Assembly (NCBI GenBank): GCA_036001065.1
Contig: DASYUQ010000131.1
Coordinates: 1 to 39,912 of the forward strand
Source: Candidatus Methylomirabilota bacterium
GTDB taxonomy: Bacteria; Methylomirabilota; Methylomirabilia; Rokubacteriales; CSP1-6
Reading direction: 5' to 3'
Length of the DNA stretch: 39,912 bases
The notes beneath the pieces were generated by a model. The model made no database searches, was not told the origin of the DNA, and saw nothing but the letters and a program-made list of their open reading frames with translations. The position numbers and the translations under genes were made by a program. Below, in pieces: positions 1 through 39,912 of this stretch. The stretch's first letter is position 1. Each line of letters begins with the position of its first letter.

Positions 1-950
1 TAGGCGTTGCCGGCGGTGTCGACGGCGATCCCAGAGCCCCCGTCAAGGCCACCGCTCCCGAGGTAGGTGGAGTAGAACAGCACCGGGTCGATGATCAGCG
101 GCTGGCTGGCGACGTAGGCCGCCACCCGAAAGCTGACCTGATGCCTGTCCGTGAGCACATAGCCGCCCTGAATCTCTGTCCTGACGCCGTCGACCTCCTG
201 GTAGATGACGGGCTTCCGCTGGCGGATCGGTCCGGCGGCCGTGTGCAGCACGAGGTCCCCCTGGGCATCCACTTCCAAGCGGGCGGCGCCCTGGAAGCCG
301 AGGACGATCCGGGTGGGGTCGGCGCCCGGGCGCACGACGAAGTCGTACTCGAGTTGCCGCTGGTTGCCGTAATAGATGAGGTCGATGCCCGGGTAGATGT
401 CGTCGTATCGCACCTTGGCGTACGTCGGCACATTCGTGCGCCACGTCGTGGGATCGTTGCCCATGAAGTAGTTGGCCTTGCCGGGGAGCTCCTGCAGCCC
501 GGTCACGCGTGGAGTCGTGTTCGCGCCAGCGAATATCATGCGAATGGCGGTCACGGTCGCCAGTCCTCGCGGCGCCGGTTGGCCATGTGCGATGGGCTTG
601 CGCGCTGGCGGCTCTCGCTTCGTCAGAACGACCATTGCGTCGGTGGAGGTGAGGAAGAGCGTCTGCCCGGGACCGCGGGCGAGAAATTTGACTTGGGGAT
701 CAGTCTGCCCGCGATTGGCCTCGAAGGACAAGGGCAGCTTGCCGTAGGTCTCGCTCACCCGTACCTGGACAGCTTGGTTCGGCTTGGAGCTGGTCACCAG
801 CGCAAGACTTCGCTCGGTCGAAGACGTGATGTCGTCGACATTCGCGGCTGACCAGCCTAGCGGCTGCAGCATGAGACCTGCTGCAATGAGCCAACCGAAC
901 GGAAGGGGCGACAGCCGAAGCGACCGGCGCAGGGATCTGCTCATGCCCAT
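1..950 (-). CDS. SBBP-repeat / DUF7948 beta-propeller secreted protein, N-terminal part (runs off window start)
   Basis: Reading the complement from base 950 gives about 316 residues open to base 1, with no stop, so the gene is truncated by the window edge. The N-terminus has basic residues (MGMSRSLRRSLRLS) and a hydrophobic stretch (FGWLIAAGLMLQPLG) that looks like a signal peptide. Then follow FEANRGQTDPQVKFLARGPG, MGNDPTTWRTNVPTYAKVRY, DDIYPGIDLIYYGNQRQLEY and IIDPVLFYSTYLGSGGLDGG. These are hallmarks of the DUF7948 domain that precedes SBBP beta-propeller repeats; the last residues (GIAVDTAGNAY) are the first such repeat. A GAGGAAAG Shine-Dalgarno lies just upstream of the ATG at 950; a second ATG at 944 is possible. 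Likely exported and surface-associated. Ligand unknown. Confidence 0.85.
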   Translation of the reverse strand, partial: MGMSRSLRRSLRLSPLPFGWLIAAGLMLQPLGWSAANVDDITSSTERSLALVTSSKPNQAVQVRVSETYGKLPLSFEANRGQTDPQVKFLARGPGQTLFLTSTDAMVVLTKREPPARKPIAHGQPAPRGLATVTAIRMIFAGANTTPRVTGLQELPGKANYFMGNDPTTWRTNVPTYAKVRYDDIYPGIDLIYYGNQRQLEYDFVVRPGADPTRIVLGFQGAARLEVDAQGDLVLHTAAGPIRQRKPVIYQEVDGVRTEIQGGYVLTDRHQVSFRVAAYVASQPLIIDPVLFYSTYLGSGGLDGGSGIAVDTAGNA

Positions 951-1111
951 GGCTTTCCTCACTCGCCTTGCTGAGCGGAGGATCGAGCGAACAGCAGGAG
1001 TGGAACATGGACCGACGCCAAGCAATACCGACGATCGCAGGAAATTGAGACCCCCGGATGGACGCCTCTAGACCCCGGATGGGGGCCCACGAGGGGGGTG
1101 ATGAGAGTAGG

Positions 1112-1636
1112 ATGAGCGGCCAAAGGGCCGTGACCACGAATCTCGACGACTTCGGCACCACGCTAGGCGCGCGCGAGCGATGGTCGACGCTGGCGGCCGT
1201 CGGGCTCGGCGTGGTCGGGATGACCGCCCTCGGGCTGGTCTTCACGGTCAGGAGCGGCGACGTGCGCTGGCTGTTTCTGAGCCTGCCGCTCACGCTGGTG
1301 CTCTTCGTGGTGGGACGGCTGGCGCCGACGGGCTATCGGCTGGCCGCGGACGGCGTCCACGTCGAGCGGCGCGCCGGCCCCAAGGTCATCCCGTATCGCG
1401 TCATCCGCTCCGTCGATCGTGCGCCGCGCCCCCTCCGCGGCCTCAGCCTGACCGCCTCCAAGGGCGTCTTCGGCCGCTTCGGGCGCTTCTGGAACACGAC
1501 GCTCGGCTTCTATCGCCTCTTCGTCACCAACAGCGACGGCGTCGTCTGGCTCGAGACTTCCGACGGCTGGGTGGGGCTCTCGCCCGATCGCCCCGATGAC
1601 TTCGTCGAGCGCCTGCGCGGGCGGCTGGGACGCTGA
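1112..1636 (+). CDS. Membrane-anchored bacterial PH-domain-like protein
   Basis: The 174-residue protein has two hydrophobic segments near the N-terminus (about residues 27-45 and 52-70). A soluble beta-rich tail follows, with YRLAADGVHVERRAGPKVIP, YRVIRSVDRAP and VTNSDGVVWLETSDG, a pattern typical of bacterial PH (bPH) domains following a two-helix anchor. I chose ATG 1112 because a GAGGGGGG stretch lies 13 bases upstream and the 18 extra residues from the in-frame ATG at 1058 look non-coding. It is divergent from the beta-propeller gene and directly precedes the next membrane protein. Function unknown; such proteins are usually of unassigned role. Alternative: a generic two-TM DUF protein. 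Confidence 0.65.
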   Translation: MSGQRAVTTNLDDFGTTLGARERWSTLAAVGLGVVGMTALGLVFTVRSGDVRWLFLSLPLTLVLFVVGRLAPTGYRLAADGVHVERRAGPKVIPYRVIRSVDRAPRPLRGLSLTASKGVFGRFGRFWNTTLGFYRLFVTNSDGVVWLETSDGWVGLSPDRPDDFVERLRGRLGR

Positions 1637-1640
1637 CGTC

Positions 1641-2324
1641 GTGCTCCGCCGTCGGCGTCCGGTTGCGGCCTGGTGTGCGTGGGCGGTGGGACTGGCCGTG
1701 GTCACCGCCGCCGCGCTCAGCGCTCTGCTCGCATGGGATCCTCGAGTGGCGGCCCAGATCGTCAGCGAAGATCAGACGATCGAGTGGCTGCAGGTGGCGC
1801 TCTTGGCCGGCGCCGCGGGCTTCTGCCTCGTCGCGGCGACCCGACGGCCTCCGGCGCTGGACATTCTCCTCGTCCTCATGTTCGCCGGGATGATCGAACT
1901 CGAACTCGACCTCGACCGGAGGATCTTCGGGGTGCCGGTCATCGACACGCGGTTCCTGATGAGCCCGGCGGTCCCCCTCGGAATCCGGCTCCTGGTGATC
2001 CTCGTCCTGGCAGGGCTGGCGGTGGCGGTGCTCGCCTACGCCTGGCGGAGACGCGAGGACCTTTGGCGGGAGGCGCGGATCATGGCGCGTGAGCCCTGGG
2101 GCCGCCTCTTGCTGGCGGGTGGCCTCCTCCTTGGGCTGGTCCAGCTCTTCGAGAGCCGTTTGAACGCGCTCCTGCCCCTGCCCCGGTACTTCCTCGAGGA
2201 GTCCCTCGAGCTGCTCGCTGTGTTGTACTGCTTCGTGGCTTTGGCCTGGCGGGCGCGCCACGTCAAGACGGGTGGGCCTGACGCGCCGGGCTCCCGGTCC
2301 CGGCCGGGAGGCGTTTCCGGTTAA
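1641..2324 (+). CDS. Uncharacterised six-helix membrane protein
   Basis: Family not recognised. Starting at GTG 1641 (four bases after the preceding stop) it encodes 227 residues. An ATG at 1596 would overlap the preceding gene by 41 bases and add a non-hydrophobic leader, so GTG is preferred. Six hydrophobic segments are visible. Charged residues are concentrated at helix ends: ELELDLDRR after helix 3, FESRLN after helix 5 and YFLEESLELL at helix 6. The acidic residues inside or next to helices could bind a cation or proton, but this is speculation. Probably co-transcribed with the PH-like protein; only 9 bases separate it from the CoA ligase. Confidence 0.6.
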   Translation: MLRRRRPVAAWCAWAVGLAVVTAAALSALLAWDPRVAAQIVSEDQTIEWLQVALLAGAAGFCLVAATRRPPALDILLVLMFAGMIELELDLDRRIFGVPVIDTRFLMSPAVPLGIRLLVILVLAGLAVAVLAYAWRRREDLWREARIMAREPWGRLLLAGGLLLGLVQLFESRLNALLPLPRYFLEESLELLAVLYCFVALAWRARHVKTGGPDAPGSRSRPGGVSG

Positions 2325-2333
2325 GATTGATCG

Positions 2334-3887
2334 GTGATTCCGACCGCGCGCCGGCCTGAGCGCTTCAACGCCGCGGCCTTCTTCGTGGACCGGCACCTGG
2401 CCGAGGGACGCGGCGCTCGCACGGTCTTCCGCCACGCGGGATGCGCCGTGACCTACGCGGAGCTGGCCCGAAGCGCCAACCGCGCCGGCAGCGCGCTGGC
2501 AAGCCTCGGCGTCGAGATCGAGAATCGCGTGCTGCTCGTCCTCAACGACTCGCCGGCGTTCGCCGCCGCCTTCTGGGGCGCCGTCAAGACCGGGGCCGTG
2601 GCCGTCCCCGTCAACCCCCTGATGACCGACGAGGAGTACGCGTTCATCCTGGCCGACAGCCGCGCCAAGGTCGTCATGGCCGAGGCCGACGTGGCGACGC
2701 GGCTGACGGCCCTGCGCTCCCGATGCCCCTGGCTCCGGGCCGTCGTGGCCGTGGGCCGCCGGGTCGCCGACGCGCTCTTCCTGGACGACCTCGTGGCCGG
2801 CGCCCCTTCCACGCTGCCGGCCGCGCCGACGTTCGGAGAAGACATGATGTACTGGGGCTACACCTCGGGGTCCACGGGTCTGCCCAAGGCCGCCGTCCAC
2901 TCCCACCAGGACTTCGTGGCGGCCGCCGACCTGGTCGGGGCGGGCGTCTTCGGCCTCGGCCCCGACGACCTCGTCTTCTCGGCGTCGAAGATGTACTTCG
3001 CCTTCGGTCTGGGCAACACGCTCTACTTCCCGGCGCGGGTCGGCGCGGCCGCGGTGCTGGTGGAGCAGCGGCTCGATGCCGAGCGCGCGTTCGAGGTGAT
3101 CACCGCCGAGCGGCCGACCGTCTTCTTCGCGGTGGCGACGCTCTACGCCCGGATGCTCCACGTGAAGGAGGCGGAGCGGCGCTACGATCTCCGGTCGCTC
3201 CGGCTCTGCGTCTCCTCCGGCGAGGCGCTGCCGCCCGCGGTGTTCGATGGCTGGAAGGCGCGGTTCGGCCACGACTTGGTGGACGTCGTCGGATCGACCG
3301 AGGCGCTGCACGACTTCATCGCCAATCGTCCCGGCGCCGTGCGCCGGGGCTCGGCCGGCCAAATCGTTCCCGGCTTCGAGGCAAGGCTGGTCGACGATGC
3401 GGGCCAGCCCGTCCCCACAGGCGCGGTTGGGCACCTGCTCATCAAGGGCCCGACGACGTCGCCGTACTACTGGAACCGGCTCGAGCGGACGCGCGCCACG
3501 ATGCTCGGCCAGTGGCTCCGTACGGGCGACATGTTTTGGCAGGACGCCGACGGCTACTTCTACTTCGCCGGCCGCTCGGACGACATGCTCAGGGTCGCCG
3601 GCCTGTGGGTCGCCCCCGCCGAGATCGAGGCCGCGCTGGTCGAGCATTCCGCCGTCATCGAGGCGGGCGTCGTCGGGCGCCTGGACGCCGACGGGCTCAC
3701 GAAGCCTCAGGCCTTCGTGGTGCTGAATGACGGCCAGACCCCCTCCGCCGAGCTCGCTGCCGAGCTGGTGGCGTTCGTCAGGTCTCGACTGGCGGGTTAC
3801 AAGAGCCCCCACTCGATCGAGTTCGTCCCCGAACTGCCCAAGACGGCCACCGGCAAGATCCAGCGCTTCCGTCTGAGGGCGCCGTGA
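2334..3887 (+). CDS. Benzoate-CoA ligase family protein (AMP-forming)
   Basis: 517 residues, the normal length for benzoate/aromatic-acid CoA ligases. These activate a carboxylate with ATP to an acyl-adenylate and then transfer it to CoA in the cytoplasm. The N-terminus (FNAAAFFVDRHLAEGRG, residues 11-27) is the signature of the benzoate-CoA ligase subgroup. The P-loop motif YTSGSTGLPK is at 176-185. LRTGDMFWQDADGYFYFAGR and SDDMLRVAGLWVAPAEIE form the hinge region. PKTATGK near the C-terminus places the catalytic lysine at about 508. The start is GTG 2334. The stop overlaps the start of the ABC ATPase by four bases (GTGA), so the ligase is translationally coupled to an importer. Substrate is inferred to be an aromatic or related acid; not proven. 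Confidence 0.85.
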   Translation: MIPTARRPERFNAAAFFVDRHLAEGRGARTVFRHAGCAVTYAELARSANRAGSALASLGVEIENRVLLVLNDSPAFAAAFWGAVKTGAVAVPVNPLMTDEEYAFILADSRAKVVMAEADVATRLTALRSRCPWLRAVVAVGRRVADALFLDDLVAGAPSTLPAAPTFGEDMMYWGYTSGSTGLPKAAVHSHQDFVAAADLVGAGVFGLGPDDLVFSASKMYFAFGLGNTLYFPARVGAAAVLVEQRLDAERAFEVITAERPTVFFAVATLYARMLHVKEAERRYDLRSLRLCVSSGEALPPAVFDGWKARFGHDLVDVVGSTEALHDFIANRPGAVRRGSAGQIVPGFEARLVDDAGQPVPTGAVGHLLIKGPTTSPYYWNRLERTRATMLGQWLRTGDMFWQDADGYFYFAGRSDDMLRVAGLWVAPAEIEAALVEHSAVIEAGVVGRLDADGLTKPQAFVVLNDGQTPSAELAAELVAFVRSRLAGYKSPHSIEFVPELPKTATGKIQRFRLRAP

Positions 3888-4657
3888 GGGTCCTGCTGGA
3901 GGGCCTGTCCAAGACGTACGCGGACCGCCACGGCCACCCGGTGGAAGCACTGCGCGAGGTGAGCGCGGCGGTGGAGTCGGAAGAGTTCGTGACGATCGTG
4001 GGCCCCTCCGGCTGCGGCAAGTCCACGCTGCTGCAGATCGTGGCCGGCCTGCTGGCGCCGAGCGGGGGGCGCGTGTACTTCGAGGGCGCGGCCACGGCGG
4101 GCCGGCTGATCACCGCGATGGTCTTCCAGGAGTTCGCCCTGTTCCCCTGGCGGACGGCGCAGGCGAACGTGGAGTTCGGGCTCGAGGAGCTGGGCGTGCC
4201 GGCGGCCGAGCGGGCGCGCCGGGCGCAGCAGTACATCGAGCTGGCCGGGCTCGGGGGGTTCGCGGGCAAGTACCCCCACCAGCTCTCGGGCGGCATGCGT
4301 CAGCGCGTGGGCATCGCGCGGGCCCTGGCGGTCGACCCGGCGGTGCTGCTGATGGACGAGCCCTTCTCCGCGCTCGACGCCCAGACCCGGCAGCTCATGC
4401 AGGAGGAACTGCTCGCCATCTGGGAGCGGACGCGGAAGACGATCATCTACGTCACGCACAACATCCAGGAGGCTGTCTACATGGCCGATCGGGTCATCGT
4501 GCTCTCGCGCCGCCCGGGGCGCGTGCTGGCGGAGGTGCCGGTGGAGCTGAAGCGGCCCCGGGTCGAAGCGATGGTTGCCGAGCCCGCCTTCATCCAGACC
4601 ACCGACCGGATCTGGGGCCTCATCAAGGATCAGGCGCGGCAGGCGCTGGTGGAATGA
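3884..4657 (+). CDS. NitT/TauT-type ABC transporter ATP-binding protein
   Basis: 257 residues with the full ABC ATPase set: Walker A GPSGCGKS at 40-47, Q-loop VFQEFALFPW around 80-89, signature LSGGMRQR at 134-141, Walker B LLMDEP at 155-160 followed by the D-loop SALD, and H-loop THN. The VFQEFALFPW and MRQRVGIARA pattern is typical of the nitrate/sulfonate/taurine family (SsuB/TauB/NrtD). It powers uptake through the permease encoded next. The GTG start overlaps the upstream ligase by 4 bases. The stop lies in ATGAGCGC, a sequence repeated at the permease start 47 bases later. Substrate cannot be read from the ATPase. Confidence 0.92.
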   Translation: MRVLLEGLSKTYADRHGHPVEALREVSAAVESEEFVTIVGPSGCGKSTLLQIVAGLLAPSGGRVYFEGAATAGRLITAMVFQEFALFPWRTAQANVEFGLEELGVPAAERARRAQQYIELAGLGGFAGKYPHQLSGGMRQRVGIARALAVDPAVLLMDEPFSALDAQTRQLMQEELLAIWERTRKTIIYVTHNIQEAVYMADRVIVLSRRPGRVLAEVPVELKRPRVEAMVAEPAFIQTTDRIWGLIKDQARQALVE

Positions 4658-4676
4658 GCGCGCCCTGTGGGCGCGC
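4658..4676 (+). other. GC-rich hairpin after the ATPase stop
   Basis: GCGCGCCC (4658-4665), loop TGT, GGGCGCGC (4669-4676) form a perfect 8-bp stem directly after the ATPase stop codon. There is no T-run, so termination is doubtful. It could act as an RNA stability or translation-attenuating structure between ATPase and permease. It partly overlaps repeat B. Confidence 0.5.
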
Positions 4677-4709
4677 CTGTGAAGGCGCCCCCTCCGACCT
4701 ATGAGCGCA
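4669..4709 (+). repeat. Dispersed repeat B, copy 1 (ends in a start codon)
   Basis: These 41 bases recur with two mismatches on the minus strand at 22350-22390. The conserved part runs GGGCGCGCCTGTGAAG, then CGCCCCCTCCGACC, then ATGAGCGCA. In both copies that final ATG is the start codon of a gene (here the permease), although the two genes are unrelated. ATGAGCGC also occurs at the left boundary (4654-4661), so the insert looks as if it split an ATGA stop/start overlap. Confidence 0.8.
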
Positions 4710-5501
4710 GTCACCCGTATCACCGTGCAGGACCGCACGGGGTTCCTCCGGCGCCCCGATCATCGGCTGCTGCGCCTGCTGGCCCTGGTGGGCCTGGTGG
4801 CGCTGTGGGAGCTGCTGGCGCGCATCGGCTGGGTGCCGGTGCTCTTCCTGCCCTCGCCCCTGGGCGTGCTGCGTGAGGGCTGGGAGATGCTCGTCACCGG
4901 CGAGATCCTCGTGCACCTCGGCGCGAGCCTCCGCCGCCTCGTCCTCGGATTCGCGATCGGGGGCGGGCTGGGGGTGGTCGTCGGGATCACGGTCGGCTTC
5001 TTCGCGGTGGCGGAGGCGATCGGCACCCCGTTGATCGCGGCGACGTTCCCCATTCCGAAGATCGCCCTGCTGCCGTTGCTGATCCTCTGGCTCGGCCTGG
5101 GCGAGGCCTCCAAGGTGGCAGTGATCGCCCTCGGCGTCTTCTTCCCGATGGCCATCAACACCTACACGGGCGTGCGCCAGGCCGACCCCCTCCTGATCCG
5201 GGCGGCCGTCGCCTTCGGCGCGCGGCGCTCGGGCGTGATCCGCAAGGTGATCCTGCCTTCGGCCCTGCCCATGATCTTTGCCGGGCTCCAGCTCGGCGCC
5301 GGCACCGCGCTGCTGCTGCTGGTCGCCGCCGAGATGATCGCCGTGGAGTCCGGCATCGGGTTCCTCGTGCTCCACGCCGGCAACATCATGGCGACGACGA
5401 AGCTCATGGTGGGGATCGTGCTGCTGTCGCTTCTGGGGGTGGTTTCCCACTGGGGCCTGGGCCGCCTGGAGCGCCTGGCGATCCCCTGGCGGGTGGGGTG
5501 A
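4701..5501 (+). CDS. NitT/TauT-type ABC transporter permease
   Basis: 266 residues with about six transmembrane segments, beginning LLRLLALVGLVALWELLARI. The cytoplasmic EAA-like loop sits around AVAFGARRSGVIRKVILPSA, which contacts the ATPase. SSILRT-like features of this family are visible in FPIPKIALLPLLILWLGLGE and in PLLIRAAVAFG. The family is SsuC/TauC/NrtB, inner-membrane permeases that usually work as homodimers with the ATPase. Its start codon is the last element of repeat B, and the usual purine-rich Shine-Dalgarno is replaced by CCCCCTCCGACCT. It ends 6 bases before the convergent small gene at 5508-5693. Confidence 0.9.
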   Translation: MSAVTRITVQDRTGFLRRPDHRLLRLLALVGLVALWELLARIGWVPVLFLPSPLGVLREGWEMLVTGEILVHLGASLRRLVLGFAIGGGLGVVVGITVGFFAVAEAIGTPLIAATFPIPKIALLPLLILWLGLGEASKVAVIALGVFFPMAINTYTGVRQADPLLIRAAVAFGARRSGVIRKVILPSALPMIFAGLQLGAGTALLLLVAAEMIAVESGIGFLVLHAGNIMATTKLMVGIVLLSLLGVVSHWGLGRLERLAIPWRVG

Positions 5502-5507
5502 CGCGGG

Positions 5508-5693
5508 TCAGGCCAGGCTCAGCACATACTTGATCGCCGCGACGCAGGCCAGCATCCACACGAGGACGAGGAGCGCGCCGCGGAACGCGCGCCCGGGCCC
5601 GGAGCGATGGCGGCAGCCCGTCATCTTCGTGAGGCGCAGGGGGTTCGAGGGACGGGCCAGCCGTGACGTGGTCGGGGCGCTCGGTTTCGGCAT
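5508..5693 (-). CDS. Small tail-anchored membrane protein (61 aa)
   Basis: Family not recognised. The reading frame from ATG 5693 encodes 61 residues: a basic, Ser/Pro-rich N-terminal half (MPKPSAPTTSRLARPSNPLR, with LTKMTGCRHR following) and a C-terminal hydrophobic helix (GALLVLVWMLACVAAIKYVL) ending four residues later. A strong GGAGGAG Shine-Dalgarno lies 3 bases upstream of the ATG, which favours this start over a longer frame from 5726. It is convergent with the permease and 138 bases from the divergent substrate-binding protein gene. The role could be an accessory of the importer, or unrelated. Confidence 0.5.
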   Translation of the reverse strand: MPKPSAPTTSRLARPSNPLRLTKMTGCRHRSGPGRAFRGALLVLVWMLACVAAIKYVLSLA

Positions 5694-5737
5694 CGGCTCC
5701 TCCGTCCGATCGAGAGTCGTTCCCAAACCGGATGCCT

Positions 5738-5765
5738 TTGGCTCCGTTCGGCGTCAGGATAGACT
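5738..5765 (+). promoter_or_regulatory. Candidate sigma-70-type promoter of the substrate-binding protein gene
   Basis: TTGGCT (5738-5743) and TAGACT (5760-5765) are separated by 16 bases. They lie 67 bases upstream of the ATG at 5832, which is preceded by a strong purine tract (GGGAGGGAGGGGGAGG). Pattern match only. Confidence 0.35.
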
Positions 5766-5831
5766 GAACCGCTCGCGCGGACGGCAAACTTTATTGACGG
5801 TCACCACCGAATTCGGGAGGGAGGGGGAGGG

Positions 5832-6842
5832 ATGCGCTGGATCCTGGCAGTCCTGTCCATGGCCGTGCTGCTGGCCGGCTCAGCGGCCGGCGCCTCGGAG
5901 CGGGTCAAGGTCGGAGTCCTGAAGCTGACCTCCTCGGCGCCGATCTTCATCGGCGTGGAGAAGGGCTTCTTCAAGGAGTACGGGGTCGATCCAGAGCTGG
6001 TGTTCTTCCAGGCCGCGGCGCCGATCGCCACGGCGCTGGCCGCCGGCCAGGCGGAGGTGGGGGCCACCGGGCTGACGGCCGCCCTCTACAACATCGTGCT
6101 GGGGGGGGAGAAGCTCTGGATCGTCGCCGACAAGGGGCGGGAGTGGCCAGGCTACCCGCTCACGGCGATCGTCGTCCAGAAGGAGCTGTGGGAGACCGGG
6201 CTGCGCACGGTCCGCGACCTCAAGGGCAAGCGCATCGGCGTCACCCAGCTTGGATCCACGTTCCACTACCACATCGGCAACATCCTCGAGAAGGAGGGCC
6301 TCACCCTCGAGGACGTCAAGATCGTCCCGCTGCAGGCCTTGCCGTCCGTGATGGAGGCGCTGAAGGGCCGGCAGGTGGAGGCGATCCTCATCCCGCAGCC
6401 GTTCCCGGGGACGGCGGAGGCGCAGGGCTTCGGCAAGATCCTGGCGTGGGCCGGCGACCTGTTCCCCTGGCAGATCGCCACGGTCTTCTACTCCAGGAAG
6501 TTCGCCGCCGAGCGCGCCCGCGCCGTCAACTTCATGAAGGGCTACGTCAAGGCCTCGCGCTACTACCACGACGCGGTCCTGGTCCAGAAGGACGGGCGCG
6601 TCCAGGCCGGCCCCCACTACGACGAGGTCGTGGCCGTCACCGCCAAGTACATCGGGGCCAAGCCCGAGATCATCCGGCTGGGCTTTCCCTTTCAGGACCG
6701 CAACGGCCGGCTCCTCGTGCCCGACATCGAACGGCAGATGGCGTGGTGGGTCCGGCACGGGTTCGTGAAGTCGACCATTCCCCTCAAGGACATCGTCGAC
6801 ACGTCGTTCGTCGAAGCGGCCGTGAACGCGGTGCGCGAGTGA
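5832..6842 (+). CDS. NitT/TauT-type ABC transporter substrate-binding protein
   Basis: 336 residues. A signal peptide (MRWILAVLSMAVLLAGSAAG, cleavage near residue 20) leads into a type-2 periplasmic binding fold of the NMT1/SsuA/TauA family. Visible family features are KVGVLKLTSSAPIFIGVEKG with FFKEYG directly after it, ALAAGQAEVGATGL, DLKGKRIGV and MEALKGRQVEAILIPQP. It delivers ligand to the permease at 4701-5501, from which it is separated by the small minus-strand gene. It is likely transcribed from its own promoter in the 5694-5831 gap. Its last bases overlap the flavoprotein start by 4 (GTGA), so expression continues into the next group. Ligand unknown; the neighbouring CoA ligase hints at an aromatic acid. 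Confidence 0.88.
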   Translation: MRWILAVLSMAVLLAGSAAGASERVKVGVLKLTSSAPIFIGVEKGFFKEYGVDPELVFFQAAAPIATALAAGQAEVGATGLTAALYNIVLGGEKLWIVADKGREWPGYPLTAIVVQKELWETGLRTVRDLKGKRIGVTQLGSTFHYHIGNILEKEGLTLEDVKIVPLQALPSVMEALKGRQVEAILIPQPFPGTAEAQGFGKILAWAGDLFPWQIATVFYSRKFAAERARAVNFMKGYVKASRYYHDAVLVQKDGRVQAGPHYDEVVAVTAKYIGAKPEIIRLGFPFQDRNGRLLVPDIERQMAWWVRHGFVKSTIPLKDIVDTSFVEAAVNAVRE

Positions 6843-7741
6843 CCCGCGTCGCCGTCATCGGTGGGGGCGGGGCGGCGATCCGGGCCTGCCACGCCGCCGC
6901 CGTGCGCGGCGCCCGGGTGACGCTGATCTCGAAAGGGACGGCCGCGGCGTCGGGCTGTACACTGGCCGTCGACTCGAAGATCGAGTTCTCGGTGGTGAAC
7001 TGGCCGATGCCCGACCCCGACACCGCGTCGACCTACGCCGCCGATCTCCAGGCGATCGGGTGCGGGCTCAAGCGCCCCGAGCGGCTGCGGCTGTTCGCCG
7101 AGCGGTCGGTCGACGAGATCGGCCTGCTCGAGCGGCATGGCGTGCCGCTCAAGGACGCCGGGCGCTCCCGCCGCGTCCAGCTCGCCGGCTCGAGCTATCC
7201 GCGCGGCATCGTCTGCCCGCCGCGGTTCGGCGCGCGCGTGTTGCAGGCGCTGTGGGCGGCGACCCGGCGCGACCGCGTGATCCCCAACCTCTTCGCGGCA
7301 GGTGACGTCGCCGACAGCGTGCAGGGGGCGGATCGCATCAACGGCTCCGGCATCATGGAAGCGCTGGTCTTCGGCGCCCTCGGCGGCGCCGGCGCTGCCG
7401 AGGCAAGGGCTACCACGAGGAAGGCGCCGGCGATGCCCGCGGCGTATGGGCGCCGGTCGCCCCATCCGAGCGGGCGTCTGCTAGAGTGGCGGCGCCGGCT
7501 GGCCTCGGTGATGGACGAGGTGCTCGTGGTGCGCGACCGCCAACGCCTGAGCCGTCTCGAGCCGATGCTGAGCGACAATCTCCGGGAACTGGAGGACGGA
7601 GGGCTCGTCGGAGAGACTCCGGCGACGACGCGGCTGCTCCATGAGCTCAGGTCGACCCTGACGACCGCCCTCCTGGTCGTGCGCGCGTCGCGGCGCCGCG
7701 AGCAGGACCTGGGCCTGTTCCTCACGACTCGAAGCCGATGA
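6839..7741 (+). CDS. FAD-dependent fumarate reductase/aspartate oxidase-like flavoprotein with internal deletion
   Basis: Starts at GTG 6839 (4-base overlap with the binding-protein gene) and encodes 300 residues, against about 500-580 for the family. The N-terminal Rossmann motif GGGGAAIRACHAAAVRGARV and the SxGCTLAVD region are present. The sequence then jumps from LQALWAATRRDRV straight to IPNLFAAGDVADSVQGADRI, the C-terminal FAD-binding motif, with a helical SDH-type tail after it. The central FAD/capping segment that holds the substrate-binding His/Arg residues is missing, though the frame is kept. Family-typical RxESRG near the end is replaced by RRREQDLG. Probably a catalytically dead remnant or an assembly-level deletion. 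It is coupled to accC by ATGA. Confidence 0.7.
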   Translation: MTRVAVIGGGGAAIRACHAAAVRGARVTLISKGTAAASGCTLAVDSKIEFSVVNWPMPDPDTASTYAADLQAIGCGLKRPERLRLFAERSVDEIGLLERHGVPLKDAGRSRRVQLAGSSYPRGIVCPPRFGARVLQALWAATRRDRVIPNLFAAGDVADSVQGADRINGSGIMEALVFGALGGAGAAEARATTRKAPAMPAAYGRRSPHPSGRLLEWRRRLASVMDEVLVVRDRQRLSRLEPMLSDNLRELEDGGLVGETPATTRLLHELRSTLTTALLVVRASRRREQDLGLFLTTRSR

Positions 7742-9234
7742 AGATCGCCAAGGTCCTGGTCGCCAACCGCGGGGAGATCGCCGTCCGGATCATCCGCGCC
7801 TGCCGCGAGGCCGGCATCGGAGCCGTGGCCATCTTCTCCGAGGCCGACCGTGATGCGCTGCACGTCCAGATGGCCGACGAGGCCTACCCGATCGGCCCCC
7901 CGCCGGCGGTGGAGAGCTACCTGGCTGCCGAGAAGATCGTCGGCGTGGCGAAGGCCGCGGGCGCCGACGCCGTCCATCCCGGCTACGGCTTTCTCGCCGA
8001 GAACGCGGCCTTCGCCGAGGCCTGCGCGGAGGCCGGGCTGACCTTCATCGGCCCGCCTCCGGCGGCGATCCGGGCGATGGGCGACAAGACGGCCGCACGG
8101 CGGATCGCGCGCGAGCTGGGCGTGCCGCTGGTGCCGGGGACGCTCGAGCCCGTGACCGGCGACGAGGCGGCGCGGGCGGCGGCGCGGAAGATCGGCTACC
8201 CCGTCATGATCAAGGCCGCGCTGGGCGGGGGCGGCAAGGGGATGCGGCTGGTGCGCCGCGAGGAGGACCTGGCGGGCGCGCTCCGGCTGGCGCGGGGAGA
8301 GGCGCAGAGCGCCTTCGGCGACGCCTCGATCTATCTCGAGCGCGCCCTCGTCGAGCCGCGCCACATCGAGGTGCAGGTGCTCGCCGACGGGCAGGGCCGC
8401 GTGATCCACCTCGGCGAGCGCGAGTGCTCCATCCAGCGGCGCCACCAGAAGCTGGTGGAGGAGAGCCCCTCGCCCTTGGCCGACGCCGCGTTGCGCGAGC
8501 GCCTGGGCGAGGCGGCCTGCCGCATCGCCCAGGCGGCAGCCTACGTCAACGCCGGCACCGTGGAGTTCCTCGTGGACGCCGAGCGCAACTTCTATTTCCT
8601 GGAGATGAACACGCGGCTCCAGGTGGAGCATCCGGTGACCGAGCTGGTGACGGGCATCGACCTCGTGCACGAGCAGCTCCGTATCGCCGGCGGCGAGCCC
8701 CTCGGCTACGGCCAGCCCGACGTCCGGGGGCGGGGCGTCGCCATCGAGTGCCGCATCAACGCCGAGGACCCGTTCGCCGGCTGGCTGCCCTCCCCGGGAA
8801 CGATTCGGGGACTGCGAGTCCCGTCGGGGCCCTGGGTGCGCGTGGACTCGGGCGTGTACGAGGGCTACCCGGTGCCGCGCTTCTACGATACGTTGCTGGC
8901 CAAGCTCATCGTCTGGGGCGCCGACCGGGCCGCCGCGATCGACCGCATGGCGCGGGCGCTCGCCGAGTACAGGGTCGTCGGCGTGCGCACCACCATTCCC
9001 CTGCTCGAGCGGATCATGGCGCATCCGGACTTCCGAGCTGGGCGGCTCTCGACGGGCTTCCTCGACCGCGTCATGCCCGATCTCGGCGCCGGGCAGGGCC
9101 GCCACGCGTCCATCGCGCTCATCGCGGCGGTGCTCGCGCAGTACGAGCGCCTGGGCCGCGGGACGCTGGCGGCGCCGCCCCCCAGCGCCTGGCGACAGGC
9201 GGCGCGGCCGGGCTGGCGGGGGCGCCCCGAATGA
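7738..9234 (+). CDS. accC: Biotin carboxylase (AccC-type subunit)
   Basis: 498 residues. It catalyses ATP-dependent carboxylation of biotin on a carrier protein using bicarbonate. Domains in order: pre-ATP-grasp (KVLVANRGEIAVRIIRACRE), ATP-grasp with K159 and the glycine-rich loop GGGGKGMR at 163-170, HLGERECSIQRRHQKLVEES, catalytic EMNTRLQVEHPVTE at 289-302, and the C-terminal Biotin_carb_C region (RINAEDPFAGWLPSPGTI). All key motifs look intact. The start overlaps the flavoprotein stop (ATGA) and the end overlaps the carrier gene (ATGA). No carboxyltransferase subunit is encoded in the window, so the acceptor (acetyl-, propionyl- or methylcrotonyl-CoA, or other) is undetermined. The C-terminal tail after about residue 455 is variable. 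Confidence 0.92.
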   Translation: MKIAKVLVANRGEIAVRIIRACREAGIGAVAIFSEADRDALHVQMADEAYPIGPPPAVESYLAAEKIVGVAKAAGADAVHPGYGFLAENAAFAEACAEAGLTFIGPPPAAIRAMGDKTAARRIARELGVPLVPGTLEPVTGDEAARAAARKIGYPVMIKAALGGGGKGMRLVRREEDLAGALRLARGEAQSAFGDASIYLERALVEPRHIEVQVLADGQGRVIHLGERECSIQRRHQKLVEESPSPLADAALRERLGEAACRIAQAAAYVNAGTVEFLVDAERNFYFLEMNTRLQVEHPVTELVTGIDLVHEQLRIAGGEPLGYGQPDVRGRGVAIECRINAEDPFAGWLPSPGTIRGLRVPSGPWVRVDSGVYEGYPVPRFYDTLLAKLIVWGADRAAAIDRMARALAEYRVVGVRTTIPLLERIMAHPDFRAGRLSTGFLDRVMPDLGAGQGRHASIALIAAVLAQYERLGRGTLAAPPPSAWRQAARPGWRGRPE

Positions 9235-9731
9235 AGTTCGTCGCGACCGCCGGCGACCGCGCCCAGACCGTCGAGATCAGCGGCGGCCGCGGGCAGTATC
9301 GGGTCACCATCGGCGAGCAGGTGTGGGAGGTGGATGCACGCCGGACCTCTCCGGGGATCTACTCGCTGCTCGTCGGCGGCGTGTCGTACGTCGCCGACGT
9401 CACCGAGCAGGAGGATGTCGCGATCGTCGAGGTCGCCGGTGAGATCTACGCGGTGAAGGTCGAGGAGGCCACGCGCCACGTCATCCGCACCCGGGGCGGC
9501 GTCGCGGCCGCCCCCGGGCCCCGGACGCTCGTCGCGCCGCTGCCGGGTCGGATCACGCACGTCGCCGTGACGCCGGGGGACCGGGTGCGGGCGGGGGACA
9601 CGCTGCTGGTCATCGAGGCCATGAAGATGGAGAACGAGTTCAAGGCGGCCGCCGCCGGCACCATCAGCGAAGTCCGGGTCCAGGCCGGTCAGCCCGTGAA
9701 TGCCGGAGATGTGTTATTGGTAATCGCCTGA
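9231..9731 (+). CDS. Biotin carboxyl carrier protein-like subunit
   Basis: 166 residues. The C-terminal biotinyl domain (about 98-166) contains the canonical EAMKMENE, making K132 the biotinylated lysine. It is flanked by PLPGRITHVAVTPGDRVRAG and VQAGQPVNAGDVLLVIA. The first 95 residues form an N-terminal domain with beta-rich repeats (YRVTIGEQVWEVDA, GIYSLLVGGVSYVADV) of the type seen in stand-alone carriers paired with propionyl/methylcrotonyl-type carboxylases. It lacks the long Ala/Pro linker of E. coli AccB. It overlaps accC by 4 bases and the downstream ATPase by 1, so expression of the three is closely tied. Confidence 0.88.
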   Translation: MKFVATAGDRAQTVEISGGRGQYRVTIGEQVWEVDARRTSPGIYSLLVGGVSYVADVTEQEDVAIVEVAGEIYAVKVEEATRHVIRTRGGVAAAPGPRTLVAPLPGRITHVAVTPGDRVRAGDTLLVIEAMKMENEFKAAAAGTISEVRVQAGQPVNAGDVLLVIA

Positions 9732-10471
9732 TGGCCGAGCCGGCGATCGCGTTCCGACGGGTCAACAAGTTCTTCGGCCGGCTCCGCGTGCTGAAGGACA
9801 TCGACCTGGTGGTCGCCGCCGGCGAAGTGGTCGTCGTCTGCGGTCCGTCGGGCTCGGGCAAGAGCACGCTGATCCGCTGTGTCAACGCGCTGGAGCGGGT
9901 CCAGAGCGGCGAGATCGTGGTCCTGGGCGAGTCGGTGACGAACGCCGGCGCCAACCTGACGCGGCTGCGGACGCAGGTGGGGATGGTCTTCCAGTCGTTC
10001 AATCTGTTCCCCCACATGACCGTGCTCGAGAACATCATGCTGGCCCCGCGCAAGGTCCGGGGGCTGGCGCGGGCGGAGGTCGAGAAGACCGCGCGCGCCC
10101 TGCTGGAGCGGGTGGGCATCCCCGACAAGGCGGACAGCTACCCGGCCAACCTCTCGGGCGGGCAGCAGCAGCGCGTCGCCATCGCCCGGGCGCTGGCCAT
10201 GCACCCCAAGATCATGCTGTTCGATGAGCCGACCTCCGCGCTGGACCCGGAGATGATCAACGAGGTCCTGGAGGTGATGACCGACCTGGCCCGGGACGGG
10301 ATGACCATGATAGTGGTCACCCACGAGATGGGGTTCGCGCGCCGGGTGGCCCGCCGGATCGTGTTCATGGACGGGGGCGCGGTGGTGGAGGAGGCCGCCC
10401 CGGAGGCGTTCTTCGCCAGCCCCCAGTCGGACCGCGCCCGGCAGTTCCTGTCCAAGATCCTCTCACACTGA
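9731..10471 (+). CDS. Polar amino-acid ABC transporter ATP-binding protein (GlnQ/HisP type)
   Basis: 246 residues, typical for GlnQ. Walker A GPSGSGKST at 38-46, Q-loop VFQSFNLFPHMTVLEN around 86-101, signature LSGGQQQRVAIARAL at 141-155, Walker B IMLFDEP at 161-167 then TSALDPE, and H-loop VTHEM. FQSFNLFPHMTVLEN is diagnostic of the polar amino-acid subfamily. The ATG is the base that ends the carrier gene's TGA (1-base overlap), placing the importer in the same transcript as the biotin carboxylase pair. The binding protein gene follows after 12 bases. Confidence 0.93.
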   Translation: MAEPAIAFRRVNKFFGRLRVLKDIDLVVAAGEVVVVCGPSGSGKSTLIRCVNALERVQSGEIVVLGESVTNAGANLTRLRTQVGMVFQSFNLFPHMTVLENIMLAPRKVRGLARAEVEKTARALLERVGIPDKADSYPANLSGGQQQRVAIARALAMHPKIMLFDEPTSALDPEMINEVLEVMTDLARDGMTMIVVTHEMGFARRVARRIVFMDGGAVVEEAAPEAFFASPQSDRARQFLSKILSH

Positions 10472-10483
10472 ACGGAGGCTTCA

Positions 10484-11341
10484 ATGAAGCGACTGCTCGC
10501 GCTGCTCCTCACCCTCGCCGTCGTGCTCGGCGGCGCCGTGCCCGCGCTCGCCGAGACGACGCTCGAGAAGATCAGCCGCACCGGCACCCTGACCATCGGC
10601 ACCCGCACCGGCTCGCCGCCGTTCGCCTTCATCAACAAGCAGAACGAGTGGGTGGGGTTCTCGATCGATCTCGTCGAGCAGGCGGTCAAGCCGGCGATCG
10701 AGCGGAAGCTCGGCAAGCCGGTCAAGGTCGAAAAGAAGGAGTCCACGCCGCCGACCCGCATCCCGCTGCTCTCCTCCAACGCCGTGGACCTCATTGCCGG
10801 CACCATGACCGACACCCGCACCCGGCGCGAGAGCGTGGACTTCAGCCTGACCTTCTTCGTCACCGGCGCCCAGTTCCTCGTCAAGAAGGGCAGCCCCATC
10901 AGGGGCATCGATTCCATCGCGGGCAAGCGCATCGCCGCCCAGCAGGGCTCGACCAACGCGCGGATCATCCGGGAGCGGGTGCCCACCGCGCAGCTCCGCG
11001 AGTTTCCCGACCAGCCGGCCGCCTTCCAGGCGCTGGCCCAGGGGCAGGTTGATGCCTTTACCAACGACGGAATCCAGCTGGCCGGGCTGGTCGCCAAGGC
11101 GCCCAACCCCGGGGAGTGGGCGATCGTGGGCGACTTCTTCTCCTACGAGCCCTACGGGATGGCCATGCGCAAGAACGAGTCGGACTTCCGCCACCTCGTG
11201 AACGTGGGGCTCATGGAGGCCATCGAGTCCGGCAAGTACTTCGAGCTCTACGAGAAATGGTTCGGGCCCAAGGGCGAGGTGCCCTATCCGCTGACGGCCG
11301 ACAACAAGCGCTTCATGACCCTGCAGGTGGTGCCAAAGTAG
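10484..11341 (+). CDS. Polar amino-acid ABC transporter substrate-binding protein
   Basis: 285 residues with a clear signal peptide (MKRLLALLLTLAVVLGGAVP, ALA cleavage site near 24). Next comes the SBP_bac_3 fold: GTLTIGTRTGSPPFAFINKQ, WVGFSIDLVEQAV, LSSNAVDLIAGTMTDTRTRR with ESVDFS directly after it, GKRIAAQQGSTN, and YEKWFGP near the end. The ATG has a GGAGG Shine-Dalgarno 7 bases upstream. The arginine in TDTRTRR/ESVDFS matches the alpha-carboxylate-binding region of this family. The glutamate dehydrogenase downstream makes glutamate/aspartate-type ligands plausible, but the specificity is not readable here. Confidence 0.9.
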   Translation: MKRLLALLLTLAVVLGGAVPALAETTLEKISRTGTLTIGTRTGSPPFAFINKQNEWVGFSIDLVEQAVKPAIERKLGKPVKVEKKESTPPTRIPLLSSNAVDLIAGTMTDTRTRRESVDFSLTFFVTGAQFLVKKGSPIRGIDSIAGKRIAAQQGSTNARIIRERVPTAQLREFPDQPAAFQALAQGQVDAFTNDGIQLAGLVAKAPNPGEWAIVGDFFSYEPYGMAMRKNESDFRHLVNVGLMEAIESGKYFELYEKWFGPKGEVPYPLTADNKRFMTLQVVPK

Positions 11342-11384
11342 TGCGAGCCGCAGCCGCAGGCGAGGCGCGCCTGAGGCGAGTCGC
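11342..11384 (+). repeat. Dispersed GC-rich repeat A, short copy
   Basis: The spacer between the binding protein and permease 1 reads GTGCGAGCCGCAGCCGCAGG, then CGAGGCGCGCCTGAGGCGAG, then TCGC before the TTG start. It matches the unit seen at 36284-36410 and, on the other strand, at 22654-22746 and within 12105-12490. Its final GAGGCGAG doubles as the Shine-Dalgarno of the next gene. Confidence 0.65.
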
Positions 11385-12104
11385 TTGACGTACGAGTTCA
11401 ACTGGAGCGTGCTCTGGAGCGGCCAGTCCGGCGGCTGGCTGCTCCAGGGCCTCCTCACCACGCTGGAGATCTCCGCGCTGGCCTGGCTGCTGGCGGTGGC
11501 GCTGGGGATCCTCTCCGGCGCGCTGCGCACGGTGCCGTGGCCGCCGCTCAGGGCGGCGGCGACGTGCTACGTGGAGTTCTTCCGCAACGTGCCGCTCCTG
11601 GTCTGGATGTTCTTCTGGTACTTCGGCATCCCGCCGCTCCTGCCCCGCGGCGTGCAGGACTGGCTCTTCAACCACGGCGCCGAGTTTTGGGCCGGCACGT
11701 TCGCGCTGGGCGTCTATCACGGCGCCCGGATGTCGGAGGTCATCCGCTCCGGCATCCAGTCGATCCCCCGGACCCAGTTCGAGGCCGCCCAGGCAATCGG
11801 GCTCAGCGTGTGGCAGGCCTACCGGCTCGTGATCCTGCCGATCGCCCTCCGCCTGATCGTGCCCCCGGCCACCAACGAGTCGCTGAACCTCTTGAAGAAC
11901 TCCTCGGTGGCGCTGACGATCAGCGTGGCCGAGTTGACGTTCCAGACCCGGCAGATCGAGACCTACACCGCCAGGGCCATCGAGGCGCTGACCGCAGGCA
12001 CGCTGATCTACCTGGTGCTGTGCGTCTCGATCGCAGCCGTCATGACGCGCCTGGAGCGCCGCTTCGCCATCCCCGGCCTGATCGCGCGGGTGGGAGCGGG
12101 CTAG
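11385..12104 (+). CDS. Polar amino-acid ABC transporter permease 1 (HisM/GltJ type)
   Basis: 239 residues from a TTG start. The TTG is supported because the frame opens with TYEFNWSVLWSGQSGGWLLQ, the standard N-terminus of this family, and no ATG fits. Family motifs: VEFFRNVPLLVWMFFWYFGI, the EAA loop EAAQAIGLSVWQAYRLVILP, and NSSVALTISVAELTFQTRQI. About five transmembrane helices. It pairs with the permease at 12511-13188 to form a heterodimer served by the ATPase at 9731-10471. Its terminal codons and TAG stop lie in an 18-base sequence duplicated at 12491-12508, the mark of an insertion between the two permease genes. Confidence 0.9.
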   Translation: MTYEFNWSVLWSGQSGGWLLQGLLTTLEISALAWLLAVALGILSGALRTVPWPPLRAAATCYVEFFRNVPLLVWMFFWYFGIPPLLPRGVQDWLFNHGAEFWAGTFALGVYHGARMSEVIRSGIQSIPRTQFEAAQAIGLSVWQAYRLVILPIALRLIVPPATNESLNLLKNSSVALTISVAELTFQTRQIETYTARAIEALTAGTLIYLVLCVSIAAVMTRLERRFAIPGLIARVGAG

Positions 12105-12508
12105 TGCCGGTCCAATTTAACGTCGCCATACTTCGTTCTCGGACTCACGCAGGCTCGCCTCGGGCAGCAGCCGCCCTGCGGCTTCGCACGACTGGTCCCA
12201 GGCTCGCTTCGGACGGGCAGGATTCTCCGGGTTCGCTCGCCTCGGGCGCAGGGGCCCCAGCCCCTGGCCGCCCTGCGGCTCGCCCAGCGGCCCGCCGGCG
12301 TCCTGCGGCTCGCACTCCCACGCCGGTCCTCGACGTACAACCGCGTACGCCTCCGGCCGGCGCCTCCCTCCGAGCCGATGAAGCGTCGCTTCGCAGCGGC
12401 GGCCGCTGCTCAGCTCCTCCTGCGGCGCCTCGTCTGGCTCGTTACTTGGACCGGCACCCGGCAGGGCACCCGTTGAGGCCTCGCCGGAACCGGGTGGGAG
12501 CGGGCTAG
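12087..12508. mobile_element. 404-bp insertion between two permease genes, flanked by an 18-bp exact direct repeat
   Basis: CGGGTGGGAGCGGGCTAG occurs at 12087-12104 (end of permease 1) and again at 12491-12508, two bases before the permease 2 ATG. Between the copies is a gene-free stretch of 386 bases. At 12104 it begins GTGCCGGTCCAATTTAAC, and the reverse complement of 12441-12457 is GTGCCGGTCCAAGTAAC, so it has terminal inverted repeats like those of the element at 19466-19555. The interior holds several minus-strand copies of repeat A (GTGCGAAGCCGCAGGGCGG, CCCGAGGCGAGC). No credible coding sequence is present, so this looks like a non-autonomous element plus repeat cluster. The right inverted repeat lies 33 bases inside the direct repeat, so the boundary history is composite. 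Confidence 0.65.
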
Positions 12509-12510
12509 CG

Positions 12511-13188
12511 ATGCTCGACCTCTCGGTCATCGTCAACAACTTCACGTTCCTCGTCGTCCAGGGCCTGCTGGGCCTCGGCGGCTTCGCCGGGGGGACGCTG
12601 CGGCTGGCCATCCCCGCCATCGGGCTGGGCTTCCTGCTCGGCATCTTCATCGGCCTGGCCCGGCTGACCGGGGTGGCCTCGGTCCGGGTGCCGGCCACGC
12701 TCTACGTCGAGTTCTTCCGCGGCGTGCCGCTGGTGATGGTCATCTTCTGGATGTGGTTCGTCATCCCGCAGCTCCTGCGCCTGCCCATCCCCGAGTACGG
12801 CGTGGCCCTCACGGCCTTCGTGATCTTCGAGGCGGCCTACTTCGGCGAGATCGTGCGCGCGGGCATCCAGTCGGTGCCACGGGGCCAGGTGGAGGCGGCG
12901 ACGGCGCTGGGGCTCTCCGGCGCCCAGGCCATGGCCTACGTCGTGCTGCCCCAGGCGCTGCGCAACATGGTGCCGTCGATCGTCACCCAGATGATCGTCC
13001 TCTTCAAGGACACCTCGCTGGCCTCGATCATCGGCTACGTGGATCTGACCAAGGCGGCTCAGATCGTCAACAACCGTGAGATCCGGCCCTTCGAGCTGTA
13101 CCTCTTCATCGCCCTCGTCTACTGGATCTTCACCTACTCGATGTCGCGGGCGGCGCGGCGGCTCGAGCAGCGGGTCGCCCAGGCATGA
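12511..13188 (+). CDS. Polar amino-acid ABC transporter permease 2 (HisQ/GltK type)
   Basis: 225 residues. Opens [20 protein letters not shown], then [40 protein letters not shown], the EAA loop [20 protein letters not shown], and [20 protein letters not shown]. These are all family-standard for the second permease subunit, with about five helices. The ATG follows the 18-base duplication by two bases and has no obvious Shine-Dalgarno apart from GGGAGCGGG inside the duplicated segment. So the insertion left the original ribosome-binding context intact. The stop overlaps an alternative upstream start of glutamate dehydrogenase. Confidence 0.9.
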
Positions 13189-13214
13189 CCGGAACCCGGC
13201 GCCAGAGGAGATGC

Positions 13215-14636
<1,422 letters not shown>

Positions 14637-14662
14637 TGCCGGCTGCGCGGGGCCGGCGTCGA

Positions 14663-14671
14663 TGCTACGAT
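14663..14671 (+). promoter_or_regulatory. Candidate extended -10 promoter of the amidohydrolase gene
   Basis: TGCTACGAT (TG, one base, TACGAT) lies 26 bases upstream of the ATG at 14698, with AGGAGG at 14685-14690 between them. Pattern match only; no clear -35. Confidence 0.35.
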
Positions 14672-14697
14672 CGCGCCGGCGCCCAGGAGGGTCTCCC

Positions 14698-16425
14698 ATG
14701 ACGCATGATCTGGTGATTCGCGGTGGCCTCATCGTGGATGGTACCGGCGGTCCCGCCCGGCCGGGGGACGTCGCGGTGACGAACGGCCGCATCGCGGAGG
14801 TCGGCGCCGTCGGGGCGGGCGGACGGCAGGAGATCGACGCCGCCGGCCTGGCGGTGGCGCCCGGCTTCATCGATCCCCACACTCACTATGACGCCCAGCT
14901 CACCTGGGACCCCCTGGCCTCGTGCTCGTCGTGGCACGGCATCACCACCATCGTTACCGGCAACTGCGGCTTCACCATCGCGCCATGCCGGCCGGACGAC
15001 CGCGGCACGCTCATGCGGATGCTGGAGTACGTGGAGGGCATGTCGCTGGAGGCGATGGAGAAAGGCATCCGCTGGGAGTTCGAGACGTTCCGCGAGTACC
15101 TCGACGTCCTCGACCGCGCCGGCCTGTGGGTGAACGTGGGCGCCTTCGTCGGCCACTCCGCGATCCGCCAGTACGTCATGGGCGACGCCGCCTGGGAGCG
15201 GGCAGCCTCGGAGGCCGAGATCGCCGAGATGCGTCGGGTGGTGAAGGACGCGATGGCGGTCGGGGCCGTCGGCCTCTCGACCTCGGCGAACACGAACCAC
15301 GTCGGGGGTCGTGGCCGTCCCGTGCCCAGCCGGGTGGCGGAGGAGCACGAGCTGACCCGCCTCGTGGCCGCGATGGGCGAGACCGGGCGCGGGATCCTGG
15401 AGGTCACGATCGGCGGCACCCGCCCCGACCGCGTCGCGGAGATCGACCGGTTCGTGGAGCTCTATCGGGCCGGCGGGCGCCCGGTCACGCCACTCTCGCT
15501 CCGCCACAACCCGCTGCGCCCGGACGAGCACCGCACGATCCTGGGCCGCTTCGAAGCGCTCCACCGTGAGGGCATCCGGCTCTATCCACAAGTTACGTGC
15601 TCGCCGCTCACCGCCACCTTCCAGCTCTCGGGCGCCTTCGTGTTCTACCGCTTCCCTGTGTGGCGGCGGGTCATGGAGACGCCGCCCTCGGGCTGGCAGG
15701 CGCTCTTCGGTGACCCCGCCTTCCGCGCCGAGTTCGCGGCGACGGTGGGCCGCTCGGCCCTCTTCACCGGCGATGCGTCGCCACTGCGCGTGCACCGGGT
15801 GCACCGGACCGTCCACGCCCGCTTCGTGGGCCGGACGGTGCACGAGGTCGCTGCGGCCATGGGGAAGGAGGTCGTGGACGCGTTCTTCGACCTGGCACTC
15901 GACGATGAGCTGGGGACCGAGTTCACCGTGGCCATCATGAACACCGACGCCGCCGCCGTGGCCGAGATCTTCACCCATCCCCTGGCCCTGCTCGGGCTCG
16001 GCGACGCGGGCGCCCACCTGACCCTCTTCTGCGAGGCGGGCCAGACGAGCCGGCTGCTCGGGCACTGGGTGCGGGAGCGCCGGGCGCTGTCGCTGGAGGA
16101 GGCGGTCCGCCGCATCACCTCGATGCCCGCCGACGTCTTCGGCCTCGCCGATCGCGGGCGCCTGGCACCGGGTCTGGCCGCCGACATCGTCGTGTTCGAT
16201 CCGGACACCATCACCGAGCATCCGCCCGAGCTGGTGCACGATCTGCCCGACGGCGGGCCCCGCCTGGTCCAGCGGGCCAGCGGCATCGCCTGGTCGTTCG
16301 TCAACGGTCGCGCCCTGATCCGAGAGGGCCGGGTGCCCGAGGCGCCCGACGGGCCGGGGCCGGGCCGGGTGCTGCGTCCCGGGGTTTCTTACTTCACGGC
16401 GCCGGCGGTGAGCCCCGAGACGTAG
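14698..16425 (+). CDS. N-acyl-D-amino-acid deacylase family amidohydrolase
   Basis: 575 residues from ATG 14698, supported by a perfect AGGAGG 7 bases upstream. N-terminal beta-sandwich start THDLVIRGGLIVDGTGGPAR; metal-binding PHTHYDAQ with H61 and H63; TGNCGFTIAPCRPD, whose C90 is the metal ligand characteristic of D-aminoacylases; and GLGDAGAHLTLFCEAG with the late catalytic Asp. Family members hydrolyse N-acyl-D-amino acids or related cyclic amides in the cytoplasm; the exact substrate is open. It reads away from gdh and converges with the sugar-type permease gene, the two coding ends overlapping by 37 bases (16389-16425). Confidence 0.85.
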   Translation: MTHDLVIRGGLIVDGTGGPARPGDVAVTNGRIAEVGAVGAGGRQEIDAAGLAVAPGFIDPHTHYDAQLTWDPLASCSSWHGITTIVTGNCGFTIAPCRPDDRGTLMRMLEYVEGMSLEAMEKGIRWEFETFREYLDVLDRAGLWVNVGAFVGHSAIRQYVMGDAAWERAASEAEIAEMRRVVKDAMAVGAVGLSTSANTNHVGGRGRPVPSRVAEEHELTRLVAAMGETGRGILEVTIGGTRPDRVAEIDRFVELYRAGGRPVTPLSLRHNPLRPDEHRTILGRFEALHREGIRLYPQVTCSPLTATFQLSGAFVFYRFPVWRRVMETPPSGWQALFGDPAFRAEFAATVGRSALFTGDASPLRVHRVHRTVHARFVGRTVHEVAAAMGKEVVDAFFDLALDDELGTEFTVAIMNTDAAAVAEIFTHPLALLGLGDAGAHLTLFCEAGQTSRLLGHWVRERRALSLEEAVRRITSMPADVFGLADRGRLAPGLAADIVVFDPDTITEHPPELVHDLPDGGPRLVQRASGIAWSFVNGRALIREGRVPEAPDGPGPGRVLRPGVSYFTAPAVSPET

Positions 16426-17234
16426 TAGTCGAGGAAGAAGACGTAGAGGATCACGATGGGCACCGAGCCGAGCACCGCCCCCGCCATCAACCCACCCCAG
16501 AAGTAGATGTCGCCCCGGATCAGCTCACTGGTCACGCCCACGCTGGCCGTGATCTCGTCCGACGACGAGGTGAAGGTCAGGGCATAGATGAACTCGTTCC
16601 AGGAGAGCGTGAAGGCGAAGAGCACCGCGCAGACCAGGCCGGGCACGGCGATCGGCAGGACGATGCGGAGCAGCGCCTGGAGCCGCGTCGCCCCATCCAC
16701 CATCGCGCACTCCTCCACCTCCTTGGGCACCGTCCGGAAGTAGCCCATCAGCAGCCAGGTGCAGAACGGGACCAGGAAGGTCGGGTAGGTGACGACCAGC
16801 GCCCACTTGGAGTCGGCCAGCCCCAGCCAGTGCACGACCTGGGCCAGCGGCAGGAACAGGAGCGACGTCGGCACCAGGTAGGTGACGAAGATTCCGGTGC
16901 CGAAGGGGCCCACGCCGAAGAAGCGCAGGCGGGCCAGGGCGTAGGCCGCGATGGTGCCGAGGACCACGGAGACCGTCGTGGCCAGCACCGTGACCAGCAG
17001 GCTGTTCTTCGTCCAGATCAGGAACCCCGTGTCCCAGAGCAGCTTCTGGTAGTGCTCCAGCGTGGGGCCCTCGCGAATCAAGAGCGGTACCGCGTGCCGG
17101 TCGTACAGCTCGCGGTCCGTCTTCAGCGACGTCAGCGCCATGTGATAGAAGGGGAACAGCGCGAAGACCAGGAAGGGCACCAGCCCGAGGTGCCGCGCGA
17201 TTTTCGTCAGCAGCGGACGCCGCTTGACCGTCAT
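16389..17234 (-). CDS. Carbohydrate-type ABC transporter permease (MalG/UgpE family)
   Basis: 281 residues from ATG 17234, whose A is the T-complement of the neighbouring gene's stop (1-base overlap, TGATG). Opens with a basic N-terminus and a hydrophobic helix (LGLVPFLVFALFPFYHMALT), then SLKTDRELYD, AAYALARLRF, TSLLFLPLAQVVHWLGLADS, the EAA loop EECAMVDGATRLQALLRIVL, and WNEFIYALTFTSSSDEITAS. These are standard for the MalG-type subunit with six helices. Its C-terminal coding end overlaps the amidohydrolase end on the opposite strand. No ATPase gene is encoded beside it, so the importer must borrow one from elsewhere. Confidence 0.9.
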   Translation of the reverse strand: MTVKRRPLLTKIARHLGLVPFLVFALFPFYHMALTSLKTDRELYDRHAVPLLIREGPTLEHYQKLLWDTGFLIWTKNSLLVTVLATTVSVVLGTIAAYALARLRFFGVGPFGTGIFVTYLVPTSLLFLPLAQVVHWLGLADSKWALVVTYPTFLVPFCTWLLMGYFRTVPKEVEECAMVDGATRLQALLRIVLPIAVPGLVCAVLFAFTLSWNEFIYALTFTSSSDEITASVGVTSELIRGDIYFWGGLMAGAVLGSVPIVILYVFFLDYYVSGLTAGAVK

Positions 17235-18169
17235 CAGTACACCTGCCGGCGCACGAACTTCAGCTGGGCCCACACGACGAGCATCAGGACCGGGAAGAGG
17301 TAGAGCGAGATGGCCGCCCCCTGGCCGATCTGCCCGGACTCCAATCCCACCTGGCGGGCGAGCGTGGCGAAGAGGTGGGTGGAGTTGATGGGTCCGCCGT
17401 GGGTCAGCACGTAGACGATGTTGAAGTCGCTGAAGGTGAAGATCGTCGAGAACAGCACGACGATGGCCAGCACCGGCTTGAGCATGGGCAGCGTGACGTG
17501 CCAGAAGCGGGCGACCGGTCCGGCGCCGTCGGCCTCGGCCGCCTCGTAGAGCTCGCGCGGGATCGACACCAGCCCGGCCAGGATCGTGATGGCGAAGAAG
17601 GGCAGCCCCCGCCAGACGTTCACCGTGACGACGGCGGTCATGGCGTAGTACTTCTGCCCCAGCCAGTTGGGCCCGGGGGGATCCATCAGCCCCAGCGCGA
17701 GCCCCGTCCAGTTCACCACGCTGTAGAGGGAGTTGAACATCCACCACCAGCCCAGCGTGCTGAGCGCGGTCGGGATCACCCACGGCAGCAGCACCGCTCC
17801 CCGGATCATCCGCTTGAACCAGAGCTGCTGGTTGAGGAGCAGGGCCAGGGTCATGCCGAGGACGAGCTTGAGGGCGACGGAGGCGCCGGTGAAGACGAAG
17901 GCGTTCTGGAATGTCTGGCGGAAGGCGTCGCTCTCCCATAGCCCGACGAAGTTCCGGAGACCGATGAAGTGGCTGGGACGCCCGATGAAGGCGTTGGACA
18001 TGGCGAAGTAGAGGGCCATGCAGAACGGGTAGGCGACCAGCAGCGTGATGAGGAGCAGGGCGGGGGTGACGAAGGCCGGGCCCAGGAACCGCTCGTGGTC
18101 GAGCAGCTCCCAGACCCGGAGCCCGGGCCGGGGAACGACCGGTCCGACGCGGACGCTACCGACGGCCAC
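17234..18169 (-). CDS. Carbohydrate-type ABC transporter permease (MalF/UgpA family)
   Basis: 311 residues from GTG 18169, three bases after the binding-protein gene stop. Six transmembrane segments, starting FVTPALLLITLLVAYPFCMA, then FIGLRNFVGLWESDAFRQTF, LALLLNQQLWFKRMIRGAVL, LPWVIPTALSTLGWWWMFNS and the EAA loop YEAAEADGAGPVARFWHVTL. FSDFNIVYVLTHGGPINSTH is the conserved MalF-type signature. It forms a heterodimer with the permease at 16389-17234. The transported compound may be a sugar, polyol or other oligomer; the neighbouring amidohydrolases suggest an amide- or amino-acid-linked substrate, but this is inference. Confidence 0.9.
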   Translation of the reverse strand: MAVGSVRVGPVVPRPGLRVWELLDHERFLGPAFVTPALLLITLLVAYPFCMALYFAMSNAFIGRPSHFIGLRNFVGLWESDAFRQTFQNAFVFTGASVALKLVLGMTLALLLNQQLWFKRMIRGAVLLPWVIPTALSTLGWWWMFNSLYSVVNWTGLALGLMDPPGPNWLGQKYYAMTAVVTVNVWRGLPFFAITILAGLVSIPRELYEAAEADGAGPVARFWHVTLPMLKPVLAIVVLFSTIFTFSDFNIVYVLTHGGPINSTHLFATLARQVGLESGQIGQGAAISLYLFPVLMLVVWAQLKFVRRQVY

Positions 18170-18172
18170 CGG

Positions 18173-19456
18173 TCACCCGCTGATGATCCGCTTCATTTCC
18201 TTCTCGGCCCAGGCGATGGCCTCCTTGGTCGGCGTGCCGGTCACCGCCTTGGCAATCATGTTGGGGAGGATGAACTCGTTGGTGATGCGCTGGACCTTGT
18301 CGCTCGGGGGCGCCGGCCAGCCATAGGCGTGGAACTGCACGCCTTCCTGCTTGAGCGCGGCGAACTTGGGGTCGGTCTTCAGCACCGGGTGGTCCAGGAG
18401 ACTCGCGTACACCGGCAGGTTGAAGGCGTCTCCCGACATGATGTACTCGTCGTAGACGTCCTTCTTCGCGAGCAGATAACGGATCCACTCCTTGGCCGGC
18501 TCGACGTTCTTCGAGAACTTCCAGATGCCGATGTGGCGCGGCACGTCGGTCTCGTGGCGGCCGTGGGGGCCAGCCAGGCTCCGGTGGTGGTTGATGCCGT
18601 CGGCGGTGACCATCTTGCGGTTCCGCGCGACGATGTAAGCGCTTATGGGGTTGTGGATCCAGCCGGCCTTGCCGGCGTTGAGCGTGTCGTTGTTGCTGGC
18701 GTCGGTCCAGGAGAGGACCTCGGGCTCCATGCAGTCGCGGAACATCTTCTTGTACCACTCGATCATCTGTTCGGTCGCGGGCGAGCTGATCCGCACGGTC
18801 TTGCCGTCGCGGTCGATCTCCATACCGCCCAAAGACCAGAGGACGGGGCCGGCGGTGGAGATGGTGTCGTAGTTCTGGCTGATGGGGATCCCCACCGGGT
18901 GCCCCATCTTCTTCAGCTCCTTGCCGACGGTGTAGAGGTCCTCCCAGGTGTCGGGCACCTTGAGGCCCGCCTTCTTGAACAGGTCCTCCCGGTAGCTCCC
19001 GACGAAGAACGTGTGGTACTGGGGCACCGCCCGCCAGACGCCGCGGACGTTGGCCGTCTCCTGGGCCGAGGAAAGGGCCTTGCCATACTTCTTCTCTAGC
19101 TCGGCGACCAGGTCGGACACCTCGACGAGCTGGGTCTCATACAGCCACGGAAAGTGCATGCGCATCTCGATCAGGTCGTGCCCGGCCTGGCTCTGCACCT
19201 CGGAGGCGTACTTCGCCGCCTGCTGAGGGTGGGCGATGTGGTCGATCTTGATCTTGATGCCGGTGTCCTTGGCGAACCGCTGGCCGATCTCGGCCAGCTT
19301 CTTGTCTGAGGCCGGGGCGAAGTTGTTCCAGCAGAGGTACGAGATCTCGCGCTGCTGGGCCACCGCCGGCGGGGTCTTGGCGGCCAGGATACCGGCCAGG
19401 CCCGCCGTGCCCGCCGCCGCGCGCCCGAGGAACTGTCGCCTGCTGAGATCGCTCAT
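18173..19456 (-). CDS. ABC transporter extracellular solute-binding protein with Tat signal (SBP_bac_1 family)
   Basis: 427 residues. The N-terminus (MSDLSRRQFLGRAAAGTAGL) carries the twin-arginine motif SRRQFLG and a hydrophobic stretch ending at AVAQQ, so it is exported folded by Tat. The mature part shows the family-1 binding fold: EISYLCWNNFAP, KKAGLKVPDTWEDLYTVGKE, LNAGKAGWIHNP and NVEPAKEWIRYLLAKKDVYD. It has GGAGGAG 4 bases upstream of the ATG, and the MITE-like element at 19466-19555 begins immediately behind that Shine-Dalgarno. The element therefore sits between the promoter and the ribosome-binding site. It serves the permeases at 16389-18169. Confidence 0.9.
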   Translation of the reverse strand: MSDLSRRQFLGRAAAGTAGLAGILAAKTPPAVAQQREISYLCWNNFAPASDKKLAEIGQRFAKDTGIKIKIDHIAHPQQAAKYASEVQSQAGHDLIEMRMHFPWLYETQLVEVSDLVAELEKKYGKALSSAQETANVRGVWRAVPQYHTFFVGSYREDLFKKAGLKVPDTWEDLYTVGKELKKMGHPVGIPISQNYDTISTAGPVLWSLGGMEIDRDGKTVRISSPATEQMIEWYKKMFRDCMEPEVLSWTDASNNDTLNAGKAGWIHNPISAYIVARNRKMVTADGINHHRSLAGPHGRHETDVPRHIGIWKFSKNVEPAKEWIRYLLAKKDVYDEYIMSGDAFNLPVYASLLDHPVLKTDPKFAALKQEGVQFHAYGWPAPPSDKVQRITNEFILPNMIAKAVTGTPTKEAIAWAEKEMKRIISG

Positions 19457-19465
19457 ACGCTCCTC

Positions 19466-19555
19466 CTAGTGCCGTTCCAACTTGTTGATACTAAATCTGT
19501 CCACGAACGACGTACACGGTGCCTTCCTAGGCGCGAATAGTTGGAACGGCACTAG
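19466..19555. mobile_element. 90-bp MITE-like element with perfect 17-bp terminal inverted repeats
   Basis: CTAGTGCCGTTCCAACT (19466-19482) and AGTTGGAACGGCACTAG (19539-19555) are exact reverse complements. CTAG at both ends, with TA as the probable duplicated target, fits the target preference of IS630-type transposases. The core is more AT-rich than its surroundings. The left end abuts the GGAGGAG of the binding-protein gene, and the right-end CTAG supplies the TAG stop of the DUF6282-like gene. The tip GTGCCGTTCCAA resembles the GTGCCGGTCCAA ends in the insertion at 12104-12457. No transposase gene is present in the window. Confidence 0.75.
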
Positions 19556-20583
19556 AGGCCAAGCATGGCGGCGGCGTTGTCGCGCGCCACCATCCGGATC
19601 TGGGCGTCGGTGAGCCCTTCCGCCTTGAGGCCGGCCACCATCGCCTTCATGCCGTCGACGTGCGAGGGGTTGCCCGTCTGGCCGAGGTCGGAGCCCATGA
19701 CGACGTGCTGGGCACCGATCTGCTTGATGGCCTCGGCGTTGTCCTTGACCGAGACCTGCTTCCAGTGCCGCATCCAGGCCATGTGGGCGTTGGGACCCAT
19801 GAGCGCGCCCAGGAAGTCGATCTCGATCTTGGCTCCCGTCGCCGCCGCCTGCTTGATCTGCTCCATGGACATGTTGTTGACGGTGAAGAGTGCGTGGGTG
19901 ACGACGACGTGCTTAACACCTACGTCCTTGGCCTGCTTGACCAGGGCCAGGGCCTCGGCGCCGGAGGAGTGGCCCGTGCAGAGGACGAGGTTCTGCTTGG
20001 CGCAGATCTTCATGACCTCGATGACGGCCGGCAGCACCCGGCCCTGGGCGTCCACCACCTTGATGCCCTCCGGCGCGTCCTTGAAGGTCTTGACGTGGTT
20101 GTCGGCGTCGAAGGTGGGCAACCAGACCACCTTGCCAAGCCCACCCTCCATCCGCCACATCCACTGCACGGCCTCCGGGTTGATCCCGTAGGGCCCGTTG
20201 AGTACGATCCCGCCGAAGATCGGGATCTTGCCCTCAACGTGCCGCTTGGCCAGGAAGGCGCGGGCGCCCGTCTCCATCACGTGGTTCTTGAGCACGAGCG
20301 CGCCCATCTTGGCTTCCACGGCCTTGCGGGCCACCTCGTTGTCGTCGATGGCCCGCCCGAAGACGTCGGGCGAGGAATGCACATGGAGGTCGATCATGCC
20401 CTCGATGGGGCTGGTCAACGGAGGCGGTGGCGGGAAGACCCGCACCTGGGCCTCAGCCGGTCCGGCCGCCTTGAGGCCGGCTAGAGCCAGCGTGCCCATG
20501 GCCGCCGTCCGGAGGAACTCTCGGCGTCCCCTCGGGTCACCGTGACCACAGCAGCACGTGAGCTTCCAGCGCTTGATCCTCAT
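19552..20583 (-). CDS. DUF6282-like amidohydrolase with Tat-type signal
   Basis: 343 residues, preceded by GGAGGAG. The N-terminus carries RGRREFLRTAAMGTLALAGL, a twin-arginine-type signal, but before it lies an unusual Cys/His cluster (TCCCGHGD, residues 9-16). The mature protein begins with a proline run and then EGMIDLHVHSSPDVFGRAID, with metal-binding H67 and H69, LKNHVMETGARAFLAKRHVE, TGHSSGAEALALVKQAKDVG, VVVTHALFTVNNMSMEQIKQ and GSDLGQTGNPSHVDGM. The overall pattern is that of a metal-dependent hydrolase with a TIM-barrel fold. Substrate unknown. Its stop codon TAG is contributed by the CTAG at the edge of the MITE-like element. Head-to-tail with the importer genes, so probably one transcription unit. 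Confidence 0.8.
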   Translation of the reverse strand: MRIKRWKLTCCCGHGDPRGRREFLRTAAMGTLALAGLKAAGPAEAQVRVFPPPPPLTSPIEGMIDLHVHSSPDVFGRAIDDNEVARKAVEAKMGALVLKNHVMETGARAFLAKRHVEGKIPIFGGIVLNGPYGINPEAVQWMWRMEGGLGKVVWLPTFDADNHVKTFKDAPEGIKVVDAQGRVLPAVIEVMKICAKQNLVLCTGHSSGAEALALVKQAKDVGVKHVVVTHALFTVNNMSMEQIKQAAATGAKIEIDFLGALMGPNAHMAWMRHWKQVSVKDNAEAIKQIGAQHVVMGSDLGQTGNPSHVDGMKAMVAGLKAEGLTDAQIRMVARDNAAAMLGL

Positions 20584-20691
20584 ACGACTCCTCCGTGAGA
20601 GATGGGAGGGTTTCGCCAGCTGAATCCCGTCATGGTTCTCCCGCGAGCCTGGTGCGGGGGAGGATAGGGCCCGGGGCCGACCGTGTCAACA

Positions 20692-20716
20692 GCCGGCCGG
20701 CTCACTGCCGGCCGGC
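20692..20716. terminator. Strong GC hairpin (candidate terminator of the acyl-CoA ligase gene)
   Basis: GCCGGCCGGC (20692-20701), TCACT, GCCGGCCGGC (20707-20716): two identical self-complementary 10-mers that can pair as a 10-bp stem with a 5-base loop. They lie 8 bases beyond the ligase stop. There is no U-tract in either direction, so it may instead be a transcript-end stabiliser. Confidence 0.45.
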
Positions 20717-20723
20717 TCACACC

Positions 20724-22358
20724 TCACTTCGGCGTCCAGTCCTTGAAGCGCTCGCGCAGCACCTTCTTGTCGAACTTCCCGACGCTGGTCTTGGGCACGG
20801 CGTCGATGAGGACGACCGCGTCGGGCAGTGCCCATTTGGCCAGCTTCGGCCGCAGATAATCGAGGATCTCGGCGGGGGCGAGCTCCGCACCGGGCTTGGG
20901 GACGACGCAGGCCAGCGGGCGCTCCACCCACTTGGGATGGGGCACGGCGATGACCGCCGCCTCCAGGACCTTGGGGTGGCCCATGATCAGCGTCTCGACG
21001 TCGATGGACGAGATCCACTCGCCGCCCGACTTGATGAGGTCTTTGGTCCGGTCGGTGATCTGCACGTAGCCCTCGGGATCGAGGGTGGCCACGTCGCCGG
21101 TCCGGAACCAGCCGTCCGGGGTGAAGCGGTCGGCGGATTCGGGGTTGTTGTAGTAAGACCGGATCACCCAGGGGCCGCGCACCTGCATCTCGCCCATGCT
21201 CTGGCCGTCCCAGGGCTGCTCGCGCCCCTCGTCGTCCACGATGCGGAGATCGACGCACACGGTGGGATAGCCCTGCTTGGCCCGAATGGCGTAGCGCTCC
21301 TCGTCGGGAAGCGTCTCCATGTAGGACTTGAGGCGGCAGATGGTGCCCAGCGGCGTCATCTCGGTCATGCCCCAGGCGTGGAGCATGGGGGCCCCGTACT
21401 TCTTGTCGAACTTCTCGAGGAGCGTCCGGGGCGCGGCCGACCCGCCGATCGGAATCGCGCGGATCGAGGAGACGTCCCGCGGCGGCTCCCCTTCCAGGAT
21501 CGCGTCGATGGCGATCCACACCGTCGGCACCGCGCCCACGAACGTGACGCGCTCGTTGTGGACGATCTCGACGATGTCCCGCGGCTGCGGGTTGGGACCG
21601 CCGAAGAACTGGGTGGCGCCGTTCATGACGCCGGCGAAGGGGACGCACCAGGCGTTGGCGTGGAACATGGGGACGATGTGGAGGATGATGTCGCGCTCCG
21701 AGATGCCGAGCACGTCGGTCATCGACGACGCCATCGAATGCAGGAAGATCGCCCGGTGCGTGTAGACGGCGCCCTTGGGGTTGCCGGTGGTGCCGGAGGT
21801 GTAACACATGCCGGCGGCGTCGGTCTCCTCGAGCTTCGGCCAGGCCGTCACCGGCGTGGCGCTGCCCAGGAGCTCCTCGTAGTCGAGCGCGCCGGGCGGG
21901 ATCTGGGCGTCCGGCGTGTCCTTCATGACGATGACGTGCTCGACCGAGGGGAGCTGCCGGCGCAGCGGCTCCAGGGTCGGCCAGCAGCTCGCGTCCGCGA
22001 TCAGCACCCGGTCGGCGGCGTGGTTCACGATGTAGGTGATGTCCGGGGCGGAGAGCCGGATGTTCACGGTGTGAAGGACGGCGCCCATCATGGGCGCGGC
22101 GAAGTAGACCTCGAGGTGGCGGTGGGAGTTCCAGGCGAAGGTCCCCACCCGGTCGCCCTTCTTCACGCCGAGGGAGCGCAGGGCGCCGGCCAGGCGCGCC
22201 GTGCGGTCGGCGAAGTCGGCGTAGGTGGACTTCACGAGCCCCACGCCCGGCACCCGCGTGCCCAGCGTCTTCTTCGGGAAGAGCTTGCGCGTGCGTTCGA
22301 AGAAGTGGGTGATGGTGAGCGGGTAGGGCATCATCAGGTCGTCCTGAGGTGCGCTCAT
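20724..22358 (-). CDS. AMP-dependent acyl-CoA ligase (medium/long-chain fatty-acid type)
   Basis: 544 residues, full length for the fatty-acyl-CoA synthetase class. P-loop [11 protein letters not shown] at 186-196, [62 protein letters not shown] and the C-terminal lysine K528 in [23 protein letters not shown] and the N-terminus [18 protein letters not shown] place it in the long-chain-fatty-acid/alkyl-acid branch. It activates a carboxylic acid with ATP and CoA. The start ATG is the final element of repeat B. No other catabolic genes adjoin it on this strand; it stands alone between the DUF6282-like gene and the FGE-like gene. Confidence 0.9.
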
Positions 22359-22390
22359 GGGTCGGAGGGGGCGACTTCACAGGCGCGCCC
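22350..22390 (-). repeat. Dispersed repeat B, copy 2 (ends in the ligase start codon)
   Basis: Minus-strand copy of the 41-base sequence at 4669-4709, with 2 mismatches: GGGCGCGCCTGTGAAG, CGCCCCCTCCGACC, ATGAGCGCA. The ATG is the start of the acyl-CoA ligase. An inverted GGAGGGGGC partner upstream on the same strand (near 22404-22413) can pair with GCCCCCTCC, masking the region next to the start codon. Confidence 0.8.
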
Positions 22391-22434
22391 CCCGGGCGCG
22401 ACGGCCCCCTCCGAGGCCTCCCCCAGCCCAGGTT

Positions 22435-22453
22435 GCGCCGGCGAAGCCGGCGC
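22435..22453. other. Perfect 8-bp hairpin in the ligase / FGE-like spacer
   Basis: GCGCCGGC, GAA, GCCGGCGC form a compact stem-loop in the 142-base spacer 22359-22500. It could end transcription from the FGE-like gene, which finishes 48 bases away on the minus strand, but there is no T-run. Confidence 0.4.
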
Positions 22454-22500
22454 TCGAGAAAGCGCGCTCGACCTTTGGGTTAACACAGGATGTCTCATGC

Positions 22501-23430
22501 TCAGCGGCCTCCCAGATCTTCCGATGTGGCGCACCGGAACCCGACGTGGTGATGGCCGGCCGCGGCGCCTCGGCGATCGTACGAGCGCCGGAGGGTCACG
22601 GACAGCTCGCCGGCGGGATCGTCGTGGCTGGCGCCGCGTACGACGACGCTCACAGGGGCGCCGACCCTCACAGGCTCGCCTCGGGCGCGCTCCGCCTGCG
22701 GCTCCGCGTCCGCCCTGCGGCTTCGCACTCCCCTGCCCTCGCCCGTGAGGCCCTCGCGCCCGTCGTCATGCCGATAAGGGTACGGTCGGAGGATCGTCGA
22801 CGTCCACTCGCGCAGATTGCCCAGCATGTCCTCGACGCCGTAGGGGCTCCGGCCCGCCGGCCGCGCGTCGGCGGGCTCGGTGGCGTTGTAGCGGCGGCCG
22901 TAGACCGCCCGCTCCGGTGAGGGAGGGGCGAAGCCCCACGGATACGGGCGCTTGTCGTCGCCACGCGCCGCCTTTTCCCACTCCGCCTCCGTCGGCAGCC
23001 GACGCCCCTTCCACCGGCAGTAGTCGCGCGCGCCGAACCACGTGACCTCCACGGCGGGGCGGCGCTCGAAGCCGGGGTCGGCCATCCATCGCACGGGCTG
23101 GCCATACATCGGATGGGGCGGCGGACCGACGTTGGCCTGATGGATCCGCGCGTCCTCGTCGTCGGCGTCGAAGCGCCGCTCGCCCTCGGGCGAAACCGCC
23201 CCCTGCGCATTCAGGAACTGGGCGAACTCCGCATTGGTGACCTTGTGGCGGTCGATCCAGAAGTCCCGCACGAACACCCGATGCAGCGGCGCCTGCTCGG
23301 GCGGACCGTCGTCGCGTCCCATCCAGAACGCGCCCGCCGGCACCAGCATGATCCCGTCGGCGTCGGCGGCGGATGGGAGCGCCGGTCCGAGAACGATGGC
23401 GAGCATGGTCAGCACGCACCTGAGCTTCAC
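22501..23430 (-). CDS. Secreted FGE/SUMF1-domain protein with repeat-derived insert
   Basis: 309 residues from GTG 23430. A signal peptide (MKLRCVLTMLAIVLGPALPS) is followed by the FGE-sulfatase fold: MLVPAGAFWMGRDDG, FWIDRHKVTNAEFAQFLNAQ, PAVEVTWFGARDYCRWKGRR, LPTEAEWEKAARG, YPWG and YGVEDMLGNLREWTS. Residues about 229-259 (GEGRGVRSRRADAEPQAERA and following) do not fit the fold and are encoded by repeat A read in frame. After the insert comes VVRGASHDD, where active formylglycine-generating enzymes have cysteine-containing segments. No such Cys is present, so sulfatase activation is unlikely. Role unknown. Confidence 0.8.
   Translation of the reverse strand: MKLRCVLTMLAIVLGPALPSAADADGIMLVPAGAFWMGRDDGPPEQAPLHRVFVRDFWIDRHKVTNAEFAQFLNAQGAVSPEGERRFDADDEDARIHQANVGPPPHPMYGQPVRWMADPGFERRPAVEVTWFGARDYCRWKGRRLPTEAEWEKAARGDDKRPYPWGFAPPSPERAVYGRRYNATEPADARPAGRSPYGVEDMLGNLREWTSTILRPYPYRHDDGREGLTGEGRGVRSRRADAEPQAERARGEPVRVGAPVSVVVRGASHDDPAGELSVTLRRSYDRRGAAAGHHHVGFRCATSEDLGGR
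22654..22746 (-). repeat. Repeat A inside a coding sequence
   Basis: On the minus strand it reads GTGCGAAGCCGCAGGGCGG, ACGCGGAGCCGCAGGCGG, AGCGCGCCCGAGGCGAGCC, TGTGAGGG. It is closely similar to the first unit at 36284-36348 and to the minus-strand repeats in 12105-12490. It interrupts the FGE-like domain without breaking the frame, adding about 31 residues. Confidence 0.7.
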
Positions 23431-23523
23431 GCGCAGACCTTAGAAGGTCGTTCCGGGGGTGTCAATCCGGGTAAATAGCGCGACGGCTCCATCCGTCAGA
23501 TCGGGTGACAGGAGGAAACGACC

Positions 23524-24204
23524 ATGAGCACCCCCTGGAAGCTGGCGACGATCGGGATGGCCCTGGTCACCACCACGGCGCTGGTCACCGGTCTGACCAC
23601 CGCGTACATCATGCAGCCGGCGGTCACCGCGGACCCCCAATCGATCTCCCAGACGACTGCGGCGCCAACGGCTCCGGCTGTTCGACGCGCCTCGGCGCCG
23701 CCGACCGCCTATCGGCCGTCGGCGGCTGTCGCCCATCGACCGGCTTCGGTTCCTGCGGTGGTGGCTGCTCCGGCGGCGCCGCCGGCGCCCCCGGTCGTGG
23801 CGTCGGCTCCAGCTCAGCCGGCGGTGTACCCGCCGACGGCGACGGCTTCGGTCCCCGCTGACTGCGCGACGGGTGCCGACCGGACGGTGCGGATCGCCAA
23901 GCCCGGCGTGCTCGGCGGGTTGCTCGGCGCCGGTCTCGGCGCTGCGGGCGGCGCCATCGCCGACGGCGGCAAGAGCGCGGGCAAGGGCGCGGCCATCGGC
24001 GCCATCGCGGGCGCGGTGCTGGGCACCGGCTACGGCGCCTACAAGACCAAGCAGGAGTGCGGCACGATCCTGGGCGGCACCTCTGCCGGCCCCCCGACCG
24101 TGTCCCAGAGCCCGTCGGTGACGCAAGCCGAGCGCGTCGAGACGTCGCAGGCGCCGTTCGCGCCCGTGGCCGCGGACCGCATCACGGTGTTCGACGCTCG
24201 CTGA
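23524..24204 (+). CDS. Membrane-anchored glycine-zipper protein
   Basis: 226 residues with an AGGAGGAAA Shine-Dalgarno before the ATG. An N-terminal transmembrane anchor (LATIGMALVTTTALVTGLTT, residues 7-26) is followed by an Ala/Pro/Val-rich low-complexity linker to about residue 115. A glycine-zipper segment comes next (GVLGGLLGAGLGAAGGAIAD and GAAIGAIAGAVLGTGYGAYK, about 129-178) and a Ser/Thr/Pro-rich tail. Glycine zippers pack helices in membrane-associated or oligomeric envelope proteins (the OmpA-linked and YMGG families). It is divergent from the FGE-like gene across a 93-base spacer and followed by a strong hairpin, so it is probably monocistronic. Two Cys (in ADCATG and KQECGT) flank the zipper. 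Confidence 0.7.
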   Translation: MSTPWKLATIGMALVTTTALVTGLTTAYIMQPAVTADPQSISQTTAAPTAPAVRRASAPPTAYRPSAAVAHRPASVPAVVAAPAAPPAPPVVASAPAQPAVYPPTATASVPADCATGADRTVRIAKPGVLGGLLGAGLGAAGGAIADGGKSAGKGAAIGAIAGAVLGTGYGAYKTKQECGTILGGTSAGPPTVSQSPSVTQAERVETSQAPFAPVAADRITVFDAR

Positions 24205-24214
24205 GCCCAACCTC

Positions 24215-24246
24215 GGGCGGCGGGCGCGAGCACCCGCCCGCCGCCC
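24215..24246 (+). terminator. GC-rich hairpin terminator candidate after the glycine-zipper gene
   Basis: GGGCGGCGGGCG (24215-24226), an 8-base loop CGAGCACC, and CGCCCGCCGCCC (24235-24246) make a perfect 12-bp stem, 11 bases after the stop codon. No T-tract follows, so it is likely a Rho-assisted terminator or an mRNA 3' stabiliser. Confidence 0.55.
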
Positions 24247-24282
24247 TGCGGCCTTCCCCAGCGACGGCCGTCGCGGTACTCG

Positions 24283-24291
24283 TGATATCGT
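24283..24291 (+). promoter_or_regulatory. Candidate extended -10 promoter with start codon 9 bases downstream
   Basis: TGATATCGT (TG, one base, TATCGT) precedes the ATG at 24301 by nine bases, and no Shine-Dalgarno is visible between them. Transcription from it would give a leaderless or nearly leaderless mRNA. Compare 35881-35889 and 38832-38840. Confidence 0.35.
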
Positions 24292-24300
24292 GAAGCCGCG

Positions 24301-26361
24301 ATGCGCTCTCGCTGGAACGACGCCGAGGCCCGAGACCTCGCCCCGCTCGACCTGCTCGTCTACGCCTCCCGCCTGATCGGCGCCGAGACCTCGCTGGTCG
24401 TCTGGGGCGGCGGGAACACCTCGATCAAGACGGTCGAGCGTGATCATCGCGGCCACGACGTCGACGCGCTGCGGGTCAAGGGCAGCGGCTCGGACCTCAA
24501 ATCGATCCAGCCCAAAGACTTCCCCGGCGTCCGCATGGACGACATCCGCGCGCTGCTGGGTCGCGAGGACATGGGCGACCAGGAGATGGTGGACTACCTG
24601 GCGCGCGGATTGATGGATATCGGCGGTCCCCGGCCGTCGATCGAGACCCTGCTCCACGGCTTCCTGCCCGCGTTCGCCGTCCTCCACACCCACGCCGACG
24701 CGATCGTGTCGCTCACCAACAACGACCGCTGCCGCGAGGTGCTGACCGGCGTCTACGGCAAGGACGTCATCGCGCTCGCGTATCGCCGGCCCGGCTTCCG
24801 CATCTCCAAGGAGGTGGCCGACGCGATCGCCGAGCACCCGGAGCCCAAGGCGGTCGTCCTGGAGCGCCACGGCACCATCACCTGGGGAGCGACGGTCCGG
24901 GAGGCCTACGAGGCCACGATCGAGCTGATCACGCGCGCCGAGGAGGCGATCGCCGAGCGGAAGCAGGGACGCACGCTCTTCGGGGGTCCGCGGGTGCCGG
25001 TGCTGGCGCCTCTGCGGCGGCGCGAGGTCGCGCTGGCGGTGGCGCCGCGCCTCCGCGGTCTGCTGAGCCGCCACCGCCGGGCGATCGTGACGTTCGACGA
25101 CACGCCGACAGTCGCGGAGTTCGTCTCGTCCGTCGACGCGCCCGCGCTGTCGCAGGTGGGGCCGGCGACGCCCGACCACACCATCTACACCAAGCGACTG
25201 CCGTGCGCGGTGAGACTCGACGAGACCGGCGACGCCGGCGCCGTCACCGAGGCGATCGAGCGGAGCCTCGCCGAGTTCGAGCGGGACTACACGCGCTACT
25301 TCGAGGAGCACCGGTTCGAGGGCGCCCAGCTCACCGATCCGCTTCCGCGCATCGTGCTCGTGCCCGGTCTGGGGATGTTCACGGCCGGACGGGACCGCCG
25401 CACGGCCGGGATCGTGCGCGACATGTATCACCACACCATCGACGTCATCGGCCACGCCTCCGCCTTCGGCCGCTACGTGTCGCTCACGGCCCGGGACGCC
25501 TTCGACGTCGAGTACTGGCCGCTCGAGCTCTACAAGCTGACGCTGGCTCCGCCCGAGAAGGAGCTGGCGCGCCGCATCGCGCTGGTGACCGGCGGCGCCT
25601 CCGGCATCGGCCGCGCCGTCGCCCGCCGCCTGGCGGCGGAAGGGACGCACGTCGTCGTGGGCGACGTGGACGAGGCCGGCGCGCGGAAGACGGCCGAAGA
25701 GATCACGGCGGCCGCCGGAAGCGGGCGCGCCCGGGGCCTCATGATGGACGTGACCAGCGAGGCCTCGGTGCGCACGGCCTTCGAGGCGGCCGCGCTCGAA
25801 TACGGCGGGCTCGACATCCTCGTCTCCAACGCGGGCATCGCCCACTCGGCGCCGGTGGCGGAGATGGCGTTGGCCGACTGGGAGCGGTCGTTCGCCGTGA
25901 ACGCGACCGGACATTTCCTGGTGGCGCGGGAGGCGATGCGGATCCTGATCCGTCAGGGACTGGGCGGCGCGCTGGTTTTCGTGGCCACCAAGAACGTGAT
26001 GGCGCCCGGCAAGGACTTCGCCGCCTACTCGGCGGCGAAGGCGGCCGAGGCTCAGCTGGCCAAGGTGCTCGCCCTGGAGGGCGCCCCCTACCGCATCCGC
26101 TCGAACATCGTGCACCCTGACGCCGTCTTCCAGGACTCGCGCCTCTGGTCGGACGAGGTGCGGCGCCAGCGGGCGGCCGCCCAGAGCATCGCCGTCGACC
26201 AGCTCGAGGACTTCTATCGCCAGCGCAACCTGCTGGGCGTGAGGATCCTGCCCGAGGACGTCGCCGAGGCGGTGCTGTTCCTCGCCTCCGACCGCTCGGC
26301 CAAGACGACCGGCTGCTCGATCACGGTGGACGGCGGGGTCCGCGAGGCCTTCCCCCGGTGA
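24301..26361 (+). CDS. Bifunctional class II aldolase / short-chain dehydrogenase (RhaD-type)
   Basis: 686 residues, fusing a class II (zinc) aldolase domain (about 1-410) and an SDR dehydrogenase (about 423-686). Aldolase motifs: WGGGNTSIKT at 35-44, VKGSGSDL, HGFLPAFAVLHTHADAIVSL with metal ligands H129 and H131, and ERHGTITWG. SDR: cofactor loop VTGGASGIGRAV at 429-440, VSNAGIA at 508-514, and active-site Y576 and K580 in AAYSAAK. The residue 13 before the tyrosine is T563, where catalytic Ser is usual. Known family members cleave sugar phosphates such as rhamnulose-1-phosphate and oxidise the resulting lactaldehyde. The sugar here is unknown. It overlaps the next gene by 4 bases. Confidence 0.87.
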   Translation: MRSRWNDAEARDLAPLDLLVYASRLIGAETSLVVWGGGNTSIKTVERDHRGHDVDALRVKGSGSDLKSIQPKDFPGVRMDDIRALLGREDMGDQEMVDYLARGLMDIGGPRPSIETLLHGFLPAFAVLHTHADAIVSLTNNDRCREVLTGVYGKDVIALAYRRPGFRISKEVADAIAEHPEPKAVVLERHGTITWGATVREAYEATIELITRAEEAIAERKQGRTLFGGPRVPVLAPLRRREVALAVAPRLRGLLSRHRRAIVTFDDTPTVAEFVSSVDAPALSQVGPATPDHTIYTKRLPCAVRLDETGDAGAVTEAIERSLAEFERDYTRYFEEHRFEGAQLTDPLPRIVLVPGLGMFTAGRDRRTAGIVRDMYHHTIDVIGHASAFGRYVSLTARDAFDVEYWPLELYKLTLAPPEKELARRIALVTGGASGIGRAVARRLAAEGTHVVVGDVDEAGARKTAEEITAAAGSGRARGLMMDVTSEASVRTAFEAAALEYGGLDILVSNAGIAHSAPVAEMALADWERSFAVNATGHFLVAREAMRILIRQGLGGALVFVATKNVMAPGKDFAAYSAAKAAEAQLAKVLALEGAPYRIRSNIVHPDAVFQDSRLWSDEVRRQRAAAQSIAVDQLEDFYRQRNLLGVRILPEDVAEAVLFLASDRSAKTTGCSITVDGGVREAFPR

Positions 26362-27278
26362 CCTCGTTCGGCGCCTCCCTGTCGCTCCACCCTCCCCAGG
26401 AGCAGTTCGGGCTGGTGCGCCGCGTGGAGGCCCTCGGGTTCGACTCGGTGTGGTGCGGCGATCACGTATCCTTCAACCTGCCGCTCTACGAGTCGCTCAC
26501 CCTGCTGGCGTCGTACGCCGGCATCACCACCCGCATCAGGCTCGGCACCGCGGTCTATCTGCTCGCGCTGCGCCCGCCGGCGGTCGCCGCCAAGGTCACC
26601 GCCACGCTCGACGTGCTCTCGGGCGGCCGGCTGATCTTCGGCGTCGGGGTGGGCGGCGAGAACCCCAAGGAATTCGAGGCCTGCGGCGTGCCGCACCGGG
26701 AGCGGGGCGCGCGCGTCTCCGAGGCGATCGACGTCGTGCGCGCTTTCTGGCGTGACACGCCGGCGACCTTCAAAGGGCGCTTCACCCAGTTCGAGAACGT
26801 CTCGATCGATCCCAAGCCCGTGCAGAAGCCCGGCCCGCCCATCTGGGTCGGCGGCCGCTCGGACGCGGCGCTGGCGCGCGCCGGCCGGCAGGGCGACGGC
26901 TGGGTCTCTTACGTCGTGACGCCCGAGCGCTACACGCAGAGCCTGGCCAAGATCCACGCCGCCGCCGCTGCGCACGGCCGCGCCCTCGACGGCTTCGTCA
27001 CCGCGCACCTGGCCTTCATCACGGTGGGGCGCGACCACGAGCGCGCGCGGGCGGCGTGGGTGACCCGCCTCAGCCGGCGCTACGCCCAGGACTTCGCCCC
27101 GCTCGCCGACAAGTACGGCGTCATCGGCACGCCCGAGCAGTGCGCCGCCCAGATCGAGCGGTTCCGCGCCGCCGGCTGCACGTACTTCCTGCTCAACCCG
27201 ATCTGCGAGCCCTCCGAGGAGCGCGAGCAGCTGGAGATGATCGCGGCGGAGATCCTGCCCCGCTTCCGCCCGCGCTGA
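26358..27278 (+). CDS. LLM-class (luciferase-like) flavin/F420-dependent oxidoreductase
   Basis: 306 residues from GTG 26358 (GTGA overlap with the aldolase/dehydrogenase). Luciferase-like TIM-barrel motifs: GLVRRVEALGFDSVWCGDHV, TRIRLGTAVYLLALRPPAVA, LDVLSGGRLIFGVGVGGENP, EAIDVVRAFWRDTPATFKGR and PGPPIWVGGRSDAALARAGR with QGDGWV directly after it. This matches the TIGR03619-type F420-dependent branch, but FMN use cannot be excluded. Such enzymes oxidise or reduce small hydrophobic substrates. It is followed, 4 bases on, by a flavin reductase-like gene that could supply reduced flavin if it is an FMNH2-dependent monooxygenase. Confidence 0.85.
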   Translation: MTSFGASLSLHPPQEQFGLVRRVEALGFDSVWCGDHVSFNLPLYESLTLLASYAGITTRIRLGTAVYLLALRPPAVAAKVTATLDVLSGGRLIFGVGVGGENPKEFEACGVPHRERGARVSEAIDVVRAFWRDTPATFKGRFTQFENVSIDPKPVQKPGPPIWVGGRSDAALARAGRQGDGWVSYVVTPERYTQSLAKIHAAAAAHGRALDGFVTAHLAFITVGRDHERARAAWVTRLSRRYAQDFAPLADKYGVIGTPEQCAAQIERFRAAGCTYFLLNPICEPSEEREQLEMIAAEILPRFRPR

Positions 27279-27282
27279 GCCG

Positions 27283-27990
27283 ATGGCCGCGAAGCCCCAA
27301 GAGTGCCGGGCCCGCGTCAGCGGCGTGCGCGCGCTGACGCCCGAGATCCTCGAAGCCGACCTCGACATCCAGGACCCGCCGGCGCTCGAGTTCGAGGCCG
27401 GACAGTGGGTGTCGATTCCGTTCGGGCCCAAGACCGTGCGCGCCTACTCGGTCGCCTCCACCCCCCAGTCGCCCAAGCGGATCACGCTGTGCGCCGACGT
27501 GGCGCCGGGCGGGATCGGCTCGGAGTGGTTCCGCGCCCTGAAGCCGGGGGACGAGGTGCGGTTCAAGGGCCCGCTGGGCGGCTTCGTCTTCACGCGCGCC
27601 GACCGCCGGCGTCCGCTCTTCGTCGCCGAGGAGATCGGCATCGTGCCGATCCGCTCGATCCTCACGGAGCTATACGGGACCGGGTTCGGCCGCCCGGCCA
27701 CGCTCATCTACTGGGCGCGGAATCCGGGGTGGCTCGCCTACGACGCCGAGTTTCGGTCGCTCACCCGCCGGTTTCCGGCGTTCGCGTATCATCCGATCGT
27801 CGGGAACGCCGACCGGGGGTGGACGGGCGAGCAAGGTGACGCGACGCGGGCAGTCGACCGGCTGATGCCCGAGGTGAACGGGGTGGTCGCGTACGTCTCG
27901 GGCGGGGGCGAGATGATCAACCGGGTCCGCGACGTGCTGGTCGCCAAAGGGCTCGACCGTAAGGCGGTCAAGTGGGAGAAGTTCTGGTGA
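27283..27990 (+). CDS. FAD/NAD(P)-binding oxidoreductase (ferredoxin-NADP reductase-like)
   Basis: 235 residues with two domains: an FAD-binding barrel (EFEAGQWVSIPFGPKTVRAY with RAYSVAS, the RxYS flavin motif, at about 48-54) and an NAD-binding domain ending in the C-terminal aromatic EKFW. PLGGFVFTRADRRRPLFVAE leads into EEIGIVPIRSIL, where the family normally has a glycine-rich GGTGIAP loop. YVSGGGEMINRV replaces the usual Y(V/I)CGPPEM. No iron-sulfur domain. Likely an NAD(P)H:flavin or ferredoxin reductase partner of the LLM protein upstream (4-base spacer), but the altered nucleotide loop makes activity uncertain. Confidence 0.8.
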   Translation: MAAKPQECRARVSGVRALTPEILEADLDIQDPPALEFEAGQWVSIPFGPKTVRAYSVASTPQSPKRITLCADVAPGGIGSEWFRALKPGDEVRFKGPLGGFVFTRADRRRPLFVAEEIGIVPIRSILTELYGTGFGRPATLIYWARNPGWLAYDAEFRSLTRRFPAFAYHPIVGNADRGWTGEQGDATRAVDRLMPEVNGVVAYVSGGGEMINRVRDVLVAKGLDRKAVKWEKFW

Positions 27991-28014
27991 TGCCCGGGGT
28001 TCCGCGCGGTGCGG

Positions 28015-28135
28015 CGGTCGGGGTGGCATGCCCCTGCTCGACCGCGCTCCCCATCGATGCGCGCGCGCTATCTGCGGGCGCGAGGCACGACGCCTCGCAC
28101 GACACGGGTCTCGCAGGGGCACACCACCCCGACCG
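28015..28135. repeat. 121-bp imperfect inverted repeat in the spacer before the TPP-enzyme gene
   Basis: CGGTCGGGGTGG + CATGCCCCTG (28015-28036) pairs with CAGGGGCACA + CCACCCCGACCG (28114-28135), with 20 of 22 bases complementary. A nested GAGGC, ACGAC, GCCTC hairpin sits at 28082-28096. It fills most of the 198-base gap 27991-28188, and I see no coding sequence in it. It could be a folded leader RNA, a terminator or a small mobile element. Confidence 0.65.
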
Positions 28136-28188
28136 TCACCACACGCCCCATCTCGGCGGTCGCCCGACTTCTCCCCGGAGGCACCATC

Positions 28189-29841
28189 ATGGCTGAGCTG
28201 ACGGGTGGCGAGCTGGTGGCGCGGGTCCTCAAGCAGGCGGGCCTGGAGCACGTCTTCACGCTCTGCGGCGGTCACATCCTGCCCATCTACGACGGCTGCC
28301 TCAAGGAAGGCATCCGCCTCATCGACGTGCGCCACGAGCAGGCCGCCGCCCACGCCGCCGACGCCTACGCCCGCCTGACGCGGAACGTCGGCGTGGCGAT
28401 CGTCACCGCCGGGCCCGGCGTGACGGATGCGGTCACCGGCGTGGCCAATGCCTACGCCGCCCGGAGCCCGCTGCTCCTCATCGGCGGCGCGGCGCCGCTG
28501 GGCCTGCGCGGCCGGGGCGCGCTCCAGGAGATGGAGCAGGTGGCGCTGCTCCGGCCGATCACGAAGGGCTCGTGGTCCGTGCCCGAGACGCGCCAGATCC
28601 CCGAGGTGCTGACGACCGCCGTCCGCACCGCGCTCAGCGGACGCCCCGGACCCGTGTTCGTCGAGATCCCGGTGGATCTCCTGCTCAACACAGTCGAGGA
28701 TCGCCTGGCGCCCGTCCCCACCGGCTACGTGCACCGCACGCCGACCCAGGCGGATCCGGACGCCGTGGTGCGCCTGGCGCATCTGCTCGTGCGGGCCGAG
28801 CGCCCGGTCGTCATGGCCGGGGGAGGCGTGTACTGGGACGACGCGGCGAAGTCGCTGGCCGCCTTCGCGGAGTCCGCCGGCGCGCCGGTCTTCATGAACG
28901 GCGCCGGGCGTGGCTGCCTGCCATCGGATCATCCGCTGGCCCACGCCCAGGCCCGCGGCTGGGCGCTGGCAAACGCCGACTTCGTGCTCGTGCTGGGCGC
29001 GCCGCTCGACTTCCGCCTTGGCTACGGGCGGCCGCCGACGTTCGCCGAGGACGCGATGGTCTGCATGGTCGACTGTGACCCGGCGGAGCCGGGACGCAAC
29101 CGGCCGCTCGAGGTGGGGCTGGTGGGGCACATCGGGCGTGTCCTCGAGCAACTTGCCGAGGTGCTGCCGCCGGCGCTGCCGGCGCGCTGGGAGGAGTGGC
29201 GCCGGCGCGTCGGGCAGAGGGAGCGGGAAGGGTACCAGCAGCTCGAGGCGCAGTGCGCCTCCGACCAGGTGCCGGTGTCGCACTACCGCTGGGCCGCCGA
29301 GATCGCGCGCGTGCTCACGCCCGACACCATCGTCGTGGGCGATGGCGGCGACGTCGTGAGCTGCGCGGCGAAGATCGTGGCGCTCTCCCGTCCGGGACAG
29401 TGGCTCGATCCCGGGCCGTTCGGCTGTCTCGGCGTGGGACCGTCCTTCGCCATCGCCGCCAAGCTGCTCCATCCCGGACAGCGCGTGCTGCTCGTCGCCG
29501 GCGACGGCGCGTTCGGGCTCAACGGCATGGAGATGGAGACGGCGGTCCGCTTCGGGCTGCCGCTGACGTGCATCATCGGCAACGATGGAGGCTGGGGGCA
29601 GATCCGCAACCCCCAGCTCTCGTTCTTCGGCCAGGAGCGCACGGTGGCGACATCGCTGCCGACGACGCGCTATGACCTCATGGTCGAGGCCCTGGGGGGC
29701 CGCGGCGCGTTGGTCACCGACCCGTACCAGATCGGGCCCGCGCTGGAGCGGGCGCTCGCCTCCGACGAGGTCTGGTGCATCAACGTCCCGCTCGATCCCG
29801 CGGCTTACCGCAAGACGGGCCAGGTCTCCATGGCGATCTGA
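28189..29841 (+). CDS. Thiamine-pyrophosphate-dependent enzyme (acetolactate synthase / 2-hydroxyacyl-CoA lyase type)
   Basis: 550 residues from ATG 28189, chosen for its CCGGAGG Shine-Dalgarno and because TGGELVARVLKQAGLEHVFT is the family-standard N-terminus; an upstream in-frame start at 28009 would translate the inverted-repeat spacer. Catalytic Glu is E50 in DVRHEQAAAHAADAYAR. AIVTAGPGVTDAVTGVANAY and RPGPVFVEIPVDLL follow, and the TPP/Mg motif starts at GDG (438-440), with N about 29 residues later in GNDGGWGQIR. It makes or breaks a C-C bond next to a carbonyl. Acetolactate synthase, glyoxylate carboligase, oxalyl-CoA and 2-hydroxyacyl-CoA lyase are all possible. Its place after an aldolase/SDR, LLM and reductase favours catabolism. 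Confidence 0.85.
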   Translation: MAELTGGELVARVLKQAGLEHVFTLCGGHILPIYDGCLKEGIRLIDVRHEQAAAHAADAYARLTRNVGVAIVTAGPGVTDAVTGVANAYAARSPLLLIGGAAPLGLRGRGALQEMEQVALLRPITKGSWSVPETRQIPEVLTTAVRTALSGRPGPVFVEIPVDLLLNTVEDRLAPVPTGYVHRTPTQADPDAVVRLAHLLVRAERPVVMAGGGVYWDDAAKSLAAFAESAGAPVFMNGAGRGCLPSDHPLAHAQARGWALANADFVLVLGAPLDFRLGYGRPPTFAEDAMVCMVDCDPAEPGRNRPLEVGLVGHIGRVLEQLAEVLPPALPARWEEWRRRVGQREREGYQQLEAQCASDQVPVSHYRWAAEIARVLTPDTIVVGDGGDVVSCAAKIVALSRPGQWLDPGPFGCLGVGPSFAIAAKLLHPGQRVLLVAGDGAFGLNGMEMETAVRFGLPLTCIIGNDGGWGQIRNPQLSFFGQERTVATSLPTTRYDLMVEALGGRGALVTDPYQIGPALERALASDEVWCINVPLDPAAYRKTGQVSMAI

Positions 29842-29844
29842 TCG

Positions 29845-30870
29845 GTGAGGATCACCTTCCTCTGCCCGCATGTCAGAATTGCGGGAGGCGTACGGGCGAT
29901 CCTGACGTACGCGGACCGGCTGGCGGGGCGGGGCCACGCCCTCGAGGTCATCGTTCCCGCCCGGGCGCGGCTCGGCACCTGGCGCCGCACGCTCCTACGC
30001 GAGCGGCCCCACTGGATTCCCGGGTTCCGCCCGCGAGTGAGCTGGGTGGCGCGCTGGACCGCCGATCGCCTGCCCGACGCCGACGCGCTCGTCGCCACCG
30101 CCTGGCAGTCGGCGCCGGTGGTGGCGGCGGCGCCGCCGCGCTGCGGCGCCAAGTTCTACCTGGTCCAGCACTACGAGAGCCTGTACCACGGCGAGCCCGC
30201 GGAGGTGGACGCCACCTATCGCCTGCCGCTCGCCAAGATCGTCATCTCCACCTGGCTCCGCGACGTCATGCGCGAGCGGTTCGGCAGTGGTGCCGAGGTG
30301 CTGGTGACGCCGGTCGATCGATCACTATTCCGCCGGGTCTCCGTCGACATCGACAGCCCGCGACCGCGCGTGCTGATGCTCCACCACGACTACGCATGGA
30401 AGGGCGGCGCCGAGGGGCTGGAGGCGGTGGCCCGCGTGAAGCGCCGGGTGTCGTCGCTCCGCCTGGTCGGGTTCGGCGTCAAGCCGCCGCCAGCACGCGT
30501 CGGCTACGACGAGTTTCATGTCGACCCGCCCCAGGAGCGGCTGGCCGCGATCTACTCGAGCTGCGACATCTACCTTTGCCCCTCCTGGGACGAGGGCCTG
30601 GGGATGCCTCCCATGGAGGCCATGGCCTGCGGCGCCGCGCTGGTGACCTACGACAACGGCGGCTGCCGGGACTACGCCCGCGACGGCGAGACCGCGCTGG
30701 TGGCGCGGCGGCGGGACGTCGGGGACCTCGCGGTGAAGCTCGAGCGCCTCGCCACCGACGCCTCCCTGCGGGAGAAGATCGCGGCGGCGGGTCAGCGGCT
30801 GGTGACGACCGCGTTCGACTGGGACGCCGCCGTCCAGCGCATGGAGGCGCTGTTCGCGTCGGCGCGCTGA
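29845..30870 (+). CDS. Glycosyltransferase family 4 protein
   Basis: 341 residues from GTG 29845, three bases after the TPP-enzyme stop. N-terminal acceptor domain begins RITFLCPHVRIAGGVRAILT; the C-terminal donor domain ends with SWDEGLGMPPMEAMACGAAL, the GT4 E-x7-E motif, and DNGGCRDYARDGETALV. The middle segment YLVQHYESLYHGEPAEVDAT is consistent with GT-B enzymes of the family that transfer a sugar from an activated donor in the cytoplasm. It probably acts in envelope polysaccharide or glycoconjugate synthesis. Its link to the upstream catabolic genes is positional only; close spacing suggests read-through. Confidence 0.85.
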   Translation: MRITFLCPHVRIAGGVRAILTYADRLAGRGHALEVIVPARARLGTWRRTLLRERPHWIPGFRPRVSWVARWTADRLPDADALVATAWQSAPVVAAAPPRCGAKFYLVQHYESLYHGEPAEVDATYRLPLAKIVISTWLRDVMRERFGSGAEVLVTPVDRSLFRRVSVDIDSPRPRVLMLHHDYAWKGGAEGLEAVARVKRRVSSLRLVGFGVKPPPARVGYDEFHVDPPQERLAAIYSSCDIYLCPSWDEGLGMPPMEAMACGAALVTYDNGGCRDYARDGETALVARRRDVGDLAVKLERLATDASLREKIAAAGQRLVTTAFDWDAAVQRMEALFASAR

Positions 30871-30898
30871 CCAGTGAACGCAACCCTCCGGGGTTCTG

Positions 30899-30907
30899 TG
30901 GTATGGT
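30899..30907 (+). promoter_or_regulatory. Candidate extended -10 promoter of the Liv operon
   Basis: TGGTATGGT (TG, one base, TATGGT), 30 bases before the ATG at 30938, with a GGAGGGGGAAAGG Shine-Dalgarno (30921-30933) between. It fits the Liv operon start; no clear -35. Confidence 0.35.
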
Positions 30908-30937
30908 CGGGCACCATCGACGGAGGGGGAAAGGTTC

Positions 30938-32113
30938 ATGCGACTCGGGCAGAGGCTCCTCTGGATTCTCGCAGGCTGCATCGCCGCCACGCTCGCGGCA
31001 TCGCACCTGGCCGCCCAGTCGACACCGGTGAAGATCGGACTGGCGGCGGCGATGTCGGGCGGCTCGGCGGCCTCGGGCGAAGCGATCCGCCGCGGGCTGC
31101 TCATCGCCATCGCCGAGGTCAACGCCAAGGGCGGCGTCCTCGGCGGGCGGAAGCTCGAGCTGGTGGTGCGCGACGACGAGGGCAACCCTACCAGGGGGGT
31201 CACCATCGCGCGTGAGCTGGTCGAGCGCGAGCGGGTGGCCGCGGTCTTCGGCGGGCTGCACTCCACGGTGGCGCTGGCCCAGGTCCCCGTCTGGCACGAG
31301 CTCAAGACGCCCTACATGGGCGCGTGGGCGGCGGCGACGAACATCACGCGCAACGGCCAGGCTCCCAACTACGTCTTCCGCGTGTCGGGCAACGACGACT
31401 ACGTCGACAAGTTCCTCGTCCGCTACGCCACCGAGCGCCTCCGGAAGGCCAAGCCGGCGCTCCTTCTGGAGAACACGCCCTGGGGTCAGTCCAACGAGGC
31501 CGGGCTCACCAAGTGGTTCGCCGACAAGGGCCTCAAGACCGTGGGCGTGGAGAAGTTCAACTGGAACGATCCGGACATGAGCCCGCAGCTGCTGCGCCTG
31601 CGCCAGCAGGGCGCCGACCTCGTCGTGCTCGTCGCCAACGCCCCCGAGGGCGCCCAGGTGGTGAAGTCGAAAGCGAAGACGGGCTGGGAGGTGCCGGTCC
31701 TCTCGCACTGGGGCATCTCGGGCGGGCGCTTCCCGGAGCTGGCCGGCGAGCTCTCGGACGGCGTCGTCTTCTTCCAGACCTACTCCTTCTTCGGGTCCCA
31801 GAACGAGCGTGGCCAGTACGTGCTGCGGATGCTGCGCGAGAAGTTCAACGTCAAAGGCCCCGAAGAGGTGACGGCGCCGGTGGGCACCGCCAACGCCTAC
31901 GACGGGATGCATCTGGTGGCGACGGCGATCGAGCAGGCGAAGGCGACGGACGGGCCCAAGGTGCGCGACGCGCTGGAGAATCTGCAGGGCGAGTACCGCG
32001 GCCTGATCAAGACCTACCGCCGGCCGTTCACGCCGGAGCAGCACGACGCCCTCACCGACCACGACTACATCATGGTCGTCTGGAAAGGCGGCAAGATCGT
32101 GCCCGTGAAGTAG
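30938..32113 (+). CDS. Branched-chain amino-acid-type ABC transporter substrate-binding protein (LivJ family)
   Basis: 391 residues. Signal peptide residues 1-27 (hydrophobic LLWILAGCIAATLAASHLAA, AAQS cleavage). The type-1 periplasmic binding fold shows VKIGLAAAMSGGSAASGEAI, KGGVLGGRKLELVVRDDEGN, ERVAAVFGGLHSTVALAQVP and TAPVGTANAYDGMHLVATAI. Substrate may be branched-chain amino acids but the family also binds amides, urea and aromatic compounds. It is the first gene of an operon with the permease, fused permease/ATPase and ATPase that follow (13-, -4- and -4-base junctions). Promoter candidate and strong Shine-Dalgarno lie upstream. Confidence 0.9.
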   Translation: MRLGQRLLWILAGCIAATLAASHLAAQSTPVKIGLAAAMSGGSAASGEAIRRGLLIAIAEVNAKGGVLGGRKLELVVRDDEGNPTRGVTIARELVERERVAAVFGGLHSTVALAQVPVWHELKTPYMGAWAAATNITRNGQAPNYVFRVSGNDDYVDKFLVRYATERLRKAKPALLLENTPWGQSNEAGLTKWFADKGLKTVGVEKFNWNDPDMSPQLLRLRQQGADLVVLVANAPEGAQVVKSKAKTGWEVPVLSHWGISGGRFPELAGELSDGVVFFQTYSFFGSQNERGQYVLRMLREKFNVKGPEEVTAPVGTANAYDGMHLVATAIEQAKATDGPKVRDALENLQGEYRGLIKTYRRPFTPEQHDALTDHDYIMVVWKGGKIVPVK

Positions 32114-32126
32114 CGTCCGGGCGATC

Positions 32127-32996
32127 GTGGGGATTCAGCTCCTCGTCACCGGTCTGGCCGTCGGGAGCATGTACGGTCTGGTGGCGCTCGGGTATCACAT
32201 CACCTGGGTCACCAGCCGGACGATGAACTTCTCGCAGGGCCAGGCGGTGATGGTGGGCGCGGTCGTCGCCTACGGGCTGCGCGTCGCCCTGGGCTGGCCG
32301 TTCCTCCTGACCCTCTTCGGCACCCTCGTCGTCTCCGCGCTCTTCGGCGTCGTCATCGAGCGGCTGGCGGTGCGGCCGTTCTTCCGCTCCGCGTCGCCCG
32401 CGTGGCTCCTGGCCACCATCGCCTGCGGGACCATCGCCGAGAACGTGGCGATGCTCACCTTCGGCAAGGACGCGCGCGCCTTTCCCTCGGCGCTGGCCAC
32501 CCGGCCGGTGCTCGTCGCCGGCGCCGGCGTCTATCCCCAGGAGCTGCTGGTGCCGGTGGTGGGGCTCGCGCTCATGGGCGGCGTGCAGTTCTTCTACCAC
32601 CGGACCTTCTACGGCAAGCAGCTCAAGGCCGTCGCCTACAACCCCGAGGCGGCGGGGCTCATGGGCATCCACATCCCGCGCGCCGTCATGACCGCCTATG
32701 CGCTCTCGGCGCTCCTGGCGGGGGTGGCGGGCCTGCTGCTGGCGCCGCTCCTCAACGTGGCGCCCACCATGGGCACGATCATCGGGCTCAAGGCGTTCGC
32801 CGTCGCCATCATCGGCGGTCTCGACTCTGCGGGGGGAATTCTGGTAGCCGGCTTTCTCTACGGGCTGATCGAATCCTTCGTCGCCGGCTACGTATCGACC
32901 GGCGCCCGCGAGATCGTCGGCTTTGCCGTGGTCATCGCCATGCTGGTCGTGCGTCCGTGGGGCCTCGGCGGCGCGCGGCCGACCCGCCGCGTGTGA
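32127..32996 (+). CDS. livH: LivH-type ABC transporter permease
   Basis: 289 residues from GTG 32127. Opens GIQLLVTGLAVGSMYGLVAL, then TWVTSRTMNFSQGQAVMVGA, RLAVRPFFRSASPAWLLATI, NPEAAGLMGIHIPRAVMTAY, KAFAVAIIGGLDSAGGILVA and GLIESFVAGYVSTGAREIVG. About seven to eight transmembrane helices, standard for LivH. The EAA-like loop is AYNPEAAGLMGI. It dimerises with the LivM domain of the next polypeptide. The stop overlaps the next start by 4 bases (GTGA). Confidence 0.92.
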   Translation: MGIQLLVTGLAVGSMYGLVALGYHITWVTSRTMNFSQGQAVMVGAVVAYGLRVALGWPFLLTLFGTLVVSALFGVVIERLAVRPFFRSASPAWLLATIACGTIAENVAMLTFGKDARAFPSALATRPVLVAGAGVYPQELLVPVVGLALMGGVQFFYHRTFYGKQLKAVAYNPEAAGLMGIHIPRAVMTAYALSALLAGVAGLLLAPLLNVAPTMGTIIGLKAFAVAIIGGLDSAGGILVAGFLYGLIESFVAGYVSTGAREIVGFAVVIAMLVVRPWGLGGARPTRRV

Positions 32997-34762
32997 CCGC
33001 GCGCCTGCTCTGGGCCGTCGCCGCCGCCGTCGCGGCCAGCGTGCCACTGCTGACGGCCAACACCTACTACCTGTACCTCGGGATGACCGTCGGCATCATG
33101 GTCGTCATCACCAGCGGCTTCAACGTGCTGGCCGGACTATCCGGGCAGGTGTCGCTGGGCCACGCCGGGCTCTATGCCATCGGCGCCTACGCCGCCGCGA
33201 TCCTCGCCACGCGCTGGCACCTCGCGCTGGCAGCCGCGCTGCCGCTCAGTGTCGCGCTCACGGCGGCGATCGGCGCGGTGCTGGCGCTGGCGGCGCTCCG
33301 CGTGTCCGGCCCCTACCTGGCCATGGTCACCATCGCGTTCGGCATCATCGTCGAGCACGCGCTGATCGAGTGGGTGGGGCTCACCGGCGGCCCCGGGGGC
33401 ATCTTCAACATCCCCAAGCCCACGCTGGCCGGCGTCCCCCTGCCGCTCGGCCGCTACTACTTCGTGGTGGCGGCGGCCGCGGGGCTGGCGCTCTGGATGA
33501 CGCATAACTTGATGTCTTCGGCGTGGGGGCGGGCCCTCATCGCGGTGAAGGGGAGCGATATCGCCGCCGAGTCGCTGGGGCTCGGGACCTACGGGCTCCG
33601 CACCGCGGCCTTCACCATCTCGGCGGCCTTCGCCGGCGCCGGCGGCTGTCTCTTCTCGTTCCTCAACGGCTACGTCAGCCCCGACAGCTTCACGCTGCAA
33701 ACGTCGATCCTGTTCCTGCTGATCGTGCTCTTCGGCGGTCTGGGCATCCTCGCCGGTCCGCTGGTGGGGGCGCTCGTTCTGGTGCTGCTGCCGGAGCTGC
33801 TGCGCGAGTTTCTCGACTATCGCCTGATCTTCTACGGCGGCCTGTTGCTGGGCTCGATCTACTTTCTGCCCCGCGGCGCCGTGGGCGCCGTTCAGGACCT
33901 GTGGCGACGCCAGCCCCGCGCCGTCCCCGCGCCGCCGGCCGGGTCCGCGAGCGCTTGGGCGCCCGCCGATGCGGCGGCGGGCTTCGCGGCTCGCCCGGCC
34001 CCGGCGCCGGGCCGGCCGCTGCTCGTCGTGGAGGACCTCTCGGTGGCCTTCGGCGGCATCCAGGCGGTGGCGGACGTCGATCTGACGGTGGCGGCGGGAA
34101 CCATCCACTCGCTGATCGGGCCCAACGGGGCCGGCAAGACGACGCTCGTGAACCTCGTCACCGGCTTCTACCGACCCGACCGCGGGCACATCACCTTCGA
34201 CGGCGTACCGATCACCGGCCTGACGCCCGCGGCCATCGCGCGGCGCGGGCTCGCGCGCACGTTTCAGACGCCCCAGCTCTTCGAGGAGCTGACGGTCCTC
34301 GAGAACGTCATGGTCGGCGTGGCCGGCCACCGCCTCGGATCGTTCGCCGCGGCCCTGACCGGCACCGGCCACGCCGAGGCCGCCCTGCGTCAGCAGGCCA
34401 CGGCGCTTCTGCAGACGGCGGGCCTCGGGGACTGGGCCGATGTTCCCGCCGGCGCGCTGCCGTTCGGGCTCAGGCGCCGGCTCGAGATCGGTCGCGCCCT
34501 GGGCGCCGGCGCGACCATGCTCCTGCTCGACGAGCCGGCCGCCGGCTTGGTCCCCACCGAGATCGCCGAGCTGGACGCGCTGCTGGGCCGGCTGCGCGAG
34601 GCCGGGCTGACGATCCTGCTCATCGAGCATCACATCGAGCTGGTGATGGCCGTCTCCGATCGCGTGACCGTGCTCGACGAGGGGCGGGTGATCGCCGAGG
34701 GCCGGCCGGAGGCTGTCCAGCGCGACCCCGCCGTCGTCGAAGCCTATCTGGGCAGCGCATGA
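32993..34762 (+). CDS. Fused LivM permease / LivG ATP-binding protein
   Basis: 589 residues. The LivM part (1 to about 305) shows LSGQVSLGHAGLYAIGAYAA, ALRVSGPYLAMVTIAFGIIV, EHALIEWVGLTGGPGGIFNI, SDIAAESLGLGTYGLRTAAF and VLLPELLREFLDYRLIFYGG. An Ala/Pro-rich linker (about 305-340) follows, then the LivG ATPase: Walker A GPNGAGKT at 376-383, FQTPQLFEELTVLENVMVGV, Walker B MLLLDEP then AAGL. The signature region reads LPFGLRRRLEIGRALGAGAT, with Leu where Gln/Asp/Glu usually follows the glycine. Fusion fixes permease and ATPase in 1:1 ratio. GTG start, 4-base overlaps with both neighbours. Confidence 0.9.
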   Translation: MTARLLWAVAAAVAASVPLLTANTYYLYLGMTVGIMVVITSGFNVLAGLSGQVSLGHAGLYAIGAYAAAILATRWHLALAAALPLSVALTAAIGAVLALAALRVSGPYLAMVTIAFGIIVEHALIEWVGLTGGPGGIFNIPKPTLAGVPLPLGRYYFVVAAAAGLALWMTHNLMSSAWGRALIAVKGSDIAAESLGLGTYGLRTAAFTISAAFAGAGGCLFSFLNGYVSPDSFTLQTSILFLLIVLFGGLGILAGPLVGALVLVLLPELLREFLDYRLIFYGGLLLGSIYFLPRGAVGAVQDLWRRQPRAVPAPPAGSASAWAPADAAAGFAARPAPAPGRPLLVVEDLSVAFGGIQAVADVDLTVAAGTIHSLIGPNGAGKTTLVNLVTGFYRPDRGHITFDGVPITGLTPAAIARRGLARTFQTPQLFEELTVLENVMVGVAGHRLGSFAAALTGTGHAEAALRQQATALLQTAGLGDWADVPAGALPFGLRRRLEIGRALGAGATMLLLDEPAAGLVPTEIAELDALLGRLREAGLTILLIEHHIELVMAVSDRVTVLDEGRVIAEGRPEAVQRDPAVVEAYLGSA

Positions 34763-35499
34763 GCCTGAGCCTGCTCGACGTCGGCGATCTCTGGGTTCGT
34801 CACGGACAGATCGAGGTCCTGCGCGGCGTCTCGCTCGCGGTCGGTGGTGAGGAGATCGTGGCGGTCATCGGGCCGAACGGCGCGGGCAAGACGACTCTTC
34901 TCCGGACCCTCGCCGGCGTCCTCCGCCCAGCCCGGGGGCGGATCACCTTCGCGGGTCGGGAGATGACCGGGCGGCCGTCCTGGGAAGTCGTGCGTGCGGG
35001 GGTGGCGCTGGTGCCGGAAGGGCGGGGCATCTTCGCCGATCAAACGGTCCGCGACAACCTGATGCTGGGGGCCCTGAGCCGGCGCAGCTTCGACGCGCTG
35101 GACGGTGTCCTCGAGCGGTTCCCGGCGCTCCGTTTCCGGCTGGACACCGTCGCCGGCGCGCTGTCGGGTGGCCAGCAGCAGATGCTCGCGCTGGCGCGCG
35201 GCCTCATGGCGCGACCGCGGCTGCTCCTACTCGACGAGCCTTCGCTCGGCCTGGCCCCGAAGCTCGTCCGCGAGACGTTCGACGCGGTCCGCCGCATCCG
35301 TGAGCAGGGCGTCGCGGTGCTGCTCGTGGAGCAGATGGGCCTGCAGGCGCTGGAGATCGCGGATCGGGGCTACGTGCTGGAGCGGGGGCGAATCGTGGCC
35401 GACGGACGTGCGCGCGATCTCGCGTCGGATCGGCGCGTGATTGCCGCATATCTCGGCGCGCCCCGGTCGCGCCCCGGCGACGGCGGGGGCTCCCCCTAG
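34759..35499 (+). CDS. livF: LivF-type ABC transporter ATP-binding protein
   Basis: 246 residues. Opens SLSLLDVGDLWVRHGQIEVL, then Walker A GPNGAGKTT, VPEGRGIFADQTVRDNLMLG, signature LSGGQQQMLALARGLMARPR, Walker B LLLLDEP then SLGLAPKLV, and switch VEQ in place of the H-loop, which is normal for LivF. The protein ends in a short Pro/Gly-rich extension (RSRPGDGGGSP). It hydrolyses ATP together with the fused LivG domain. Start ATGA overlaps the previous stop; the stop TAG at 35497-35499 overlaps the opposing small gene by 4 bases. Confidence 0.92.
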   Translation: MSLSLLDVGDLWVRHGQIEVLRGVSLAVGGEEIVAVIGPNGAGKTTLLRTLAGVLRPARGRITFAGREMTGRPSWEVVRAGVALVPEGRGIFADQTVRDNLMLGALSRRSFDALDGVLERFPALRFRLDTVAGALSGGQQQMLALARGLMARPRLLLLDEPSLGLAPKLVRETFDAVRRIREQGVAVLLVEQMGLQALEIADRGYVLERGRIVADGRARDLASDRRVIAAYLGAPRSRPGDGGGSP

Positions 35500-35708
35500 C
35501 CGCCGTCCCCGGGCTGCGCCCCTTCGGACCTACGCACGTCGAGTCGTGAGGTGAGCGAGTTCAGCTCGTTCTCGACCTCGCGCAGTCGCTCGGCGAGCCG
35601 GTCCCGCTCGTCGCGAAGCGTCCGAGCCAGCGTGACGACGGCCTCGATCAGGAGTCGTTCATGCTCGTCCTGGGCGGGTATCCCGGCGCCGGGAGCAGGG
35701 TTACTCAT
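35496..35708 (-). CDS. Small coiled-coil protein (70 aa)
   Basis: Family not recognised. From ATG 35708, supported by GGGGAGG 7 bases upstream, the 70 residues comprise a short flexible N-terminus (MSNPAPGAGIPAQDE) and a heptad-like helix (LLIEAVVTLARTLRDERDRL, AERLREVENELNSLTSRLDV) ending in a Gly/Asp tail. The helix is strongly charged with regularly spaced leucines, typical of a coiled coil that could dimerise. A longer start at 35753 would read through poor sequence. It lies convergent to livF, sharing the last four bases, and divergent from the zinc-ribbon gene across a 189-base gap. Confidence 0.55.
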   Translation of the reverse strand: MSNPAPGAGIPAQDEHERLLIEAVVTLARTLRDERDRLAERLREVENELNSLTSRLDVRRSEGAQPGDGG

Positions 35709-35880
35709 CGGCTTGCCTCCCCTTAGAGGTCTCACACTCGCCGGGTGGAGCAAGAAGGGTGCCCGTTGAGTAAAGTCCTTGCGTGACGCGGGGTTTTCGC
35801 CCGAGCGACGGACGACCGTGTGCGTCCAGGTGACAGGGCGAAGTCAGCAGTGTCGCCGTCGAGACACCCGGGGACGCCGG

Positions 35881-35889
35881 TGCTAGAAT
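35881..35889 (+). promoter_or_regulatory. Candidate extended -10 promoter of the zinc-ribbon gene
   Basis: TGCTAGAAT (TG, one base, TAGAAT) ends 8 bases before the ATG at 35898, with no Shine-Dalgarno between. This would give a leaderless mRNA, like 24283-24291 and 38832-38840. Confidence 0.4.
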
Positions 35890-35897
35890 TTCACGGC

Positions 35898-36287
35898 ATG
35901 CCGATCTACGAGTACGAGTGTCGTGACTGTCGGCGGGTGGTGAGCCTGCTCGTGCTCCGGCCCGGGAGCGGCCAGGCGCCGGCCTGCCCCCGCTGCGGGG
36001 GCTCCGCCCTGACCCGCGTGATGTCCCGGTTCGCCACGGTGAAGTCCGAGGAGGCGCGGCTCGAGGCCCTGGGCGATTCCGGGGCCCTTGGCGACATCGA
36101 TGAGAACGACCCCGCCAGCGTCGCCCGCTTCATGAAGAAGATGGGCCGGGAGATGGGGGAGGATCTGGGCGACGATTTCGAGGACACCGTCGACGAGGCC
36201 CTGGCCGAGTCGGCGGAGGGCGACGCCCCCGGCCAGGACGCGGGCAGGCCTTCGGACTCGGATCTGTCCAGCACCGCGGGCCTGTGA
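35898..36287 (+). CDS. FmdB-family zinc-ribbon protein
   Basis: 129 residues from ATG 35898. Starts PIYEYECRDCRRVVSLLVLR with two Cys pairs (CRDC and CPRC) of the FmdB-type CxxC...CxxC zinc ribbon in the first 40 residues. The rest is acidic and low-complexity (DENDPASVARFMKKMGREMG, then an Asp/Glu-rich tail), unlike the very short classical FmdB proteins. Family members are annotated as putative regulators but their function is largely unproven. MPIYEYEC is the standard start, so the longer upstream frame from 35820 is rejected. The TGA stop lies inside the first repeat A unit (GTGAGGGGGG). Confidence 0.8.
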   Translation: MPIYEYECRDCRRVVSLLVLRPGSGQAPACPRCGGSALTRVMSRFATVKSEEARLEALGDSGALGDIDENDPASVARFMKKMGREMGEDLGDDFEDTVDEALAESAEGDAPGQDAGRPSDSDLSSTAGL

Positions 36288-36410
36288 GGGGGGTGCCAAG
36301 CCGCAGGGCGGTCGCGCGGCCGCAGGCCCGCGCGCCCAAGGCGAGCCGGTGAGGGGGGTGCGAGCCGCAGCACGTCGCGGGGCTGGGGCCCCGCCGTGCG
36401 AGGCGAGCCG
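36284..36410 (+). repeat. Repeat A, two tandem units spanning the zinc-ribbon / GNAT junction
   Basis: Unit 1 (36284-36348) and unit 2 (36349-36410) both begin GTGAGGGGGGTGC, continue with AGCCGCAG and end AGGCGAGCCG. The next bases, GTGA, are the start of the acetyltransferase gene. So each unit runs from one GTGA to the next. The first contains the upstream gene's TGA; the last supplies the GAGGCGAG Shine-Dalgarno-like bases before the GTG start. The inner part of each unit varies. Confidence 0.75.
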
Positions 36411-37397
36411 GTGAAAGTCGTCGTCCACGACCGCCTCGACGCGGTGGGCGCCCCCGCCTGGGCCGGGCTCCACGCGCGGACCCGCCTGGGCTCGCCGTTC
36501 CTCACCTGGACCTGGCAGACCGAGTGGGCGCGCGCCTTTGCCCAGGGCAGCCGCCTCGAGATCTGGCGCGTCGAGGACAACCAGCAGCTGGTGGCGGTGC
36601 TGCCGCTCTACGAGGCGGAGCCGGGCGTCTTCCGTTTGCTGGGGGGCGTCGACGTCTCCGACTACCTCGATCTCCTGGCGCTGGCCGGGCGCGAAGAGGA
36701 GGCCTGGACCGCCCTGCTCGGCGCGCGGGCGGCGGCGACCGCGGTGTGGGACCTCCACGCCGTGCCCGCCGCGTCGCCCACGGTCACCTCCGCGCCGGCA
36801 CTCGCCCCCGCCTTCGGCCTCGGCGCCTCGGCGACGGTCGAGGAGCGTTGCCCCGTGCTGGCGTTGCCGTCCTCCTGGGAGGCCTATCTCGAAACGCTGT
36901 CCGGCAAGCAGCGCCACGAGCTGATGCGCAAGATGCGGCGGCTCGCGCGCGAGGTTCCCGACGCGCGCCCCTCGTGCGCCGCCACGCGCTCCGACATCGA
37001 GACGCGGGTCGGTGATTTCCTCGATCTGCACCGGCGGTCGCGCGCCGGCAAGGCGCGCTTCATGGATCCGCGCATGGAGGGGTTCTTTCGCCGCGTGGCA
37101 GGGGCGCTGGCCGAGCTCGGCGTGATGCGCCTGTGGTTCCTCGACGCCTCCAGCGGGCCGCTGGCCACGTTTCTCACCCTCGAGTGGGACGCCACCGTGG
37201 GCCTCTACAACTCCGGCTTCCATCCCGATCGGGCGTCGCTGGCGCCCGGCCTCGTGCTGCTGGGCCACCTCATCCGCGACGCCATCGCGCGGGGCAAGCG
37301 CCGCTTCGATTTCCTTCGCGGCGAGGAGCAGTACAAGTACGACTTCGGGCCGACCGCCGAGGCGGTCTTCCGGGTGACGATCGGACCGGCGCGATGA
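36411..37397 (+). CDS. GNAT-type acyltransferase (Acetyltransf_6 / BioF2-like, CelD/BcsL group)
   Basis: 328 residues from GTG 36411; 36396 is an alternative GTG that would translate part of the repeat. Motifs: SPFLTWTWQTEWARAFAQGS, VEDNQQLVAVLPLYEAEPGV, LSGKQRHELMRKMRRLAREV, GVMRLWFLDASSGPLATFLT and YNSGFHPDRASLAPGLVLLG, then KRRFDFLRGEEQYKYDFGP. This is the CelD/BcsL-type GNAT fold linked to polysaccharide biosynthesis, where such enzymes acylate envelope carbohydrates or peptidoglycan peptides. It is coupled to the glycosyltransferase by a 4-base ATGA overlap. Confidence 0.8.
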   Translation: MKVVVHDRLDAVGAPAWAGLHARTRLGSPFLTWTWQTEWARAFAQGSRLEIWRVEDNQQLVAVLPLYEAEPGVFRLLGGVDVSDYLDLLALAGREEEAWTALLGARAAATAVWDLHAVPAASPTVTSAPALAPAFGLGASATVEERCPVLALPSSWEAYLETLSGKQRHELMRKMRRLAREVPDARPSCAATRSDIETRVGDFLDLHRRSRAGKARFMDPRMEGFFRRVAGALAELGVMRLWFLDASSGPLATFLTLEWDATVGLYNSGFHPDRASLAPGLVLLGHLIRDAIARGKRRFDFLRGEEQYKYDFGPTAEAVFRVTIGPAR

Positions 37398-38647
37398 TCC
37401 GGGTGGCGATGCTCAGCGTGCACACGTGCCCCCTGGCCGCGCTCGGCGGCAAGGAGACGGGCGGGATGAACGTGTACGTCCGCGAGCTCAGCCGCGAGCT
37501 GGGCCGGATGGGCGTGGAGGTGGACATCTTCACGCGATCCCAGAACGCGGCGATCCCGCGGGTCGTGGAGCTGACCGAGACGGCGCGGGTGATCCACCTG
37601 CCGGCAGGGCCGGAAGCCCCGCTGGCCCGCGCGCGCGTGCACGAGCACCTCCAGGAGTTCCTGGCCGGCGTGGAGGCGTGGCGGATCGCCCGCGCCGCGG
37701 ACTACGAGCTGGTCCACGCCCACTACTGGCTCTCGGGCGCCGTGGCCCTGGCGCTCCGCCAGCGCTGGGGCGTGCCCGTGATCCAGATGTTCCACACCCT
37801 CGGCCGGCTCAAGAACGACGTGGCCCGCACGCCGCGCGACCGCGAGCCCGCCCTGCGCATCGCGGAGGAAGCCCGCATCGCGGCGTCGGCGGATCGCATC
37901 GTCGTCGCCGCGGACGTGGAGCGGGCCTATCTCGCCGAGCACTACGGTGCGGACCCCGGCCGCGTCGCCGTCATCCCCTGCGGCGTCGACACCGATCTCT
38001 TCAGGCCGGGCTCCCGCGCCGAGGCCCGCGCCGCCCTCGGGCTCGACGGGGGCCCCGTGGTGCTCTACGTGGGCCGCCTCGCCCCGATCAAGGGGCTCGA
38101 CACGTTGCTCGACGCCGTCGGCCGCCTGCGGGACCGCGGGCGCCGCCCGCGGCTCCTCATCGTCGGCGGGGACGCCGACGAGCCGCTCGACGGTCACGAG
38201 GCCGAGCTGCGCCGGCGCGTGGAGCGGCTCGGCCTGCGCGACGCCGTGAGCTTCGTCGGCGCCCAGCCCCAGCCGACGTTGCGGTCCTATTACGTCGCCG
38301 CCGACGCGACCGTCCTGCCCTCGTACTACGAATCGTTCGGGATGGTGGCCCTGGAGGCGATGGCCTGCGCGAGCCCCGTCATCGCCTCGCGCGTGGGCGG
38401 CCTGGCCACCACGGTCCGGGACGGCGTCACCGGGTTCCTGGTGCCGGACGGCGACGCCGCGGCGCTGGCCGCCCGCCTCGACGCGGTGCTCGGCGACCCG
38501 GACCTCGGCTGGCGCGTGGGACGCGAGGGCGTCCGCTGGGCGGCACGTCATCGCTGGCCGTGCGTGGCCGAGGCGATTTGCCGGCAGTACGCGCGCCTGG
38601 AGCCGCGGGCCCGCGTGCATCTGGCCGCCGCCCGCTGCACCGGCTGA
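37394..38647 (+). CDS. Glycosyltransferase family 4, MshA / sucrose-phosphate-synthase-like
   Basis: 417 residues. The N-terminus (HTCPLAALGGKETGGMNVYV, then RELSRELGRMGVEVDIFTR) matches the MshA/sucrose-synthase branch of GT4. Next are VHAHYWLSGAVALALRQRWG and HTLGRLKNDVARTPRDREPA, the donor-domain start VLYVGRLAPIKGLDTLLDAV, and the E-x7-E motif YESFGMVALEAMACASPVIA. All GT-B elements are present. Acceptor unknown: MshA acts on inositol phosphate in actinobacteria, but outside that group the name is unsafe. Overlap ATGA with the upstream acyltransferase suggests a joint role in making a modified envelope glycan. Confidence 0.87.
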   Translation: MIRVAMLSVHTCPLAALGGKETGGMNVYVRELSRELGRMGVEVDIFTRSQNAAIPRVVELTETARVIHLPAGPEAPLARARVHEHLQEFLAGVEAWRIARAADYELVHAHYWLSGAVALALRQRWGVPVIQMFHTLGRLKNDVARTPRDREPALRIAEEARIAASADRIVVAADVERAYLAEHYGADPGRVAVIPCGVDTDLFRPGSRAEARAALGLDGGPVVLYVGRLAPIKGLDTLLDAVGRLRDRGRRPRLLIVGGDADEPLDGHEAELRRRVERLGLRDAVSFVGAQPQPTLRSYYVAADATVLPSYYESFGMVALEAMACASPVIASRVGGLATTVRDGVTGFLVPDGDAAALAARLDAVLGDPDLGWRVGREGVRWAARHRWPCVAEAICRQYARLEPRARVHLAAARCTG

Positions 38648-38690
38648 CGGGCGGATGCCGCCGTACGCCGGAAGCGGGCCCGCGAACGGC

Positions 38691-38821
38691 CGGTGGGGCG
38701 GGGTGGGGTCCGGCGATCCGTTCGCGCCGCCGGTGTCTTCGCGCAGCGGGTGGTTTGGAGCACCGCCGTCCGCCGGTTCGCGCCAGAGCGCGTGATCGCC
38801 GGACCCCACCCCGCCCCACCG
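38691..38821. repeat. 131-bp perfect inverted repeat (28-bp arms)
   Basis: Left arm 38691-38718 starts CGGTGGGGCGGGGTGGGG and continues TCCGGCGATC; right arm 38794-38821 is its exact reverse complement. A 75-base loop lies between. It sits between the glycosyltransferase stop and the Opp gene start. It may be a terminator-like RNA, a small mobile element, or an insulator between operons. I see no coding sequence in 38648-38850. Confidence 0.75.
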
Positions 38822-38831
38822 CCAGCCCGTG

Positions 38832-38840
38832 TGCTACACT
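38832..38840 (+). promoter_or_regulatory. Candidate extended -10 promoter of the Opp operon, near-leaderless
   Basis: TGCTACACT (TG, one base, TACACT) ends ten bases before the GTG at 38851, with no Shine-Dalgarno visible. Transcription would begin at or within a few bases of the start codon. Confidence 0.4.
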
Positions 38841-38850
38841 CCCGCGCACC

Positions 38851-39831
38851 GTGGGGCTCCTGCTCGACGTCCGATCGCTGACGACGCAGTTCCTCACCGG
38901 CGCCGGCACCGTGCGTGCCGTCGACGGCGTCTCCTGGGACGTCAACGAGGGCGAAACGGTCGCGCTGGTCGGCGAATCGGGGTGCGGCAAGAGCGTTTCG
39001 GCCCTCAGCATCATGCGGCTGGTGGCGGCCCCGGCCGGACGCATCGTCGGCGGGCAGGTGCTGTTCAAGGGCCGCGATCTCTTGACGCTGAACGAGGAGG
39101 AGATGCGGCGGGTGCGCGGCCGGGAGATCGCCATGATCTTCCAGGAGCCGATGACGTCGCTGAACCCCGTCCTGACCATCGAGCGCCAGCTCACCGAGGG
39201 GCTCGAGATCCATCTGGGCATGGCTGCCGCCGAGGCCCGGCGGCGGGCGGTGGAGCTGCTGGCGATGGTCGGCATCCCCGACGCCCAGCGGCGGCTCTCG
39301 CAGTATCCCCATCAGTTCAGCGGCGGCATGCGCCAGCGCATGATGATCGCCATGGCTCTGGCCTGCAGCCCCTCCCTGGTGCTGGCCGACGAGCCGACGA
39401 CCGCGCTCGACGTGACGATCCAGGCGCAGATCCTCGAGCTCTTGCGCGCGCTCCGCCAGGACTTCGGCATGAGCATCATCCTCATCACGCACGACCTCGG
39501 CGTCGTCGCGGAGTTCGTCGACGAGGTCGTCGTGATGTACGCAGGGCAAGCCGTCGAGTCGGCTCCCGTCGCCGACATCTTCGCGTCGCCGGCCCACCCG
39601 TACACGCGTGGGCTCCTCCGCTCGATCCCGTCGCGCCGCGAGGCCGGCGCGAAGCGGCTGCCGACGATCGCCGGGATGGTCCCCGATCTCGCCCAACTCC
39701 CGATTGGCTGCCGCTTCCAGGACCGCTGCTCCGAGGTGTTCGAGCGCTGCCGCGAGGAAGTCCCCCCGCTGGTCGACGTCGCCCGCGAAAGGTGGTCGCG
39801 CTGCTTCTTGTCGCAGAAGGCGGCCGCATGA
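38851..39831 (+). CDS. Oligopeptide/dipeptide ABC transporter ATP-binding protein (OppD/DppD)
   Basis: 326 residues from GTG 38851, giving [20 protein letters not shown]. Walker A GESGCGKS at 41-48, Q-loop [19 protein letters not shown], signature [15 protein letters not shown], Walker [19 protein letters not shown]-loop [11 protein letters not shown], and the C-terminal oligo_HPY region ([29 protein letters not shown] with its conserved cysteines). [10 protein letters not shown] is diagnostic of the OppD/DppD family. It supplies energy for uptake of peptides or related compounds, together with the OppF-type protein that overlaps it by 4 bases. Permease and binding-protein genes are presumably beyond the window. 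Confidence 0.93.
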
Positions 39832-39912
39832 GCCTCCTCGAGGTCCGCGAGCTGAAGAAGCACTTCCCGCTCGGCGGCGGGTTCTTCTCCGGACGCGAAG
39901 GTTGGGTCCGCG
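39828..39912 (+). CDS. Oligopeptide ABC transporter ATP-binding protein (OppF/DppF), N-terminal fragment
   Basis: The 28 visible residues ([20 protein letters not shown], then SGREGWVR) are the standard start of OppF/DppF ATPases (LLEVxxLKKxFP). The gene is cut by the window end before Walker A. It begins in ATGA overlap with the OppD-type stop. Confidence 0.85.

Follow-up and report, generated by a model that had tools for sequence, protein, structure and literature searches.

We describe a dispersed hairpin element in a Rokubacterium, a soil bacterium, that is a new, lineage-specific variant of the REP-like repeats. We infer that it acts between genes: there is about an even chance, in our judgement, that this lineage-specific REP-like dispersed element of Rokubacteria persists as a ready-made intercistronic linker. 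The window from which the analysis starts is a single 39,912-nt contig of a 4.46-Mb draft genome with a GC content of 70%, and its copies of the element are listed in Table 1.

Table 1. Copies of the element and associated features in the window.
Feature	Position	Strand	Remarks
Short diverged copy	11343-11382	+	25.4 bits over 11343-11371, E 0.01; weak by itself
MITE-like composite holding both copies below	12105-12456	-	Ends TGCCGGTCCAA / TTGGACCGGCA, inverted
Short copy within composite	12152-12187	-	33 bits
Nested copy, outer limits approximate	12202-12313	-	Complete core 12234-12283 in loop of second core
In-frame copy, 54 nt	22673-22726	-	26.8 bits; inside FGE-sulfatase gene 22501-23430 (-)
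GTGA, first	36284-36287	+	TGA stop of zinc-ribbon gene is 36285-36287; unit A begins here
Unit A core hairpin, diverged, 52 nt	36296-36347	+	Covariance model 41.5 bits, E 1.6e-6
GTGA linking unit A to unit B	36349-36352	+	
Unit B core hairpin, 50 nt, consensus type	36360-36409	+	74 bits, E 3e-14
GTGA, third	36411-36414	+	GTG start (36411) of GNAT acetyltransferase gene

Tandem units at the zinc-ribbon/GNAT junction

Two units lie head to tail at 36284-36414, flanked and joined by GTGA, and TRF recovers them as the top-scoring tandem repeat of the window (36276-36414, period 65, 2.2 copies, score 166). The upstream gene matches the Zn_ribbon_8 domain (E 7e-12) and the downstream gene, a GNAT, matches Acetyltransf_6 (E 2e-29). 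A sequence-only reading of this DNA had proposed tandem units chained through GTGA, the first GTGA holding the stop codon of the zinc-ribbon gene and the last forming the start of the acyltransferase gene. Our results bear this out: the three GTGA motifs begin at 36284, 36349 and 36411, a separate gene caller places the zinc-ribbon stop at 36287 and the GNAT start at 36411, and conservation of the GNAT protein begins at one codon in relatives both with and without the element. The range given in that reading, 36284-36410, contains real units and ends before the third GTGA, which reaches 36414.

Unit B folds at -33.0 kcal/mol (z -2.45). Its 3' arm, GAGGCGAGCC, occupies 36400-36409 and carries the Shine-Dalgarno-like motif GAGG 7 nt 5' of the GTG start, which is a normal Shine-Dalgarno distance.

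A covarying hairpin core

Describing the unit as bounded by GTGA is adequate locally; across copies, it is better described as a core of about 50 nt, GCGAGCCGCAG-N28-CGAGGCGAGCC with a variable stem in the middle, followed by a spacer of 12-15 nt. The core is predicted to fold as one hairpin, ((..(((...(((((..(((((((....))))))))))))..)))..))., and the unit has a 5' tag of the form G[TC][ACG]GT. The tag reads GTAGT in 10 of 51 arrays from the window's own genome and in 9 of 19 from a congener (G001), GTCGT and GCAGT being common too. The 3' tail has the general form [T/G][A/G]TGA, of which GTGA is the version seen at 36284-36414; NATGA or NGTGA comes after the core in 21 of 52 own-genome arrays.

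Pairing in the stem is maintained while its sequence changes. Among 31 own-genome copies, 95.5% of cells are paired compared to 86.6% after shuffling, with 43 double-change cells against 13.9. Similar values were obtained for 30 cross-species copies, which were chosen on their arms alone and are hence unselected for inner-stem pairing (96.1% against 87.5% of cells; 36 double changes against 9.3). GC, CG, AU and UA pairs interchange freely in the stem, and in the own-genome set little or no change is seen at the unpaired GA and GCA residues of the two internal loops. This covariation indicates that the hairpin matters, either as RNA or as single-stranded DNA, the data fitting both. Folded as a whole, the tandem region gains no stability over shuffled sequence (z 0.34), and the case for structure therefore rests on covariation and on the folds of single cores.

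Three known kinds of RNA structure were considered. The GA loops were inspected for a kink-turn, and the three-base bulge before the GA is absent; an intrinsic terminator was set aside on visual inspection, as the flanks viewed have no T-run 3' of the hairpin; and a search of the window at E up to 1 returned no Rfam family for the element.

Copy number and taxonomic range

The element's own genome holds 55 BLAST matches and at least 85 covariance-model matches, the latter count being a lower bound because the best candidates were scored. The exact-arm pattern also gives 55 matches there, compared to none for a backwards control, which was at zero in every genome. Across 95 genomes of the class, the covariance model (E up to 1e-6) finds the element in 42, of which 41 belong to one family and one to the same order, and exact arms occur in 39, all from that one family. 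Several genomes of genus g9 lie near the maximum that was scored, and their counts should be read as at least the number found. Neither the covariance model nor the exact arms returned a copy from the other orders of the class among these 95 genomes, and the exact arm pattern had no match in IMG/VR viral sequences.

Copies lie in sense between a stop and a start

Placement was analysed in 631 kb of the own genome and 719 kb of the congener G001, a sample in part picked around copies, using a gene map from a retrained codon-usage gene caller script in which gene starts are predicted. Coding density is 89%, and copies are mostly extragenic. Simple arrays between co-directional genes are oriented in sense in 50 cases and antisense in 4 (p 4e-11), and a convergent gene pair flanks only 1 of 76 arrays, where 11.6 would be expected from gap length (p 8e-5); both p-values, computed on the two genomes together, overstate independence because these genomes share sites. 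The own genome alone, with composites still included, gave 38 arrays in sense, 10 antisense and none between convergent genes, and one of the antisense calls (L043 18703) resembles a gene-call error. The outcome that the sequence-only reading had named as refuting it, copies scattered irrespective of gene starts, was looked for and not seen.

Among 51 sense arrays, the upstream stop codon lies 1-12 nt 5' of the hairpin in 35. The upstream frame enters the element in 8 of the 51, mostly to terminate at the TGA within the tail TATGA, and the tag GTAGT provides a TAG stop in 16 arrays. On the other side, the next start follows the element within 0-7 nt in 15 of 51, after 8-40 nt in 23 and after more than 40 nt in 11; it is found exactly at +1 in 9. 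Among the many copies with a start 8-40 nt away, some have another possible ribosome-binding site. Divergent regions also hold copies, mostly closer to the gene read in the same sense. Loci from other genera (G022 and g9) show similar stop/start placement. In a further genome, G080 (L185-L201), most cores are embedded in another repeated element, CGAAGCCTCCCCCCGACG...GCGCCGGCGAAGCCGGCGCTCGAAG, and may point either way relative to genes.

The other copies that had been named in the window, at 11343, 12152, 12234 and 22673, all exist as covariance-model matches (25-74 bits), yet only one of these places has the expected position before a start. The copy at 11343-11382 lies between the TAG stop (11339-11341) and the TTG start (11385) of ABC-transporter genes, with GAGG before the TTG. 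Those at 12.1-12.5 kb belong to a composite that is antisense to both neighbours and begins immediately 3' of a permease TAG stop; its inner core, 12234-12283, is essentially consensus (74.3 bits), and equivalent nesting is found at other loci. A 17-bp direct repeat, GGGTGGGAGCGGGCTAG, which contains the TAG stop, is found at 12088-12104 and 12492-12508. Relatives of this composite (L099, L102, L107, L115, L133, L165) were identified, and most antisense arrays are composites of this kind. The ends of related composites differ yet still match each other, as at L133 in G001. The copy at 22.7 kb lies inside a gene: the FGE domain spans it, and it adds residues within the predicted domain.

Empty sites and turnover

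Relatives retain several of these junctions without the element. In AR22 (L227), the zinc-ribbon and GNAT genes meet in a plain 4-nt overlap, GATCTGTGAAAGTC, and in G007 (L054) the zinc-ribbon/GNAT junction is likewise an empty GTGA overlap, GGCGTGAAGGTC. The junction in AR26 (L226) holds one unit and a remnant, and both G000 and G001 have two units, in opposite orders. The next junction presents the reverse case: it is a plain ATGA overlap in the window (37394-37397) and a filled array in G007, with ATGACCCTG on either side and between units. Other empty orthologues are the L097 site in G001 and, conversely, the G001 L127 site in the own genome. Because of the empty sites and the conserved GNAT start codon, we conclude that, at these sites, the element was inserted at a stop/start junction with both reading frames kept. 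The suggestion that the repeat colonises overlapping gene junctions is thus supported by its sense placement at stop/start junctions and by empty 4-nt overlaps in two relatives, but overlapping junctions are only part of its targets.

Most own-genome arrays for which both flanks are present in the G001 sample have the element at the same place, but the number of units varies. At L050, L094 and L101, the unit in G001 is less similar to its orthologue than other own-genome copies are, while the flanks are about 95% identical, and cores are also nested within the loops of other cores. This unit turnover and nesting point to continuing movement or conversion. No general target-site duplication was detected, as 4 of 95 arrays share at least 7 flanking bases compared to 1.4 expected; a few sites do have flanking duplications of 7-9 bp.

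Relation to known repeats

The closest comparison is with GTAG-tagged REPs, palindromes of 20-40 nt whose tag often forms a TAG stop and which occupy unidirectional and convergent spaces (Di Nocera et al. 2013, PMC3733652). Like them, our element is a short imperfect palindrome with many extragenic copies and covarying stems near the 3' end of the upstream gene, and some copies carry a 5' GTAG that then often supplies the TAG stop. Unlike them, it is 50 nt long, bears GTAG in only part of its copies (GTCG and GCAG are common too), avoids convergent genes, where those REPs are common too, is strongly tied to the downstream start, forms head-to-tail or nested arrays and has no RAYT. REPs of E. 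coli that lie no more than 15 nt from a stop codon can lower translation, as cited in PMC12306157; our hairpin base also lies a few nt past a stop codon, but here the next start commonly follows the hairpin closely as well.

As with REPINs and their RAYT transposases, palindromic units are dispersed and vary in number among relatives. Arrays of our element are, however, head-to-tail on one strand or nested, and head-to-head pairs do not appear to be the main form. No Y1 match was found in G001, genus g9 or G080, element-rich genomes included. The own genome has one Y1 gene, an IS200/IS605-type TnpA (L060) that matches in two adjacent parts and lies beside a TnpB-like gene; two model matches, both weak, lie near Y1 genes. 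These results do not support a RAYT/Y1 transposase as the element's partner. The element resembles MITEs in being non-coding, dispersed and nested, with 7-9 bp flanking duplications at a few sites. Unlike MITEs, the core lacks terminal inverted repeats other than those of its hairpin, shows no general target duplication and, in a search of the Y1 family, yielded no parent transposase. The composite at 12105-12456 is more MITE-like than the core.

Our literature searches gave no report of such repeats from Rokubacteria, and the main text of RepRanger, a broad REP survey, makes no mention of the lineage. Together with the lack of an Rfam match, this agrees with part of the earlier description of the repeat as an undescribed class, which is nevertheless too strong for an element that is REP-like. 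Because the palindrome is shared, as is the tag in part, whereas convergent avoidance, the tie to a start, length, arrays and the lack of RAYT differ, we regard it as a new REP variant specific to this lineage.

A possible intercistronic linker

If the element does serve as a linker, it would act as follows. It would enter a 4-nt stop/start overlap (GTGA) and leave both genes intact with GTGA on either side, an entry documented at one junction. Its tag could provide the stop codon (GTAG) and its tail the start codon, and the hairpin would close the gap, bringing stop and start near each other. The 3' arm GAGGCGAGCC would provide GAGG at Shine-Dalgarno distance, such that a terminating ribosome could restart on the next gene. 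GAGG is plausibly a ribosome-binding site, being suitably spaced where a start follows the copy directly, and the empty AR22 site has no GAGG-type motif directly 5' of its start. Shine-Dalgarno-like motifs precede 10 of the 13 starts within 7 nt of the element compared to 43% of all genes, a weak enrichment because the gene caller itself rewards such motifs. Some starts have their own GGAGG. Several observations speak against a linker: about a fifth of arrays have their start more than 40 nt away, the invariant GA-rich residues on both arms exceed what a ribosome-binding site alone would need, and there are the intragenic copy, the antisense composites, the lack of general target duplication and the tandem fold at z 0.34.

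A selfish REP- or MITE-like element without host function explains the data nearly as well, and we rate it as a serious contender at somewhat below even chances. Insertions into genes would be lost while those at junctions survive, as the 89% coding density would favour, and a target preference for GTAG, ATGA or GTGA would give the orientation. Nesting, tandem arrays, unit replacement, the antisense composites and the in-frame intragenic copy all suit such an element, as does a second hairpin family that also ends at ATGA starts without a Shine-Dalgarno-like motif directly before them. The 50:4 sense bias and the scarcity of convergent copies would, however, demand a strongly oriented target, and neither a consistent target duplication nor a partner transposase (of the Y1 type searched) was found.

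The remaining explanations fare less well. Post-transcriptional control of the upstream gene, by stalling terminating ribosomes or protecting the mRNA 3' end, as for E. coli REPs near a stop, would fit the stable hairpin 1-12 nt behind a stop in 35 of 51 arrays and the lowered translation cited in PMC12306157. It is nonetheless unlikely, as the element avoids convergent gene ends, where this role would serve equally, and occurs in divergent regions that offer no upstream stop, mostly nearer the same-sense gene. It seems still less probable that the copies are cis-regulatory RNAs of a regulon, such as a riboswitch or protein-binding leader: invariant internal-loop residues with covarying stems would be expected of one, but the neighbours identified in a few cases are diverse (zinc ribbon/GNAT, ABC transporter, FGE-sulfatase), copies are tandem and nested, and Rfam has no match in the window. 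GC-rich sequence folds readily, and unit A and the copy at 11343 are diverged, so an artefact of 70% GC sequence was also considered; the backwards control, which stayed at zero throughout while the pattern itself has 55 matches in this genome, refutes it, and with no copies found in other orders of the class it has next to no credibility.

Extending the linker explanation, it is tempting to speculate that the element is a mobile, self-contained intercistronic region, comprising stop, hairpin, ribosome-binding site and start, that drops into overlapping operon junctions, keeps both genes translated and sets their ratio. We offer this only tentatively and think it less likely than not.

A second, unrelated hairpin repeat family occurs in the window at 4658-4700 (+) and 22350-22400 (-) and at L230-L241, with 27 matches in the own genome and copies also in G001, G004, G013 and G018. 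An ATG lies 3 nt past the repeat in about 10 of 14 copies examined, and several full copies have the upstream stop at their 5' end (TGAGACATCC...), so that they span from stop to start.

Short dispersed repeats are usually viewed as located after genes. Here, a repeat lies between stop and start, its two ends fit the reading frames, and the pre-insertion state survives in relatives, which makes possible a direct test of a mobile repeat as a module for translation initiation or coupling. The finding widens the range of REP-like elements by a lineage in which we found none described, and it bears on the ways in which operons of compact, overlapping genomes accommodate or exploit insertions. If the mobile-linker reading is true, the second stop-to-ATG family would make this a general strategy of Rokubacteria.
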